Shown here piece by piece: positions 1 to 64,000 of a stretch of DNA of 64,000 nucleotides (the first letter of the stretch is position 1; each line of letters opens with the position of its first letter). Where the stretch lies: assembly GCA_030431525.1 (NCBI GenBank), contig JAUIJC010000007.1, forward strand, positions 1-64,000, in the 5' to 3' direction. A program made the position numbers and the translations under genes. The notes under the pieces were generated by a model. That model was not told where the DNA came from. It was given only the letters and a program-made list of their open reading frames with translations, and did no database searches. The stretch is from Bacteroidia bacterium (GTDB lineage: Bacteria; Bacteroidota; Bacteroidia; Cytophagales; JAAEPT01).

Positions 1-3
1 CAA

Positions 4-119
4 GGCAATGGCGGTATTTGCGTGGGTGTTCCACCTCTTCCCATCCCGAACAGAGAAGTTAAGCCCCACAGCGCCGATGGTACTGCAGTAACATGTGGGA
101 GAGTAGGACGCCGCCAACC
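4..119 (+). rRNA. rrf: 5S ribosomal RNA
   Basis: The sequence has the conserved bacterial 5S core: the CCGAACAGAGAAGTTAAGC loop region, GCGCCGATGGTA, and GAGAGTAGGACG near the 3' end. TGGCGG at 9-14 pairs with CCGCCA at 111-116 as helix I. Aligned by eye to the E. coli 5S, the gene covers about positions 4-119. The exact 5' end is uncertain because only 6 bp of helix I are clear. The rest of the rRNA operon (23S, 16S) must lie before position 1. Confidence 0.9.
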
Positions 120-128
120 CTAATACAG

Positions 129-162
129 ACCCTCTTGGATTAAGTTCCAAGAGGGTTTTTTT
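129..162 (+). terminator. rho-independent terminator of the rRNA operon
   Basis: ACCCTCTTGGA (129-139) pairs perfectly with TCCAAGAGGGT (146-156) across a 6-nt loop and is followed by a run of seven T. It ends the rRNA transcript just after the 5S gene. Confidence 0.92.
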
Positions 163-243
163 GTGGTCTTTTTGGTGATTTTTTGTGAATGGTGTAAGCT
201 CGAAATATCGTTTTTAGTCGTGAAGAGTGGTTTATGCGGGGAC

Positions 244-266
244 TTTCCTCCTTTTTTGGGAGGAAA
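244..266. other. small hairpin in the rrn-rpsL spacer
   Basis: TTTCCTCC (244-251) pairs with GGAGGAAA (259-266). No T-run follows on the plus strand, so it is unlikely to be a plus-strand terminator. It lies upstream of the rpsL promoter. Nothing else was seen in the 163-311 spacer. Confidence 0.4.
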
Positions 267-311
267 AATTTACTGAATTGAGTTGAGGTATCTTTTTCTT
301 TATCGCCACGT

Positions 312-342
312 TTTGTATAGCGAAATGCTTTCCGTAAATTTG
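312..342 (+). promoter_or_regulatory. rpsL (str operon) promoter, Bacteroidota type
   Basis: TTTG at 312-315, a 19-nt spacer, then TAAATTTG at 335-342. This is an exact match to the -33/-7 consensus (TTTG, TAnnTTTG) used by the primary sigma factor of Bacteroidota. The start codon of rpsL follows 34 nt later, leaving a leader of roughly 30 nt. Confidence 0.85.
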
Positions 343-376
343 CAGACTTAATTCCGATTACTATAAAATAGGAATA

Positions 377-751
377 ATGCCAACTATTCAGCAGCTAGTA
401 AGAAAGGGTAGACAGGCGCAGATTTCAAAGTCGAAATCTCCTGCCTTGGATTCCTGCCCGCAGCGAAGAGGGGTATGTACACGTGTGTACACTACCACGC
501 CAAAGAAACCTAACTCTGCCATGAGGAAGGTTGCTCGTGTGCGCTTGACAAACGGCAAGGAAGTGAACGCTTACATTCCAGGTGAGGGTCACAACTTGCA
601 AGAGCACAGCATCGTGTTGATTCGCGGTGGACGAGTAAAAGACCTTCCAGGTGTTCGTTATCACATCGTACGTGGTGCGTTGGATACAGCAGGTGTAGAA
701 GGAAGAACACAGCGTCGTTCTAAGTACGGTGCTAAACGACCAAAGAAGTAA
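377..751 (+). CDS. rpsL: 30S ribosomal protein S12
   Basis: S12 sits at the decoding centre of the 30S subunit and controls accuracy. The 124-residue length is the family norm. The signature [19 protein letters not shown] starts at residue 39. Lys43 and Lys88, where streptomycin-resistance substitutions occur, are both the sensitive-type lysine. VKDLPGVRY follows, with the usual Asp at 89. It is the first gene of the str operon, directly downstream of a consensus promoter, and rpsG starts 10 nt after its stop. Confidence 0.98.
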
Positions 752-761
752 TTAAGCAGAG

Positions 762-1229
762 ATGAGAAAGGCAAAACCTAAGAAGAGGTACGTACTACCT
801 GATCCTAAGTTTAAGGACGTACAGGTGACAAAGTTTGTCAACAACTTGATGATTGACGGCAAGAAGTCGCTTGCATATGGTATTTTCTACGATGCCCTTG
901 CAGTTGTAGAAGAGAAGACCGGGGAGAACGGCTTGGAGGTTTGGAAAAAAGCGTTGAACAATGTGATGCCGGGCGTAGAAGTTCGCAGCCGTCGCGTTGG
1001 TGGTGCTACTTTCCAAGTACCTACCGAAGTCCGTCCAGAGCGTAAAGTCTCCTTGGGTATGAAGTGGATGATCAAGTACGCACGTTTGCGTCATGAAAAG
1101 TCGATGAAAGATCGCTTGTCCGCTGAAATCATTGCTGCGTCCAAGGGTGAAGGTGCCACTGTGAAGAAGAAGGACGATACCCACCGTATGGCTGAAGCCA
1201 ACAAAGCGTTCGCGCACTTTAGATTCTAA
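762..1229 (+). CDS. rpsG: 30S ribosomal protein S7
   Basis: S7 nucleates assembly of the 30S head and contacts the E-site tRNA. The 155-residue product has the family start [17 protein letters not shown], the [10 protein letters not shown] segment and the [17 protein letters not shown] beta-hairpin that reaches the exit site. It is the second gene of the str operon, between rpsL and fusA. fusA begins 5 nt after its stop, so the three genes are almost certainly co-transcribed and translationally coupled. Confidence 0.98.
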
Positions 1230-1234
1230 TTCAC

Positions 1235-3376
1235 ATGGCTAAGATTGATCTTAAACACACTCGAAATATCGGCATCATGGCTCACATTGATGCTGGTAAG
1301 ACGACGACTACCGAGCGTATCCTCTTTTATACCGGTCTGACACACAAGATTGGTGAGGTGCACGACGGTGGTGCTACCATGGACTGGATGGAGCAGGAGC
1401 AGGAGCGTGGTATCACGATTACCTCTGCTGCAACAACTACAGCCTGGAAATACCCAACTGAGCAGGGTAAGCCAACTCCAGCGACTGAAGAGTTCAAGGT
1501 AAATATTATTGATACTCCAGGGCACGTTGACTTTACTGTAGAGGTAGAGCGTTCACTTCGTGTTCTTGACGGTGCTGTTGCCTTGTTCTGTGCCGTATCT
1601 GGTGTAGAACCACAGTCTGAGACTGTGTGGCGTCAGGCTGATAAATATAAAGTTCCTCGCATCTGTTTTGTTAACAAAATGGACCGCGCAGGTGCTGACT
1701 TCTTCAATGCCGTAAATGACATTAAAGAGAAGTTGGGTGCTAACCCAGTTCCTTTGCAGATTCCAATCGGTGCTGAAGAGAACTTCCGTGGTGTTGTTGA
1801 CCTTATCACTAACCAAGCAATTGTTTGGAATGAGGAGGATATGGGTATGACCTACGAGGTTATCGATATCCCTGAGGATATGGTTGACGAGGTTGCTACT
1901 TATCGTGAGCAACTTGTTGAGGCTGTAGCGTCTTATGACGATGCGTTGATGGAGAAGTTCTTCGACGATCCAGACTCAATCACTAAGGAGGAAATGCACG
2001 CTGCTATTCGTAGTGCTGTAATGGACATGTCCATGTCTCCAGTGATGTGTGGTTCTGCCTTCAAGAACAAAGGTGTTCAGGCTTTGCTTGATGCTGTTTG
2101 TGAGTTCTTGCCATCTCCTTTGGATATGCCTGAGATCGATGGTACTAATCCAGAGACTGGTGAGCCTGAGGTTCGTATGGCTGATGTGAATGAGCCTTTC
2201 TCAGCGTTGGCATTTAAAATTGCAACTGACCCATTTGTTGGTCGTCTTTGCTTTATCCGTGCCTACTCTGGTGTTTTGGAGGCTGGTTCTTACGTTCTTA
2301 ATAACAGGACTGGTAAGAAGGAGCGTATCTCTCGTTTGATGCAGATGCACTCTAACAAGCAGAACCCAATCGACAAGGTTGAGGCTGGTGATATCTGTGC
2401 TGCTGTTGGTTTTAAGGATATCAAAACTGGTGACTCCCTCACTGATCTCAAGAGCCCAATCGTCTTGGAATCAATGGAGTTCCCTGAGCCTGTAATCGGA
2501 TACGCTATCGAGCCTAAGAAACAGGCCGATGTGGATAAGATGGGTATGGCTATCGCTAAGCTTGTTGAGGAAGATCCTACCTTGCGTGTGAATACTGATG
2601 AGGAAACTGGTCAGACTATTCTTCGTGGTATGGGTGAGCTTCACTTGGAAATCATCATTGACCGTTTGGTTCGTGAGTTCAAGGTGGAAATCAACCAGGG
2701 TGCTCCACAGGTTGCTTACAAGGAGTGCTTGACTTCTAATACTGAGCACCGTGAGACTTATAAGAAGCAGTCAGGTGGTCGCGGTAAATTCGCGGACATC
2801 AGCTTCGAGATCGGTCCACGCGATGATGCTGAAGAAGGTCAAGAGCCAAAAGAGGGTCTTCAATTTGTGGATGAAATTAAAGGTGGTGTGATTCCTAAGG
2901 AATTCATTCCTTCCATCCAGAAAGGTTTCGAAACTGCGATGAAGAACGGTGTTTTGGCCGGCTTCCCAATCGATTCCATGAAGGTTCGTCTTTTCCACGG
3001 ATCTTTCCACGATGTTGACTCGGATAACCTTTCCTTTGAGGTTGCGGCTATTCAGGGCTTCAAGCACTCTGCTAAACAAGCTGGTGCTCAGTTGCTCGAG
3101 CCTATCATGAAAGTTGAGGTTGTTACTCCTGAAGACTACATGGGTAGTGTGACGGGTGACTTGAACAAACGTCGTGGTATCATGCAGGGAATGGATGCGA
3201 AAGGTGGTGCTCAAATCATCAAGGCGCATGTACCTTTGTCTGAGCTGTTCGGTTATGTAACCGATCTTCGTACGCTCACTTCTGGTCGTGCTTCTGCTTC
3301 GCTTACCTTCTCTCACTATGACAAACTGCCAAACAACTTGGCGGAGGAAGTTATCGCCAAGCAACAAGGCAAATAA
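1235..3376 (+). CDS. fusA: elongation factor G
   Basis: EF-G is the GTPase that drives ribosomal translocation and, with RRF, ribosome recycling. At 713 residues it has the expected length. The G1 P-loop AHIDAGKT is at residues 16-23. G2 is in [12 protein letters not shown]3 is DTPGH, G4 is NKMD and G5 is CGSAF. The domain IV tip and the C-terminal [18 protein letters not shown] segment are intact. It closes the rpsL-rpsG-fusA trio, and rpsJ follows after 19 nt. No elongation factor Tu gene is present in the window. Confidence 0.98.
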
Positions 3377-3395
3377 GTAGAAAGGAAGAAGCGTT

Positions 3396-3701
3396 ATGAA
3401 TCAGAAAATTCGCATCAAACTCAAGTCATACGACCATAACTTGGTTGACAAGTCTTGTGAGAAAATTGTTAAGGCAGTGAAGCAAACTGGAGCCGTAGTT
3501 AGCGGTCCAATTCCATTGCCAACAAACAAGGAGAAGTTCACTGTTCTTCGTTCACCACACGTGAACAAGGAATCTCGTGAGCAGTTCCAGCTTTGTACAT
3601 ATAAGCGTTTGGTTGACATTCACTCTTCAAGTGCTCGCACTGTCGATGCCTTGATGAAGTTGGAACTTCCAAGCGGCGTTGAGGTAGAGATCAAAGTTTG
3701 A
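3396..3701 (+). CDS. rpsJ: 30S ribosomal protein S10
   Basis: S10 is a 30S head protein and, as NusE, a partner in antitermination complexes. The 101-residue product has the typical start [24 protein letters not shown] and the S10 loop signature [13 protein letters not shown]. In many bacteria it leads the S10 operon with rplC. Here it is attached to the str operon, and a strong terminator plus a fresh promoter separate it from rplC. Confidence 0.97.
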
Positions 3702-3720
3702 TCATTCCCTCTTTGAGAAA

Positions 3721-3754
3721 AAAAGGACCAGTCGAAAGGCTGGTCCTTTTTTTT
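3721..3754 (+). terminator. terminator between rpsJ and rplC
   Basis: AAAAGGACCAG (3721-3731) pairs perfectly with CTGGTCCTTTT (3740-3750) over an 8-nt loop and is followed by T residues to 3754. It begins 20 nt after the rpsJ stop and should end str-operon transcription there. Confidence 0.9.
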
Positions 3755-3856
3755 GCGTTTGCATCAAGGGGAATAGAGGTTCATTCTTTTTGAGAGGGAA
3801 GGAATCTACTCCTGAGGGCTTAGGGCTTAGTCTCTGAAAAACAAACATCAAACAAG

Positions 3857-3887
3857 TTTGTTACCTCTGGAAAAAAATCTATCTTTG
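3857..3887 (+). promoter_or_regulatory. rplC (S10 operon) promoter
   Basis: TTTG at 3857-3860, 19 nt, then TATCTTTG at 3880-3887: an exact match in sequence and spacing to the Bacteroidota promoter. It lies 103 nt downstream of the rpsJ terminator and about 60 nt upstream of rplC, so the large ribosomal operon starts its own transcript here. Confidence 0.85.
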
Positions 3888-3949
3888 CATTCTCTTTGGA
3901 GTAATGGAGGGTGAAATGTATTCATACATTCACAGTAAACAAATGTAAG

Positions 3950-4570
3950 ATGCCTGGTTTGATTGGGAAAAAGATCGGAATGACCAGTGTCATCACGGAA
4001 GATGGACGCAACTTAGCGTGTACGCTTGTTGAAGTTGGTCCATGTCCCGTTACGCAGGTAAGGACACTGGAAAAGGATGGCTATGAGGCTGTTCAACTTG
4101 GATTCGGAGAAAAGAAGGAAAAGAACGTTCCTGCTGCTCTGAAGAAGCACTTCGAAAAGGCTGGAGTGCAAAACTGCGCCAAGTTAGTTGAGTTCAAAGA
4201 ATTTGAACAGGAGTTGAAAGCTGGCGATGTGCTGAAAGTCAATGATATCTTCGTGGAAGGTGATTTTATTGACGTTGTTGGTACATCAAAAGGTAAAGGC
4301 TTCCAGGGTGTTGTAAAACGTCACGGTTTCGGTGGTGTTGGACAAGCTACCCACGGTCAGCACAACCGTTTGCGTGCGCCAGGTGCTATTGGTGCTTGTG
4401 CTACGCCGTCTCGCGTATTCAAAGGATTGCGCATGGCTGGCCAAACTGGTGGTGAGCGTGTGAAGGTTCAAAACCTTCAAGTGCTTAAAGTGCTTGAGGA
4501 TAAGAACGTTTTGGTGGTGAGCGGATCTATTCCTGGAGCTAAAAATTCAACCGTAATCGTAGAGAAGTAA
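3950..4570 (+). CDS. rplC: 50S ribosomal protein L3
   Basis: L3 is an early assembly protein of the 50S subunit with an extension reaching the peptidyl-transferase centre. The 206-residue product starts [15 protein letters not shown], the family N-terminus. An in-frame GTG at 3911 would add 13 residues with no family counterpart, so the ATG at 3950 is preferred. The loop around [19 protein letters not shown] carries the methylatable Gln of the family. It is the first gene of the S10-spc-alpha run after the promoter at 3857-3887, and rplD begins 1 nt after its stop. Confidence 0.97.
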
Positions 4571-4571
4571 G

Positions 4572-5198
4572 ATGAAAGTTGCTGTTTTAGATAAGCTCGG
4601 GAAGGAAACAGGCCGTGAGGTCGAGCTTCCAGCAGAGGTGTTTGGTGTTGAGCCAAACGATCATGCGATTTACCTCGATGTTAAACAGTATTTGGCAAAT
4701 CAGCGTCAGGGTACTCATAAATCGAAAGAGAAATCTGAGATTACTGGGTCTACTCGCAAGTTGAAGCGTCAAAAGGGTACTGGTACTGCTCGTGCGGGTA
4801 GCATCAAGTCTCCTGTTTTCCGTGGAGGAGGTCGTGTATTTGGTCCACAACCGCGTGATTATTCCTTCAAATTGAACAAGAAGGTGAAGCGTTTAGCTCG
4901 TAAGTCTGCTCTCGCTTATAAAGTGAAGGACGGGGACTTAGCTGTTCTCGAGGCTACAAGCTTTGCTGCTCCTAAGACAAAAGAGTTTGCTTCTTTGTTG
5001 AGCGGATTGTCTTTGGCTGGTTCCAAAACACTTTTCGTGTTGGCTGCTGAGGATAAGAACTTCTATTTGTCTGGTCGCAACTTGCCTAAGAACAAGATTG
5101 TGACTGCCGATCAATTGAACACATACGACGTGTTGAACGCCGAAAAGTTGGTGTTGGTTGAAGGTGCGGTTGACAAAATCAAAGAAATTTTAGCCTGA
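4572..5198 (+). CDS. rplD: 50S ribosomal protein L4
   Basis: L4 lines the peptide exit tunnel. The 208-residue product contains the conserved tunnel-loop segment KLKRQKGTGTARAGSIKSP and the GGGRVFGPQPRDYS motif. The gene overlaps nothing and lies 1 nt after rplC and 7 nt before rplW, typical of tight coupling. In gammaproteobacteria L4 represses the S10 operon. Whether it does so here cannot be told from the short rplC leader. Confidence 0.97.
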   Translation: MKVAVLDKLGKETGREVELPAEVFGVEPNDHAIYLDVKQYLANQRQGTHKSKEKSEITGSTRKLKRQKGTGTARAGSIKSPVFRGGGRVFGPQPRDYSFKLNKKVKRLARKSALAYKVKDGDLAVLEATSFAAPKTKEFASLLSGLSLAGSKTLFVLAAEDKNFYLSGRNLPKNKIVTADQLNTYDVLNAEKLVLVEGAVDKIKEILA

Positions 5199-5205
5199 GA
5201 AGGAC

Positions 5206-5493
5206 ATGAACGTACTGATTAAGCCCCTGATTACGGAAAAGGTGGCGGCTTTGGCCGACGAAGGGAAATACGGATTTATCGTAGACAGGAGGGCCAATAA
5301 GCTTCAAATTAAAGCGGCTGTTGAAGAAATGTACGGTGTTACAGTAACCAATGTGAATACTATGGTTGCTATCGGTAAGCCAAAGAATCGCTACACTCGT
5401 GGCGGAATGGTTTCCGGACGTACTTCCACTTACAAGAAAGCCATCGTGAAGTTGGCTGACGGTGAGGTGTTGGATTTCTACAGCGGCATTTAA
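5206..5493 (+). CDS. rplW: 50S ribosomal protein L23
   Basis: L23 sits at the exit-tunnel mouth and docks SRP and trigger factor. The product is 95 residues, with the family core PLITEKVAALADEGKYGFIVDRRANK at the N-terminus and the YGVTVTNVNTM strand. Order and spacing (rplD 7 nt upstream, rplB 12 nt downstream) fit the standard S10 operon. Confidence 0.96.
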   Translation: MNVLIKPLITEKVAALADEGKYGFIVDRRANKLQIKAAVEEMYGVTVTNVNTMVAIGKPKNRYTRGGMVSGRTSTYKKAIVKLADGEVLDFYSGI

Positions 5494-5505
5494 AGAGTTT
5501 GAACG

Positions 5506-6330
5506 ATGGCAGTTAAGAAATTAAGACCTATAACTCCAGGTCAACGTCATAGGGTAGCCCCAGTGTTTGACGAGCTGACAGCTTCAGCTCCTGAGAAATC
5601 GCTCTTGGCCCCTATTAAAAAATCCGGTGGTCGTAACAACCAAGGCCGGATGACTACCCGCAACATCGGTGGTGGTCACAAGAAGCGTTACCGTGTAATT
5701 GACTTCAAGCGCGACAAGCAAGGTGTTCCTGCGTTGGTGAAGACGATCGAGTATGATCCGAACCGTAGCGCACGCATCGCTCTTCTTTTCTACAAAGACG
5801 GAGAGAAGCGTTACATCATTGCTCCTGAAGGTTTGGAAGTTGGTCAAGAGTTGCTTTCTGGTGAGGGAATCGCTCCTGAGCTTGGTAACGCTCTTCCAAT
5901 GTCAGACATTCCATTGGGTACTATCGTTCACAACATTGAGCTTCGCCCAACTAAGGGTGGTGTATTGGCACGTAGTGCTGGTGCTTATGCTCAGTTGGTG
6001 GCTCGTGAAGGCAAGTATGTAACCATCAAGCTCCCTTCTGGTGAGATGCGTATGGTATTGGCAGCTTGTTATGCAACTATTGGAACTGTTTCCAATGGTG
6101 ACCACATGAACGTTAGGCTTGGTAAAGCTGGTCGTAATCGTTGGTTGGGTAACCGTCCTCGTACACGTGGTGTAGCTATGAACCCTGTCGATCACCCAAT
6201 GGGTGGTGGTGAAGGTAAGTCCTCTGGCGGTCACCCACGTTCACGCAATGGCCTCTTTGCTAAGGGTCAGAAGACACGTAAGCCTAACAAGTATTCCGAT
6301 AGGCTGATCATTGGAAAAAATAAAAAGTAA
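5506..6330 (+). CDS. rplB: 50S ribosomal protein L2
   Basis: L2 is needed for subunit association and peptidyl-transferase activity. The 274-residue product has the family features: the [21 protein letters not shown]-terminal region and the [17 protein letters not shown] motif, whose His corresponds to the catalytically important histidine of E. coli L2. The basic C-terminal tail [19 protein letters not shown] is intact. rpsS starts 4 nt after the stop. Confidence 0.98.
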
Positions 6331-6334
6331 TTGA

Positions 6335-6613
6335 ATGGCACGTTCACTCAAAAAAGGGCCATATATCGACTTCCGTCTCGAGAAGAAAGTTGAGAAGCTT
6401 GAAGAGTCCGGAAAGAAAACGGTCATCAAAACGTGGTCTCGTCGTTCCATGATCTCTCCTGATTTCGTGGGTCACACTTTCGCAGTGCATAACGGGAATA
6501 AATTCATCCCTGTTTTTGTTACAGAGAACATGGTAGGCCACAAGCTCGGAGAATTCGCTCCTACGCGTAACTTCCGTGGTCACATTGCTAAGAAAGACAA
6601 AGGAAAAAGATAA
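6335..6613 (+). CDS. rpsS: 30S ribosomal protein S19
   Basis: S19 binds 16S rRNA in the 30S head with S13. The 92-residue product starts [12 protein letters not shown] and contains the signature [19 protein letters not shown] and [16 protein letters not shown]. It sits between rplB and rplV in standard order. Confidence 0.97.
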
Positions 6614-6619
6614 GAGGAT

Positions 6620-6997
6620 ATGGAAGCTGTTGCAAAACTGAGGAACTGTAGTTCCTCCCCTCGCAAAATGAGGTTGGTAGCCGGCCTTATTCGCGGAGAA
6701 AGGGTTGAGAAAGCTCTTGCTCTTCTCAAATTCGAGGCAAAGCACGCCTCCGGTCCTCTTGAGAAACTTTTGTTGTCTGCAATTGCCAACTGGGAGGCCA
6801 AGAATGAGGGTGCCAGCGTTGAAACTGCTGACTTGTATGTCAAGTCTGTAGCTGTTGACGGTGGTCGCATGTTGAAGCGTATTCAGCCTGCTCCTCAAGG
6901 TCGTGCGCACCGCATTCGCAAGCGTTCTAACCATGTCACCTTGGTGGTCGATAGCCTCGCCGCTGGTGAAGAGAATGTTGAAGAAAAGGAGGCCTAA
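6620..6997 (+). CDS. rplV: 50S ribosomal protein L22
   Basis: L22 lines the exit tunnel with its beta-hairpin. The 125-residue product shows the [15 protein letters not shown] start, the [12 protein letters not shown] helix and the hairpin segment [19 protein letters not shown]. The acidic C-terminal tail (EENVEEKEA) extends a little past the minimal family length. rpsC starts 21 nt downstream. Confidence 0.96.
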
Positions 6998-7018
6998 CCT
7001 TAGAAGATCTTAAAGGAA

Positions 7019-7744
7019 ATGGGACAAAAAGTTAATCCCGTAGGTTTTCGTCTCGGATACATCCGCGGTTGGGAATCTGCATGGTACGGAGGAAAGAACT
7101 TTGCCGATAAACTCGTAGAAGACGAGAAAATCAGGAAATACATTTACGCCCGTGTACCTAAGGGTGGTATTTCTAAGATTGTTATTGAGCGCACGCTTAA
7201 GCGTATTACATTGACTGTCCATACTGCCCGTCCAGGTGTTGTGATTGGTAAAGGTGGTGCTGAAGTTGATAAGCTTAAGGAAGAGCTCAAGAACCTTTCT
7301 GGCAAAGACGTTCAGATTAATATCTACGAAATCAAGCGTCCAGAGGTAGATGCCAAGTTGATTGGTGAATCTATCGCACAGCAGCTCAAAGCACGTATTT
7401 CTTATCGTCGTGCGATGAAGAAAGCTATCGGTGACGCAATGCGTAACCACGCTTGTAAAGGAATCAAGATCAAGGTTGGTGGTCGTTTGGGTGGTGCTGA
7501 AATCGCCCGTACCGAGCAATACAAGGAGGGTCGTATTCCTTTGCACACACTTCGTGCTGATATTGACTACGCAATTTCTGAGGCCGACACCGTATACGGT
7601 AAAATCGGTATCAAAGTGTGGGTCTTCAAAGGCGAAGTATACGGTAAGCGTGACCTTAGCTTGAATGCGGGTAAAGGCTCCAACGATAAGCGTGGTGGCG
7701 GTGGCCGTCGCTCTGGTGGAGGCGATCGTCGCAGAAGGAAGTAA
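7019..7744 (+). CDS. rpsC: 30S ribosomal protein S3
   Basis: S3 helps form the mRNA entry channel. The 241-residue product begins [18 protein letters not shown]. It has a KH domain with the [14 protein letters not shown] loop (residues about 74-88) and the C-terminal [30 protein letters not shown] signature. A Gly/Arg/Asp-rich tail of about 25 residues ends the protein. It lies between rplV and rplP. Confidence 0.97.
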
Positions 7745-7775
7745 GCGCTGGTTTAACGAAAAATCTTGAGAAAAG

Positions 7776-8198
7776 ATGTTACAGCCTAAAAGAGTAAAAT
7801 TTAGGAAGAAGCAGAAGGGACGTGTGAAGGGCATCGCCCAGCGTGGTCACCAGCTTGCTTTCGGTACTTTCGGCATCAAGTCGCTTGAAGCCGGATGGAT
7901 CACTTCCCGTCAAATCGAGGCCGCTCGTGTCGCTGTGACCAGGGCCATGAAACGTGAAGGTCAGGTTTGGATTCGTATCTTCCCTGATAAGCCTATTACC
8001 AAGAAGCCTGCCGAGGTTCGGATGGGTAAAGGTAAAGGTGCCCCTGAATACTGGGTGGCAACTGTTCGTCCAGGGACTATCATGTTCGAGTCTGGTGGCG
8101 TAAACCAAGAGTTGGCTATGGAGTCTCTCCGTTTGGCTGCTCAGAAGTTGCCTGTGAAAACTAAATTCGTTGTTCGTAAGGACTACGTTGAAGCGTAA
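7776..8198 (+). CDS. rplP: 50S ribosomal protein L16
   Basis: L16 stabilises tRNA in the A site. The 140-residue product starts [16 protein letters not shown] and contains the family segments [45 protein letters not shown] and YWVATVRPG. It follows rpsC by 31 nt and precedes rpmC by 5 nt. Confidence 0.97.
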
Positions 8199-8203
8199 GC
8201 ATT

Positions 8204-8410
8204 ATGAAAACTTCCGAAATTAAAGCTGAAATCAAGAAGCTGACAGCGGAGCAGTTGCAGGAAAGGATTTCTCAGGAGCAGTCCAGCTTGCAGCGCCTCC
8301 AGTTTGCTCATGCAGTGACTCCTTTGGATAACACGATGCAGCTTCGTCAGGCTAAACGCTTGATCGCTCGTCTGAGGACTGAGCTGGTTCAAAAGCAAAC
8401 CACCAAGTAA
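8204..8410 (+). CDS. rpmC: 50S ribosomal protein L29
   Basis: L29 is a small helical protein next to L23 at the tunnel exit. The 68-residue product has the [26 protein letters not shown] coiled segment and the [16 protein letters not shown] helix that define the family. It is encoded between rplP and rpsQ in standard order. Confidence 0.95.
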
Positions 8411-8417
8411 GGGCAAG

Positions 8418-8675
8418 ATGGAAAAGAGGAACCTACGTAAAGAGAGAATTGGTCGTGTCGTTAGTGACAAGATGGAGAAGACCATTACCGTAGCGGTGGA
8501 AACTAAGAAGAAACACCCTATGTACGGTAAGTTCGTTTCCAAGACGACCAAATTCGCCGCTCATGACGATAAAAATGAAGCAGGTATCGGTGATACTGTT
8601 CGCATCATGGAGACTCGTCCGCTGAGTAAAAAGAAAAGATGGAGGCTGGTAGAAATCATTGAGAAAGCCAAGTAA
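8418..8675 (+). CDS. rpsQ: 30S ribosomal protein S17
   Basis: S17 is an early 16S-binding OB-fold protein. The 85-residue product starts with [24 protein letters not shown] and ends with [24 protein letters not shown], both family signatures. rplN begins 2 nt after its stop. Confidence 0.96.
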
Positions 8676-8677
8676 CC

Positions 8678-9046
8678 ATGATACAGCAGGAATCAAGGCT
8701 CAGTGTAGCCGATAACAGTGGGGCTAAGGAAGTGCTTTGCATCCGTGTGCTTGGAGGCACCAAACGCAGGTACGCTAGCATTGGCGACATCATCGTAGTA
8801 ACTGTGAAATCCGCTCTTTCTTCAAGCAACATGAAGAAGGGTACGGTTTCTAAGGCGGTGGTAGTTCGCACCAAGAAGGAAATTCGTCGTAAAGACGGTT
8901 CGTATATTCGCTTCTCCGATAACGCAGCCGTATTGCTCGGTAACAACAACGATCCTAAAGGTACTCGTATCTTTGGTCCTGTTGCCCGTGAGTTGCGTGA
9001 CAAAGGATTCATGAAAATTGTTTCATTAGCTCCAGAGGTTTTGTGA
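8678..9046 (+). CDS. rplN: 50S ribosomal protein L14
   Basis: L14 forms part of the intersubunit bridge. It is 122 residues, the canonical length. It starts [24 protein letters not shown] and contains [26 protein letters not shown] and [13 protein letters not shown]. The spacing of 2 nt to rpsQ and 1 nt to rplX indicates coupling. It opens the spc-type block. Confidence 0.98.
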
Positions 9047-9047
9047 T

Positions 9048-9386
9048 ATGGCGAACAAGAAATTTCATGTACGCTCAGGCGATCAGGTGAAAGTCCTCGC
9101 TGGCGTAAACAAAGGAAAGATCGCCACAATCGAGCGTATGATTGTGGACAAGGAGCGCGCCGTCATCAGTGGTGAGGGCATCAAGCAATTGACAAAACAC
9201 GTTAAGCCAACGGCTAACAACCCAAAAGGAAGCATTGAGAAACTCAATCCTTCTGTTCACATCAGTAACTTGATGTTGGTTGATGCTAAGGGTGAAGCTA
9301 CTCGTGTAGGTCGTAAGCTTAACGACGCTGGAAAATTGCAGCGCTACTCGAAGAAAACAGGTGAATTTATCCCAGAATCGAAATAA
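9048..9386 (+). CDS. rplX: 50S ribosomal protein L24
   Basis: L24 is an assembly-initiator protein with a KOW motif, here SGDQVKVLAGVNKGKIATIERMI near the N-terminus. The 112-residue product also has the family GGxxxxE-like strand around KPTANNPKGSIEKLNPSVHISNLMLVD. It lies between rplN and rplE. Confidence 0.96.
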   Translation: MANKKFHVRSGDQVKVLAGVNKGKIATIERMIVDKERAVISGEGIKQLTKHVKPTANNPKGSIEKLNPSVHISNLMLVDAKGEATRVGRKLNDAGKLQRYSKKTGEFIPESK

Positions 9387-9389
9387 GTC

Positions 9390-9941
9390 ATGGCGAATCC
9401 TAGATTGAAAGGTAAATATCTGGAAGAAGTTGTGCCGGTTCTCAAGGAGAAATTCCAGTACAAGTCTTCCATGCAGGTGCCTAAGCTTTTGAAGGTTATC
9501 ATCAACCAAGGGCTTGGTCGCGCAGTAGCCGACAAAAAGGTAATTGACACTGCCCTTGAGGAGTTGGGTTTGATTACTGGACAGAAGGCAGTAGCTACTA
9601 TCGCTACAAAATCTGTATCTAACTTTAAGCTTCGTGAAGGCATGCCTATCGGAGCTAAAGTTACCTTGCGTGGCGAGCGCATGTATGAATTTGTTGATCG
9701 TTTGCTCAACATTTCCCTTCCTCGTGTACGTGACTTCCGTGGCGTAAGCGATAAAGGTTTTGATGGTCGCGGCAACTACACACTCGGTGTGAAGGAGCAG
9801 ATCATTTTCCCTGAAATCAGCATTGAAAAGGTGAAAACAATCACTGGTATGAACATCACTTTCGTAACTACTGCGGAAACTGATGAAGAGTGCTACGAGT
9901 TGTTGAAGGCCTTTGGAATGCCATACGCTAACAAAAAATAA
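9390..9941 (+). CDS. rplE: 50S ribosomal protein L5
   Basis: L5 binds 5S rRNA in the central protuberance. The 183-residue product contains [52 protein letters not shown] and [30 protein letters not shown], all family signatures. It starts 3 nt after rplX and is followed by rpsN. Confidence 0.97.
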
Positions 9942-9953
9942 TCTTCGGACGAT

Positions 9954-10223
9954 ATGGCTAAGGAATCAGTAAAAGCCAGAGAGCGCAAAAGGCAAAAGTT
10001 AGTTGCCAAGTATGCCGCCAAAAGAAAAGCTCTTAAGGAGGCAGGTGACTATGTAGGTTTGGATAAGCTTCCTAAGAATGCTTCCCCAGTTCGCCTTCAC
10101 AACCGTTGCCGCTTGACTGGCCGTCCAAAGGGTTACATGAGGAAATTTGGTATCAGCCGTGTGACTTTCCGTGAGATGGCTTCCGCAGGGAAGATTCCAG
10201 GAGTTACAAAGGCAAGCTGGTAA
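9954..10223 (+). CDS. rpsN: 30S ribosomal protein S14
   Basis: S14 is an assembly protein of the 30S head. The 89-residue product is the long form without the paired CxxC motifs of the zinc-binding short form. Only one Cys is present, in [21 protein letters not shown]. Together with the ligand-less L36 in this operon it suggests a ribosome with reduced zinc demand. A near-consensus promoter and a small hairpin lie between this gene and rpsH. Confidence 0.96.
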
Positions 10224-10226
10224 GCT

Positions 10227-10257
10227 TTTGTAACTTCTAATAATTTCCCTAATTTTA
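10227..10257 (+). promoter_or_regulatory. probable internal promoter before rpsH
   Basis: TTTG at 10227-10230, exactly 19 nt, then TAATTTTA at 10250-10257. This matches the Bacteroidota form except for the last base (A instead of G). It lies in the 83-nt gap between rpsN and rpsH, the widest gap in the S10-spc run. A short hairpin (CCCC/GGGG around 10261-10275) follows. Confidence 0.55.
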
Positions 10258-10306
10258 CGTCCCCTTTTAGGAGGGGGCTTTAGTGTATATTTATAGTTCG
10301 AGGAGC

Positions 10307-10705
10307 ATGTATACGGATCCAATAGCGGATTATCTTACTCGAGTTAGGAATGCCATCCAGGCCAATCACCGTATTGTGTCTATTCCGGCTTCCAACTTGA
10401 AGAAGGAGATTACCAAGGTTCTCTTTGATAAAGGTTATATCCAGAACTACAAGTTCGAAGATGATAACAAGCAAGGTGTTGTTAAGATCGCGTTGAAATA
10501 CGATCCAATGACAAAACAGTCTGCTATCACTGGGATTGACCGCATCAGTAAGCCAGGTTTGCGTAAGTACGCATCTGCTGACACTCTTCCACGAGTGTTG
10601 AATGGCTTGGGAATCGCCATCCTCTCCACCTCTAAGGGGGTGATGACGGAGAAGGAAGCTCGTAACCTCAATGTTGGGGGCGAGGTATTGTGTTACGTCT
10701 ATTAA
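10307..10705 (+). CDS. rpsH: 30S ribosomal protein S8
   Basis: S8 binds the central domain of 16S rRNA. It starts [16 protein letters not shown], the family N-terminus, at the ATG at 10307. An upstream in-frame GTG would add eight unrelated residues. An AGGAG sequence lies directly before the ATG but very close to it. The C-terminal [26 protein letters not shown] signature is intact. The length is 132 residues. Confidence 0.97.
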
Positions 10706-10715
10706 TTAGATAGGA

Positions 10716-11279
10716 ATGTCAAGGATCGGAAAAAAACCGGTTGCGCTACCTAAAGGGGTAGAGGTAACTGTGGGTGCTGGTAACTTGGTGTCTGTAAAAG
10801 GCCCTAAGGGAGAGCTTACCCAGAAGGTTGACAGCGATTTGACTGTTGAGGTTGATAAAGAAGCTGCCGAATTGCGTGTAGCTCGACCAACTGACCAGAA
10901 GCGTCACAAAGCAATGCACGGTCTTTACCGTTCATTGATCTCCAACATGGTGGAGGGCGTTACTGAGGGTTACAAGGTTGACTTGGAGCTCGTAGGTGTT
11001 GGTTTCAAAGCTGACTGCAAGGGGAGTGTTCTTGAGATGAACCTCGGTTACTCTCACAATATTTTCATGACCCTTCCTGAGGAAGTGAAAGGTTCTGCTA
11101 AGACCGAAAAAGGTAAGAACCCTATTGTGACTTTGGAGTCTGCTGATAAGCAGTTGATTGGCCAAGTAGCCGCAAAGATTAAGTCCCTTCGCAAGACTGA
11201 GCCTTATAAAGGTAAAGGTGTTCGCTTCGTTGGTGAGCAAATTCGCAGGAAGGCTGGTAAGACTGGCGCTAAAAAATAA
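10716..11279 (+). CDS. rplF: 50S ribosomal protein L6
   Basis: L6 sits near the factor-binding site and the sarcin-ricin loop. The 187-residue product begins MSRIGKKPVALPKGVEVTV and has the C-terminal family motif EPYKGKGVRFVGEQIRRKAGKTG. Length and position (between rpsH and rplR) are standard. Confidence 0.97.
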   Translation: MSRIGKKPVALPKGVEVTVGAGNLVSVKGPKGELTQKVDSDLTVEVDKEAAELRVARPTDQKRHKAMHGLYRSLISNMVEGVTEGYKVDLELVGVGFKADCKGSVLEMNLGYSHNIFMTLPEEVKGSAKTEKGKNPIVTLESADKQLIGQVAAKIKSLRKTEPYKGKGVRFVGEQIRRKAGKTGAKK

Positions 11280-11285
11280 TCTGAA

Positions 11286-11636
11286 ATGGCAACGAATAAA
11301 GATATTCAAAGGCGTCTACGACGCAAGCGTTCCATTCGTCGGAAGATTGTTGGTAGCGCTGAAAGACCTCGTTTGTCTGTTTTCCGTAGCAACAAGGGTA
11401 TTTATGCCCAGTTGATCGATGATGTTGCTGGAGCTACTTTGGCTAGTGTGTCCGTGAAGGACGTTGAAACTGCTGGTGCAAAGGTTGAGGTTTCAAAAGC
11501 TGTCGGTCAGGAGCTTGCTAAGCGTGCTCTTGCTAAAGGTGTCGAGACTGTAGTTTTCGACCGTAATGGTTACTTGTACCACGGCCGTGTGAAAGCATTG
11601 GCTGAAGGAGCAAGGGAAGGTGGACTTAAATTCTAA
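11286..11636 (+). CDS. rplR: 50S ribosomal protein L18
   Basis: L18 binds 5S rRNA with L5. The 116-residue product has the basic start [38 protein letters not shown] and ends [21 protein letters not shown], the family terminus. rpsE starts 7 nt after the stop. Confidence 0.97.
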
Positions 11637-11643
11637 GCACAAG

Positions 11644-12162
11644 ATGAGCTCAGTAGATAAGAAAGTTAAGGTTTCTGCCGAAACGGAACTTAAAGAGCAC
11701 GTTGTTGCTATCAAACGTGTAGCCAAAGCAACCAAAGGTGGTAGGAACTTCAGCTTCTCCGCTATCGTTGTTGTAGGCGACGGCAACGGTGCTGTAGGAC
11801 ACGGTCTTGGTAAAGCCAACGAGGTGGTGGACGCAATCGCCAAAGGCGTTGAAGAAGCCAAGAAGCAAATGGTGAAGATTCCAATGTTGAACGGAACTCT
11901 TCCTCATGCTCAAAAAGGTAAATACGGTGGTGGTCGTGTATTCCTTCAGCCTGCAACACCTGGTACAGGTGTTATTGCTGGTGGTGCGATGCGTGCAGTA
12001 TTGGAGAGCCTTGGCGTGAAAAACGTTTTGGCAAAGTCTCAAGGATCTAATAACCCTCACAACGTAGTAAAGGCGACTTTGGACGCGTTGTTGAAGTTGC
12101 GCGACCCATACGCGGTTGCTAAGCAGCGTGGTGTTTCCTTGGACAAAGTTTTCAACGGATAA
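11644..12162 (+). CDS. rpsE: 30S ribosomal protein S5
   Basis: S5 acts in decoding fidelity and mRNA unwinding. The 172-residue product contains the double-stranded-RNA-binding N-domain with [28 protein letters not shown] and the C-domain [32 protein letters not shown]. The ATG at 11644 is preferred over an in-frame TTG at 11620, which overlaps the rplR end. Confidence 0.97.
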
Positions 12163-12172
12163 TACTATTCTA

Positions 12173-12352
12173 ATGGCTAAGGTTAAAGTAACTCAAGTAA
12201 GAAGCCTCATCGGTCGTCCTGCTACACAGCGTAAGACCATTGAAGCTTTGGGATTGGGTAAAATCAACAGAACCGTGGAATTGGAGGTTACTCCAAGTAT
12301 CCAAGGAATGATTGATAAGGTAAGTCATTTGGTGAAGGTAACAGAAGCTTGA
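12173..12352 (+). CDS. rpmD: 50S ribosomal protein L30
   Basis: L30 is a small 50S protein of 59 residues here. [31 protein letters not shown] is the family signature. The ATG at 12173 lies 10 nt after the rpsE stop. A longer in-frame reading from 12116 overlaps rpsE and is rejected. rplO begins 2 nt after the stop. Confidence 0.96.
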
Positions 12353-12354
12353 TT

Positions 12355-12801
12355 ATGAACCTGGGTAATTTGAAGCCTGCTGAAGGCTCAGTTAAGAAAA
12401 GCAAGCGCATTGGTCGTGGTATCGGTTCCGGTAAGGGCCGTACTGCCGCTCGTGGCCACAAAGGTGCTAAATCACGTTCTGGTTACTCTCAGAAGCTTGG
12501 ATTCGAAGGTGGACAAATGCCGCTTCAGCGTCGTGTGCCTAAATTCGGATTCAACTCTCCAAATAGGACAGAGTATCAGGCAATCAACTTGTCAACACTA
12601 GAAGAGTTGGCTGGGAAGTTGGGTGTAGAGGTGTTAAGTTTGGAGGATATCAAGGCTAACGGCCTTGCTTCCAAGAACTCTTTGGTTAAAGTTCTCGCCA
12701 AGGGTGAGTTGACCAAGAAGTTGGAGGTTTCCGCCAACGCTTTCTCTAAATCCGCCATTGAGGCCATCGAAAAACAAGGAGGCAAGGCGACTATCGTTTG
12801 A
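12355..12801 (+). CDS. rplO: 50S ribosomal protein L15
   Basis: L15 is a late-assembly 50S protein. The 148-residue product has the Gly/Arg-rich start KRIGRGIGSGKGRTAARGHKGAKSRSG, the GFEGGQMPLQRRVPKFGF motif and a C-terminal alpha/beta domain. The ATG at 12355 is used. secY follows with 5 nt between stop and start. Confidence 0.97.
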   Translation: MNLGNLKPAEGSVKKSKRIGRGIGSGKGRTAARGHKGAKSRSGYSQKLGFEGGQMPLQRRVPKFGFNSPNRTEYQAINLSTLEELAGKLGVEVLSLEDIKANGLASKNSLVKVLAKGELTKKLEVSANAFSKSAIEAIEKQGGKATIV

Positions 12802-12806
12802 GTCTG

Positions 12807-14138
12807 ATGAAGCTGATTGAGACAATCAAAGATATTCTTGCAATAAAAGAACTCAAGTCTAGGATTGCAGTTACCCTCGGGTATCTGATAATGTTTAGAC
12901 TGGGTTCTTATATTTTATTGCCAGGAATCGATTACGACCAAGTACAGGCAGCCATTGCGGCAGCAGCTGCAAGTGGTGAAAAAGGTATTTTGGACTTGGT
13001 AAATACTTTTGTGGGAGGTGCCTTTAACCAAAAGGCAGTTTTCGCTTTAGGTATCATGCCGTACATTTCGGCATCTATTATCCTGCAATTGATGCAGGTA
13101 GCAGTACCATACTTCCAACGCCTGCAAAAGGAAGGGGAGTCTGGACGCAAAAGAATTAACCAGATTACCCGTTTTCTTACCATCGCAATTTGTTTAGTTC
13201 AATCAGTTGGCTTCTTGGCCACTATTGAACCAGAGATGGTAATTGGCGGAAAGACATTGTTTTTTACAATTTCTTCCATGTTAATTCTCACTGGTGGCAC
13301 CATGTTCTGCATGTGGCTTGGTGAGAAAATCACAGAAAAGGGGATCGGCAATGGTATTTCCATGCTGATTATGATTGGTATCATCTCCCGTTTGCCTGCT
13401 GGCTTGTTTGCTGAGCTTAGTTCTAAAGGCATGAGCGGTGCTCTTTTTGTTATCATTGAATTGGTTGTTTTGGTTCTGATTGTGATGGGTGTAGTAATGC
13501 TCACGCAAGCAACTCGCAGAATTCCTGTTAACTTTGCAAAACAAGTTGTAGGAAATCGTGCAGTGGTTAACCAGCAACAGCAGTACATTCCTCTTAAGGT
13601 GAATACTGCAGGTGTAATGCCTATCATCTTTGCACAGTCCCTAATGTTTATTCCTGCTTTGGTAGCTGGAATCTGGGAAGGTAGTGATGTAGGACAGAAT
13701 ATCGCTACAATCTTTAGCGATCGTTTGTCATGGCAGTACAACCTCTTCTTTGCTGTTATGATTCTGCTCTTTACGTTCTTCTACACTGCAATCGTGATTC
13801 ATCCGACTCAGATTGCTGATGACTTGAAGCGTAACGGTGGGTTTATTCCTGGGGTGAAGCCAGGTGAGCCAACTGCAGATTACATTGATGGCATCTTGTC
13901 TAAGATTACTTTCCCTGGAGCGGTATTTATCGCTTTGGTTGCTATCCTTCCTGCCTTCGCTCAGTTGGCTGGTGTAGATCAGCGTTTTGCTGACTTCTAT
14001 GGTGGTACTGGACTCCTCATTATTGTGGGTGTTGTTCTTGAAACCGTTCAGCAAATTGAGAGCTATCTCTTGATGCGCAAGTACGAGGGAATGATGAAGT
14101 CAGGAAAGTTTAAAGGAGCTCCTTCTGCTTCTATCTAA
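12807..14138 (+). CDS. secY: preprotein translocase subunit SecY
   Basis: SecY forms the protein-conducting channel of the inner membrane together with SecE and SecG. The 443-residue product has ten predicted hydrophobic segments and conserved cytoplasmic loops, including PYISASIILQLM (TM2), ITEKGIGNGISMLI (TM4) and the GFIPGVKPGEPTADYI loop before TM9. The ATG at 12807 is preferred to a TTG at 12798 that overlaps rplO. The position after rplO and before map is the classical spc-operon arrangement. Confidence 0.97.
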   Translation: MKLIETIKDILAIKELKSRIAVTLGYLIMFRLGSYILLPGIDYDQVQAAIAAAAASGEKGILDLVNTFVGGAFNQKAVFALGIMPYISASIILQLMQVAVPYFQRLQKEGESGRKRINQITRFLTIAICLVQSVGFLATIEPEMVIGGKTLFFTISSMLILTGGTMFCMWLGEKITEKGIGNGISMLIMIGIISRLPAGLFAELSSKGMSGALFVIIELVVLVLIVMGVVMLTQATRRIPVNFAKQVVGNRAVVNQQQQYIPLKVNTAGVMPIIFAQSLMFIPALVAGIWEGSDVGQNIATIFSDRLSWQYNLFFAVMILLFTFFYTAIVIHPTQIADDLKRNGGFIPGVKPGEPTADYIDGILSKITFPGAVFIALVAILPAFAQLAGVDQRFADFYGGTGLLIIVGVVLETVQQIESYLLMRKYEGMMKSGKFKGAPSASI

Positions 14139-14142
14139 TTCG

Positions 14143-14928
14143 ATGGCTGTTTACATCAAGACAGAAGAGGAGATTGAGTTGATCCGTGAAAGCGGAGTTA
14201 TCCTTGGTAAAGCACATGCCGAAGTGGCAAAGCTTATAGCGCCAGGGGTGACAACAAAAGAATTGGATAAAGTTGCAGAGGAATTCATCCGTGATAACGG
14301 AGGGATTCCCTCTTTTAAAGGATATAGTGGTTTTCCAGCCACCCTTTGTGTTTCTCCTAATGAACAAGTTGTTCATGGGATGCCCACAGATGAGCCATTA
14401 AAAGATGGTGATATTCTTTCTGTTGATTGTGGAGTCTTTTATAAAGGCTTTCATAGCGACAGCGCTTACACCTATGCGGTAGGTGAGGTTGCTCCAGAGG
14501 TGTTGCGCCTGATGGAAGAAACCAAGAATTCGCTCTACAAAGGAATTGAACAAGCGGTAGCGGGAAATCGCATTGGCGATGTAGGGTTTGCGATTCAGCA
14601 TTACGTTGAGTCAAAGGGCTACTCGGTTGTGAGAGAACTTGTTGGTCATGGAGTTGGAAAACAGCTTCACGAAGATCCTCAAGTACCCAATTATGGTCGT
14701 CGTGGCCAGGGCACAAAGCTTAAAGAAGGCGTTGTGTTAGCCATCGAGCCCATGATTAACCTCGGAAAAAAGGAGGTTGTTCATGAGAGTGATGGTTGGA
14801 CTATCCGAACACGAGATCGTAAAGCCTCTGTTCATTTTGAGCATACAGTGGCAGTAATGAAAGGTCAGGCTGATGTCTTGACCACCTTTGAATTTATTGA
14901 GCAAGCTTTAAGCGAGAAGAATGGCTAA
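14143..14928 (+). CDS. map: type I methionine aminopeptidase
   Basis: This enzyme removes the initiator methionine from nascent proteins in the cytoplasm. In the 261-residue product the five metal ligands are visible: Asp95 (SVDCG), Asp106 (FHSDSAY), His169 (LVGHGVG), Glu202 (AIEPM) and Glu233 (FEHTV). There is no N-terminal zinc-finger extension. Its 3' end overlaps infA by 8 nt, so the two are coupled. Confidence 0.97.
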
Positions 14929-15139
14929 ACAAGCTTCCATCACGCAAGACGGTGTAATCACCGAGGCTCTTTCTAACGCACGCTTCCGCGTTGAGTTGGA
15001 AAATGGCCATCAGTTGATTGCCCACATTTCTGGAAAGATGAGGATGCACTACATCAAGATTCTTCCAGGAGATAAGGTCAAATTGGAGATGTCTCCATAC
15101 GATTTGACAAAAGGTAGGATTGTGTATCGTTACAAATAA
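14921..15139 (+). CDS. infA: translation initiation factor IF-1
   Basis: IF-1 blocks the A site during initiation. The 72-residue OB-fold product carries the family core [47 protein letters not shown]. It overlaps map by 8 nt and rpmJ follows 5 nt later, the usual spc/alpha junction. Confidence 0.97.
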
Positions 15140-15144
15140 GTGTT

Positions 15145-15261
15145 ATGAAGGTTCGAGCATCTATCAAGAAGCGTAGCGCTGATTGCAAGATCATCCGCAG
15201 GAAGGGCAAGCTCTACGTGATCAACAAAAAGAACCCCAAGTTCAAACAAAGACAAGGTTAA
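15145..15261 (+). CDS. rpmJ: 50S ribosomal protein L36, zinc-ligand-less form
   Basis: A 38-residue reading frame starts at 15145 and ends at the TAA at 15259-15261. The product begins [20 protein letters not shown] and ends KFKQRQG, clearly L36. The zinc-binding form has Cys11, Cys14, Cys27 and His33. Here these positions are Ser, Cys, Asn and Phe, so zinc cannot be bound. It lies between infA and rpsM as expected. Confidence 0.95.
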
Positions 15262-15267
15262 GCGAGT

Positions 15268-15645
15268 ATGGCACGTATTTCCGGGGTTGACATCCCAACC
15301 AAAAAGCGCGGTGAAATCGCGCTTACGTATGTGTTCGGTATTGGTCGCAGCTTGGCAAAAGACATTTTGGCCAAAGCAGGTGTAGACAAGGACAAGCAAG
15401 TTGCTGAATGGAGCGACGAGGAGTACTTGGCTATCCGTAAGATCATCTCCGAGGAGTACAAAACCGAGGGTGTCCTCAAATCAGAAATCCAATTGAACAT
15501 CAAGCGTTTGATGGACATTGGTTGCTACCGTGGCTTGCGTCACCGTAAAGGCCTTCCTTTGAGGGGTCAGCGCACCAAAAACAACTCCCGTACTCGTAAG
15601 GGTAAGCGGAAGACTGTTGCGGGCAAGAAAAAAGCTGCTAAATAA
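15268..15645 (+). CDS. rpsM: 30S ribosomal protein S13
   Basis: S13 contacts tRNA and the 50S bridge from the 30S head. The 125-residue product starts [26 protein letters not shown] and has the C-terminal [30 protein letters not shown] signature. It lies 6 nt after rpmJ. Confidence 0.97.
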
Positions 15646-15658
15646 CAAGTAGGATTAC

Positions 15659-16051
15659 ATGGCACAGAAAAGATCTGAGAAAGCCAAGAAGCTAAAGGTT
15701 GTCGTTGAGCCAGTGGGCCAAGTGCACATTAAGGCGACGTTCAACAACATCATCATCTCCATCACGAATAAATCAGGACAAGTGATTTCCTGGTCATCGG
15801 CTGGTAAGATGGGATTCCGTGGTTCTAAAAAGAACACACCTTACGCTGGTCAAACTTCCGCAACTGATTGCGCGAAGAAAGCATATGACTACGGTCTCCG
15901 CAAGGTAGACGTGTTTGTGAAAGGTCCTGGTTCTGGTCGTGAGGCCGCTATCCGGGCGTTGCAGGCTGCAAACCTAGAGGTAATGTCCATTCGTGACGTA
16001 ACACCTCTTCCGCACAACGGATGCCGTCCTCCAAAAAGAAGAAGGGTTTGA
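15659..16051 (+). CDS. rpsK: 30S ribosomal protein S11
   Basis: S11 forms part of the 30S platform. The 130-residue product contains [36 protein letters not shown] and the terminal signature [18 protein letters not shown]. rpsD follows after 41 nt. Confidence 0.97.
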
Positions 16052-16092
16052 TTTGAGGCGTTTGATTGCATCATTGATTTAAGAAAAAGGCA

Positions 16093-16698
16093 ATGGCAAG
16101 ATATACAGGACCAAGAGGCAAGGTTGAAAGAAGGTTCAACGAGCCTGTGTTTGGCGAGGGTAAAGCCCTCCAAAAAAAGCCTTACGGACCAGGACAACAC
16201 GGTCGCGGACGTAGGAAGAAACAATCTGAGTACGCTATCCAGCTCATGGAGAAGCAGAAGGCCAAATACACTTACGGTGTATTGGAGCGCCAATTCTCCA
16301 ACTTGTTTAAGAAAGCAGCTGCTAAGACAGGCATCACAGGTGAAAACTTGTTGAAGCTTCTCGAAGCGCGTTTGGATAATACAGTTTATCGCATGGGTGT
16401 TTCTAACACTCGTCGCGGAGCTCGTCAGTTGGTATCTCACCGTCACATCACGGTGAACGGCCAAGTGGTAAACGTTCCATCTTACCGCGTACGTCCAGGT
16501 GACGTCATCGCTGTTCGTGGAAAGTCCCAGACTATGACGGCTATTCAAGAGGCAGTGTCTCGCGGCACAGCTTCAAGCTATTCTTGGGTTGAGTGGGACA
16601 AGTCCACTCTTTCAGGAAAGTACATCAACGACCCTGATCGTTCTGAGATTCCAGAGAATATCAACGAGCAGTTGATTGTTGAATTGTACTCTAAGTAA
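16093..16698 (+). CDS. rpsD: 30S ribosomal protein S4
   Basis: S4 is a primary 16S binder and a mRNA helicase element. The 201-residue product lacks the N-terminal Cys cluster of zinc-binding S4. The S4 RNA-binding domain LEARLDNTVYRMGVSNTRRGARQLVSHRHITVNG is at residues about 92-125. It lies between rpsK and rpoA. In enterobacteria S4 represses the alpha operon, and no such leader structure is obvious here. Confidence 0.97.
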   Translation: MARYTGPRGKVERRFNEPVFGEGKALQKKPYGPGQHGRGRRKKQSEYAIQLMEKQKAKYTYGVLERQFSNLFKKAAAKTGITGENLLKLLEARLDNTVYRMGVSNTRRGARQLVSHRHITVNGQVVNVPSYRVRPGDVIAVRGKSQTMTAIQEAVSRGTASSYSWVEWDKSTLSGKYINDPDRSEIPENINEQLIVELYSK

Positions 16699-16729
16699 GA
16701 ATTAACCCTCTTTTAATCCTTTTCACCAA

Positions 16730-17728
16730 ATGTCAATTTTAGCATTTCAAATGCCTGAAAAGGTGACGATGGAAAAAGCCGATGACTTCCTCGGCTTCTT
16801 CGAATTCAAGCCTCTTGAAAAGGGCTACGGCGTTACCATCGGCAATGCTTTGAGGAGGATCCTGCTTTCCTCTTTGGAAGGTTGGGCCATAACTGGTTTC
16901 AAAGTACCTGGCGTTCTCCACGAGTTTTCTTCGATTGAGGGCGTAGTTCAGGATGTCTCTGAAGTCATTCTAAACCTCAAGCAAGTTCGCTTCAAGAAGG
17001 TGGCCGAAGAGGTTGAGCCTAAGGAGAAGATTGTCGTTTCCCTCAAAGGAAAGAAAGCCTTCACCGGAAAGGATATCTCTGATAGCACAGAGGCCTTTGA
17101 AGTGCTAAACCCAGACTTTGTCATTTGTGACTTGGACGAGTCCAAGGAGCTTGAGATTGAGTTGTCCATCGAGAAAGGTCGTGGCTACTTGCCAGCTGAG
17201 GAGAACAAACCTACTGAGCAGGTATTCGGCTTCATTCCGATTGATGCGATCTTTACGCCAATCCGTAACGTGAAGTTCTCTGTTGAGAATACTCGTGTTG
17301 AGCAAAAAACGGACTACGAAAAGTTGCTTTTGGAAATCCAAACCGACGGTTCTATCCACCCAGAGAATGCGTTGAAGGAGGCTGCTAACATCCTTATTCA
17401 ACACTTCATGTTGTTCTCTGACCAGACGATGACTTTCGAGAAAACGAAGTCAGAGGAAGAGGATACCGTGGATGAGGAAATCCTACACATGCGCAAGTTG
17501 TTGAAGACTCCTGTTGCTGACCTTGATTTGTCAGTTAGGGCTTACAACTGCTTGAAGTCAGCGAATATCCAAACGCTTGGCGACTTGGCCGCCCTAGAGG
17601 TTTCTGACATGATGAAGTTCCGTAACTTCGGTAAGAAATCTTTGGCTGAGCTTGAAGCGCTAGTGGCTGACAAAGGTCTTTCTTTCGGGATGGACTTGGG
17701 AAAATATAAACTTGACGACGAAGACTAA
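16730..17728 (+). CDS. rpoA: RNA polymerase alpha subunit
   Basis: Alpha dimerises to nucleate RNA polymerase assembly. The 332-residue product has the N-terminal dimerisation domain, including [25 protein letters not shown]-type sequence, an acidic linker ([11 protein letters not shown]), and a C-terminal domain with helix-hairpin-helix elements that binds UP elements and activators ([24 protein letters not shown]). It lies before rplQ as in the alpha operon. Confidence 0.98.
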
Positions 17729-17736
17729 AGACCGCG

Positions 17737-18249
17737 ATGAGACACGGTAAGAAATTCAACCACTTGGGTAGAACGGCGTCTCACCGGAAGGCAATGCTTG
17801 CCAATATGGCCTCCTCTTTGATCCTCCACAAAAGGATCTCTACAACGGTAGCCAAGGCAAAAGCCCTCCGTAAGTACGTCGAGCCTTTGATTACTAAATC
17901 AAAGAGCGATACCACACACAGCCGTCGAACTGTATTCGCATACCTTCAGAATAAAGATTCCATCAAAGTTTTGTTTGATGAGGTTTCTGAGAAGGTTGCA
18001 AGCCGTGCAGGAGGCTATACTCGCATCATCAAAACTGGCCGTCGCTTGGGTGACGGTGCTGAGATGTGCATCATTGAGTTGGTCGACTACAACGAGCTGT
18101 TGTTGACAACATCTAAATCTGAAGGTAAGAAGCGTACTCGTCGTGGCCGTGCTAAGGCTGCTGAGGCTGCTCCTGCCGCTGAAGCTACTACTGAGCAGAA
18201 ACCTGCAGAAGGTGAGGCTCCAGCTTCAGAAGAAAAGACTGAGGAGTAA
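17737..18249 (+). CDS. rplQ: 50S ribosomal protein L17 with acidic tail
   Basis: L17 lies near the tunnel exit. Residues 1 to about 118 are the family domain, from [29 protein letters not shown] to [10 protein letters not shown] further ~50 residues form a low-complexity Ala/Glu/Pro tail after a Lys/Arg patch ([16 protein letters not shown]), longer than the minimal L17 of about 120 residues. It is the last gene of the ribosomal run and a terminator follows. Confidence 0.97.
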
Positions 18250-18280
18250 GTTTTTGCTTCCCTTCTTTACAGGATTAACG

Positions 18281-18318
18281 AAAAGGATTGGGCTTTCCGC
18301 TCAATCCTTTTTAATTTT
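18281..18318 (+). terminator. terminator of the ribosomal supercluster
   Basis: AAAAGGATTG (18281-18290) pairs perfectly with CAATCCTTTT (18302-18311) and is followed by a T-rich stretch. It lies 31 nt after the rplQ stop. Confidence 0.85.
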
Positions 18319-18319
18319 G
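18312..18319 (+). promoter_or_regulatory. possible -7 element for carA
   Basis: TAATTTTG matches TAnnTTTG exactly, overlapping the T-tract of the upstream terminator and 65 nt before the carA start. No TTTG is found 19 nt upstream (only TTGG-like sequence inside the terminator stem), so the call is tentative. Confidence 0.4.
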
Positions 18320-18384
18320 CGCAGTTTGACTTCTCGGAAGAAGGGGTTAGACAGTGAAGAAAGGGAATCAAAAGCCAAATCTTG

Positions 18385-19491
18385 ATGAAATACACTTCTC
18401 GTTCCAAGGCTTATCTCGTGCTGGAAGATGGCAACGTCTTCGAAGGTTACGCAGTTGGAAAGATTGGCACTACTAAGGGGGAAATCTGCTTCAATACCGG
18501 TATGACCGGCTATCAGGAGATTTATACGGATCCTTCTTACTACGGCCAAATCATTGTAAATACAACTCCTCACATCGGAAACTACGGTGTGCATGGTGAG
18601 GAAATAGAGTCCGATTCTGTGAAGTTTAACGGATTGGTCTGTAAGAGCTTCTCAACAATGCACTCGCGTTACGGAGCTGAGGGAACGTTGAATGACTATT
18701 TCCTTAATGCCGGAATCGTCGGTATCAGCGATGTTGATACACGTCAAATTGTTCGTCATATCCGTGATAAGGGAGCGATGAACGCTTTGATTTCATCAGA
18801 TAATGACAATGTTGAGGCATTGAAAGAAGAGGTTAAGCAAATCCCTTCCATGGCAGGTTTGGAGCTTGCCAGCAAGGTGACCACTTCTGAGCCTTATTTC
18901 ATGGGGGAGGAGAATGCTACTTATAAAGTGGCCGTGTTGGATTTGGGTGTGAAAACCAATATCCTTCGCAATCTTGCTTCTCGTGGATGTTACTTGAAAG
19001 TTTTTCCATCAACGACGCCAGCTTCTGAAATGGAGGCTTGGAACCCTGATGGATTATTTATTTCTAACGGTCCTGGCGATCCGTCTGCCACTGCTTATGC
19101 TGTTGAAACAGTAAAGGCTTTGTTGGAGATTAATAAGCCATTGTTCGGTATCTGTCTTGGTCACCAAATTCTTGCGTTGGCTAATGGCATTGGTACTTAC
19201 AAAATGCACAACGGTCACCGTGGTTTGAACCACCCTGTTAAGAACCTTTTGACAGGTCGTTGTGAGATTAGCTCACAAAACCATGGTTTTGCTGTGAGCC
19301 GTGAGGATGTTGAGAAGAGCGATAACGTAGAGATTACCCACATCAACCTTAACGATAACACTGTTGAGGGTATTAGCATCAAGGGTAAGAATGCTTTCTC
19401 TGTTCAGCACCACCCTGAAGCGGCCCCTGGACCACACGATTCACAAAGGAGTTTCGACGATTTTGTTGAATTGTTGGCAAAGTCAAAGTAA
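18385..19491 (+). CDS. carA: carbamoyl-phosphate synthase small subunit
   Basis: CarA releases ammonia from glutamine for carbamoyl phosphate synthesis, feeding arginine and pyrimidine pathways. The 368-residue product has the N-terminal CPSase small domain (LVLEDGNVFEGYAVG, CFNTGMTGYQEIYTDPSY) and a class I glutamine amidotransferase domain. The nucleophile is Cys257 in GICLGHQ, and the His/Glu pair is in QHHPEAAPGP. The large subunit gene carB is not adjacent. The ATG at 18385 is chosen over the TTG directly before it. Confidence 0.97.
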   Translation: MKYTSRSKAYLVLEDGNVFEGYAVGKIGTTKGEICFNTGMTGYQEIYTDPSYYGQIIVNTTPHIGNYGVHGEEIESDSVKFNGLVCKSFSTMHSRYGAEGTLNDYFLNAGIVGISDVDTRQIVRHIRDKGAMNALISSDNDNVEALKEEVKQIPSMAGLELASKVTTSEPYFMGEENATYKVAVLDLGVKTNILRNLASRGCYLKVFPSTTPASEMEAWNPDGLFISNGPGDPSATAYAVETVKALLEINKPLFGICLGHQILALANGIGTYKMHNGHRGLNHPVKNLLTGRCEISSQNHGFAVSREDVEKSDNVEITHINLNDNTVEGISIKGKNAFSVQHHPEAAPGPHDSQRSFDDFVELLAKSK

Positions 19492-19499
19492 AAAGAGAC

Positions 19500-19550
19500 A
19501 TTAGAGTTTAGACTTTAGAGTCACTCCTAAGTCTTCTAAAATACTGGAGT
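19500..19550. repeat. word-type hairpin element A (TTTAGAC family)
   Basis: TTTAGACTTTAGAG (19507-19520) pairs imperfectly with CTCCTAAGTCTTCTAAA (19524-19540). The left side carries the tandem word GAGTTTAGACTTTAGAG. It starts about 9 nt after the carA stop. The rest of the spacer to eno shows nothing certain. Confidence 0.6.
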
Positions 19551-19593
19551 TGAGGCATAAGCGAAGAACGAGTTGTTTGACCTTAGGCCTTGA

Positions 19594-20934
<1,341 letters not shown>

Positions 20935-20960
20935 GATAATAGAGAGAATTGCCTCTCACT

Positions 20961-20991
20961 AAAAGCCCGGCATTCGTGTCGGGCTTTTTTT
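20961..20991 (+). terminator. eno terminator
   Basis: AAAAGCCCG (20961-20969) pairs with CGGGCTTTT (20980-20988), extended inward by three more pairs, and is followed by T residues. It lies 27 nt after the eno stop. Confidence 0.9.
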
Positions 20992-21015
20992 GTATTTTTG
21001 AGAAAAGCTAAATCA

Positions 21016-21369
21016 ATGAAGGACTTGTTGGTCAATGAAATAGGTGGTCGGCTCAAAAGCTGGTTAAAGGTTGCTCCAAAATGGTTGCGCAACTTTTATG
21101 TGCTTTCTGGATTGTCCTTCTTGATTTGGATGTGGTTGTTTGATGTGAACAACCTAAGTGCGCGCTTTGACCAACTGGATGAATTTGACCAGTTAAAGGA
21201 AGAGAAGGCGTATTATGAGCAAGAACTTGAGCGATTGAGGCAGGAGCGTCAAGAGCTTCGCTCAAGTAATGCTGCATTGGAGAAATTTGCGCGGGAAAAG
21301 TACTTCTTAAGAAAAGACGGAGAGGAGGTATATCTTTTTGTTACCGATGATTCCACCTCTGTGCAGTGA
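21016..21369 (+). CDS. FtsB/DivIC-type septum formation initiator protein
   Basis: This is a small bitopic membrane protein of the divisome FtsB/DivIC family, which links with FtsL and FtsQ at the septum. The 117-residue product has a short cytoplasmic N-terminus, one membrane segment (FYVLSGLSFLIWMWLF, about residues 30-46) and a heptad-rich coiled coil (LDEFDQLKEEKAYYEQELERLRQERQELRSS). The family end ALEKFAREKYFLRKDGEEVYLF follows. The ATG at 21016 is preferred over a TTG at 20998. It follows the eno terminator, and the gene ends convergent to the phosphatase on the minus strand. Confidence 0.85.
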   Translation: MKDLLVNEIGGRLKSWLKVAPKWLRNFYVLSGLSFLIWMWLFDVNNLSARFDQLDEFDQLKEEKAYYEQELERLRQERQELRSSNAALEKFAREKYFLRKDGEEVYLFVTDDSTSVQ

Positions 21370-21375
21370 GGAAGG

Positions 21376-22329
21376 TTATTGGTGTTTCTTTTCTAAAGTT
21401 TTTAGGGCTCTCTCAATTAAGCCCTCTTTTAATGAATGTGTTGAAGCTTTGATTGCTTCGATATTGGTTTTTTGAAGCACACATTCAATTAGGGCGCATG
21501 CCACTACAATTAAGTCTGCTCGCATTGTAATCATCCCTGGAATACGAAGTCTGTCATCGCGGTCACGGCTAACAATGTCTTTGCTGATCTCGTGGAATTT
21601 GTCTAACGGCAATGCGTATTCCGTTTTATTCTGCTCAAACATCCAGGACCCCTTTTTAATGTGGTAAATGTCGCAAAGGGTATCAAAAGCTCCTGATGCA
21701 CCAATCAAAGTTTTTGGTTTGAAGTGTTCTGTGGCTTGCCAAAGGGATTGTAATTCGTCCTCAAGATAAATGACAAGGGCATCCAAGTCAGTGCTTGCAA
21801 TAGGGTCGGTTTGGTGGAACCGGAGGTAAAGGCGTTGTCCGCCGATCTCAAAACTTTGCTTCCAGAGGACTTCTTTCGAATCACAGATGATGAACTCCAC
21901 ACTGCCACCTCCAATGTCCATGATGAGGTTTGTGTTGTCCTCCATGTTTACTGCAGTGCGAACACCTTCGTAAATTAGTTGAGCTTCTTCCTCCCCAGAG
22001 ATTATATCAATGTGAATACCGGTTTCCTGGAGTGCTCTTTCCACGAATTCTTTCCCGTTTGAGGCGTTGCGTACTGCACTGGTTGCAGTTGCCTTAACGG
22101 TAGTCACGTTAAATTCGTCGATTAGGGTACGGAAATAGAAAAGTGTTTGGATACCTCTGTCAACGGCATCTTGCGTCAGCATTCCTCGGTGAATCCCCCC
22201 TTGTCCAATTTTTACAGGAATCTTTTTACGGTAAAGCGTAATGAGCTTACCAGCGACCTGGCGGACGATAAGAAGGTGAAAAGTATTTGTGCCGATATCG
22301 ATAACAGCAATTCTATTTTCCATTTCCAT
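21376..22329 (-). CDS. Ppx/GppA-family phosphatase
   Basis: The family hydrolyses polyphosphate or pppGpp. The 317-residue product has the sugar-kinase/actin-like fold signatures: phosphate-1 AVIDIGTNTFHLLIV at the N-terminus, ATATSAVRNASNG, catalytic-region SGEEEAQLIYEGV and phosphate-2 IMDIGGGSVEFI. It stops after the two ASKHA subdomains and lacks the C-terminal HD domain of long enzymes, as is common in Bacteroidota. The choice between exopolyphosphatase and pppGpp phosphatase cannot be made from sequence alone. Confidence 0.85.
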   Translation of the reverse strand: MEMENRIAVIDIGTNTFHLLIVRQVAGKLITLYRKKIPVKIGQGGIHRGMLTQDAVDRGIQTLFYFRTLIDEFNVTTVKATATSAVRNASNGKEFVERALQETGIHIDIISGEEEAQLIYEGVRTAVNMEDNTNLIMDIGGGSVEFIICDSKEVLWKQSFEIGGQRLYLRFHQTDPIASTDLDALVIYLEDELQSLWQATEHFKPKTLIGASGAFDTLCDIYHIKKGSWMFEQNKTEYALPLDKFHEISKDIVSRDRDDRLRIPGMITMRADLIVVACALIECVLQKTNIEAIKASTHSLKEGLIERALKTLEKKHQ

Positions 22330-22486
22330 AGAATCAGGGATTAGGGTGCAAATTTCTCAAAAGGCATCAATTTAAATGGCTTTTAGGTCCAAGCTTTTTT
22401 TCCTTGAAGTAGGGGGAAACAATGGGTATACGATTTTTAGTCGGGATTTTGTTTCCCATAGAGGGATTTTCCCGTACAACAGAGGT

Positions 22487-24037
22487 ATGGACAAAGAAAG
22501 GAAGTCACAATTACTTGCTGAGAAAAACCGGTTGGCTAAACAGGGAGGGGGACAAAAGCGAATTGACGCGCAGCACCAGAGAGGCAAACTTACTGCCAGA
22601 GAGCGTTTGGAGCTTTTATTGGATGAAGGGACTTTTGAGGAAATTGGCCGTTTTGTAACTCACCGGTGTACTGATTTTGGATTGGATAAGGAATCATTTT
22701 TAGGTGATGGCGTAGTGACGGGCTATGGCTTGGTGAATGGGCGAATGGTCTATGTGTATGCCCAGGATTTCACCGTTTTTGGAGGGTCCCTGGCTGAGGC
22801 TCATGCCGAAAAAATTTGTCGCCTTTTGGATATGGCTATAAAGAATGGTGCACCGATCATTGGGTTGAATGATTCTGGCGGGGCTCGGATTCAAGAAGGG
22901 GTTGTTTCATTAGGAGGCTATGCCGATGTTTTTTATCGGAATACCAAGGCTTCGGGTGTTATTCCGCAGCTTTCTGCCATCATGGGGCCATGTGCTGGAG
23001 GCGCGGTATATTCTCCTGCGCTCACTGATTTTATTTTTATGGTAGAGCAAACCTCCTACATGTTTGTTACGGGCCCGAATGTCGTGAAAACGGTAACCCA
23101 TGAAGAGATTTCTTCCGAAGAGCTGGGTGGAGCAAATACTCATGCCTCCACGAGTGGGGTTTCTCATTTTACGGCAGCAAATGATGTTGAGTGCATAGAG
23201 GAATTGAAAAAGGTACTCAGCTACATTCCACAGAACTGTGAGGAACTTCCTCCATCACTTTCTTATGATGAAGTAGGGGAAAAGGACTGCTCTGCGCTAA
23301 ATGAGGTGATTCCTGCATTGGCCAGTCAACCCTATGATATGCGTTCTGTGGTGGATGGAATAGTGGATGATGATAGCTTCCTTGAAGTCCAAAAGGATTT
23401 TGCAGAGAACATGATCGTTGGGTTTGCCAGGATAGAGGGGAGAAGTGTAGGAATCGTGGCGAATCAGCCAATGGTATTAGCTGGTGTGTTGGATATTCAT
23501 TCTAGTGCCAAAGGAGCTCGTTTTGTGCGCTTCTGCGATGCGTTCAATATTCCTCTTCTGGTGTTGGTTGATGTGCCAGGTTTTCTGCCTGGAACGGATC
23601 AGGAATGGAATGGTGTCATTTCAAATGGTGCTAAGCTGCTCTATGCATTTTGCGAAGCCACAGTTCCGAGAATAACGGTGATTACAAGAAAGGCCTATGG
23701 GGGTGCTTATGATGTGATGAATTCAAAACACATAGGCGCTGATTTGAACTTTGCTTGGCCAATGGCTGAAATTGCCGTCATGGGAGCCAAAGGAGCCTCA
23801 GAAATCATTTTTAGGAGCGAGATAAGGAAAGCGTCGAACCCCGACGAGAAGTTGGCTGAAAAGATCCAAGAATACGCCGATAAGTTTGAGAACCCCTACA
23901 TCGCTGCGTCACGAGGTTATATCGATGAGGTAATCCAGCCTTCAGAGACACGCAAGAAGGTAGCGAGGGGGTTAAAAATGTTGGAAAACAAAGTGGATTC
24001 CATGCCTAAAAAGCGACATGGAAACATTCCCTTGTAG
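22487..24037 (+). CDS. acyl-CoA carboxylase (propionyl-CoA type) beta subunit
   Basis: This is a carboxyltransferase that moves CO2 from biotin to an acyl-CoA, probably propionyl-CoA. The 516-residue product has the N-lobe GKLTARERLELLLDEGTFEEIG and GLNDSGGARIQEGV (oxyanion loop), and the C-lobe VDVPGFLPGTDQEWNGVISNGAKLLYAFCEATVPRITVITRKAYGGAYDVM. Sequences before the Met at 22487 do not resemble the family and are excluded. No biotin carboxylase or biotin-carrier gene is adjacent. The same fold also serves methylmalonyl-CoA decarboxylase alpha subunits, so the acyl substrate is inferred. Confidence 0.88.
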   Translation: MDKERKSQLLAEKNRLAKQGGGQKRIDAQHQRGKLTARERLELLLDEGTFEEIGRFVTHRCTDFGLDKESFLGDGVVTGYGLVNGRMVYVYAQDFTVFGGSLAEAHAEKICRLLDMAIKNGAPIIGLNDSGGARIQEGVVSLGGYADVFYRNTKASGVIPQLSAIMGPCAGGAVYSPALTDFIFMVEQTSYMFVTGPNVVKTVTHEEISSEELGGANTHASTSGVSHFTAANDVECIEELKKVLSYIPQNCEELPPSLSYDEVGEKDCSALNEVIPALASQPYDMRSVVDGIVDDDSFLEVQKDFAENMIVGFARIEGRSVGIVANQPMVLAGVLDIHSSAKGARFVRFCDAFNIPLLVLVDVPGFLPGTDQEWNGVISNGAKLLYAFCEATVPRITVITRKAYGGAYDVMNSKHIGADLNFAWPMAEIAVMGAKGASEIIFRSEIRKASNPDEKLAEKIQEYADKFENPYIAASRGYIDEVIQPSETRKKVARGLKMLENKVDSMPKKRHGNIPL

Positions 24038-24045
24038 AGACAAAA

Positions 24046-24074
24046 AAATCCCCCAACCAAAGGCTGGGGGATTT
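24046..24074 (-). terminator. terminator of gldN (convergent with the carboxylase gene)
   Basis: AAATCCCCCA (24046-24055) pairs with TGGGGGATTT (24065-24074). Read on the minus strand the stem is followed by a T7 tract, so it mainly ends the gldN transcript. On the plus strand the T-run is short. Confidence 0.85.
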
Positions 24075-24091
24075 GAAATGATTTCTTTGAA

Positions 24092-25066
24092 TTAGTGTTC
24101 CCACAACTCCTGCTCAAATTCGAGGAGTTCATACATTTTTTCTCTTGCCATCAAGATTCCCATTTCGGGTGTGCCTTGATATTGGTCCATCAAAGGATCG
24201 TCCTGTGGGTTGTTGACTTTAATGATGTATGAGGAGAAGAGGCGCATGTTAAAAGCGTCTTCCAGTTTTTGGTTCTGCTCATCATCATAAGGGTTTACCC
24301 AAACAGCTTCAGGGTTTTGGCGGAAGATTTTTTCCACGATCTCCTTATAAGAGAAGAATGCTACTGGTTGGTCTACAGCCTTAATGTTATCAGGGTGGTC
24401 GCCAGGAATTACGAGAGCAATTGCATAAGTCTCATAATCCGCAGTAGCATCTGCTTTTCTGGTAATGATGATGTTTTCGTAAAGCAGCAACTGATAGAGA
24501 TCCCTTGCTTCGAAATATTCTCCTGAGCCAACAAATTCAGGTTCCTTTGGAGTGGTTTCTACGGTTTCTTGGGCTGGTTCATCCCAACTGTTTTCCCAAT
24601 CATCGCCGTCACTCCAGTCATCATCCCAATCATCTTGGGTGTTTTCTTGTTTTTGGGTCTGTTGTGTGGATACGTCTGGTTCAGTATCCTCCAGATAGAT
24701 GTTTTCTTCTGAGAAGAGGAGGTCTTCTGGAATCTCCAAGGCCGCTTTCAGCTCACGAGTGCTAAGCTGTTGATCCTCTAAGAGGGAGTCGTTAGCGTAA
24801 ATCTTAAGGTCTCCCTTCATGGCCGCCTCCAAAATGTATTTGGATAATTCTTCACCTTCGGTGAAGAGCGGAAGATTATGCTTTTCCCTGAGATCCAACA
24901 TGCGGACTACCGAACGACGGAAAACAATATCCGAACGAAGGTACTCGCGGTTTGAGTTGGGATTGTATGTGTCCTCTCCATTTAAGGTCTGTCCATTACT
25001 TTCAAATGAAAGAAGGAAAAGACAGATGGAGAACATGCTATATATGAAATGCTTGTAAGCCTTCAT
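24092..25066 (-). CDS. gldN: gliding motility / type IX secretion protein GldN
   Basis: GldN (PorN) joins GldK in the periplasmic ring of the type IX secretion system, which exports proteins and drives gliding. The protein is 324 residues from the Met at 25066, which starts a signal peptide (FIYSMFSICLFLLSFESNGQ). Family segments are RRSVVRMLDLREKHNLPLF near the N-terminus, and RLFSSYIIK and the final LLEFEQELWEH. An acidic Asp/Trp-rich insert (DDWDDDWSDGDDWENSWDEP) lies about mid-protein. gldK, gldL and gldM are not next to it, so this may be a paralog or a relocated copy. Confidence 0.85.
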   Translation of the reverse strand: MKAYKHFIYSMFSICLFLLSFESNGQTLNGEDTYNPNSNREYLRSDIVFRRSVVRMLDLREKHNLPLFTEGEELSKYILEAAMKGDLKIYANDSLLEDQQLSTRELKAALEIPEDLLFSEENIYLEDTEPDVSTQQTQKQENTQDDWDDDWSDGDDWENSWDEPAQETVETTPKEPEFVGSGEYFEARDLYQLLLYENIIITRKADATADYETYAIALVIPGDHPDNIKAVDQPVAFFSYKEIVEKIFRQNPEAVWVNPYDDEQNQKLEDAFNMRLFSSYIIKVNNPQDDPLMDQYQGTPEMGILMAREKMYELLEFEQELWEH

Positions 25067-25226
25067 GGTGTTCGCTTTGATTTTCAGGGGTCTAATTAGA
25101 CAGCCTGATAATGAGGGGCAAAACCCTTGGCAATCTCGCAAGATAACATAGATATATAAAAAGTGTTTCCTTCTTTTGCTTAATTGTTCTGGAACCCGCT
25201 CTGCAAGTATCTGACCAAACGAAGTT

Positions 25227-25697
25227 TTATCCCAATAATTGTTCTCCACCCAAATGAAATACGAAAGAAAGGATGAAACTCCAGAAGAATGCGCTCAGGA
25301 ACATGTACGAGAAAATAGTTCTGCGTGGCACTCTTAGGCTGAGGGCAATCAACGTCCCACCAATAGGAGTGAATAGCATTGGAGTCAGGAAGGCAATGCC
25401 TAAAATCCCGTAACGCTTCCAGATATAATTGATTCGGCGATGCTTGTTCGCCTGTTTTTTTACATTCTTACTTTTTCTAAAGCGCAGTTTATCCTGCAGC
25501 TTTCTTACCGCATTTTCTCCCACCAGTAATACAATGCCTACGGATGTCATGCAGGCAATGGTTGTAATCAGGGCAGTTTCAGTCACCGAGACCCCGTGGA
25601 TAGAGCCTAAAATAGGGGCTGTCACAAATTTGATCATGCTCCCCAAGAACATTTCAGGGTAATGGGGGAGGTTGTCCAAGATTGAAACAATATCCAT
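25227..25697 (-). CDS. small multidrug-export family membrane protein
   Basis: The 156-residue integral membrane protein resembles the Sm_multidrug_ex family (DUF-type small exporters): an N-terminal segment PEMFLGSMIKFVTAPILGSIHGVSVTETALIT, a basic central loop (RKSKNVKKQANKHRRINYIWKRYG), and a second half with GILGIAFLTPMLFTPIGGTLIALSLRV. The Met at 25697 is used, since the longer frame to 25775 is not hydrophobic. The name comes from weak early annotation and actual transport of drugs is not established. Confidence 0.6.
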   Translation of the reverse strand: MDIVSILDNLPHYPEMFLGSMIKFVTAPILGSIHGVSVTETALITTIACMTSVGIVLLVGENAVRKLQDKLRFRKSKNVKKQANKHRRINYIWKRYGILGIAFLTPMLFTPIGGTLIALSLRVPRRTIFSYMFLSAFFWSFILSFVFHLGGEQLLG

Positions 25698-25793
25698 GGC
25701 TATAATTAAAGAGTCTTTATTAGGCACAACGCTTATTGGGGGTGGGTTAGTAAATGAAATTGAATTTTTTCCCAAAGTGGTCAGCCAATGTTT

Positions 25794-26480
25794 CTATTCT
25801 ATGGGGTGTTTATTGGGCTTGGGCGGAAAGTATCTCAATATTCCTTTGTCGGTGGGAGACCAAATGGCGGTTCTCAAACCAGCCTTTTTTAGTCCTCTGT
25901 TAATCCACTCATTACAGGTGAGGAATAGGTTATAGTGGCCTGTAGCCTCGTAAAACCTGTCATTGTTTCCATAGGTATGTCCCGTAATGGGAATAATATT
26001 TCCGTTTTGCTGCTTCTCAAAGCCTTGGTTGAGGTAATCAAGCAAGATGTCTACTTGTTCCTGATGCAATGCCAGTGGTCGCCAATGTTGTTTTTGATTG
26101 GCATATCTGGTCACATGCATAGCCGTTGGGCTGGGAAGCAGCGCCGCATTCAAGGCTACGGACAGTTTTAGGTCCGCCCACGTAGGGGTTTCCAAATAGA
26201 AGCCTTTATCACCCCAACCAAAGGCGACGTACTGAATGCTTGGTTCCAGATTCAACTGCTTTTCAAAGGCTTCTGGAAGCAGTGTTTTTGGGAGAATGAG
26301 GTCCGTATGAACGCCATTGCTTGCCAAAAAGGCTTGCTGGCTAATCTCCCCAGAAAATGCTTTTGGAGAAGAAGGAATCATTGGGACAGTAATCGCCGCA
26401 AGGACGTAAAGCGAGATAAGGCCCAAAAGGTTCAGGAGGATGCGAAGAAAAAGCCTAAAATATTTCCTTGGGTGTTTCAT
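25794..26480 (-). CDS. DUF2459 / TIGR02117-like membrane-anchored protein
   Basis: A 228-residue protein with an N-terminal membrane segment (LFLRILLNLLGLISLYVLAAITVPMIP). The following domain resembles the DUF2459 family: ASNGVHTDLILP, YVAFGWGDKGFYLETPTWADLK, and TCNEWINRGLKKAGLRTAIWSP near the end. His and Cys residues (GVHTD, LTCNEW) are in the positions conserved in the family and suggest a papain/NlpC-like fold, but no function is established. It lies upstream of the small export gene on the same strand. Confidence 0.7.
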   Translation of the reverse strand: MKHPRKYFRLFLRILLNLLGLISLYVLAAITVPMIPSSPKAFSGEISQQAFLASNGVHTDLILPKTLLPEAFEKQLNLEPSIQYVAFGWGDKGFYLETPTWADLKLSVALNAALLPSPTAMHVTRYANQKQHWRPLALHQEQVDILLDYLNQGFEKQQNGNIIPITGHTYGNNDRFYEATGHYNLFLTCNEWINRGLKKAGLRTAIWSPTDKGILRYFPPKPNKHPIE

Positions 26481-26495
26481 GAAAAGGCAAGAAAA

Positions 26496-26521
26496 AAGCC
26501 CATCGAAAACTCGATGGGCTT
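26496..26521 (-). terminator. terminator of the antiporter gene
   Basis: AAGCCCATCGA (26496-26506) pairs perfectly with TCGATGGGCTT (26511-26521). On the minus strand it is followed by a T6 tract. It lies 22 nt past the antiporter stop and just before the DUF2459 gene. Confidence 0.9.
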
Positions 26522-26543
26522 GGAAGTCTGTTATTCAAATCTC

Positions 26544-27554
26544 TTAGATGGTTCCAGAGATAAAGTACATGTAACTACCGTAGATGCCCAGAAGGATCAC
26601 GCCTTCTTTTCGGGAAATACGGCGTCCAGTAATCATCATTGGTAAGACCACCAAGGTAATGGCAAGCATCCACCAGATGTCACCAATCTCGAAGAAGTTG
26701 ATGTTACTGAGGTCAAAGGTTCCGTTCCAAATCAGCTTGTCTGGAACCTTCAAGTTTTGAACGATACTTGTAATGCCGAGAATCGATAGGATGTTGAAGA
26801 TGCATGAACCCAACAAGTTACCGATGGCCATGTCTGTATCCTTTTTGCTGGCTGCAATAACAGATGCTACCAACTCAGGAAGGCTGGTGCCGAAGGCAAC
26901 TACTGTTAGACCAATTACTGTCTTGCTAATCCCGAAACTCTCAGCAATTTGAGAAGCTCCTCTCACAAACCAATCGGCTCCAAAGTAGAGTCCTGCAGAA
27001 CCCAAGGCGATAAAGAATAAGTCACGAGAAATGGTCTTAAAACTCATTCCCTCTTTTTCCTCATCCTCGTCTTCGCCTTTTTCTGCTTGTTCTTTCCGTG
27101 AGGATTGAATCAAATAGAAAGTGTAGGCCAACAAGATGGAGAACAAGATGATGCCCTCATAGGTGGTGATTTGCTGATCAAAACCAACAAAGAAGAACAG
27201 GAGGACAGAACTGCCCATGGCCATTGTCCAGTCAATCTTGATTGATTGTGACTGGATGGAAATTGGGTAAATCAAGGCCGTTGCCCCAAGCACTAAGGCC
27301 AAGTTACAGATGTTGGATCCAACAATGTTACCAGTAGCCAAGTCGCCACCAGTGGCTGGATCCGTCAATACCGCCGTCAAACTTGTAATCAATTCTGGTG
27401 CGGAAGTACCAAAGGCGACAACCGTCAATCCCACAACCAAAGGAGAAATTCCCAAATTCTCGGCTATTTTTTCAGCCCCTCTGACCAAGAACTCGCCTCC
27501 TAAAACCAAGAAGACCAGTCCACCGACCAGCAGAGCAAAATTTTCTAACTCCAT
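26544..27554 (-). CDS. calcium/sodium antiporter (CaCA family, YrbG-like)
   Basis: An inner-membrane cation exchanger. The 336-residue product shows the two inverted alpha-repeats of the CaCA superfamily: VVGLTVVAFGTSAPELITSL in the first half and VIGLTVVAFGTSLPELVASV in the second, each followed by GNIVGSNICNL or GNLLGSCIFNI. An acidic cytoplasmic loop (EQAEKGEDEDEEKEG) separates them. The Met at 27554 (MELENF) is chosen because the upstream 31 residues are not family-like. The cation preference is inferred from the family. Confidence 0.92.
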   Translation of the reverse strand: MELENFALLVGGLVFLVLGGEFLVRGAEKIAENLGISPLVVGLTVVAFGTSAPELITSLTAVLTDPATGGDLATGNIVGSNICNLALVLGATALIYPISIQSQSIKIDWTMAMGSSVLLFFFVGFDQQITTYEGIILFSILLAYTFYLIQSSRKEQAEKGEDEDEEKEGMSFKTISRDLFFIALGSAGLYFGADWFVRGASQIAESFGISKTVIGLTVVAFGTSLPELVASVIAASKKDTDMAIGNLLGSCIFNILSILGITSIVQNLKVPDKLIWNGTFDLSNINFFEIGDIWWMLAITLVVLPMMITGRRISRKEGVILLGIYGSYMYFISGTI

Positions 27555-27690
27555 AAAAAAAAGATACTTACATGAATTGGAACCCGATAGGTCAAGCTCA
27601 GTGAACGAACTTGCAAGTTGTTGAACGGCAGAATGTATGAAAAGCAAGCGTTCTGACTAATCGGGGAGCCCCAGTTTTGATTTTAATCCT

Positions 27691-27698
27691 CAAATATA
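27691..27698 (-). promoter_or_regulatory. possible -7 element for the antiporter
   Basis: On the minus strand the sequence reads TATATTTG, an exact TAnnTTTG match, about 137 nt before the antiporter start. No TTTG lies at the expected 19-nt spacing. Confidence 0.3.
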
Positions 27699-27763
27699 CG
27701 AGAATTTAAGGTTCATTCTTTCGTGTTTTTGGCAAAAGCCTACAATGACTTTTCGCATTTATC

Positions 27764-27771
27764 TAATTTTG
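27764..27771 (+). promoter_or_regulatory. -7-like element 4 nt before a start codon
   Basis: TAATTTTG fits TAnnTTTG, and the ATG of the acyltransferase gene begins only 4 nt later, so the mRNA would be leaderless. No TTTG is at the expected upstream position. Confidence 0.35.
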
Positions 27772-27775
27772 TTGC

Positions 27776-28693
27776 ATGCTCATCAGACACCTTACAAACA
27801 GCGAGATAGATTTTGAGAAATGGGATGCCTGTATTTCAGCTTCGCAATACCCCATGGTTTATGCCAAATCGTGGTATTTGCAAGTTCAAACTTCAGATTG
27901 GCAGGCCTTGGTTTTGGATGATTATAAGGCCGTATTTCCCTTTGTTATTAAGCGGAAATACGGGATACCGTTTGTCAGCAATCCAGCTTTCTCCCAGCAG
28001 TTAGGGCTGTTTTCTACCATTGAAATTGATGAGAAACTTGCCAGAGCATTTCTTCAGAAACTTCCTGCTTTTTACTGCAAGTACTTTCTCCGATTGAATG
28101 CGAACAATAAATTGCTGGCAAAAGGTTCTCGGTGGGAGGAAAAGCGGAATCAGGTTTTACCCCTGAAACCAACTTATGACGAGCTTTTTAGTGCGTTTAT
28201 TAGCGGGAGGAGAACCAAGGTTAGGAAGGCAATCAAGAAAGGGCTTACTATTAGTTTCCTTTCGGAAGGAGTGTCTAAATGGCAAGCGTTCTACAAAAAA
28301 CACCAACTGGAACAGATTGGGTTGGAGACATGGAAATTCGAGCTCATGACTCGGCTTTTCAACGAAGCTGAAAAACGTGGTCAGCTTTTGGTGGCGCAAG
28401 CAAGCTTAGGGAAGGAAGATGTTGCCTATGCGGTTTACCTTTTAGATGATAAGCGGTTGTTTCAAGTGTCTTTGGTTGCCAATTCGGAGGGGAAAAAAAC
28501 AGAGGCGGCTACACTTATCATCAATGAGGTCATACGTAAATACGCCGATAGCGATTGGGTGCTGGATTTTGAAGGCTCCTCAATTCCTTCGATTGGAAAA
28601 TTCTTTGAGAGTTTCGGTGCAGTGGACGAGCCATACTTTGAGTTTAATCAAAGTGGTTTTCCCTTGTTGAAGAAGTCACTTCTCAAGCCTTGA
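27776..28693 (+). CDS. FemAB/GNAT-like acyltransferase
   Basis: A 305-residue cytoplasmic protein whose C-terminal half resembles GNAT/FemAB-like transferases: VAYAVYLLDDKRLFQVSLVANSEGKKTEAATLIINEVIRKYADSDWVLDFEGSSIPSIGKFFESFGA, a pattern seen in peptidoglycan- or polysaccharide-modifying enzymes. No substrate can be assigned. Its 3' end overlaps the convergent polysaccharide deacetylase gene by 11 nt, so both may serve envelope polysaccharide. Confidence 0.6.
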   Translation: MLIRHLTNSEIDFEKWDACISASQYPMVYAKSWYLQVQTSDWQALVLDDYKAVFPFVIKRKYGIPFVSNPAFSQQLGLFSTIEIDEKLARAFLQKLPAFYCKYFLRLNANNKLLAKGSRWEEKRNQVLPLKPTYDELFSAFISGRRTKVRKAIKKGLTISFLSEGVSKWQAFYKKHQLEQIGLETWKFELMTRLFNEAEKRGQLLVAQASLGKEDVAYAVYLLDDKRLFQVSLVANSEGKKTEAATLIINEVIRKYADSDWVLDFEGSSIPSIGKFFESFGAVDEPYFEFNQSGFPLLKKSLLKP

Positions 28694-29993
28694 AGGATTT
28701 TACCACATTTTCATAAACATTCTCCCAGCCACTCCATTCCTCTTTTCCATGGATGGAATCATTGTGGGAAAGGACCATTGCCAGTCCATTTACGTCCCTG
28801 ATTTTTTCAACTATTGGAGTTAAATGCTCCATGACTTCCTCGGGAGCTACCATGCTATAACTTTTCAAGCCAGTATCCATCGCGAAGAATGGGTAGAGTT
28901 TTAGGTCAGTCATTTGCTCATTTTCTAAATCATAAAAATGGAAGGGAGAACAAATGCTTGCTCGGAAACCAATCTGGCTGGCATATCCCATTGTGTAGTC
29001 CTCCTTGATGCCTTGGCGAATCAGCCGTTGGTAGGTTTCTGGGAATTTAAGCTTCAGATAGTGTTGACGACTTTTGTTGATTGGCTTTTGGGTAATATCG
29101 CTCAATCGTTGGATTTCCAACTTGAGGATTTCCTCAGAACTGTTGGATGCGTAGGAGGGATGGATACCGACATGTCCCTCTTGCTCCGCATTCAAAATAA
29201 TTTTTTTGAGAGCCTTAGAGCTGAAGGGCAATCCACGGTCGTAGGTGGCCAAGTCACCTAAAAGGAAGAAATAGATAGGCTTTGTGCCTGTTTCTTGGTG
29301 GATGCGGGCAAGCTTTTCAAAGCTGTTGTAAGGGTCTTGGGTCAATCCCAAAAGCACCTGCGTCTGGCGAAAGAATTGTCCGATTTGGAACTTGGTTAGC
29401 TTCTTGGCCAATGAGAGTAGAATACGCCACCATTCCTTGTGCTTGTAGGCAAAGGCGTTATCCACATCGATGGTGGGGGTGAACTGATAGTGCTTTTCTG
29501 GGAATGAATAATCGGGAAACCGCTCTTCAATCAGCTGTTTTATCAGCTTAGCAAATTGGTTGATTAATGGCTCTTGCAGGAAACCTTCTCGGAACGCTAT
29601 GCTTTGCTTGGCCTCAAAGCGACCATGGGCATCTTCCTCAAAAGGCAAATACTCCTCATAACGGCTGGCCAAATAAAAGCTGGCTGAAAAGGGGTCGAAG
29701 GGAAAGGCGGAATGTTCACTCGATGTTTGGAAGAAGATGTGGAGTTCATTCCATTTTTCCACAGAAATTGGCTGTGGCTTTATCTCTGTTTCCTCTAAGA
29801 TTTTGTGGGCTTTGATGAAAAGTTCGTTCCCGATTCTTGAATGTCCATATTCCAGTTTTGGGCCTTCCCACTGTTCAAAAACTTCCCAATTGTCAGTCAA
29901 ATTGACCCCAATGCCCAATACATCCGAGAAAATCAGTTGTAGCGCATAGCGCAATCTGGGGGTGTCGACGGTGGAAAAGACGTAAATGGCCAT
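28683..29993 (-). CDS. polysaccharide deacetylase family protein
   Basis: A 436-residue protein with an N-terminal Bacteroidota-specific domain of about 150 residues, followed by a deacetylase-like (NodB fold) domain. It contains FTPTIDVDNAFAYKH (the Asp pair of the family start), HVGIHPSYASNSSEEILKLEIQRLSDI (His-x-x-x-Ser metal motif) and SHNDSIHG near the end. Substrate is unknown; capsule or exopolysaccharide is likely given the Wzi-like barrel that follows in the opposite direction. No signal peptide is evident. Confidence 0.75.
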   Translation of the reverse strand: MAIYVFSTVDTPRLRYALQLIFSDVLGIGVNLTDNWEVFEQWEGPKLEYGHSRIGNELFIKAHKILEETEIKPQPISVEKWNELHIFFQTSSEHSAFPFDPFSASFYLASRYEEYLPFEEDAHGRFEAKQSIAFREGFLQEPLINQFAKLIKQLIEERFPDYSFPEKHYQFTPTIDVDNAFAYKHKEWWRILLSLAKKLTKFQIGQFFRQTQVLLGLTQDPYNSFEKLARIHQETGTKPIYFFLLGDLATYDRGLPFSSKALKKIILNAEQEGHVGIHPSYASNSSEEILKLEIQRLSDITQKPINKSRQHYLKLKFPETYQRLIRQGIKEDYTMGYASQIGFRASICSPFHFYDLENEQMTDLKLYPFFAMDTGLKSYSMVAPEEVMEHLTPIVEKIRDVNGLAMVLSHNDSIHGKEEWSGWENVYENVVKSFKA

Positions 29994-30064
29994 AGATTTC
30001 TGGCGAGTTTAGGGCTCCGCGTAACATTCAGTTACGAAAATGCGAAATTCCTTCAATCTCCCCG

Positions 30065-30072
30065 TATCTTTG
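30065..30072 (+). promoter_or_regulatory. -7 element before the Wzi-like gene
   Basis: TATCTTTG, an exact TAnnTTTG match, with the ATG only 4 nt after the final G. A -33 TTTG is missing at the expected place. Confidence 0.45.
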
Positions 30073-30076
30073 TAAG

Positions 30077-31765
30077 ATGCACAGCAGAATTGTCAAGTTG
30101 TTGGTTGTCATCTCGTTGGGTCTGTTGTCCCAAGGGCTTTTTGCGCAGGGAAGTTATGCGCCTCTGAATCAGGACTATTACCATTGGGTGGACCGTCTGG
30201 AAATTCAGGGAGACACCTTGCAGGATTTTTATTTTTCGAGCCAAAAGCCTTATCAACGGCAGTCGATTAGTGCCTTGGCTTATCACCGCAAATTGGAGGG
30301 AGGCCTTTCTCCCATAGACGAGGCGAATGTCGAGTACCTGTTGAATGACAATTGGGAGTTCAGTCCAGAGCATACCAACGTCAGCAAAAAGCCTTTCCTC
30401 AAATACCTTTATCAGCAAAAATCTGATTTCTACAGCCATCATTCCTCAGCGTTTGATTTGCACCTGAATCCCGTGATTTATTTCGGTTTGGGCAAGGAGC
30501 GAGGCGTGGATGGCATGAATTACATCAACACCCGAGGCGTGGAATTGCGCGGGATGATTGATAACAAGATTGGCTTTTATACTTACTTGACGGATAACCA
30601 AGCCCGATTCCCTTCAGGCATTTCGGACCAGATTTATGGTCGCGGAGCTATCCATGGTGAGGGATTTTGGAAATTCTTTAAGGAAGATGGAGTGGATTTC
30701 CTTTCCGCCCGAGGTTATATCACGTTCAACCCGACTAAGCATACGAATGTCCAGTTTGGACACGACAAGCATTTTGTCGGAAATGGTTATCGTTCGTTGA
30801 TTCTTTCGGACAATGCCTCTTCATATACCTTTGTGAAAGCATCGGTGCAAGTATGGAAACTGCGTTATTCCACCATGTTTGCCGACATGATTGCCGATGT
30901 GTACACGCAGGCGAATGGCGTTCCGAGGGTGGGGGAATATCCACGCAAGAAAATGGCGCATCACCATTTGAGCGTGAACATTGGAAAGCATTTCAATATC
31001 GGCTTGTTTGAGTCGGTGATTTACAGTGATTCCACCTATCAGGGGTGGGATTTACAATATTTGAATCCTATCATCTTCTATCGCTCTGTGGAGCAAAGTT
31101 TGGGAAGTGGCGGTGCCAATGCGCTGTTGGGCTTGGATTTCAAATGGAACTTCCTTCGCCGTTTTTCACTTTATGGACAGTTCGTGTTGGACGAGTTTGT
31201 CCTTTCGGAAGTGAAAGCGGGCAATGGCTGGTGGGCCAACAAACAGGCTGGCCAGTTGGGTTTGAAATATATTAATGTGGGAGGTGTGAGCAATTTGGAC
31301 CTTCAGTTAGAGACCAATATTGTGCGTCCGTACATGTACGCCCATGACCGCAAGGAAACCAGCTATACCCATTATCACCAGCCGTTGGCGCACCCGATGG
31401 GCGCAAACTTTACAGAGTTTATTGCGATTGTCCGTTATCAGCCTCATAAGCGAGTAAATATCGTGGGCAAAGGCATTTTCGCAACCATCGGTCGTGATAG
31501 CTCTTCGGTGAGCTACGGCTCGGATGTGTTGGTGTCCACCAAGGCTAAGTCGGGGCAATATGGCCATGAGATTGGCCAAGGGGCGACTTCCAAGTTGATG
31601 TACTTGGATTTGACCGTTTCCTATCGCATTGCCCATAACCTCTTTGTGGACCTGAAACAGGCCTACCGCAAGGACGATAATGTTTTGGATGCCCTTGATG
31701 GCAATTCCCTCTACACGGCGCTCAGCCTGAGATGGAATGTGGCCCGCAGGGCGGATGAGTATTAA
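30077..31765 (+). CDS. capsule assembly Wzi-like outer-membrane barrel
   Basis: A 562-residue outer-membrane protein with a signal peptide (IVKLLVVISLGLLSQGLFAQ). The remainder has alternating aromatic and polar strands typical of a beta-barrel, with segments such as GYITFNPTKHTNVQFGHDKHFVGNGYRS and WDLQYLNPIIFYRSVE. These resemble the Wzi-type capsule assembly family found in Bacteroidota. The last strand ends with SLRWNVARRADEY. An MsbA-like exporter lies downstream, separated by a hairpin element. Assignment rests on general pattern, not on a search. Confidence 0.55.
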   Translation: MHSRIVKLLVVISLGLLSQGLFAQGSYAPLNQDYYHWVDRLEIQGDTLQDFYFSSQKPYQRQSISALAYHRKLEGGLSPIDEANVEYLLNDNWEFSPEHTNVSKKPFLKYLYQQKSDFYSHHSSAFDLHLNPVIYFGLGKERGVDGMNYINTRGVELRGMIDNKIGFYTYLTDNQARFPSGISDQIYGRGAIHGEGFWKFFKEDGVDFLSARGYITFNPTKHTNVQFGHDKHFVGNGYRSLILSDNASSYTFVKASVQVWKLRYSTMFADMIADVYTQANGVPRVGEYPRKKMAHHHLSVNIGKHFNIGLFESVIYSDSTYQGWDLQYLNPIIFYRSVEQSLGSGGANALLGLDFKWNFLRRFSLYGQFVLDEFVLSEVKAGNGWWANKQAGQLGLKYINVGGVSNLDLQLETNIVRPYMYAHDRKETSYTHYHQPLAHPMGANFTEFIAIVRYQPHKRVNIVGKGIFATIGRDSSSVSYGSDVLVSTKAKSGQYGHEIGQGATSKLMYLDLTVSYRIAHNLFVDLKQAYRKDDNVLDALDGNSLYTALSLRWNVARRADEY

Positions 31766-31771
31766 GTATTA

Positions 31772-31861
31772 TAGATGTTAGACTTTAGACCGCTACGCTT
31801 TTAGATGTTAGCTCCCAGTATTCTTGGGCTAATGTCTAAGGTCTCTCCTCTAAAGTCTTTT
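31772..31861. repeat. word-type hairpin element B (TTAGAC family)
   Basis: Inner arms TTAGATGTTAGCTCCCA (31801-31817) and TGGGCTAATGTCTAA (31825-31839) pair. Outer arms with GACTTTAGAC (31781-31790) and CTCTAAAGTC (31848-31857) pair. It begins 7 nt after the Wzi-like stop and ends 12 nt before the MsbA-like start. Confidence 0.75.
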
Positions 31862-31873
31862 CAAGAATAAAGA

Positions 31874-33709
31874 ATGAAAACCTATTTCCGCATATTATCC
31901 TATTCGAAACCCTATGGCAGTTTTTTGCCGTTCTTGGTGCCGGTAGTATTGTTGAGCGTTGTTTTTGGCGTGTTGAACTTTGGCATCTTTGCGCCGATTT
32001 TGAACGTGTTGTTCGATGCCGACCAAATGGGGCGCATGGATATTATTACCGAGCTTCCACCATTTGAGCTGAGCAAGGACTGGTTCAAGGCCTTGGGTAA
32101 TTTCTGTATGTCTTGGTTGATTGTTGACCGAGAGAAAACGGATTCCCTGTTCTTGATTTGTGTGGTTTTGGTGATTTCAGTGTTTCTCTCGAATCTCTTT
32201 ACCTTCTTGGCGTCACACATTCTTTCCCACGTCAAGGGAAGGGTGATTCGTCATTTGCGAATGGCGGTTTACCAAAAGCTGTTGGCTTTCCATCCAGGCT
32301 ATTTCAATGAGCAACGCCGTGGTGATGTGATTTCAAGGACGGTGAGCGATGTGCAGGAAGTGGAGAACACCATTATTGCTACCATGGTGGCTTTGATTAA
32401 AGAGCCATTGACGGTTTTACTGACCTTTATCGCATTGTTCTATATGTCGGCCAAGCTGACCATTTTCACCTTGGTTTTACTCCCATTGTCCGCAACGATT
32501 ATTAGTACGCTGACTCGCCGTTTGAAGGGCAAGTCCAAAAAAGGACAGGATTTCATCGGCCGAATTTTGGGTATGGTGGACGAAACCATTGGTGGTATCC
32601 GTGTCATTAAAGGCTTTAATGCGGAGTCGTTTTATACAGAGCGATTCGAGGAAACGAATAGCATTTACGGCAGGACAGTGCAGTCCATTGAAAGTAAACG
32701 TGGAATGGCCTCCCCATTATCTCAGTTTATGGGGGTTACCGTCGTGGCGGTGATTATGTATTATGGCGGTTCTTTGGTGTTGAAGGAAAACTGGGAGATG
32801 GCGCCTGCCACCTTCTTTACTTATATCATTCTTTTTGCCAGTGTGATTTCTCCGATTAAGGCAGTTTCAACGACCATTAGTAATATCCAGCGTGGTTTGG
32901 TTGCCGGCAGTCGAATTTTTGAATTGTTGGATGCTACGCCTCAAATTCAAGACGAAGAGCACACCACTCCGTTGAAAGAATTTAATGAAGGGGTCACCTT
33001 CGAAAATGTTTCCTTCGCTTATGAGGAAGGGACAAATGTCTTGAAGAATATCAACCTGACCATTCCAAAAGGAAAAACTGTGGCATTGGTTGGGCCGTCT
33101 GGAGGTGGTAAGTCCACGATGATGGATTTGTTACCTCGTTTCCAAGACCCAAGTGCCGGGGCGGTAAAAATCGACAGACAAGACATTCGTGATTGCTCAC
33201 AGCATGATGTGCGCGCCTTGATGGGCATTGTGACCCAAGAGGCTATTCTGTTCAATGATACGGTGTATAACAACATCGCATTCGGTACAGAGGCAACCAT
33301 GGAGGAAGTGGAAGAGGCCGCCAAAATGGCCAATGCCCATGAGTTTATCGTGAATTTGGAGGAAGGCTACCAAACTGTGGTGGGCGACCGAGGAATGAAG
33401 CTTTCAGGTGGTCAGCGCCAGCGATTGACCATTGCCCGCGCTATTTTGCGCAACCCAGAAATCCTCTTGTTGGATGAGGCAACTTCTGCCTTGGATTCGG
33501 AGTCTGAAAAGTTGGTGCAAAAAGCTTTGGAGGAGTTGATGCGTGGTCGTACCAGCGTGGTCATTGCTCACCGTTTGTCCACGATTCACCATGCTGACAT
33601 TATTGTGGTGCTTCGCCAAGGCGAGATTGTGGAGCAAGGCACCCATGATGAGTTGCTTGCTCTTGGTGGCTTGTATGAGAAGCTGAGTAAGATGCAATCG
33701 GTCAGCTAA
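31874..33709 (+). CDS. MsbA-like ABC transporter, permease-ATPase fusion
   Basis: A half-transporter of 611 residues that works as a homodimer in the inner membrane. Six membrane segments occupy residues 1 to about 330. The ATPase domain has Walker A GPSGGGKST (about residues 406-414), Q-loop GIVTQEAILF, signature LSGGQRQR, Walker B ILLLDEATSALD and the H-loop VIAHRLST. The family includes lipid A flippase MsbA and exporters of lipids, peptides or drugs. The lipid role is likely but not proven. Confidence 0.85.
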   Translation: MKTYFRILSYSKPYGSFLPFLVPVVLLSVVFGVLNFGIFAPILNVLFDADQMGRMDIITELPPFELSKDWFKALGNFCMSWLIVDREKTDSLFLICVVLVISVFLSNLFTFLASHILSHVKGRVIRHLRMAVYQKLLAFHPGYFNEQRRGDVISRTVSDVQEVENTIIATMVALIKEPLTVLLTFIALFYMSAKLTIFTLVLLPLSATIISTLTRRLKGKSKKGQDFIGRILGMVDETIGGIRVIKGFNAESFYTERFEETNSIYGRTVQSIESKRGMASPLSQFMGVTVVAVIMYYGGSLVLKENWEMAPATFFTYIILFASVISPIKAVSTTISNIQRGLVAGSRIFELLDATPQIQDEEHTTPLKEFNEGVTFENVSFAYEEGTNVLKNINLTIPKGKTVALVGPSGGGKSTMMDLLPRFQDPSAGAVKIDRQDIRDCSQHDVRALMGIVTQEAILFNDTVYNNIAFGTEATMEEVEEAAKMANAHEFIVNLEEGYQTVVGDRGMKLSGGQRQRLTIARAILRNPEILLLDEATSALDSESEKLVQKALEELMRGRTSVVIAHRLSTIHHADIIVVLRQGEIVEQGTHDELLALGGLYEKLSKMQSVS

Positions 33710-33712
33710 GGT

Positions 33713-33742
33713 CAGTTAACAGTTAGCGGTTAACAGTTATCA
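33713..33742 (+). repeat. left half of split word-type element (CAGTTAAC family)
   Basis: Tandem words CAGTTAAC, AGTTAGC, GGTTAAC and AGTTATC, starting 4 nt after the MsbA-like stop. It matches the reverse complement of 34821-34849 at 25 of 29 positions. Confidence 0.8.
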
Positions 33743-33756
33743 CAGGAAGAGTTTTG

Positions 33757-33788
33757 AATGGTGCGGGGTTTTCCTTGCACCATTTTTC
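33757..33788 (+). terminator. terminator downstream of the MsbA-like gene
   Basis: AATGGTGC (33757-33764) pairs perfectly with GCACCATT (33777-33784) over a 12-nt loop and runs into a T5 tract. Confidence 0.8.
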
Positions 33789-33819
33789 TTTGGTGTATCA
33801 GGAGCCTAAATCACGGCTG

Positions 33820-33843
33820 CATCCTGAGTGTAACGAAGGATCT
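33820..33843 (+). repeat. inner inverted repeat, left copy (CATCCTGAG type)
   Basis: CATCCTGAGTG followed by AACGAAGGATCT. The reverse complement of 34770-34793 reads GTCATTCTGGTGAAGGAAGAATCT-like and aligns with two small gaps. It is nested inside the CAGTTAAC-type repeat pair. Confidence 0.6.
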
Positions 33844-33870
33844 AGTGAAATGAAACTGTGAGCTTTTTAT

Positions 33871-34368
33871 ATGAAAATGATGAAACGTAGTTGGTCTACT
33901 TTGGACTATGTCGCGCTGTTTTTGGTTGGACTTTATTTGCTACGTCCGTGGATGTTTGCTTGGGTAAATATTGATTTTTCTGAGCCAGATTATGAGGCCA
34001 ATTTTAGGAAAGTGTGGGTTGTGATTATTCCGGTTTTGATTGGGTTTCTATTAATTCGCAGGCTTAGGCCACAGGATGGGTGGAGGCCAGTCAAAGTTCT
34101 TGGCAGTTTGTTAGGGATACTTTTCTCTTTGGGCCTGGTATTGGTGTCAAATTTCTTCTCTTCGTTTTGTGGTTGGCGTTTTTCAGAGCCATTGTTTATA
34201 CATGAAAGTGGAAAGCATGAAATAAGAAAAAGGGAGATTGATTGTGGTGCAGGAGATTCTCATCCAACATCTCGGTTGGTCAAAACAACGTCAATAGGTC
34301 CATGCCTTTTTTACTTTGAGGAAGTGAACTTGACTGAATCAGAGCAAGAGGGCTGGATTAAAAAATGA
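33871..34368 (+). CDS. unrecognised small membrane protein
   Basis: A 165-residue protein that I do not recognise. It has three hydrophobic segments (TLDYVALFLVGLYLLRPWMF, VVIIPVLIGFLLI, VLGSLLGILFSLGLVLVSNFF) followed by a charged C-terminal domain of about 65 residues with two Cys. The gene is more AT-rich than its neighbours, lacks a clear promoter, and lies with the next gene inside nested inverted repeats. That layout suggests a later insertion. Confidence 0.6.
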   Translation: MKMMKRSWSTLDYVALFLVGLYLLRPWMFAWVNIDFSEPDYEANFRKVWVVIIPVLIGFLLIRRLRPQDGWRPVKVLGSLLGILFSLGLVLVSNFFSSFCGWRFSEPLFIHESGKHEIRKREIDCGAGDSHPTSRLVKTTSIGPCLFYFEEVNLTESEQEGWIKK

Positions 34369-34381
34369 CAATCCAAACTAG

Positions 34382-34400
34382 CGCAAGCGTCTTGCTTGTG
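34382..34400. repeat. short hairpin between the two membrane genes
   Basis: CAAGC (34384-34388) and GCTTG (34394-34398) pair around GTCTT, extended by G-T wobble pairs. It sits in the 52-nt gap between the two AT-rich genes. Confidence 0.45.
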
Positions 34401-34420
34401 TAATACATGATTCTTTAGCG

Positions 34421-34753
34421 ATGAAAAATTGGTTGTTGGTATATGTGGTTCTTCATTTTTTGGGGTCGATTCTTTTAGACTGGATTAGAATCCTTGGAGG
34501 TCACGGCTATGATTCAGAATACTTGTTGGTTTACTTTGGAGGGGGCTTCTTAGGGGTTTATGTCCTATATCGGTTCTTTACAAATTGGATCTTAGAATTG
34601 ATTTTGGGACTGTGTGTTTTAGGGTTTTTAGGGGTATATCTTTACACCTGTTACTTCTACGAAAACATTTTCTTTTTGCTTCCAGTTATTTGGTCAATGT
34701 TTATTCTATATCAGTTGGTTGTTTCATTGGTATTCCGTTTTCGCCAACGATAG
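34421..34753 (+). CDS. unrecognised small membrane protein
   Basis: A 110-residue, strongly hydrophobic protein with three or four membrane segments (WLLVYVVLHFLGSILL, YLLVYFGGGFLGVYVLY, LELILGLCVLGFLGVYLYTCYF, FLLPVIWSMFILYQLVVSLVF) and a basic last tail RFRQR. I do not recognise the family. It is AT-rich like its upstream neighbour, co-directional with it, and shares its inverted-repeat flanks. Confidence 0.55.
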   Translation: MKNWLLVYVVLHFLGSILLDWIRILGGHGYDSEYLLVYFGGGFLGVYVLYRFFTNWILELILGLCVLGFLGVYLYTCYFYENIFFLLPVIWSMFILYQLVVSLVFRFRQR

Positions 34754-34769
34754 GTTGGTCTTAACTTTC

Positions 34770-34793
34770 AGATTCTTCCTTCACCAGAATGAC
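34770..34793 (-). repeat. inner inverted repeat, right copy
   Basis: The plus strand reads AGATTCTTCCTTCACC then AGAATGAC, the near reverse complement of 33820-33843. Confidence 0.55.
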
Positions 34794-34820
34794 AATTCAC
34801 TATTTGGAATTCTTAAGGAG

Positions 34821-34849
34821 GTTAACTGATAACCGTTAACTGCTAACTG
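34821..34849 (-). repeat. right half of split word-type element
   Basis: The plus strand reads GTTAACTGATAACCG followed by TTAACTGCTAACTG. Reverse-complemented it matches 33713-33741 at 25 of 29 positions with no gaps. Confidence 0.8.
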
Positions 34850-34986
34850 AAAAAAAACTTCTCTCGCCCTCCCCACGTAAAGGATTCATGTTCCCGAACC
34901 ATTTGGTCTTTATCCACATTTTTTATCGGGAACAAGCTCTTAAAAAGCGGAGCGGTCTAATCTCTAAATTCAAAGTTCTCAAAAAT

Positions 34987-36531
34987 ATGCTTGCAAAAAC
35001 CTTCGGCGCCGCCGTGTTCGGTGTGGACGCGGTGATGATTACCATTGAGGTCAGTGTGATTACAGGCTTGAAGTTTTTCATGTCAGGACTGCCTGATAGC
35101 GCCGTGAAGGAAAGCGAGCACCGCATAGAGTCCGCGCTAAAGTTTAATGGCTATGAGATGCCCCGCCGAAAGGTGGTGGTGAACTTGGCGCCAGCGGATA
35201 TCCGCAAGGAGGGTTCGGGTTTTGATTTGCCCATAGTGCTGTCCATTCTCAAAGCGTCCAGACAAGCAATGTTGGAGCGGTTGGAGGATTATATGATTAT
35301 GGGGGAGTTGGCTTTGGATGGTAATCTTCGTCCGATTAAAGGCGTACTGCCCATTGCCATCGAGGCTAGAAAGCGGGGCTTTAAGGGTTTGATCTTGCCA
35401 AAGGAGAATGTGCAGGAGGCGGCCATTGTGGATAAGTTGGATGTGATTGGGGTAGAGGATTTGAGTGAGGCCGTCCATTTTTTGGAGGGAACTCAGGACA
35501 TATCCCCTGTGCAATTTGATACACGTGATGAGTTTTTTAACCGCTTGGAAGAGTTTCAGGCGGATTTCTCCAATGTTCGTGGGCAGGAGAATATCAAGCG
35601 TGCATTGGAGATTGCTGCTGCCGGAGGGCATAATGTCATTATGATTGGACCGCCAGGAGCGGGAAAAACCATGTTGGCCAAACGCTTGGCAGGCATTCTT
35701 CCGCCATTGAGTTTGCATGAGGCTTTGGAGACGACCAAGATTCATTCGGTGGCCGGAAAGTTGGGCAAGGCTACGGGCTTAGTGTCGCAACGGCCATTTC
35801 GTTCACCGCATCATACGATTTCGGATGTGGCTTTGGTTGGTGGAGGTAGTAATCCCCAACCCGGTGAGATTTCATTGGCGCATAACGGTGTGCTGTTTTT
35901 AGATGAGTTACCTGAATACAAGCGCACAGCCTTGGAGGTGATGCGCCAGCCTTTGGAGGATCGGAAGGTGAGTATTTCTCGGGCTCGTGTATCGGTGGAT
36001 TTCCCATCGAACTTTATGTTGGTGGCCAGCATGAATCCATGTCCATGTGGCTACTACAACCATCCCGAGAAGGATTGCGTTTGTCCGCCAGGTGGTGTGC
36101 AACGCTATTTGAACAAAATAAGTGGGCCATTGCTCGACCGCATTGATTTGCATGTGGAGGTGACTCCTGTTTCGTTTGATGAGATGACGGCAGGAGAGGA
36201 GGGGGAGTCAAGTGCCAATATCCGTGAACGGGTTGTTCAGGCGAGGAAAGTTCAGGAAGAGCGTTTTGTGGAAATGGGTGTTGGAGGTGTGTATTCCAAT
36301 GCGATGATGCCCACGCAGGTGGCCCAAGAGGTTTGTCAGGTAAATCCTTTGGGGAAGAAGTTGTTGAAGACCGCTATGGAACGTTTAGGGCTTTCAGCCC
36401 GAGCCTATGACCGGATTTTAAAAGTATCTCGCACCATTGCAGACTTGGCGGGTAGTGAAGAGATTCTGCCTGAGCATTTGGCTGAAGCGATTCAGTATCG
36501 GAGCTTGGATCGGGCGAATTGGGCGGGGTGA
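34987..36531 (+). CDS. comM: ComM/YifB-type magnesium-chelatase-like AAA+ ATPase
   Basis: ComM is a hexameric helicase that aids branch migration during natural transformation in Gram-negative bacteria. The 514-residue product has the N-terminal ChlI-like domain with FGVDAVMITIEVSV and VVVNLAPADIRKEGSGFDLPI, Walker A GPPGAGKT at about residues 221-228, the Walker B segment GVLFLDELPEY, and the C-terminal domain ending AEAIQYRSLDRANW. A zinc-like Cys cluster PCPCGYYNHPEKDCVCPP is present. The Met at 34987 is chosen because the 33 upstream residues are unrelated to the family. Confidence 0.9.
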   Translation: MLAKTFGAAVFGVDAVMITIEVSVITGLKFFMSGLPDSAVKESEHRIESALKFNGYEMPRRKVVVNLAPADIRKEGSGFDLPIVLSILKASRQAMLERLEDYMIMGELALDGNLRPIKGVLPIAIEARKRGFKGLILPKENVQEAAIVDKLDVIGVEDLSEAVHFLEGTQDISPVQFDTRDEFFNRLEEFQADFSNVRGQENIKRALEIAAAGGHNVIMIGPPGAGKTMLAKRLAGILPPLSLHEALETTKIHSVAGKLGKATGLVSQRPFRSPHHTISDVALVGGGSNPQPGEISLAHNGVLFLDELPEYKRTALEVMRQPLEDRKVSISRARVSVDFPSNFMLVASMNPCPCGYYNHPEKDCVCPPGGVQRYLNKISGPLLDRIDLHVEVTPVSFDEMTAGEEGESSANIRERVVQARKVQEERFVEMGVGGVYSNAMMPTQVAQEVCQVNPLGKKLLKTAMERLGLSARAYDRILKVSRTIADLAGSEEILPEHLAEAIQYRSLDRANWAG

Positions 36532-36635
36532 TTGGAGGAGTTGTTGTGTGTGAAGGGAAGTGCGCAGTGCAAAAGGAGCAGAGCACAGGACACTGAGACT
36601 AGAACACAGGGCACCAGAGTGTGCGGGGCACAAGG

Positions 36636-36656
36636 CGTAGGGCGCAAGGCCCTACG
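36636..36656 (+). repeat. 21-nt palindromic repeat, copy 1
   Basis: CGTAGGGC, 5-nt loop GCAAG, GCCCTACG. It is the exact reverse complement of the copy at 36765-36785. Confidence 0.85.
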
Positions 36657-36764
36657 TTACGGACAGGCAGAGGTGTTGTTTGCTCCCATCCATCTGTTGT
36701 GTACCCTTAACCTCCTTGGCAGTCATAGCTGTTTTACGAGTTGTTCGCTGTCATCCATCCGTTG

Positions 36765-36785
36765 CGTAGGGCCTTGCGCCCTACG
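36765..36785 (-). repeat. 21-nt palindromic repeat, copy 2 (inverted)
   Basis: CGTAGGGC, loop CTTGC, GCCCTACG. All 21 bases match the reverse complement of 36636-36656, and the flanks (TTACGGACAGG versus the complement of CATCCGTTG) are also related. Confidence 0.85.
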
Positions 36786-36901
36786 ATCCAAAAGAGGTTT
36801 TATGTAGCAGTCTTCTTCCAGCCAATTTTTCTGAAAACCCTAAAGTTTGGCTTATCTGCCAACTGTTCTCCTTGAAAGTATTATTTTCGTCGATTGTGAA
36901 G

Positions 36902-36978
36902 GAGACTTTAGAGGTTATCCATTAGACCTTAGCCAAGTACGAGAAAGCTAAAATCTAATGTCTAAGCTCTAAAGTCTC
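36902..36978. repeat. word-type hairpin element E (TTAGAC family, 32-nt arms)
   Basis: Arms 36902-36933 and 36947-36978 pair at 27 of 32 positions around a 13-nt loop. Words include GAGACTTTAGAG and CATTAGAC, the vocabulary of elements A, B and F. It ends 34 nt before the DUF2723 start. Confidence 0.85.
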
Positions 36979-37012
36979 ACGAATAAGTACGTGAAGTTTT
37001 TAATCGAGAAAA

Positions 37013-40000
37013 ATGCTTTCTGCCTCCGCTTTTAGGTTGTACAACAATGTGGCAGGATGGGCCATCTTTTTGGTAGCCATCGCCACTTATATGCTCACCT
37101 TGGAACCCACTGCGAGTCTTTGGGATTGTGGTGAGTTTATCGCTTGTGCTGACAAGCTTCAAGTTCCTCACCCTCCGGGTGCGCCATTCTTCCTGCTCAC
37201 TGGTCGTATGTTCTCCTTCTTTGCCGGAGGCGATGTGACCAAGGTGGCCTATTGGATTAACACCATGTCGGCTCTTTCCAGTGCCTTTACCGTTTTGTTC
37301 CTGTTCTGGTCCATTACGCTGTTGGCTCGAAAAATGGTCAAGAAGACCACGGATGGTGCCTATTCTGTGGGCGAGGGGATTGCCATTTTAGGTGCAGGTG
37401 CTATTGGTGCCTTGGCGTTGACATTCTCTGATTCGTTTTGGTTTTCGGCGGTAGAGGCAGAAGTATATGCCATGTCGATTTTCTTCACGGCCTTTGTGGT
37501 TTGGGCAATGCTCAAATGGGAGTCCGTGGCGGATGAGGAAGGCGCTGATCGTTGGTTGCTGTTAATTGCTTATGGCATTGGCCTTTCCATCGGTGTTCAC
37601 TTGTTGAACCTCTTGACGATTCCAGCACTTGGCTTCATTTACTATTTCAAAAAATACAAGCAACCGACTTTGGCTGGCATGTTGGCCACTTTTGGTATCG
37701 CTTCTGTCCTTCTCTTAGTCGTTCAGATTGGTATTATCCCAGGTCTTCCGTCGATGGCCATGGCCTTTGAGTTGAGCTTCGTGAATACCTTCGGTATGGG
37801 CTTCAACTCTGGGATTATCTTCTTTTTCCTATTGTTGGTCGGCGGTTTGGCATTCGGGATTTATTATTCCACCAAAATCAGCCACCGCATTCTCAACCTC
37901 TGTTTGTTGGGATTGACCTTTATCATCATTGGTTATTCTTCTTACGGCATCGTATTGGTGCGTTCCCAGTTCAATCCGCCGATTGACGAGAACAATCCTG
38001 AAGACGGTCCTCGATTCATTTCCTACTTGTTGCGTGAGCAGTATGGTGATCGTCCATTGAGCAAGGGTGCAACGTTCACAGCACCGTTGACTGCCCAAGA
38101 TCAAGGAGAGGCTTTGTATCGCAAAGACACCGTTTCTGGGAAGTATGTGGTCTATGACCATAAAATCGAGAACACTTGGGATCCGAGTTTCGTGATGACT
38201 TTCCCACGGATGCACAGCCACCAAGGCCACCATGTGAGCAAGTACCTTGAGTTGATGGCCGAATATGAAGGCTTGCCAAAGGATTATTTCAAGGATTATG
38301 CGGCTTACGTTCGCACATACACGCAGTATAAAAATGCTGGTTATCCTGACCATGAAATTGTCAAGGCCATTGGAGGTAAATGGTTGGAACGCAAAAGCGA
38401 CGGTTCTTATGGTTTGAAGGTGTTTCCAACCTTCGGACAGAATGTGAAGTTCCTCTTCGACCGTCAGTTTGGGTATTTCTACTGGCGCTATTTCGGATGG
38501 AACTTTGTAGGCCGTCAAGGTGATGTGCAGGGTTCCGGCGTGTTGTGGCCAGGAGATTCCTTTGAAAAGGTTCCAGAAGAAATGGACAGCATGGCGCGAA
38601 ACGCGTTTTATGGCTTGCCGTTGTTGCTCGGTCTTTTGGGCTTGGTATTCCAAGTGATGAAGGATCGTCAGAATGCCTTGATCGTAGCGCTGTTGTTCTT
38701 TATGACGGGCATGGCGATTATTCTTTACCTCAACGTTCCGCCGGTGGAACCAAGGGAGCGAGATTATGCCTATGTCGGTTCGTTCTACGCCTTCTGTATT
38801 TGGATTGGTTTGGGCGTGATGGCACTATATGATTTGCTGGGTAAGAAAATGCTTGCCGGCGTCTTGGCTTTGGGCCTTTCAGGTGTAGTGCCTGCGGTCA
38901 TGGCTGCTGAGGGTTGGGATGACCACAACCGTTCTGGTCGTTATTATTCGGTTGATTCCGCGCGCAACCTATTGAACTCATGTGCTTACGGTGCCATCCT
39001 GTTTACGGCAGGAGATAACGATACCTTCCCGATTTGGTACTTGCAAGAAGTAGAGGGCTACCGTACGGATGTGCGCGTATGTAACTTCAGCTTGGCGAAT
39101 ACCGATTGGTACATTGACCAAATGCGTCGTCAGGCATATAAGTCTGATCCATTGCCAATTTCTTTGGAGCCGAAGGATTACATGCAAGGCACTAACGACT
39201 ACATCCAGTTAGATGCGAAGTCGAAAAAGGCCATTCCTTTGGACAAATACATCGAATTGGTACGCAAGGGAAGTGGCGCGGTAAAAGGTCGTGATGGTTA
39301 CACCATTCTTCCGAGCAAAACATTCAAGTTGAGCCTTGATACCGATAAGATTTCATCTTTGGATTGGATTCCTTCTGATTTGAGAGAGAATATCGCTCCT
39401 CAGATGGAATGGTCAGTTTCAGGAAGTCTTTACAAAAAGGATCTTTTGGTGCTTGATTTGATTTCTGAGAACAATAAGAATGGCTGGACACGTCCAATCT
39501 ATTTCTCTGGAACGGTTGGTCGTCAGTTCTTGGGCTTGGATGATTATGTGAGCTTGGAGGGCTTGGCTTATCGCCTATTGCCAGTGAAGACCAATGGCGG
39601 ACACATCAACACCAAGGTAGCCTTCGACAACATGGTTGGGGCAAATGCTTTGGGTGATTCCTGCCAGTGGCGCGGACTTGATAATCCGAACATCTTCTAC
39701 GATTACGTATATGTTGACCGTAGCTTGGTGCATCCAAAAATGGCCTTCTTGCAATTGGCGCAGTATCTCCGTCAAGTGGAGAACAATAAGAAGAAGGCGC
39801 AGGAAGTGTTGAAGCATTGTTTGACAGTAATGCCAGACAATTCAATTCACTACCGCAACTTCGGTTTGCAGTTTGTTCAGGAGCTTTATGCTTGTGATTT
39901 GACTGAAGACGCAAATGAGCTTTCCGAGGCAATTGCTGGTCGCACTAAGGAAATGATGGATTACCGTGAGGCGAAAGGTCAGAGCATCAGCGAGCAACAG

Positions 40001-40090
40001 CAGGACTTGACTATGTTGTATCGCTTTGCCTTGTCTCAACAACAGTCAGAATTGGCTGATAAGTATAAGGCTTGGTTGGGAGCTCAGTAA
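37013..40090 (+). CDS. DUF2723 (GT117-like) multi-pass membrane protein
   Basis: A 1025-residue protein with about a dozen membrane segments in the first 620 residues and a soluble C-terminal region. The N-terminal domain resembles DUF2723, a GT-C-fold family related to protein O-mannosyltransferases: TASLWDCGEFIACADKLQVPHPPGAPFFLLTGRMFSFFAG carries the conserved Asp/Glu and PHPPG loop. The large soluble part has a periplasmic motif GDNDTFPIWYLQEVEGYRTDV. In Bacteroidota the family is predicted to glycosylate exported proteins, but the substrate is unproven. The gene is followed by a bidirectional terminator. Confidence 0.8.
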   Translation: MLSASAFRLYNNVAGWAIFLVAIATYMLTLEPTASLWDCGEFIACADKLQVPHPPGAPFFLLTGRMFSFFAGGDVTKVAYWINTMSALSSAFTVLFLFWSITLLARKMVKKTTDGAYSVGEGIAILGAGAIGALALTFSDSFWFSAVEAEVYAMSIFFTAFVVWAMLKWESVADEEGADRWLLLIAYGIGLSIGVHLLNLLTIPALGFIYYFKKYKQPTLAGMLATFGIASVLLLVVQIGIIPGLPSMAMAFELSFVNTFGMGFNSGIIFFFLLLVGGLAFGIYYSTKISHRILNLCLLGLTFIIIGYSSYGIVLVRSQFNPPIDENNPEDGPRFISYLLREQYGDRPLSKGATFTAPLTAQDQGEALYRKDTVSGKYVVYDHKIENTWDPSFVMTFPRMHSHQGHHVSKYLELMAEYEGLPKDYFKDYAAYVRTYTQYKNAGYPDHEIVKAIGGKWLERKSDGSYGLKVFPTFGQNVKFLFDRQFGYFYWRYFGWNFVGRQGDVQGSGVLWPGDSFEKVPEEMDSMARNAFYGLPLLLGLLGLVFQVMKDRQNALIVALLFFMTGMAIILYLNVPPVEPRERDYAYVGSFYAFCIWIGLGVMALYDLLGKKMLAGVLALGLSGVVPAVMAAEGWDDHNRSGRYYSVDSARNLLNSCAYGAILFTAGDNDTFPIWYLQEVEGYRTDVRVCNFSLANTDWYIDQMRRQAYKSDPLPISLEPKDYMQGTNDYIQLDAKSKKAIPLDKYIELVRKGSGAVKGRDGYTILPSKTFKLSLDTDKISSLDWIPSDLRENIAPQMEWSVSGSLYKKDLLVLDLISENNKNGWTRPIYFSGTVGRQFLGLDDYVSLEGLAYRLLPVKTNGGHINTKVAFDNMVGANALGDSCQWRGLDNPNIFYDYVYVDRSLVHPKMAFLQLAQYLRQVENNKKKAQEVLKHCLTVMPDNSIHYRNFGLQFVQELYACDLTEDANELSEAIAGRTKEMMDYREAKGQSISEQQQDLTMLYRFALSQQQSELADKYKAWLGAQ

Positions 40091-40113
40091 TCGGCTTCCC
40101 CTTCAAATAAATA

Positions 40114-40150
40114 AAACAGTCCGCTCCAAAATGTTTGGAGTGGGCTGTTT
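40114..40150. terminator. bidirectional terminator between DUF2723 and HD-Pnk genes
   Basis: Arms 40114-40130 (starts AAACAGTCCGCTCC) and 40134-40150 pair at 15 of 17 positions, the other two being G-T wobbles, with a 3-nt loop. T tracts or T-rich sequence flank it on both strands, fitting the convergent genes. Confidence 0.85.
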
Positions 40151-40155
40151 TGTGT

Positions 40156-41265
40156 TTAGAGGAAATGGCGCTCAACATAGTGCGCCTCATTATCCGTTGG
40201 CGGTTCCCATTTTTCAACTAATCGTTCAAGCACAGCGTTTGGAAGGGCATGTTCCCGTTGGCTGTTCTGTCTGAAAAGTTGGGCGCATGGAACTTCGAGG
40301 TAAATAATCCTCACTTGCGCTCCATAGCTTACGAACAGGTCAATCCACAACTGACGCATCTGCCGAGTGATGTTGGTGGCGTTCAGTACAAAGGAGGTCT
40401 TCTTCCGAAGAAACTCCCTTGCCGTTTCCTTGGCAAGTTGCACCACGCGTCCGTTTCCTTTTTTGTCTGTAGGCGACACCTTCATCAATCTTCGAAGTTC
40501 ATCCAACGAAAGAGTAGGCATTTCTTTCAGGCGTTTCCCTAAGAAGTAATCCTTACCGGTTCCCGGAAGCGCTGAAAGCATGATGACTTCAAAAACATCA
40601 TTTGTCTCGAAAGGAATATAGTCTGGTAGACTGTCTTCCTTATGGAAATAAGTGAACCGCCCCAAACCATTTTTAAACGGGTAGGGCTGTCCCCAACAAT
40701 TGTTTTCAAGGCAGAATTCCTTGAAGATTTCCAGTCGATACAAAAGCTCGTCTTGGTCTTGACAAATACGTCCTAGTGCATCAGCCTTAGCCAACAGGTA
40801 AAGCCACTCGGTATTGACACTCAACGAGGCTTCTAACAAAGCTTTTCGAGGATCAGGTTTTTCCATAATCCAAAGTGGCAGGCCATGGAAGCGTACTAAA
40901 TGGACAATCTGCTCCCGAATATTAGCCGGAGTAGGAATTTCCCGATATAGGATAACTCGCGCACTCTGCGCCCCTTTCTTGGCATGCCCTTTTGAAGTGA
41001 TGCGTCCATCGTCTTCTATGACCGTTGTGGAAGCCTTTTCGATGTCATGGAGCAAGGCCGAAGCCCAAAGTATTTCCTTGGCTTCGGCATCAAGCAATTG
41101 GTATTCAGGCAGACCTTCCAGCGCTTCCAATACCATTTGGGTGTGGATGGCCACATTGCCTTCCGCATGGTGGATGGGGTCTTGGGGAATTTCCTCCAAG
41201 ACTCGAATCCATTCAAACCGTTGGCAAAGGGAGTCCCAAGTTTTGTGTTGATCTATTTGCCACAT
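40156..41265 (-). CDS. HD-Pnk: bifunctional RNA/DNA end-healing enzyme
   Basis: A 369-residue two-domain protein. The N-terminal HD phosphoesterase domain (about 30-180) has His41 (AIHTQM), His73-Asp74 (LLHDIEK) and His94 (KGHAKKGAQ). The C-terminal polynucleotide 5'-kinase has the P-loop SALPGTGKDYF (residues 231-241), with Asp in place of the usual Ser/Thr after Lys238. A LDELRR motif (Asp255, Arg258) follows, matching the phosphate-acceptor motif of T4 Pnkp, and a lid region NSQREHALP. The HD-Pnk family, characterised in Runella slithyformis, heals 5'-OH and 2',3'-cyclic-phosphate ends. It is downstream of and overlaps the RNA ligase gene by 13 nt. Confidence 0.85.
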   Translation of the reverse strand: MWQIDQHKTWDSLCQRFEWIRVLEEIPQDPIHHAEGNVAIHTQMVLEALEGLPEYQLLDAEAKEILWASALLHDIEKASTTVIEDDGRITSKGHAKKGAQSARVILYREIPTPANIREQIVHLVRFHGLPLWIMEKPDPRKALLEASLSVNTEWLYLLAKADALGRICQDQDELLYRLEIFKEFCLENNCWGQPYPFKNGLGRFTYFHKEDSLPDYIPFETNDVFEVIMLSALPGTGKDYFLGKRLKEMPTLSLDELRRLMKVSPTDKKGNGRVVQLAKETAREFLRKKTSFVLNATNITRQMRQLWIDLFVSYGAQVRIIYLEVPCAQLFRQNSQREHALPNAVLERLVEKWEPPTDNEAHYVERHFL

Positions 41266-41954
41266 GGATTATTACTTTTTTCCCAAGCCAAGCGTGCGCG
41301 TTTCCAGTTGCGCGACCAATGTTGGTCGGTCTTTACATGGTTTTTTCGCACGTATTTGAAGACTTGGTGTGAGAAATCATTGACATGAAACCCATTTACG
41401 TTTCTACTGACAAGCCCTTCCATCGTGCAAGGCTTATCAGTCCACACATCGGTGGAGCCAAAACGACTTGGCTCTGCCACCAAATCAAGGATATGGCGCT
41501 TAAAGGTTTCGGGTTGTTCCGGCTTCTCAAAGGACAGCTCAGGAACGGTAGGGAAGTCGAGCATGGAGGCGTAGAATTTCACCTCTTCCCAGCTCAGCCA
41601 TTGGTCATTTTCTCGAATGGCGAAGACAAAGAAATGCGACGGAAGCTCTGTGTAGCGGATGGAATGTTCCGCATAAAGGTTCTCCCCAAAGATTTCCAAA
41701 TCACCCAAATCGTGTTTTAGCATTTCCCAGCGCTCTTTCAGGTAGCCCGCCCAAGGATGTTGGGTAGGCGCAGCATGCGAGCGGGCGAAGACGCCGTAGC
41801 GATTTAGACAGGTGTTTTCTCCGTCCAGTTTTTCGGTATGAACCAATTGGTCAATGTGGGAAAGGTCTTCCCAAAATTGGTGGTTGATGCGGTCATCACT
41901 GGTTGTCCCCGGAGAAAAGGGGAAGTGATAAGTCCGCGAATATTTACGGCTCAT
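41253..41954 (-). CDS. ATP-dependent RNA ligase
   Basis: A 233-residue nucleotidyltransferase of the Rnl2-like RNA ligase fold, which seals 5'-phosphate and 3'-OH ends via a lysyl-AMP intermediate. Motif I is EKLDGEN with the adenylation Lys42. Others are motif Ia FARSH (Arg58), motif III EIFGENLYAEHS (Glu88 to Ser98), IIIa FFVFAI, motif IV MEGLVSR (Glu179) and motif V VFKYVRKNH (Lys200, Lys204). The Met at 41954 is used because the ligase-like region begins there. It is the first gene of a two-gene operon with HD-Pnk, giving healing plus sealing. Confidence 0.87.
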   Translation of the reverse strand: MSRKYSRTYHFPFSPGTTSDDRINHQFWEDLSHIDQLVHTEKLDGENTCLNRYGVFARSHAAPTQHPWAGYLKERWEMLKHDLGDLEIFGENLYAEHSIRYTELPSHFFVFAIRENDQWLSWEEVKFYASMLDFPTVPELSFEKPEQPETFKRHILDLVAEPSRFGSTDVWTDKPCTMEGLVSRNVNGFHVNDFSHQVFKYVRKNHVKTDQHWSRNWKRARLAWEKSNNPCGK

Positions 41955-42363
41955 GGATTTTCCTTTGAGCAGGGCATAACTGTTCCATGCTTCAAAAATT
42001 GAAGGAAGGGATTGCCCTGAAATGAAGGATAGTAGTTGACGCACGAATCCCAGCCTGTATACCCTATCCGTTGGCATCAGGGAAAAGTCGTATGGGATTA
42101 TGCATCAAGATTACATGACCGTAGAGGTAAAAGGGTTGTTCTTTGTAAAACGTACGCAAGTTAAAGAAAGCTCTGGTTTTTAAGAAAGGTGTTTAAACAC
42201 CTATGCTTTAGGGATGAGGTAAAATGTCCGTGGTTTTGTGCGTTTTTAGCCTTTAAACGGCTGTTTTTGAGAGAAATCCGCGTTCAAAAAAGTCCGTGAT
42301 TGTCCAAAAATGGTATTTCGTAAAAAGGGTCAATACGGCAATTTGCTCAGGATTGATTACGGC
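41955..42363. other. 409-nt divergent spacer upstream of the RNA-repair operon
   Basis: The spacer lies between two divergently transcribed genes. It holds a 16-nt perfect palindrome (42187-42202) and a second, imperfect TTTAAA-centred palindrome AGCCTTTAAACGGCT (around 42249-42263). No consensus Bacteroidota promoter was found on either strand. The first 123 nt are open in the ligase frame but not ligase-like. Confidence 0.5.
42187..42202. promoter_or_regulatory. 16-bp perfect palindrome, possible operator
   Basis: AGGTGTTTAAACACCT, its own reverse complement, 233 nt before the RNA ligase start and 162 nt before the PorV-like start. A related TTTAAA-centred palindrome follows 47 nt on. It could bind a dimeric regulator of either gene; function is a guess. 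Confidence 0.4.
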
Positions 42364-43200
42364 ATGTATCACGGTTATTTTTTAAGCTTGAATATTATTC
42401 AATCGTGTTGCATGTTTTTTATGTGTGCCTGCTTGACACTTGCTCCCCAGTTCGGCTTTGCTGACATTTTTCGGGGAGCGAGAGGTCAGGGCCTTGCAAC
42501 CGCTACCGTTTCCCAACAGGGTTTTACCTCCGTGCTTGACAATCAGGTCGGATTGGTTGGTTTAGACCATTTTGCTGTCGGCTTTCAGTCGGCTGTGCAT
42601 TATGGCAACTTTTCGTCCCATGCGTTGACGATGGCTTCTCCTTTGGGGAAAGGCGTCTTGGGTTATTCCACCACTTTGTTTGGCTTTGATGGTTATCGTG
42701 AAAATCAGAATAGTTTATGCTACGTGCGGTCATTGGGAAAGGACTTTGATGTCTCCCTCCAATTGAGTCATGTTGGGCTTTCTCTGGGGGAATATGGGCG
42801 AAAAGATGTGTTGAGTTTTGCTCTTGGTTTTCAGACCAAGCTATCGAAGAAAGTGCGTTTGGGTGGGCATTTGGCGAATCCTATAAGGCCTAAGGTGGCC
42901 GAATCAGAGTTTGCTGTGGATTACTTGGCTTCTTGGCTAAGGCTTGGAGCCAGCTACCAAGAGGGGAAATGTTTGTTGTTGGCAGAGGTTGAACAACATT
43001 TCTCTGGAGTGACTCTGTTAAAAGCAGGTTTGGAATATCAGCCAATAAAGGATGTGTTTTTAAGAACTGGTGTGTCCACAAACGGAGTGTTGGCTTTGGG
43101 GTTGGGAGTGGAGCGGAAGAAACTGGCAGTTGATTTTTCTGTGGACTGGCATCAGGTTTTGGGGCTGAGTCCGGCAGTGGGAGTGGGGTGGAGGCTATAA
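42364..43200 (+). CDS. PorV/PorQ-like outer-membrane barrel protein
   Basis: A 278-residue exported protein. The signal peptide is hydrophobic around MFFMCACLTLAPQFGFA. The mature part starts DIFRGARGQGLATATVSQQGF and continues with strands typical of small FadL-fold barrels of the PorV/PorQ type. Those proteins act in type IX secretion or surface attachment. The Met at 42364 gives the best signal peptide; a Met at 42412 is possible. A 38-nt repeat begins 1 nt after its stop, and the HhH-barrel gene lies just beyond the inserted element. Confidence 0.6.
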   Translation: MYHGYFLSLNIIQSCCMFFMCACLTLAPQFGFADIFRGARGQGLATATVSQQGFTSVLDNQVGLVGLDHFAVGFQSAVHYGNFSSHALTMASPLGKGVLGYSTTLFGFDGYRENQNSLCYVRSLGKDFDVSLQLSHVGLSLGEYGRKDVLSFALGFQTKLSKKVRLGGHLANPIRPKVAESEFAVDYLASWLRLGASYQEGKCLLLAEVEQHFSGVTLLKAGLEYQPIKDVFLRTGVSTNGVLALGLGVERKKLAVDFSVDWHQVLGLSPAVGVGWRL

Positions 43201-43201
43201 T

Positions 43202-43239
43202 CAACCCCACCTCTGTCCTCCCCTTTCTAAGGGGAGGAG
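43202..43239 (+). repeat. GC-rich repeat, copy 1 (left end of the DUF559 element)
   Basis: A 38-nt unit: CAACCCCACCTCTGTC then CTCCCCTTTCTAAGGGGAGGAG-type hairpin. It matches the reverse complement of copy 3 (43736-43773) at 34 of 38 positions. It starts 1 nt after the PorV-like stop. Confidence 0.85.
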
Positions 43240-43271
43240 AATGTTACAGATAACAGTGGGCTGATGGTTTT

Positions 43272-43308
43272 CCCTCCCCTTGGTAAGGGGAGGGTTAGGG
43301 TGGGGTTG
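43272..43308 (-). repeat. GC-rich repeat, copy 2 (inverted)
   Basis: The plus strand reads CCCTCCCCTTGGTAAGGGG then AGGGTTAGGGTGGGGTTG. Reverse-complemented it is a diverged relative of copy 1 (shared CAACCCCACC and CTCCCCTT-hairpin parts). Confidence 0.75.
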
Positions 43309-43347
43309 ACCCCCGTAGATTTTTATCCACAGTAGCTTTATTTTTTT

Positions 43348-43716
43348 ATGAGCCACCATCGCATTTTTAATCGAAAGGATATGGAAGAAAAGCGCAAGCT
43401 TTTACGCTTGAACCCAACAAAGGCAGAATCTAAGCTTTGGGATAGGCTGAGCAATAAACAGTTGGAAGGACGAAAGTTTCGAAGGCAGGTTTCTGTTGAG
43501 TTCTACGTTTTGGATTTCTACTGTCCATCCGAAAAGCTGTGTATTGAGTTGGATGGGGAAACCCACCTTTCAGATGAGGCTTTGATTTATGATGAAGAGC
43601 GCACCGCATTTTTGAACTCTTGTGGTATTCGGGTTATTCGCTTCTGGAATGAAGAAGTGTTCGAAAACATCGAAGGGGTTTTGGATCGGATTAAAGCCTG
43701 TTTCAGTGAGCAATGA
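43348..43716 (+). CDS. DUF559 endonuclease-domain protein
   Basis: A 122-residue Vsr-like nuclease of the PD-(D/E)xK superfamily. LRLNPTKAESKLWDRLSNKQLEGRKFRRQ is the family start. The catalytic core is VLDFYCPSEKLCIELDG, with Asp56 and Glu67-Leu-Asp69, and the final strand is GIRVIRFWNEEVF. Stand-alone DUF559 genes are common in Bacteroidota and have no settled role. This one lies inside GC-rich inverted repeats (43202-43239 and 43736-43773), as though it travels with them. Confidence 0.85.
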   Translation: MSHHRIFNRKDMEEKRKLLRLNPTKAESKLWDRLSNKQLEGRKFRRQVSVEFYVLDFYCPSEKLCIELDGETHLSDEALIYDEERTAFLNSCGIRVIRFWNEEVFENIEGVLDRIKACFSEQ

Positions 43717-43735
43717 TTGAGTAATCAGCAACAAT

Positions 43736-43773
43736 CTTCTTCCCTTAGAAAGGGGAGTACAGAGGAGGGGTTG
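43736..43773 (-). repeat. GC-rich repeat, copy 3 (right end of the DUF559 element)
   Basis: The plus strand reads CTTCTTCCCTTAGAAAGGGG then AGTACAGAGGAGGGGTTG. It is an inverted copy of 43202-43239 (34/38). It ends 11 nt before the HhH-barrel start. Confidence 0.85.
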
Positions 43774-43784
43774 ACCCCATTTTA

Positions 43785-45818
43785 ATGCATCCCACTACTC
43801 AAAATATCCCCCATTTTTTCAAGCTCCTTCTACGGTTGGGACTATGCTTGTTCCTATTCTCCACAGCCAGTTTTTCTTGGGGTCAAACCGATATTCCCCA
43901 ACAATTGGAATCCATTGAAGAAGAAAATGTAGAAACCATTCAATGGGCGGAGGCTTTAGATTATTATCAATCCCATCCGTTAGATCTCAACCGCGCTGAA
44001 CAAGAGGAGTTTTTAGCTCTTGGATTGCTTTCTGAACGGGAAATCAACCTGCTTCTTGAGCACCGAAAAACCTATGGCTTTTTTGTGGAAGAGGATGAGT
44101 TGTTAGTGTTCTTCTCGCCGGAGAAGGTTGCGGTGTTGAAGCCATTTATCTGCGTTCGGCCAATTGGTGTGGGGCTGGAGGCGTATCCACTTTCCTTGGC
44201 AACCTTTCAAAAGGGACAACATCATGTCATGTTACGAACAGAGCGCAATTTGGAGCCTCAGCAGGGATTTCTTGAACCCGATTCCACGTCCAAAGCATTT
44301 GTTGGAAGTCCTTTTAAAACCTATTTGCGCTATAGCTATCAATTGGCCAACCGTTTGGGTTTTGGATTCACCATGGAAAAGGATGCCGGTGAAAGAGGTG
44401 TGGATTATCTGTCCGGCCATGTGCATTGGCGTCCAAGAGGCATTGTTCAGGATGTAATGCTTGGAGATTATGGCTTGAATCTGGGGCAAGGCTTGGTGGC
44501 TTGGACGGGTTTTCGAATGGGCAAGTCGCCATGGGCTATGAATGTGGATTCCAAAGGGATCCCAGTATATGCCTATCGTTCGGCAGAGGAAAACAGATTT
44601 TTTAGGGGAGGGGCGCTTCGCCTAAAACATCGGGGTTGGGAAATGTTGGCTTGGGTCTCTCACAAAAAAAGGGATGCTACGGTGGTTGGGGATAGTGTTT
44701 TAGCGGTGTCCAGTTTTCGAACCTCTGGATTGCATCGCACCCAAAGTGAGTTGGCTGGCAAGGACGCGCTTCAGGAAACCGTTTGGGGCGGTCGATTAGC
44801 CAAAGAGTTTCATCGTTTTCGGTTGGGAACTCAGGTTTTGCAAAGCCGATTGGATAAAGCTTTGGAGCGAAGCGAACAACCCTATAATCACTTCCTTTTT
44901 GAAGGAAAAGTACTGACGAATGGAAGTGTGGATTATCGCTGGATTGGTAGGAAATGGGAAGCTTTTGGTGAATTTGGTTATTCGTCCAATGGTGGAACGG
45001 CTGTGTTGAACGGCCTTAAGTTTTATTCCGATTCCCGCATTTCTTTTAACCTGTTGGGACGCTCGATTTCTCCAGATTATACCAGCTTTTATGGACGGGC
45101 TTTTACAGAGCGTTCCTCCCCAAACAATGAACAAGGGCTTTACCTTGGCATGACTTGGCAACCAAAGCCATTTTGGGAATTCAATTTTTATGTGGACCAC
45201 TATCAACACTTGTGGTTGAAGTCGGATGCCAAGGCGCCTTCGGATGGGCGAGAGTATTTTGGGCAACTCAGCTATTGTCCCCGCGAGCAGTTGAGTATGT
45301 ATTGGCGGGTGAAATGGGAGGAGAAATCGCTGAGTGATAGCGATGCTGATGGGCCTGTAGTGGGTTTAGTGGATGAGCGGTTGTTGCGTCTCCGCTATCA
45401 TTTGCAGTATCAGGTCTCCAGATATGTGAGTTTAAATACCCGATTGGCTTATTCAAATGTCAGAAGGGAGGAGGAAAATCAGCAGGGTTTTTTGCTGTAT
45501 CAGGATATCCGATGGCAGGTGCCCCGCTTTCCTTTGAAGTTTACAACGCGGGTCGCCTATTTTGATACCGAGAGCTATCAGACGGGCTTTTATTCCTATG
45601 AACATGATGTTCAATATGCTTTTTCGGTGCCTGTTTATTATCAGCAAGGCATGCGGTTTTATTTGGTGGCTCGCTATAAGCCGAAGCCTTGGTTTGTTCT
45701 ATGGTTGAAGTACGCCCGAACGGCTTATGCTGGGGTCGAAAGTATGGGTTCAGGAACGGATGAAATTCAGGGGGCTAAACGAACCAATGTTAAGGCTCAA
45801 TTAGAAATCTTGTTTTGA
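43785..45818 (+). CDS. helix-hairpin-helix domain fused to an outer-membrane barrel
   Basis: A 677-residue exported protein. A signal peptide (FKLLLRLGLCLFLFSTASFSWG) is followed by a ComEA-like helix-hairpin-helix region at about 66-110 (HPLDLNRAEQEEFLALGLLSEREINLLLEHRKTYGFFVEEDELLVF). The remaining ~550 residues are rich in aromatic/Gly beta strands ending NVKAQLEILF, a barrel-like C-terminus. ComEA HhH domains bind double-stranded DNA. Here the domain would lie in the periplasm next to a barrel, so DNA handling is possible but unproven. Confidence 0.7.
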   Translation: MHPTTQNIPHFFKLLLRLGLCLFLFSTASFSWGQTDIPQQLESIEEENVETIQWAEALDYYQSHPLDLNRAEQEEFLALGLLSEREINLLLEHRKTYGFFVEEDELLVFFSPEKVAVLKPFICVRPIGVGLEAYPLSLATFQKGQHHVMLRTERNLEPQQGFLEPDSTSKAFVGSPFKTYLRYSYQLANRLGFGFTMEKDAGERGVDYLSGHVHWRPRGIVQDVMLGDYGLNLGQGLVAWTGFRMGKSPWAMNVDSKGIPVYAYRSAEENRFFRGGALRLKHRGWEMLAWVSHKKRDATVVGDSVLAVSSFRTSGLHRTQSELAGKDALQETVWGGRLAKEFHRFRLGTQVLQSRLDKALERSEQPYNHFLFEGKVLTNGSVDYRWIGRKWEAFGEFGYSSNGGTAVLNGLKFYSDSRISFNLLGRSISPDYTSFYGRAFTERSSPNNEQGLYLGMTWQPKPFWEFNFYVDHYQHLWLKSDAKAPSDGREYFGQLSYCPREQLSMYWRVKWEEKSLSDSDADGPVVGLVDERLLRLRYHLQYQVSRYVSLNTRLAYSNVRREEENQQGFLLYQDIRWQVPRFPLKFTTRVAYFDTESYQTGFYSYEHDVQYAFSVPVYYQQGMRFYLVARYKPKPWFVLWLKYARTAYAGVESMGSGTDEIQGAKRTNVKAQLEILF

Positions 45819-45923
45819 TCTTAAATCGCTCTTATTTAAGGGGTTAAAGTTTGCTTTTGTAAATGAGGCTTACGTAATTCACTTCAAGGATTTTTTGTGT
45901 TGTTAACCAAACTTTTTGTGCCT

Positions 45924-46199
45924 ATGTCACACTTTTTCCACCTTCGAAACATTCAAGTTTCCACCGTTCAAATTGATGGAGAATTGGCTGTAAAATTACC
46001 TAAGGAGGCCGTAGAACTTTGCCAGCTTGGCGAAGAGGTTGAGTTGGAATTTTCGGCTCGGGGAATTTTAGTGAAGCGTCCTGAGAATAGCGTCAGCGTT
46101 GACATGCCGGAGGCGTCCAAACAAGCGTCTGGGGAACGTCCAACGACCTTGTCAGAGGTGTTGTTCGATGACGAGGACATTGAGATGCTGTGGGTTTAA
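45924..46199 (+). CDS. AbrB/MazE-like protein, orphan
   Basis: A 91-residue protein. The core VQIDGELAVKLPKEAVELCQLGEEVELEFSARGILVKRPE fits the swapped-hairpin AbrB/MazE/SpoVT fold, which binds DNA as an antitoxin or transition regulator. The acidic C-terminus (LSEVLFDDEDIEMLWV) could be a toxin-binding tail, yet no toxin gene follows. The Met at 45924 is chosen over a GTG at 45897. It sits between two envelope genes. Confidence 0.55.
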   Translation: MSHFFHLRNIQVSTVQIDGELAVKLPKEAVELCQLGEEVELEFSARGILVKRPENSVSVDMPEASKQASGERPTTLSEVLFDDEDIEMLWV

Positions 46200-46258
46200 G
46201 GCATGACGCTTTCCGCGTTTTGAAAAGTGATTTCAAGACGAGGTCAATGTAGATTGCC

Positions 46259-48490
46259 ATGCGCCTTTACTTTTTTGTTGCTTGTTTCCTAAGCACACTT
46301 TTTTCCCTTACAGCCCAATCCATTCAACAATTCACAGCGGGAGACACCAGTCTTTTTGAGCGACAAGGGGTTTCCCGTTGGCAGTTGAATGCTCCTGCCC
46401 AATCGGATGTTTCTTGGATGAGCGTAGCTATTCCGTCCGGAAATCACCGAGAATGGCGGTTTTGGGCGAGGATGGATTTTGCGCCCAGCGGGAGTAATTT
46501 TTTGAAGGTCTATTTGGCTGTGGATGCTCCCGATTTGGAGGGCAATGCCAATGGCTATTTCCTGAAAATTGGGGAGAGTGGCAGTCAAGATGCCATTGAG
46601 CTGTATCGTCAAGACGGTGTTTCTGAAACCCTGTTGCTTCGGGGAACGGATGGCCTTTTTGCCAATCCCTTGGATAGCTTTCAGGTCAAAGTGGTCCAGA
46701 ATGGCCAATGGGAGGTGTTTGTTGATGTTGGGCAAGGCTGGCAATCGCAAGGTACTTATGTGGATAACTCTCATGAAAACCTGCGCTGGTCGGGATTTTC
46801 CTGCCATTATACTTCCACGCGGAGTACTCTGTTTTGGTTCGGGGATTTAGAGGTAGAAGAGCTTACGGCTGTTAATCCTCCCGTTTTTGAGCCTTATTCC
46901 GTGCTGATTCACGAGGTCATGGCCAACCCTTCGCCAGCGATTGGTTTGCCAGAGGCAGAATATGTGGAGTTGTACAATCGTTCTGCGGACACCATTGATT
47001 TGCAAGGTTGGGTGTTTACCGATGGCACAACCAATTTCGTGTTGCCTGCCCATGCTTTAGCTCCTCAGGAATTGATATTGCTCTGTGATGAGCAGGATGC
47101 GTCTTTTTTCAGTGGAAATGTCATTTCAGGTGACTTTCCAAGTATCAATAATGATCGTGAACGCTTGAGGCTGTTGGATAATCAAGGGAATGAGATCCAT
47201 GCCATTGAATTTGATGCTTCATGGTATGGAGATGCCGATAAGGATGAGGGAGGCTGGTCGTTGGAAATGGTGAATCCAGAGAATTTCTGCGGTCAGCAAA
47301 ACAACTTTTTGGCTTCCAGCCATTTTCAGGGTGGTACGCCCAATGCCCCAAATTCTGTTTACAATGCCCTTCCTGACGAAGTTTTCCCCAAACTTTTGGG
47401 CTTTTATCCACATCAGGATTCTGTCTTGCAACTGGCCTTTGATGAACGTGTAATTTCTGAACAAACCAGTTTTTCAGGGATTGAGCTTGATACGTCTTTT
47501 TCTGATGGAAAGGCTGTTTGGTTACATCTTGAACAACGGTTGGTTTCAGGGGAAACCTATGAGGTGACAGTCGAGGGTTTGACCGATTGCTATGGAAATC
47601 TCTTTGAGGAAGAGCTTCGTGTTGGTCTGCCCGAAAAGGCGGATTCAGCGGATGTGCTGATTAGTGAAGTGCTATTTAACCCTATCGATGAAGGGCCTGA
47701 TTTTGTGGAGCTCTACAACCGAAGCAACAAGGTGATTGACCTACGGCAATTTCGCTTGGCAAATGGCACGGAGACAGGTCAGGTGAAGGATGTAAAGGCG
47801 TTGTATGAAGCCATGTTTCTACTTTTTCCACATGAGTATGTGGTGCTGACCAGTCATCCAGAACAACTCCAGAAGGATTATGTGGTTTGCTCGCCAGAGA
47901 GTGTGGTGAGGCTTAATCTTCCTTCTTATAATAATGACGAGGGGATGGTGATTTTGCTGGATACGCTGGGATATCGTATTGATGCCCTCCAATATTCAGA
48001 GGATTGGCACTTTTCCCTGTTTGACAAGGCTGAGTTGGATGGTGTTTCTTTGGAGCGCATTTCCTTTCAGCTTCCCACCCAAGACCAAGATAATTGGCAT
48101 TCGGCGTCCTCTACCTCAGGTTATGCCACGCCTACTTGTGAGAATTCTCAGGCTACCGATGCTCCTGTATCTTCCAGCTTATTTGAGCTTTCTCCTTCCG
48201 TTTTTTCTCCCGATGAGGATGGCTATCAGGATTATTTGACCATCCATTATGATTTCGGAGAAGAGGGTTGGGTGGCCACCATTTCTGTGTTTGACCGCTA
48301 TGGCCGAAAGGTGAAAAGCTTGGAGAATAATGCCTTATTGGGAGCCTCGGGAATGTTGACTTGGGATGGGGTCACTGATGGTAATAAAAAGGCTTCGATT
48401 GGGCCATACATTCTTTATGTGGAGGCTTTTGATTTGAATGGAAATCGAAAGGTGTTTAAGCAGGGGTTTGCTGTTGGGGGGAGATTGTGA
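46259..48490 (+). CDS. secreted lamin-tail-domain protein
   Basis: A 743-residue exported protein with a signal peptide (LYFFVACFLSTLFSLTAQS). After an N-terminal jelly-roll-like region it has two lamin-tail domains: about 217-330 (VLIHEVMANPSPAIG, AEYVELYNRSADTIDLQGW) and about 475-560 (VLISEVLFNPIDEGPDFVELYNRS). The C-terminus (about 655-743) is an FlgD/Ig-like module (SPSVFSPDEDGYQDYLTIHYDF, FDRYGRKVKSLE) as found at ends of Bacteroidota surface proteins. Lamin-tail domains in bacteria are often fused to nucleases or ComEC-like proteins. Confidence 0.8.
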   Translation: MRLYFFVACFLSTLFSLTAQSIQQFTAGDTSLFERQGVSRWQLNAPAQSDVSWMSVAIPSGNHREWRFWARMDFAPSGSNFLKVYLAVDAPDLEGNANGYFLKIGESGSQDAIELYRQDGVSETLLLRGTDGLFANPLDSFQVKVVQNGQWEVFVDVGQGWQSQGTYVDNSHENLRWSGFSCHYTSTRSTLFWFGDLEVEELTAVNPPVFEPYSVLIHEVMANPSPAIGLPEAEYVELYNRSADTIDLQGWVFTDGTTNFVLPAHALAPQELILLCDEQDASFFSGNVISGDFPSINNDRERLRLLDNQGNEIHAIEFDASWYGDADKDEGGWSLEMVNPENFCGQQNNFLASSHFQGGTPNAPNSVYNALPDEVFPKLLGFYPHQDSVLQLAFDERVISEQTSFSGIELDTSFSDGKAVWLHLEQRLVSGETYEVTVEGLTDCYGNLFEEELRVGLPEKADSADVLISEVLFNPIDEGPDFVELYNRSNKVIDLRQFRLANGTETGQVKDVKALYEAMFLLFPHEYVVLTSHPEQLQKDYVVCSPESVVRLNLPSYNNDEGMVILLDTLGYRIDALQYSEDWHFSLFDKAELDGVSLERISFQLPTQDQDNWHSASSTSGYATPTCENSQATDAPVSSSLFELSPSVFSPDEDGYQDYLTIHYDFGEEGWVATISVFDRYGRKVKSLENNALLGASGMLTWDGVTDGNKKASIGPYILYVEAFDLNGNRKVFKQGFAVGGRL

Positions 48491-48512
48491 GTTCTGAGAA
48501 GAATACTTGTTG

Positions 48513-48520
48513 TAAATTTG
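48513..48520 (+). promoter_or_regulatory. possible -7 element for the orphan secreted-protein gene
   Basis: TAAATTTG matches TAnnTTTG exactly, 52 nt before the next start; a -33 TTTG is not seen at the right spacing. Confidence 0.35.
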
Positions 48521-48572
48521 TCTGTCTATTTCATGGCTAATTATAAGTTTGAAAATAAAAATTGTATAAACG

Positions 48573-49853
48573 ATGCGGTTTGCTACTTTGATTTTATTTC
48601 TGATTTCAAATTTGGGTTTTTCTCAGATTCCAATGGGGCATTTCTATAGTTACGGGATGTCTTCAAAAGGAGAACAATTCAATTTCATGCCTAATCAGTA
48701 TGTAGAGTTACTCTCAGGAAAAGATACCTTAGGCGGCTATGGTAATAATAAGTTTGGTGTCGTCTGTAGGTATGAGTTGAACTTGGAGAAGAATCCACAA
48801 GAAGTGGATTTTGTTTTTTCCAGTAAAGAGGATGGTGGTGAACTAAAGAGAATGAATGGGATATTTCGGGTTATTGATAGTTTTAGAGTGGATTTGGTTT
48901 TAAATACATATGGGACTTCCGTTCGTCCAAGCCAATTTAATTTCGGCTACCCAGAAATGGGTTTGAAGTTAATTTCTTCTAGAGATAGTAATTATATCCA
49001 GTTATTGAAGGTGAATGAAAGGGAAGGTATAGATGGCTTTGAGCCAAATGTTGAAAGAGATACAGTTGGTGAAGGTGTTGTTAAGGTGTCCTATGTTTTT
49101 CCTTTAGGTAATTACAAGAATGAATTTCAGTCCTATGAAATTCATAAGTATAGTGATAGTGATTTAGTTGAAGTGTTGTTTTATGACTCGGACGCTCATC
49201 TTTTTGAAAATCAGTTTGGGTATGCTGTGTGTAGGAAAAAGTTTGATGAGAATGGTCGTTTGCTTGAAGAGAGGTATTTAAATGAAGAACAAAAATCAAT
49301 TGTTAATACGTTAGAATATTTCCCTAAGGTCAAGTATAAATATAAAGGGGAGAGATTGGTGAGTGTAAGTCGAAAAGTGAACAATTCCGAGCTGTTAGAT
49401 GTGTCAGTGGCTAGGGAGGAGTTAATTTATGATAGGTTTGGGAATTATATGGGGGTTAATAAATTTTTAAACGATGGTACTTCCTTTGAAGATGTAAGGG
49501 ATTCAAATAAGGTTAGTATAGTTAATGAGTTCAAAGAATGGGTGGATAGTATTGCCAAATATCCTGAAAGCTTTAAGTTATTGAAAGCTGGATCAGTAAG
49601 GCCTTCATTCAGTGCCTCTTCTGGAGTGAAAACAAAAGAGAGTGAGAAGTATACAATTTGTGTTGAATTTAAAATTCGTGATGAGTTGGGCGCCAAGCAA
49701 ATAGTAACTTCTGATTTAATTTTTAATTATCGGAATCAGTTAGTTGGTATTCATCCCATAAATTCAAAAACTGTTGATAATGGTCGTTACTCAGTCTATG
49801 GAATAGACCAAGAGGTGTGGATTAAGTATTTTGGGTTTAGTTTTTTTAAGTAA
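48573..49853 (+). CDS. unrecognised secreted protein
   Basis: A 426-residue protein with an N-terminal signal peptide (FATLILFLISNLGFSQ) and no recognisable domain. It is rich in short beta-strand-like and charged stretches and has few Cys. The gene is markedly AT-rich compared with its neighbours (many ATA, TTA and AAT codons), suggesting recent acquisition or fast evolution. A bidirectional terminator lies at its 3' end. No function is proposed. Confidence 0.55.
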   Translation: MRFATLILFLISNLGFSQIPMGHFYSYGMSSKGEQFNFMPNQYVELLSGKDTLGGYGNNKFGVVCRYELNLEKNPQEVDFVFSSKEDGGELKRMNGIFRVIDSFRVDLVLNTYGTSVRPSQFNFGYPEMGLKLISSRDSNYIQLLKVNEREGIDGFEPNVERDTVGEGVVKVSYVFPLGNYKNEFQSYEIHKYSDSDLVEVLFYDSDAHLFENQFGYAVCRKKFDENGRLLEERYLNEEQKSIVNTLEYFPKVKYKYKGERLVSVSRKVNNSELLDVSVAREELIYDRFGNYMGVNKFLNDGTSFEDVRDSNKVSIVNEFKEWVDSIAKYPESFKLLKAGSVRPSFSASSGVKTKESEKYTICVEFKIRDELGAKQIVTSDLIFNYRNQLVGIHPINSKTVDNGRYSVYGIDQEVWIKYFGFSFFK

Positions 49854-49883
49854 GGGTTTCAAGTCATGGTTTTAATTAAAAAG

Positions 49884-49915
49884 AAACCCCGCCAATATCT
49901 CACTTGGCGGGGTTT
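49884..49915. terminator. bidirectional terminator
   Basis: AAACCCCGCCAA (49884-49895) pairs perfectly with TTGGCGGGGTTT (49904-49915). It serves the orphan secreted gene (plus) and the response regulator gene (minus), whose stop is 5 nt away. Confidence 0.9.
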
Positions 49916-49919
49916 TCTT

Positions 49920-50405
49920 TTAATAAAGCAACTTGTTGATGATGATGGTCAGGACTGCCAACACCAACAGAGAAATGAAGAAGATGGTCTTGAGCTTTTT
50001 GAGCTTATCCTCCTCTTCACGGAGGTTCCCCTGTCGGGTGATTTTGGCGATCAATTCAAAGAGCTTGTCAAAGGCGTGCTCATCTTTGATGATGTAATCG
50101 TAGGCCTTTAGCTTCAGTGATTTGATGGCTACTTCCAGAGTCTCTTGGGCGGACAGGAAGATGACCTGAATTTTGGGATTGACTTTTTTGATTGTGTTGA
50201 GCACGTCCAAGCCGTTCATGCCTCCCAATTGGTAGTCAAGAATCACAATGTCAGGATCCTTGTGCAAATTGGATAAGCATTCCTCGCCTGAACTGTACAT
50301 CTCCGTGTCGTCATAGTTGTTCTCATGGAGACTCAGGTTCAGTAGGTTGAGGTACGTCGGATTGTCCTCAACGATGAAGATCTTAGGGTTGGTTATCTCA
50401 CTCAC
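49920..50405 (-). CDS. receiver-domain response regulator with a C-terminal membrane anchor
   Basis: A 161-residue protein. Residues 1-125 are a CheY-like receiver: acidic Asp14 (VEDN), phosphoacceptor Asp57 (IVILDYQLGGMNGLDVL), Ser85 (IFLSAQET) and Lys107 (DYIIKDEHAF). A charged linker (LREEEDKLKKLK) leads to one strongly hydrophobic C-terminal segment (IFFISLLVLAVLTIIINKLLY, about 141-161). There is no DNA-binding or enzymatic output domain. The start codon is GTG. No histidine kinase is adjacent. Confidence 0.75.
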   Translation of the reverse strand: MSEITNPKIFIVEDNPTYLNLLNLSLHENNYDDTEMYSSGEECLSNLHKDPDIVILDYQLGGMNGLDVLNTIKKVNPKIQVIFLSAQETLEVAIKSLKLKAYDYIIKDEHAFDKLFELIAKITRQGNLREEEDKLKKLKTIFFISLLVLAVLTIIINKLLY

Positions 50406-50558
50406 GCTGGTTGCCGTTTAAATCCTCGTCCAAATTTTTTCCCCAAATAGGACAGGGTATTCTCGTCGCTGACCTTATAACGACGTAGCTGTTGGCTTTC
50501 GTGTGTGAAAGTCTGGGAAGAGTTTCTTTGAGTTGAGAGTCGGGGGATGGAAATAAAA

Positions 50559-50589
50559 AAAGGCTGTCCATCAATGATGAACAGCCTTT
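50559..50589 (-). terminator. asnS terminator
   Basis: Arms 50559-50573 and 50575-50589 pair at 14 of 15 positions (AAAGGCTGT start), and on the minus strand the stem runs into T7. It lies 25 nt past the asnS stop. Confidence 0.88.
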
Positions 50590-50613
50590 GGTATATAAAT
50601 CAAATACTGTGAT

Positions 50614-52053
50614 TTAGAATCCAGCTTGTTTTGGAGCCCTTGGGAAAGGAATTACGTCGCGGATGTTGGTCATGCCCGTCACGAAGAGGATAAGGCGCTC
50701 GAAACCGAGACCGAAACCTGCGTGTGGTGCTGTACCAAAACGACGAGTGTCCAAGTACCAAGACATTTCCTCCTGTGGAACGCCTTTCTCGTCCATTAAT
50801 TTTTGGAGGGTTTCCAAGTCAGCCTCACGCTCAGAACCACCGACGATCTCACCGATGCCTGGGAACAATACGTCCATGGCGGCCACCGTTTTTTCATCAT
50901 CGTTGAGCTTCATGTAGAAGGCCTTGATATCTTTCGGGTAATCAGTGATGATGACCGGCTTCTTGTATTTTTTCTCCACCAAGAAGCGCTCGTGCTCACT
51001 CTGGAGGTCGATGCCCCATTCCACATCGTACTCGAACTTGCCCTTTTTGTAAGGCTTGGAGTTACGAAGGATGTTGATAGCCTCAGTATAAGTGATGCGC
51101 TCAAAGTCGTTTTCGATGACGAATTTCAAGCGATCCAACAACGGCATCTCGTGCTTTTGCTCCTTCGGAAGGTTCTTCTCTGCATCGAGCTCACGGTTTT
51201 GGAGGAACTCCAAGTCGTGCTTGCAGTTTTCCATGGCGTATTCGATGACATACTTCAAGAAGTCCTCAGCCAAATCCATGTTTTCCTTCAAGGTGTTGAA
51301 GGCCACCTCAGGCTCAATCATCCAGAACTCCGCCAAGTGACGGCTGGTGTTTGAGTTCTCAGCACGGAACGTTGGACCGAAGGTATACACCTCGCCAAGA
51401 GCCATTGCGCCCAATTCTCCTTCCAATTGACCAGAAACCGTCAAGTTTACCGGCTGTCCAAAGAAATCTTGGCTGAAGTCGATACTACCTTCCTCCGTTT
51501 TTGGAGGGTTCTTCAAGTCGAAAGTGGTCACCTGGAACATCTCGCCAGCACCCTCGGCGTCAGAGGCCGTCAGGATAGGGGAGTGGAGGTAATAAAATCC
51601 ACGGTCGTTGAAGAATTTGTGGATGGCAAAAGCCAAGTTGTGGCGAATACGCATCACCGCCGCAAAGGTGTTGGTGCGCATACGCAAGTGCATATTCTCA
51701 CGAAGGAACTCCAAGGAGTGCTTTTTCGGCTGGATAGGGTATTTGTCAGGATCAGCCTCACCGAGCACCTCGATGGTTTCAGCTACGATTTCGGAGCTCT
51801 GTCCGCTGCCTTTTGACTCTACCACTTCTCCCGTTACGGAGAGGGCCGCGCCAGTGTTGATGCGACGAAGCAAATCCTCGCTGAATTTTTCGGCATCGGC
51901 CACCACTTGAACGGTCCGGATGGTTGAGCCGTCGTTCAGGGCAATGAAGCTAACATTCTTACTACCACGTTTTGTACGCACCCAACCTTTGACAGTAACC
52001 TGCTCGCCAAATTGCGGGCTTTCGAGCAGATTGTTTATTTTTATCCGTTCCAC
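50614..52053 (-). CDS. asnS: asparaginyl-tRNA synthetase
   Basis: A class II synthetase that charges tRNA-Asn. The 479-residue product has an N-terminal OB-fold anticodon domain ([25 protein letters not shown]), motif 2 region [25 protein letters not shown], and motif 3 [27 protein letters not shown] at the C-terminus. The RNase-H-like insertion regions are normal. It is single-gene, with its own terminator, and a hairpin element separates it from the divergent rpoN. Confidence 0.96.
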
Positions 52054-52380
52054 CTTGCTACTTCGTTAAAGAGATTTCAGTTTCAAAATGTAGATTTGGG
52101 AATGTAATAAATCCCAAAACTCGGACGAAGTTACAAAAATCTTCACCACGGTAGGCCGAGAGATATTCTTCGCCTAACTATATTTCCGTTCAGAACAGAA
52201 TAGCACACTGCTCGGCAATTGTGTATTAAGTACAATGTATCATGTACAATGACTTCATTTGTGGGGTGTCATTGTATACAATACACGATACATTGTACAA
52301 AATTCCAGTTGTGTGAATCCGAACTTTAGGGCCGCTGGCCGTGTTCCCAACACGCAACGCCCTACCGTTGATATATCGTT
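52054..52380. other. 327-nt divergent spacer between asnS and rpoN
   Basis: No gene. It contains word-type element H (52230-52298) and a small hairpin of CGTGTTCCCAACACG type at about 52339-52353, followed by AACGCCCTACCGTTG resembling the 36636/36765 repeat family. An asnS leader hairpin (TTTGGGA 52095-52101, TCCCAAA 52112-52118) is also seen. No consensus promoter was found. Confidence 0.5.
52230..52298. repeat. word-type hairpin element H (GTACAATG family)
   Basis: Left arm 52230-52253 and right arm 52268-52298 pair over a 14-nt loop; the right arm carries an extra 7 nt. Shared arm words are GTACAATGTATC, TGTA and CAATGAC. Confidence 0.8.
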
Positions 52381-53859
52381 ATGCAAAAACTTGGACTAAA
52401 GCAGAGCCTCAGCCAGAAGCTCTCTCCTCAGCAAATACAATTTATTAAGCTGTTACAAGTCCCTACCATTGAGTTGGAGGCGCGTGTGGAGCAGGAGTTG
52501 GAAATCAATCCCGCCTTGGAAGAAGGGCCGGATGATGAGGAGGAAATCACTTTTGGCGAGGAGGAATCAACCAAGAATGAGGATGATGATTCTCAGGAGG
52601 AGGTTGAGCCGGAAAAGGAGCTGGACATTGAAGAGTACCTGCATGAGGATGATTATGCGGGCTATAAAATGCAGAGCGATAACTGGAGCGATGACGATGA
52701 GGACCGCGAACGCCCAATTGTGGGTGGCATGTCCTTGTTTGATTCATTGACTGACCAGTTGGGCTTTTTACGCTTGGACGAGCGCCAAAAGGCCATTGCG
52801 CAGCAATTGATTGGTAGCATCGAAAACGACGGCTATATCCGACGCGAGCTCCGAGCTGTGATCAACGACTTGGCGTTCTCGCAGAACGTAATGACCGATG
52901 AGGATGAGGTGGAGGAGATTCTTTTGAAGATCCAGCGCTTCGACCCGCCGGGAATCGGTGCGCGCAACTTACAGGAATGTCTGTTGCTACAGTTGGAGCG
53001 TAAGCTTGAAAAAGATCCTACTGATGAGGTGGTTCAAACAGCCATCAAGGTCATTGAGGATTGTTTTGAGGAGTTCACTAAGAAGCATTACAAGAAGATT
53101 ATTTCCCGATTGGGTATCACAGAGGAGGTTTTGAAGGATGCTGTTGACATGATTGTCAAGCTGAACCCAAAGCCGGGAAGTGCGGCGGTGACAGGTCCGG
53201 GACGTGTACAATACCTCGTTCCTGATTTTATCCTGACGACCCATGATGATGATTTGCGCTTGACGCTAAACTCACGAAATGCGCCAGAGCTAAAAATCAG
53301 CCGTTCTTATAGCGAAATGCTGGAAACCTACCAGCAGTCCGATAAAAAGGACAAAAAGCTTAAGGAAACGGTGTCGTTTGTGAAGCAGAAGCTTGATGCG
53401 GCCAAGTGGTTTATCGATGCCATCCGCCAACGCCAAGAAACGTTGCTTAAGACGATGAACGCCATTGTTCAGCGTCAGCGGGAGTTCTTTTTGGATGGTG
53501 ATGAGGCTTTGCTCAAGCCGATGATTTTGAAGGATATCGCCGACGAGATTGGGATGGATATTTCCACGGTTTCTCGTGTGGCTTCCAGTAAGTCTGTGCA
53601 AACTGACTTCGGCATTTTCCCATTGAAGTTCTTCTTCTCGGAAAGTGTGAATTCCGCCTCTGGAGAGGATGTTTCCAGCCGTGAAATCAAGGCCATTCTG
53701 AAAACCATCATCAGCGAGGAGGATAAGCGCAAACCACTTTCCGATGACAAGGTGGTGATTGCCTTGAAGGAAAAGGGCTATTCCATCGCCCGACGGACTG
53801 TGGCGAAGTATCGAGAGCAACTCGGGATTCCAGTCGCGAGGATGCGGAAAGAACTATAA
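52381..53859 (+). CDS. rpoN: RNA polymerase sigma-54 factor
   Basis: Sigma-54 directs RNA polymerase to -24/-12 promoters that need enhancer-binding ATPases. The 492-residue product has region I (Gln/Leu-rich MQKLGLKQSLSQKLSPQQIQFIKLLQ), an acidic region II, the core-binding domain (PGIGARNLQECLLLQLERKL) and the C-terminal RpoN box, seen as ARRTVAKYREQLGIP. A helix-turn-helix-like segment (DIADEIGMDISTVSRVASSKSVQT) precedes the box. No enhancer-binding protein is encoded in the window. Confidence 0.96.
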   Translation: MQKLGLKQSLSQKLSPQQIQFIKLLQVPTIELEARVEQELEINPALEEGPDDEEEITFGEEESTKNEDDDSQEEVEPEKELDIEEYLHEDDYAGYKMQSDNWSDDDEDRERPIVGGMSLFDSLTDQLGFLRLDERQKAIAQQLIGSIENDGYIRRELRAVINDLAFSQNVMTDEDEVEEILLKIQRFDPPGIGARNLQECLLLQLERKLEKDPTDEVVQTAIKVIEDCFEEFTKKHYKKIISRLGITEEVLKDAVDMIVKLNPKPGSAAVTGPGRVQYLVPDFILTTHDDDLRLTLNSRNAPELKISRSYSEMLETYQQSDKKDKKLKETVSFVKQKLDAAKWFIDAIRQRQETLLKTMNAIVQRQREFFLDGDEALLKPMILKDIADEIGMDISTVSRVASSKSVQTDFGIFPLKFFFSESVNSASGEDVSSREIKAILKTIISEEDKRKPLSDDKVVIALKEKGYSIARRTVAKYREQLGIPVARMRKEL

Positions 53860-53862
53860 AGG

Positions 53863-53935
53863 GTACCAAGTACCAAGTATCGAGTACCAAGCCCCGAATG
53901 GCTGAACTTGGTACCCGATACTTGGTACTTGGTAC
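53863..53935. repeat. word-type hairpin element I (GTACCAAG family)
   Basis: Arms 53863-53891 and 53907-53935 are 29 nt each and pair at 28 positions over a 15-nt loop. Each arm is a tandem of GTACCAAG-like words. It starts 4 nt after the rpoN stop and ends 10 nt before the next start codon. Confidence 0.95.
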
Positions 53936-53945
53936 TTACTACTTA

Positions 53946-54554
53946 ATGAACAAACTCGCCCAAGCCATATCCGTCATTCTGCATCCATTGTTGATGCCGA
54001 CTTATTTTTTTGGATTGCTGTTGGGAGCGGGTTCATTTATTACAGCCATTCACCCTTCGGTGCAATGGCTTTTTTGGTCTTATGTGTTGGTAAGCACGTT
54101 TTTGATTCCCGTGGGCTATGTGTTGGCCCTGAAAAAACGGGGAATGGTGTCTTCCATCCAATTAGAGAAGCAGGAAGAGCGTTGGCATCCTTTGCTGTTT
54201 ACAGCCATTATTTACGGGATTTCAGCTTTTTCCATGGAATGGACAGAGCTTCTCCCAGACATTTACCCCAAGTCGATTTATTTGATGGCGGTAGCCATCG
54301 CGTTGATTGCCATCATCTCCCGATGGTGGAAAATTAGTGCCCATAGTGTTGGGGTTGGGGGTGTGGTTGGGATGTTGTTGCGCCTGAATCTCAGCACAGA
54401 CAATGCATGGCTGTTGTACAGCTTTTTGGGCATGTTGCTGGTTGGTGGAGTGGTGATGTTTGCCCGTCTTTGGTTGCAAGCTCATACGTCAAAGCAAGTG
54501 TGGGCTGGATTTGGGATGGGAGTGTTGCTGGGTTTTCTGGGGAGCTTTGTGTAA
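53946..54554 (+). CDS. PAP2-like multi-pass membrane protein
   Basis: A 202-residue protein with five or six membrane segments (LFWSYVLVSTFLIPVGYVLAL, LLFTAIIYGISAF, IYLMAVAIALIAIIS, LLYSFLGMLLVGGVVMFARL, FGMGVLLGFLGSFV). It resembles Bacteroidota PAP2-like lipid-phosphatase relatives through KISAHSVGVGGVVG, a PSGH-like segment. The other PAP2 motifs are not clear, so enzymatic activity is doubtful. The ATG at 53946 is used; the first 16 residues of the longer frame are encoded by the hairpin element. Confidence 0.5.
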   Translation: MNKLAQAISVILHPLLMPTYFFGLLLGAGSFITAIHPSVQWLFWSYVLVSTFLIPVGYVLALKKRGMVSSIQLEKQEERWHPLLFTAIIYGISAFSMEWTELLPDIYPKSIYLMAVAIALIAIISRWWKISAHSVGVGGVVGMLLRLNLSTDNAWLLYSFLGMLLVGGVVMFARLWLQAHTSKQVWAGFGMGVLLGFLGSFV

Positions 54555-54576
54555 GCCAAAAAAATGCTGGTCAAAA

Positions 54577-55077
54577 ATGAGGATTCTATTTCTACTACTG
54601 GTGCTGTTTAGCTTAGTGTCATGTAAGTCAAAGAAGACAGAATACGTTTGCGGAAATACCTTTTTGACAAATATGGAATCCGTTGATGGTAAAGTCTCAA
54701 AGTTTAAGACTGTGGGATTTGCGGATACAACGGTGGCGTTTGTTCGTGGACAGGTTTTGGGTATGTCAAGTTATGGTGACTCTATATCTGTTGACACATT
54801 ACCATTAGCCCTAATAAGATTTCAATCTATTGATGATTCACTTTATAAAGATATCTGTGCAGATATTGATGGTAATTTTAAAATTGACTTAGATGCAGGC
54901 GTTTATAATGTGACTATAAAATATTTTGGTTTTAAAGTATTGAAAATAAATAATTTAGGACTTGGGTCAGGGGAAGTTAAAGAGTTGGGTGTTATCCTTG
55001 GGCAAGGACAAGGAATAACAGAATGTATTGTGAAAGAAGATAGTGTTTATATCCAACCTCAAGAGGTTGATAAATAA
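54577..55077 (+). CDS. lipoprotein with a carboxypeptidase-regulatory-like domain
   Basis: A 166-residue lipoprotein. The signal MRILFLLLVLFSLVSCKSKK has a lipobox ending at Cys16. The C-terminal half resembles the CarboxypepD_reg/CnaB-like beta-sandwich: IRFQSIDDSLYKDICADIDGNFKIDLDAGVYNVTIKYFGFKVLKINN. The gene is AT-rich relative to its neighbours, and ends 6 nt from the convergent FadL-like gene. Function is unknown. Confidence 0.6.
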   Translation: MRILFLLLVLFSLVSCKSKKTEYVCGNTFLTNMESVDGKVSKFKTVGFADTTVAFVRGQVLGMSSYGDSISVDTLPLALIRFQSIDDSLYKDICADIDGNFKIDLDAGVYNVTIKYFGFKVLKINNLGLGSGEVKELGVILGQGQGITECIVKEDSVYIQPQEVDK

Positions 55078-55083
55078 TGGTTT

Positions 55084-56658
55084 TTAGAAAGTAATCCCGC
55101 CCGTAATCACCATCCGCAGTTCATTATTCTTCACGTCTACCGTCGGCTCTCTTCCATTGCTCAGGGTATAAGGAAGAATGCCTGTGTGGAAGCGTTGGTT
55201 GATAAGGGCTAAATCCACATAGAAAACCTCTGTTTTGATGCCAATGCCTCCAGAGATGATGTGACGCTCCAAGTTGGTGTGGATAAGTGAGTTTTTGATG
55301 GGGTCTGGATAGAAGGCGTAGCCCGCGCGAAGGCGAAGCAGGTCGAAGCGCAATTCCCCTCCAAATCGGAGGTTAAACACATTTTTATAGTTGTCTTTGA
55401 TGGTTTGGTTATCCCCATCGAGGGGACTACCGAAGGCACGAAGGCGGATGCCTTGGTAAGGCACATATTCCACATCCCCAGAAATGAATCCTCTTTTTTC
55501 AAAAAAGAAAGCCGTTCCAAAGGTGGCTTTGATGGGCGTTTGCAATTTGTATTCGCTCAGAAAAGGTGTGGTGCTGGAGGAAATCGGGTTTTCGGGAATG
55601 AAAATCGTGACATCGTTGGTGCCATCGGAATAGGTGATGTCCGTCCGAAAATAATTGGCGGTCATCTTCGAATAGAATTCCTCGTTGAGGTTATACCATG
55701 TTGGGGATTCAAAGGAAAGCCCGAAACGCACAAGGTCCGAGGCCTTGTAAATGCCACCCAATTTGAAGTTGAAGCCTGTGGCATCCGTATTTTCTTGGGA
55801 GACATAGGTGAAATTATTGAGTTGGATGCCTCCTTCGGTGGTTTCGGTATAGGTGCGTTCAATGTCATGCCTCAGGAATACGAAGCTCAAACTACCGCCC
55901 AGAAACAGGCGGTCTTTGTAGTTGGCGCCATAGCCAATGTCCATGGAGCTTGTGGCTCCTTTGATTTTTATGATTTCCTCTTGAATGACGGGTGCGTCCT
56001 CATCAAAGAAAAAGTAATTTCCGTCGTCCACAAAGGTGGTGTCAGAGAGGTCCAAGGTGCTGGGATTGACCAGCCATGTGTCATAGGCCAGTCCGAAAAT
56101 ATCGAAGGCTCCCCCAAACTGGTCGGTCAGAAAGTTGTCAAAGGATTGCCCTTGCATATTCTCAAGGAAAAAATCGCCCATGGCGTTATCGGCATTTCGC
56201 CCTGAGTAGCGGGAACGGGTATTGAAGTTATTGTTTTGGTTGAAGCCCAAGGAAAGGCTGTATGACCGCCAATCTTTGCTGTAATCTGTCTCATTGAATA
56301 CATAGCCAAAGCTGGCGATTTGGAAAGGCGTTTTTCCGCTGGATGTGGTGGAGGTGTTGCTTGGGCTGGTATAGGTGGCATCTGTGTTGACGAAGGTCAA
56401 GGCAGGGGAGAATGAAAGGTCTGACCTGCGATAAAGACCAAGTCCTGCTGGATTGACCAAAGTGGTGCTAATATCTGCGCCCAATGCGCATTGGGCCCCA
56501 GCCATGGCTTGGATGCGCGCTGTTCCACCGATAAAGGTTCGGGAAAATTTTAATCCGTTTTCGAAAAGTCCTGTGGCATTAGGGTCGATTTGAGCTTTTC
56601 CCGTTAGGGCAAAACCGATTAATAAAACGGGAAGGAAAAGTCGGGTTAAAAGTCGCAT
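55084..56658 (-). CDS. FadL/OmpP1-like outer-membrane protein
   Basis: A 524-residue outer-membrane protein. A signal peptide (LFLPVLLIGFALTGKAQ) precedes GGTARIQAMAGAQCALGADISTTLVNPAGLGLYRRSDLSFSP, the N-terminal hatch/first-strand pattern of the FadL/TodX/PorV group. The C-terminal strands end ELRMVITGGITF, the typical aromatic final residue. Such proteins pass hydrophobic molecules or act in surface export. It is on the same strand as the Tyr/Gly-rich gene upstream. Confidence 0.7.
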   Translation of the reverse strand: MRLLTRLFLPVLLIGFALTGKAQIDPNATGLFENGLKFSRTFIGGTARIQAMAGAQCALGADISTTLVNPAGLGLYRRSDLSFSPALTFVNTDATYTSPSNTSTTSSGKTPFQIASFGYVFNETDYSKDWRSYSLSLGFNQNNNFNTRSRYSGRNADNAMGDFFLENMQGQSFDNFLTDQFGGAFDIFGLAYDTWLVNPSTLDLSDTTFVDDGNYFFFDEDAPVIQEEIIKIKGATSSMDIGYGANYKDRLFLGGSLSFVFLRHDIERTYTETTEGGIQLNNFTYVSQENTDATGFNFKLGGIYKASDLVRFGLSFESPTWYNLNEEFYSKMTANYFRTDITYSDGTNDVTIFIPENPISSSTTPFLSEYKLQTPIKATFGTAFFFEKRGFISGDVEYVPYQGIRLRAFGSPLDGDNQTIKDNYKNVFNLRFGGELRFDLLRLRAGYAFYPDPIKNSLIHTNLERHIISGGIGIKTEVFYVDLALINQRFHTGILPYTLSNGREPTVDVKNNELRMVITGGITF

Positions 56659-56732
56659 AAGTAGTAGGGCTCCTGTTTTAATGGGAGCCTTTGTTTGCTT
56701 ATACGGAAGCTCAGGTCAAAATGCCGAAACCC

Positions 56733-57482
56733 TTATCGTGGGCGCACACGTGTTCCTCGGCTACCTCCTCCGCCACCGCCTCTGTTTCCGCCACCACGGT
56801 TAAAGTTTGATCGGTTTCCGCCATTGCTTGGACGGTAAGAGGGTGACGATTGTTGTGGAGGACGATTCGCAGGGCGATAAGAGCCTTGGTTAGACCGCCT
56901 GTTTCTTGGCTGGGAATAATTCCGTTGTTTGTTGGAGCGATGATAGTCTGCTTTGCTTCCAGAATTATAATTCCTTGAACCAGAATAACTGCTTCGGTAG
57001 CGGTTCCTCACGCCATAGTTGTAATGACGTCGGTGGTGATGGTCATGGTAATATGGATAATACCATCCGCCTCCATACCATGGCGAATAGCCCCAGTTAC
57101 CCCATCCCCAGCCATAATTCGGGTATCCCCAACCCCAGCCAACACTCCATCCTGCATAGGGATAGCCCCATGTGTAGTTCATGTACCAAGCGGGTTGGGT
57201 GCGGTAATAATAGTCGTTCCAATCATAGATTTGATCCCTCGGAACGATGATGGTATCATAGGGCCTTTCGGTGATGGCGTAATTCCCTTGGGTGTATTGT
57301 GATTGGTATTGTTGCTCCAGTTGTCGGAGCTCATTGGTGCGCTGTTCTGCCTCTTGTCGGATTTGCTCGTCTTTGGAATTGAAATAGAGGTCGTCGAAAT
57401 CGTATCTTTGCGCCTTGCCAAACAAAGGTGTCAGAAGGCAAAGCAGTAAGACAAGCAGGGTATGTGGCGAAAGAAGTCGCAT
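56733..57482 (-). CDS. Tyr/Trp/Gly- and His/Arg-rich secreted protein
   Basis: A 249-residue protein with a signal peptide (LLSPHTLLVLLLCLLTPLFGKAQ). A mid-section (about 100-145) repeats G-W-G-Y and W-Y-P-Y type units, then HDHHHRRHYNYG. The C-terminal ~100 residues are Arg/Ser/Asn/Gly-rich with GGGNRGGGGGGSRGTRVRPR-type low complexity. It resembles unassigned Bacteroidota proteins found beside proS. I do not assign a function. Possible roles are an adhesive or cell-surface structural protein. Confidence 0.5.
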   Translation of the reverse strand: MRLLSPHTLLVLLLCLLTPLFGKAQRYDFDDLYFNSKDEQIRQEAEQRTNELRQLEQQYQSQYTQGNYAITERPYDTIIVPRDQIYDWNDYYYRTQPAWYMNYTWGYPYAGWSVGWGWGYPNYGWGWGNWGYSPWYGGGWYYPYYHDHHHRRHYNYGVRNRYRSSYSGSRNYNSGSKADYHRSNKQRNYSQPRNRRSNQGSYRPANRPPQQSSPSYRPSNGGNRSNFNRGGGNRGGGGGGSRGTRVRPR

Positions 57483-57576
57483 AATAACAGCTGTTTTGAG
57501 GCGGAGCCTCCTATTCTTATAACATCATTTGTGGGCGTTCCATTGTGGAGAAATAGTATTTAAGTATAGACGATAA

Positions 57577-57645
57577 GACCTTAGACGTTAGACATTAGCT
57601 CCCGTTCAAGGTTTGGCTAAACTCTAATGTCTAACGTCTAATGTC
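57577..57645. repeat. word-type hairpin element F (TTAGAC family)
   Basis: Arms 57577-57598 and 57624-57645 pair at 21 of 22 positions over a 25-nt loop. Words are GTTAGAC, ATTAGAC and CTTAGAC. It ends 17 nt before the proS start. Confidence 0.92.
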
Positions 57646-57662
57646 CCCAAAGACAAAGTATT

Positions 57663-59138
57663 ATGGCGAAAGCACTGCCAAGCCGTTCCGAAAACTATTC
57701 GGAGTGGTACAACGAACTGGTTAAGAAAGCTGACTTGGCTGAAAACTCAGATGTGAGGGGCTGTATGGTGATCAAGCCTTACGGTTATTCCATTTGGGAG
57801 AAAATGCAACAGGATTTGGATCGCCGATTCAAGGAAACGGGCCACACCAACGCCTATTTCCCGCTGTTCATTCCTAAGTCTTACCTCAGCAAGGAGGCTG
57901 ACCACGTGGAGGGCTTCGCCAAGGAGTGCGCGGTGGTAACGCACTACCGTTTGAAAAATGCAGAGGACGGCAGTGGTGTTGTTGTGGATCCAGAGGCCAA
58001 ATTGGAGGATGAGCTGATTGTTCGTCCAACTTCTGAAACGGTGATTTGGAACACGTACCGCAAGTGGATTCAGTCTTACCGCGACCTTCCGATTTTGGTG
58101 AACCAATGGGCGAACGTGGTTCGTTGGGAAATGCGTACACGTTTGTTCTTGCGTACTGCCGAGTTCCTTTGGCAGGAAGGCCACACGGCTCACGCGACCA
58201 AAGACGAGGCGATTGCTGAGACAAAGCAGATGCTTGACGTCTATGCCGAATTTGCCGAGGACATTATGGGTGTTCCTGTGGTAAAAGGTGTGAAAACCGA
58301 GAGCGAGCGTTTTGCTGGAGCTTTGGATACTTACTGCATCGAGGCGTTGATGCAAGACGGCAAGGCGCTTCAGGCGGGTACTTCCCACTTCTTGGGGCAG
58401 AACTTCGCCAAGGCTTTCGACGTGAAATTTGCTGACAAAGACGGTAAACTCGACCTTGTTTGGGGAACTTCTTGGGGTGTGAGTACACGTTTGATGGGTG
58501 CCTTGATTATGGCGCACTCTGATGACGAGGGCTTGGTGTTGCCTCCAAACTTGGCTCCAATCCAAGTGGTGATCGTGCCGATTTACAAAGGCGAGGAGCA
58601 GTTGGCTCAGGTTTCCGAAAAGGCGCTTGAGATTCAGTCTGCTTTGCGCAAGCGTGGAATCTCCGTGAAGTTTGACAACCGCGACACTCACCGTCCGGGA
58701 TGGAAATTCGCTGAGTATGAGTTGAAAGGTGTTCCTGTACGTTTGGCGCTTGGCGCCCGCGATTTGGAGAATGGCACGGTAGAAGTTGCTCGCCGTGACA
58801 CCAAGGAGAAGAACACTTACCAGTTGGAGAACATCGACCAGATTGTTGCCGACTTGTTGGAGGCTATCCAGTCAAACATCTACAACAAGGCCAAATCTTA
58901 TCGCGACGAGCACATCACTAAAGTGGATTCCTACGAGGAGTTCAAAGAGGTGTTGGAGAAGAAAGGCGGTTTTGTGTCTGCTCACTGGGACGGCACCAAA
59001 GAAACTGAGGCTAAAATCAAGGAGGAAACCAAGGCGACCATTCGTTGCATTCCTTTGGATAACAAACTTGAGGATGGCGTTTGTATCTATTCAGGCAAGC
59101 CATCTACACAACGTGTGTTGTTTGCTAAGGCTTATTAA
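57663..59138 (+). CDS. proS: prolyl-tRNA synthetase (short, eukaryote/archaea-like)
   Basis: A class II synthetase that charges tRNA-Pro. The 491-residue product is the short type lacking the ~180-residue editing insertion of the bacterial type. Motif 2 region ([28 protein letters not shown]) and motif 3 ([28 protein letters not shown]) are evident. A C-terminal domain with several conserved residues ends at [15 protein letters not shown]. It is preceded by a hairpin element and followed by element G. Confidence 0.96.
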
Positions 59139-59147
59139 TTAAGTGCT

Positions 59148-59203
59148 CTGGGGTGTTGAAGTGTTGGAGTTCGGACTGTCACTTTAACACTTCAACACCC
59201 CAG
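59148..59203. repeat. word-type hairpin element G (GTGTTGAA family)
   Basis: An 18-nt perfect stem: 59148-59165 (CTGGGGTGTTGAAGTGTT) with 59186-59203, over a 20-nt loop. Further CACTTCAACACT-like words extend to 59215. It starts 10 nt after the proS stop and the next ATG follows at 59224. Confidence 0.95.
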
Positions 59204-59223
59204 CACTTCAACACTCTTTTTTT

Positions 59224-59691
59224 ATGGATTGGGTTTTAGTCATAGGTTTAATACTTGGCGGTCTGATTGTGATTGCCATCGAGGTCATCTTTGTGCCGGG
59301 CACCACCATTGTGGGTTTCTTGGGGGCAGGAATGACCCTTGCTGGGTTGTATTTGGGCTATAAGGACTTCGGAACACAAACAGGCCACTTGCTCCTTGGG
59401 GGAACGGTTGTCTTTTCTGTGATCGGCGTTGTGCTTGCCGTCAAATTCAGGGTGTGGGAATGGTTTGCCCTGAAGAAGAATGTGGATGGAAGGGTCGTAG
59501 GGAATAAGTCCACCTCTGTGGTTGTTGGTCAGGAAGGAATCACCGTTTCCGCCTTACGGCCAATGGGAACCGCAGATTTTGAGGGAGAATATTACGAGGT
59601 TACCACTTTAGGAAACTATCTTGCCTCTGAATCAAAAATCAAGATCGTTGCCATTGAAGGGCAACGGATTGTTGTTGAGCCTTTGAGCTAA
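59224..59691 (+). CDS. NfeD-like membrane protein
   Basis: A 155-residue protein, the short form of NfeD without a protease domain. It has two or three membrane segments (WVLVIGLILGGLIVIAIEVIFVPGTTIVGFLGAGMTLAG and LLLGGTVVFSVIGVVLAVKF), then an OB-fold (VVVGQEGITVSALRPMGTADFEGEYYEVTTLGNYLASESKIKIVAIEGQRIVVE). NfeD proteins partner with flotillin-like proteins. The flotillin gene begins 31 nt downstream. Confidence 0.85.
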   Translation: MDWVLVIGLILGGLIVIAIEVIFVPGTTIVGFLGAGMTLAGLYLGYKDFGTQTGHLLLGGTVVFSVIGVVLAVKFRVWEWFALKKNVDGRVVGNKSTSVVVGQEGITVSALRPMGTADFEGEYYEVTTLGNYLASESKIKIVAIEGQRIVVEPLS

Positions 59692-59722
59692 ACTTGTTTT
59701 ACGTTTTTAGTCAATTTTCATC

Positions 59723-60718
59723 ATGACTCCACAAATTATTCTAACGATAGTTATTGCCATCGTTGGTCTGGTCATCTTCATTATGATGTTCCAGATTATT
59801 GGCCTCTGGTTGTCTGCATTGTTTTCTGGTGTTAGCATCAGCTTGTTCCAGCTGATCATCATGCGTTTTCGTAAGGTGCCTCCAGGAACTATTGTTCAGG
59901 CAATGATTACTTCCCACAAGGCGGGCTTGGTTCAAATCACTCGTGATGAATTGGAAGCTCACTTCTTGGCGGGTGGTAATGTACTGGCGGTAACCAACGC
60001 GTTGATTTCTGCCGATAAGGCAAATATTCCTTTGGAATTCCAGCAAGCGGCAGCCATTGATTTGGCTGGTCGTGACGTTTTTGAAGCGGTTCAGACTTCT
60101 GTAAATCCACGAGTGATCAACACCCCAAATGTGGCTGCGGTTGCCCAAGACGGTATCCAGTTGATTGCAAAAGCCCGTGTTACTGTTCGTGCCAATATTG
60201 CTCGCCTCGTTGGTGGTGCCGGTGAGGAAACCATTTTGGCGCGTGTAGGTGAGGGTATTGTAACCTCCATTGGTTCTTCCAAGTCGCATAAGGCGGTGTT
60301 GGAAAATCCAGACAGCATTTCGAAGCTCGTGTTGGAGAAAGGCTTGGATGCGGGAACTGCTTTTGAGATTCTTTCCATTGATATTGCTGACATCGACGTT
60401 GGGGAAAACATTGGTGCGAAACTCCAGATTGACCAAGCTAACGCTGACTTGAAGGTGGCTGAAGCCAAAGCTGAGGAGCGTCGTGCGATGGCTGTAGCCG
60501 TAGAGCAGGAAATGAAAGCCAAGGCGCAAGAGGCCAAGGCACAAGTAATTCAGGCCGAGGCTGAGGTGCCAAAGGCCATGGCGGAGGCTTTCCGTTCTGG
60601 CAACTTGGGCATCATGGATTACTACAAGATGAACAACATCAAGTCTGATACGGAAATGCGTGACAGCATCGCCCGTTCTGGCGAGGAGAAGGGCAAGCCT
60701 TCTTCGGATGAAGATTAA
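59723..60718 (+). CDS. floA: flotillin-like protein FloA
   Basis: FloA-type proteins form oligomeric membrane microdomains. The 331-residue product has an N-terminal membrane hairpin ([31 protein letters not shown]) and an SPFH-like domain with the family motif [36 protein letters not shown]-terminal Ala/Glu/Lys coiled coil ([25 protein letters not shown]) completes it. It follows the NfeD gene in the same direction, a typical pair. The giant hairpin begins right at its stop codon. Confidence 0.92.
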
Positions 60719-60880
60719 GCAAAAGTGAAATAATAAACTGGCCCACTAAGGCACAGTTATTTTGTTCGCTGTTTGTGGCAAGTTGATGCAGGGATAGCCG
60801 TAGCTATCGCAAATCAAGTTGCTACGAACAGCGGGTAAAAGAACAAGACGACTGGGGCAGCTTATTGTTTTTCTTTTGCT
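60718..60880. repeat. ~160-nt imperfect giant hairpin downstream of floA
   Basis: The outer arms (60718-60745 and 60853-60880) share most positions, both containing AGCAAAAG and AATAAnCTG. Inner arms around CGCTGTT and TTGAT (60768-60788 and 60813-60833) match at about 18 of 21 positions, and the tip pairs GATAGC (60793-60798) with GCTATC. It starts at the last base of the floA stop. Confidence 0.75.
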
Positions 60881-61061
60881 AAGATAAAATAGGCTTTGGT
60901 CTAACACATTGAGCAGGGCTTTCCCGTAATAGGGAGTAGCCCTGTTTTCTTTTTGGCATTAATCTTGAAAATGTGGGAACCAAATCCACCTGAAAAGCAT
61001 TGTTGCAAAAGGTGGAGTTTATTTAGAAATTGTATTGCTGAAAATTAAAAACCAGTCTGTG
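60719..61061. other. 343-nt gene-free spacer between floA and the DUF1573 gene
   Basis: It holds the giant hairpin (60718-60880) and the terminator (60914-60951). Downstream, 60952-61061 is A/T-rich with no consensus promoter and no credible gene. Confidence 0.6.
60914..60951 (+). terminator. terminator after the floA hairpin
   Basis: CAGGGCT (60914-60920) pairs with AGCCCTG (60938-60944), and inner CCC/GGG pairs extend it. TTTTCTTTTT follows. Confidence 0.85.
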
Positions 61062-61484
61062 ATGAAAAAGCTGATAGCTACCTTTTCCATTTTGTTTGTT
61101 GCCGTTCTCGGCATCGTGGCCCAGCAAGCTAGTGGCCCAGAAATTACCTTCGAAAGCAAGGTGATTGATTATGGCACGATTGAACAGCACTCCAACGGTG
61201 TTCGTGAGTTCCACTTTACAAACACTGGTAGTGCCCCTTTAATCATCCAACATGCCAAAGGTTCTTGCGGATGTACTGTTCCTTCTTATGACAAGGAGCC
61301 TGTAATGCCAGGTGAGTCTGGCACTATCAAGGTGAAGTACGCAACCAACCGTTTGGGCGTGTTCCAGAAGACAGTAACCTTGACTACTAACGCAACTACT
61401 CCAACAGTTGTGTTGACCATCAAAGGTAATGTTCTTGCTAAGCCTGCTGCCGAGGGTACTGAATCTGACGCTGCAAGCCACTAA
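61062..61484 (+). CDS. DUF1573 exported protein
   Basis: A 140-residue exported protein. After the signal peptide (LIATFSILFVAVLGIVAQQ) the whole mature part is one DUF1573 immunoglobulin-like domain: FESKVIDYGTIEQHSNGVREFHFTNTGSAPLIIQHAKGSCGCTVPSY and PGESGTIKVKYATNRLGVFQKTVTLTTNA. The family is common in Bacteroidota and its role is unknown. The ATG at 61062 is used rather than a TTG at 61035. Confidence 0.88.
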   Translation: MKKLIATFSILFVAVLGIVAQQASGPEITFESKVIDYGTIEQHSNGVREFHFTNTGSAPLIIQHAKGSCGCTVPSYDKEPVMPGESGTIKVKYATNRLGVFQKTVTLTTNATTPTVVLTIKGNVLAKPAAEGTESDAASH

Positions 61485-61488
61485 TTAG

Positions 61489-61908
<420 letters not shown>

Positions 61909-61916
61909 GGGTTATC

Positions 61917-62747
61917 ATGGAGCATCCATTATTGGGAAAGGGAAACGATTACTCTCCCAAGCGCATCATTTGTTTGACGGAGGAATGTACCGAGATGCTC
62001 TACCTTTTGGAGGAGCAAGACCGCATCGTAGGCATTTCTGGCTTTACGGTTCGTCCGCCAGAGGCCCGAAAGGAAAAGCCCAAGGTTTCCACCTTTTTGG
62101 ATGCCAATATCGATGAGATATTAGACTTCAAGCCAGACCTTGTCATTGGGTTTTCAGACATTCAGGCCAATATTGCCCAGCAATTGATTAGTGAGGGTGT
62201 TACGGTGTGGGTGAATAATCACCGGAGTGTGCGGGGCATTATGGAAATGATGGTTCAGTTGGGGGCTTTGGTTGGAAAGCAGGCTGAAGCGATTGAAATT
62301 GTAGACCGTTTTAAGAACCGAGTTGGTAAACTTCAGGAAATTATTTCCAAGTGGGAAATTCGTCCCAAAGTGTATTTTGAGGAGTGGTATGACCCATTGA
62401 TTACAGGAATCCAGTGGGTGGAGGAGTTGATTGAATTGGCCGGTGGCCAAGACACTTTTCCTGAATTACGAGAGAAATCCTTGGCCAAGGATAGAATCCT
62501 GGCTGACCCTTCAGAAGTGATTCGGAGAAACCCTGACATCATCATCGCCTCGTGGTGCGGGAAGATGTTTAAAAAGGATAAAATGCTGAGCCGTGAGGGT
62601 TGGAATCAAATCCCGGCCGTGCAAAATGATGATTTGTATGAGGTGGATTCATCCATTATTCTTCAGCCTGGTCCGGCTTCATTGACGGAAGGTTTAGAGG
62701 AGCTTCATCGAATCATTTCAAATTGGATAGAAAAGCAGAATAGCTAA
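61917..62747 (+). CDS. BtuF-like substrate-binding-fold protein without a signal peptide
   Basis: A 276-residue protein with the helical-backbone type III binding-protein fold seen in BtuF and siderophore-binding proteins: PKRIICLTEECTEMLYLLEEQDRIVGISGFTVRPPEARKEKPKVSTFLDANIDEILDFKPDLVIG, with the family phrase DANIDEILDFKPDLVI. No signal peptide precedes it from any nearby start, so it would be cytoplasmic. No ABC transporter genes adjoin. It starts 8 nt after the Cys-rich gene and ends 3 nt before the PP-loop ATPase gene: probably an operon. Confidence 0.7.
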   Translation: MEHPLLGKGNDYSPKRIICLTEECTEMLYLLEEQDRIVGISGFTVRPPEARKEKPKVSTFLDANIDEILDFKPDLVIGFSDIQANIAQQLISEGVTVWVNNHRSVRGIMEMMVQLGALVGKQAEAIEIVDRFKNRVGKLQEIISKWEIRPKVYFEEWYDPLITGIQWVEELIELAGGQDTFPELREKSLAKDRILADPSEVIRRNPDIIIASWCGKMFKKDKMLSREGWNQIPAVQNDDLYEVDSSIILQPGPASLTEGLEELHRIISNWIEKQNS

Positions 62748-62750
62748 GTA

Positions 62751-63479
62751 ATGGCGCATAAATCAATCTTTAATTGGAGTGGAGGAAAGGATAGCACCTT
62801 GGCCCTCCATCATGTGTTGCAGGATAAAAACTTTGACATTGGTACCTTGCTGACCTCGGTGAATGAGGCCCACAAAAGGGTGTCCATGCACGGCGTTCGT
62901 GAGGAGCTGTTGGATGCTCAGGCCGAAAGCTTGGGATTGCCATTAAAGAAGCTTCGTTTGCCAGAGCAACCTTCCATGTCTGAGTATGAGCAAATCATGG
63001 CTGACATGATGAAGGAAGTCAAAGCAGAGGGTTATACTCACTCCATCTTTGGGGATATCTATCTTGAAGACCTAAAGAATTATCGTGAGGAGAAGTTGGC
63101 TAGCCAAGGTTTCAAAGCTCACTTCCCAATCTGGAAGCGAGATACTAAAGAATTGGTGCGTGAGTTTATCGGCTTGGGCTACAAGACCATTGTGGTCTGC
63201 GTCAAAGCAGAGTTCTTGGATGAAAGTTTTGTAGGTCGTGTCATTGACGAGGATTTCCTTAATGATTTGCCAGACAATGTAGACCCTTGTGGAGAGAACG
63301 GGGAGTTTCATACCTTTTGTTATGAGGGGCCTGTTTTCAAAAAGCCGATTCCTTTTGAGATTGGAGAAAAAGTATTCAGGGAATACAAGGCGCCCAAGGA
63401 TAAGGATGATACCTGCAGTGGCAGTGAGCCCGCCAAGAAAAGTATGGGATTCTGGTTTTGTGATTTGGTACCAGTGTAA
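62751..63479 (+). CDS. Dph6-like PP-loop ATPase (diphthine-ammonia ligase family)
   Basis: A 242-residue ATP pyrophosphatase. The PP-loop motif SGGKDS is at residues 10-15. KRVSMHGVREELLDAQAESLGLPLKKLRLPEQPSMSEYE and GENGEFHTFCYEGPVFKKPI are family features. In eukaryotes Dph6 finishes diphthamide; bacteria lack diphthamide, so the bacterial substrate is unknown. The preceding BtuF-like gene 3 nt upstream suggests a shared small-molecule pathway. Confidence 0.8.
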   Translation: MAHKSIFNWSGGKDSTLALHHVLQDKNFDIGTLLTSVNEAHKRVSMHGVREELLDAQAESLGLPLKKLRLPEQPSMSEYEQIMADMMKEVKAEGYTHSIFGDIYLEDLKNYREEKLASQGFKAHFPIWKRDTKELVREFIGLGYKTIVVCVKAEFLDESFVGRVIDEDFLNDLPDNVDPCGENGEFHTFCYEGPVFKKPIPFEIGEKVFREYKAPKDKDDTCSGSEPAKKSMGFWFCDLVPV

Positions 63480-63509
63480 AATACTTTGCTGAAAAAATTC
63501 ATGGTCTTA

Positions 63510-63530
63510 AGACAAGGCAGTGCCTTGTCT
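63510..63530. repeat. 21-nt palindrome in the Dph6-sucD spacer
   Basis: AGACAAGGCA, a central G, TGCCTTGTCT: both 10-nt arms pair perfectly. It is followed by CTACAG. It may be a dispersed palindrome family, as similar phrases occur in other bacteria. Confidence 0.7.
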
Positions 63531-63541
63531 CTACAGATGAA

Positions 63542-63575
63542 AAAACGGGCTGTTCCGAATGGAACAGCCCGTTTT
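63542..63575. terminator. bidirectional terminator between the Dph6-like gene and sucD
   Basis: AAAACGGGCTGTTCC (63542-63556) pairs perfectly with GGAACAGCCCGTTTT (63561-63575), with A/T tracts on both sides. Confidence 0.92.
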
Positions 63576-63598
63576 TACTATGCTTTCTTCAGAAAAGC

Positions 63599-64000
63599 TT
63601 AGGCAGTAACACCAGCTTTTTCCAAAGCTTTAACCATTGTAGCACCGATTTCAGCAGGAGATTCAGAAACGTCTACGCCGCACTCGCGCATGATACGCAT
63701 TTTAGCTTCAGCAGTGTCGTCAGCGCCACCGATGATTGCACCAGCGTGGCCCATACGCTTACCTTTTGGAGCAGTCTGACCAGCGATGAAACCAACAACT
63801 GGTTTCTTGTTGCCGTTCTCTTTGATCCAGTAAGAAGCTTCAGCCTCGTAGTTACCACCGATTTCACCGATCATAACGATAGCGTCAGTTTCGTCGTCCT
63901 CCATCAAAAGCTGAACAGCTTCTTTAGTGGAAGTACCAATGATTGGGTCACCACCAATACCGATAGCAGTAGAGATACCGAAACCAGCTTTCACGATTTG
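63599..64000 (-). CDS. sucD: succinyl-CoA synthetase alpha subunit, 3' part
   Basis: Only the last 133 codons lie in the window; the gene continues beyond 64000. The segment [25 protein letters not shown] is followed by [19 protein letters not shown], which carries the phosphohistidine of the catalytic cycle (GHAGAI). SucD with SucC makes succinate, CoA and ATP from succinyl-CoA in the TCA cycle. The GTG near 63994 is an internal codon, not a start. Confidence 0.95.

Follow-up and report, generated by a model that had tools for sequence, protein, structure and literature searches.

A DUF559 nuclease gene and its associated family of REPIN-like palindromic repeats in Bacteroidota and other bacterial phyla

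REP palindromes bearing a GTAG tag have been described together with RAYTs, whereas REPs of the CGTC type apparently come without a transposase (PMC3733652). Here we analyse a stretch of 64,000 nt (the window) from the genome of a Bacteroidia bacterium, in which the only DUF559 gene of that genome lies between inverted hairpins. DUF559 is a protein domain listed as being of unknown function. In Caulobacter, the DUF559 protein VsrA is required for a DNA damage response in vivo in cells lacking a methyltransferase, and its authors propose a role in mismatch repair, reading the response as due to accidental double-strand breaks (PMC12907096). A literature search, conducted mostly outside subscription papers and preprints, returned nothing linking DUF559 to palindromic repeats.

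The gene-bearing unit and its insertion site

The unit and the two genes beside it comprise the following features, given by position in the window; L and R denote the two distinct ends of the repeat unit.

42310 to 43200, plus strand: upstream gene of the interrupted conserved pair ("PorV-like" in the first-pass annotation); no Pfam or NCBIfam match
43201 to 43774, plus strand: whole gene-bearing unit, with outer inverted ends, both L-type, and DUF559 between them; recognized from a 54-nt inverted repeat (85%) and the empty site in relatives
43201 to 43254, plus strand: left outer end, an L-type REP; tail TCAACCCCACCTCTGT, hairpin CCTCCCCTT-TCT-AAGGGGAGG at 43217–43237, subterminal GAATGTTACAG
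43201 to 43309, plus strand: unit of the gene-less type, complete but shortened (109 nt, the genome norm being 133–135 nt)
43272 to 43309, minus strand: inverted R-type REP; hairpin at 43273–43293, tail TTAGGGTGGGGTTGA; forms a short REPIN-like unit with the left end
43348 to 43716, plus strand: DUF559 (PF04480) nuclease gene, 122 aa, with a predicted EDxHD/Vsr-like fold (from the ORF, Pfam, conserved residues and a structure model)
43721 to 43774, minus strand: right outer end, an inverted L-type REP; loop variant TTTCTAA, as in the left end
43785 to 45818, plus strand: downstream gene of the interrupted conserved pair ("HhH-barrel" in the first-pass annotation); homologue in 87 of 98 relatives

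The first-pass annotation had reported 38-nt inverted repeats at 43202–43239 (copy 1) and 43736–43773 (copy 3). Comparison of copy 1 with the reverse complement of copy 3 reproduces its 34/38 identities, and the repeat is real but longer than described, with 43201–43254 and 43721–43774 being 85% complementary over 54 nt. The third, diverged copy that had been listed likewise exists, in inverse orientation to copy 1 (37 nt, 81%), but is actually the second end of a double-hairpin, REPIN-like unit. The palindrome CCTCCCCTTNNNAAGGGGAGG, with up to three mismatches allowed, occurs three times in the 64,000-nt window, always at the DUF559 unit, where 0.04 occurrences are expected. The order within the unit is an L-R unit of 109 nt, then DUF559, then a single inverted L end; rather than occupying the plain spacer of one REPIN, the gene has an L end on one side and, on the other, an R end that turns its outer side towards it. 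The two outer ends share the loop variant TTTCTAA, a hint that they pair as the termini of the gene-bearing unit. As had been claimed, DUF559 is the sole gene between the ends (ORF 43348–43716; PF04480, E=7e-34), the stop codon of the upstream gene ends at 43200, and the downstream gene begins with an ATG at 43785.

The two neighbours, neither of which has a naming match in Pfam or NCBIfam, form a conserved pair and are adjacent or nearly overlapping in most relatives examined, including one of the same family. The empty sites that the first-pass annotation proposed to seek thus exist, and its view that the unit interrupts a gene pair holds: since the flanking genes directly adjoin in relatives, the DUF559 unit is a real insertion into an old gene pair.

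A Vsr/EDxHD nuclease fold is predicted for the DUF559 protein. Its structure model (pLDDT 92.9) matches the Neisseria protein NGO0050 (3hrl) and also the catalytic domain of the homing endonuclease I-Bth0305I (3r3p; TM 0.62/0.76), and among the conserved residues E27, D56, E67, D69, H73 and D82, two (E67 and H73) are invariant and three (D56, D69 and D82) nearly so; the predicted fold and the conserved residues are thus of the EDxHD/Vsr-like kind seen in EDxHD homing endonucleases. Pfam recognizes PF04480 alone, plus PF18741 below the cut-off. The HUH motif and catalytic tyrosine of a Y1 transposase (PF01797) were not found in this protein, whose fold matches REase-like nucleases. The region 43348–43713 of the window also gives a weak NCBIfam match (E=0.006) to positions 139–209 of blaGMB, a metallo-beta-lactamase exception model, which could be due to chance or to a DUF559-like insert in that model.

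Repeat copies with and without the gene

The L-type end of the DUF559 unit recurs in around 40 other copies in its own genome, where the left 141 bases of the unit give 91 BLAST matches, and where exact palindromes number 65, compared with zero for a reversed pattern control. These further copies, the orphans that had been suggested as something to look for, lack DUF559 and, examined one by one, are two-hairpin units with two distinct ends. Twenty-six are intact pairs of 122–135 nt, in every one of which an R-type end is paired with an L-type end and none of which lies within a long open frame; scattered and mostly located between genes, they have the structure of REPINs, namely two inverted REPs around a short spacer. 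The first description of a stand-alone two-ended element must accordingly be given up, the locus being one gene-bearing copy among some 40 gene-less REPIN-like units. That the repeats are widespread at sites without DUF559, which the same annotation had counted against its proposal, refutes only the simple compact-transposon reading, because REP/RAYT logic predicts exactly that.

Target-site duplications, also proposed for inspection, were not found at the unit copies: a duplication of 4 nt or more is seen in one of 25 units at the best offset, compared with around 0.1 in shuffled pairing, and the units therefore lack this mark of insertion sequences and MITEs. By eye, GTAG is not conserved at stem or unit edges among 25 own-genome copies, and the own-genome units do not show the combination of CGTC tag, 8–9 bp stem and CCA tail described in PMC3733652. 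Many of them (e.g. L009, L015 and L021) are embedded in larger composite flanks that also contain AATGCTGTTGCATTAAG inverted repeats and GGGGCAGACCTGTGTGTCTGCCCC palindromes, which may represent a further repeat family.

DUF559 is present in 38 of 98 genomes of the order, its flanks often having inverted C-rich palindromes, and is common in the phylum (129 of 296 sampled genomes). In a multi-phylum set, flanking inverted repeats with a score of at least 15 were found at 80 of 133 DUF559 loci, compared with one of 117 control windows located 500–900 nt away at the same loci; many Clostridia loci share one common repeat, so the 133 loci are not independent, and the DUF559 loci of the order alone display the same excess. 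The 53 of 133 loci without a flanking inverted repeat at this threshold leave room for other functions among DUF559 proteins, such as the mismatch repair proposed for VsrA. Palindromes of relatives were counted using a degenerate pattern with a reversed control, the own-genome pattern being too specific. Across the 296 genomes of the phylum, at least five palindromes occur in 38 of the 129 genomes with DUF559 and in 10 of the 167 without it (p=6e-8), a co-occurrence that is modest under within-family permutation (p=0.014). Two of these ten genomes have at least 15 palindromes; gene loss, assembly gaps or another mobiliser are suggested as explanations for genomes of this kind.

All five DUF559 genes of a relative (G030) lie inside an inverted repeat pair, with the gene in place of the spacer. 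Several of these repeat families recur as gene-less inverted pairs approximately 100–120 nt apart, and for two of the five genes (L034 and L081) other repeat copies are few or diverged. At locus L297, arms of around 100 nt on both sides of DUF559 are nearly identical. The pairing of the gene with its own repeat recurs in at least six bacterial phyla, with examples in Clostridia (AAAGCCTCCCTTGTGTAAAGGGAG), Nitrospirota, Prevotella, Sphingomonas, Deinococcus, Azospirillum, Photobacterium and the cyanobacterium Picosynechococcus. Repeats from Sphingomonas, Thermodesulfovibrio, Prevotella and Clostridia genomes gave 75, 11, 62 and 22 matches, respectively, and in a cross-genome search with these four repeats all of the approximately 150 matches listed were in the repeat's home genome. 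These loci thus resemble the RAYT/REPtron arrangement in having a gene bordered by palindromes of which the same genome has many copies. In one genus, moreover, repeat types I (nine genes) and II (five genes), whose hairpins are oriented oppositely, correspond to two DUF559 clades (100/100 support; none of 500 shuffles as good), and this coupling cannot be explained by species relatedness, because both types occur together in two species (G030 and G073).

There is therefore good computational support for a pairing between DUF559 and its own repeat family. The gene-less copies, the 80/133 loci, the home-genome repeats and the clade coupling bear out, far beyond the 43201–43774 locus, the earlier suggestion of a RAYT/REP-like logic with a different enzyme, and the recurrent pairing points to a widespread, apparently undescribed kind of mobile DNA.

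At the flanks of L059, L089 and L105, the hairpin on the DUF559 side is interrupted by a second small palindrome (e.g. GTTCAGCCGCAATGCTGAAC or TTGCGCATCAAGCAA), and the inner end of L077, L080 and L038 (type I, one genus) carries GTCGTCAGG, which resembles the CGTC tag. DUF559 matches 40 plasmid records, some of them chromosome-sized, and only two phage records, both unannotated. A role in anti-phage defence was considered and set aside, the PADLOC matches being weak.

Insertion sites and a proposed mechanism for the spread of the repeats

In relatives the DUF559 gene occurs as an in-frame insert within the genes for leucyl-tRNA synthetase, another class I tRNA synthetase, methionine synthase, HsdR, HsdM, a UvrD-like helicase and an Eco57I-type methylase, at loci that include the following.

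L037, L039, L040, L046, L047, L083, L147 and L150: leucyl-tRNA synthetase with in-frame DUF559 and flanking repeats
L088, L154, L153, L165, L081 and L060: further essential or large multidomain host proteins with in-frame DUF559 and repeats

No intein domain was detected in nine scanned host ORFs carrying DUF559, and the gene in the window is intergenic and palindrome-bounded. At two places in leucyl-tRNA synthetase, species are either empty, or have an in-frame repeat without the gene, or have repeat-DUF559-repeat. Among sister species, one intergenic site lacks the unit and another is occupied by different repeat families; DUF559 loci with the same neighbours recur between species, and the right flank of unit L186 of G030 is not conserved in the sister species. 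In-frame insertions in essential tRNA synthetases show how deeply such DNA can penetrate coding sequence. At the orthologues of the L188 site in G073, G013 and G086 (L303, L305 and L309), inverted pairs of GTCATCCTGAGC type (CGTC-like) replace the C-rich unit.

We consider it probable that DUF559 acts as the cognate nuclease of its own REPIN-like repeat family, which it would spread and maintain in the manner of REPIN/RAYT systems, though as an unrelated enzyme; the binding, the nicking and the copying step are what we infer. The repeat unit would be an inverted hairpin pair with a C-rich stem and a CACCCC-type tail, around 134 nt long without the gene, and the gene-bearing copy would carry DUF559 between such hairpin ends. 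DUF559 would recognize the hairpin of its own family when single-stranded or extruded and would nick at the hairpin edge; starting from this nick, host replication or repair would copy the two hairpins as a unit to a new site, leaving no target-site duplication. Like RAYT genes, the gene-bearing copy would mostly descend vertically, whereas the gene-less copies would be the ones to multiply. Nucleases with this fold hydrolyse DNA and, to our knowledge, have no strand-transfer activity, so that host factors must be assumed. A broader possibility, which in our judgement falls a little short of evenly balanced, is that DUF559 represents a separate class of mobiliser, in which a stand-alone Vsr/EDxHD hydrolytic nuclease and host repair spread their own double-hairpin repeats across many phyla, and that it may be the missing partner of palindrome families reported without a transposase.

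An unlikely alternative is that the REPINs are spread by something else, and that DUF559 is a nuclease of the homing type, whose gene enters REPIN sites by gene conversion after the enzyme has cut them. The predicted EDxHD homing endonuclease fold, the gene-bearing and gene-less units at the same leucyl-tRNA synthetase sites, and the gene loci, in which DUF559 takes the spacer position of the same inverted pair, would all fit a homing parasite. Such a parasite would leave unexplained how gene-less units arrive at new sites, however, and each DUF559 clade has its own repeat type, DUF559 is present in the genome of each tested repeat family, and a non-exhaustive search found no other enzyme beside the repeats.

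We regard as quite improbable a host-useful role in repair or regulation, with DUF559 as a Vsr-like repair nuclease, the hairpins as terminators, mRNA stabilisers or binding sites, and neither of them mobile. Against it stand the empty sites, the intergenic site at which sister species carry different repeat families, and the in-frame insertions in leucyl- and other class I tRNA synthetases, methionine synthase, HsdR, HsdM and UvrD-like helicase, although the mismatch repair reading of VsrA (PMC12907096), the position of the own-genome gene-less units outside long open frames and the recurrence of gene loci with the same neighbours between species are in its favour.

Very improbable, too, is that a RAYT (Y1/HUH transposase) or another transposase spreads the repeats with DUF559 as a passenger. 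The REPIN layout is typical of RAYT systems, and the window's genome and G030 have three Y1_Tnp matches each, but the C-rich repeat is within 1.5 kb of none of these six loci, there is no conserved GTAG tag, and a passenger would not show clade-for-clade pairing with a repeat type. Furthermore, the three strongest Y1_Tnp loci adjoin different palindromes (CGCCGCTACGCGGC, GCCCTGAAAGGGC and CGTAGGGCACAAGGC).

G000:C39:9195, G000:C19:81230 and G030:C1:2702408 (L326–L328): RAYT-like Y1_Tnp genes accompanied by different palindromes of their own

C-rich palindromes are common in bacteria, but that GC-rich terminators merely happen to cluster beside a small gene is scarcely credible and already refuted by the 80/133 versus 1/117 loci, the nearly identical arms of L297 and the confinement of all listed repeat matches to home genomes.

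If DUF559 does spread palindromes, a class of repeats in Bacteroidota, Clostridia, Alphaproteobacteria, Cyanobacteria, Deinococcus and Nitrospirota would gain an explanation. REP-like DNA would then have two unrelated enzymes behind it, and a test would open for what moves palindromes without a RAYT.

Comparison with known systems

Insertion sequences with MITEs also have one coding copy and many short non-coding ones with similar ends, but the DUF559 units have neither a DDE or HUH transposase nor target-site duplications, and they end in hairpins rather than plain terminal repeats. The EDxHD/Vsr-like homing endonuclease I-Bth0305I has a similar catalytic-domain fold (3r3p), whereas the DUF559 gene is palindrome-bounded, is accompanied by many gene-less copies and has no intein domain in nine hosts. 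Caulobacter VsrA shares the Pfam domain and a link to DNA damage in vivo, but differs in its proposed role in mismatch repair. CGTC REPs and the Rickettsia palindromic elements, reported without a dedicated transposase (PMC3733652), are similar in forming inverted dimers with in-frame intragenic copies, and some type I units in one relative genus have CGTC at the inner end; the own-genome units, in contrast, have no CGTC tag and no CCA tail. A link of DUF559 to the CGTC families is offered as an idea only.

The DUF559 system is not a RAYT system, because its enzyme is unrelated: a DUF559/EDxHD-type nuclease stands in place of the HUH Y1 transposase of RAYTs, and the repeats have C-rich stems and CACCCC tails rather than a conserved GTAG tag. 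In other respects it resembles REPIN/RAYT (REPtron) systems, with inverted palindrome pairs, many gene-less copies, genome-specific families, intragenic insertions, and one or few nuclease genes per genome that are flanked by the same repeats.
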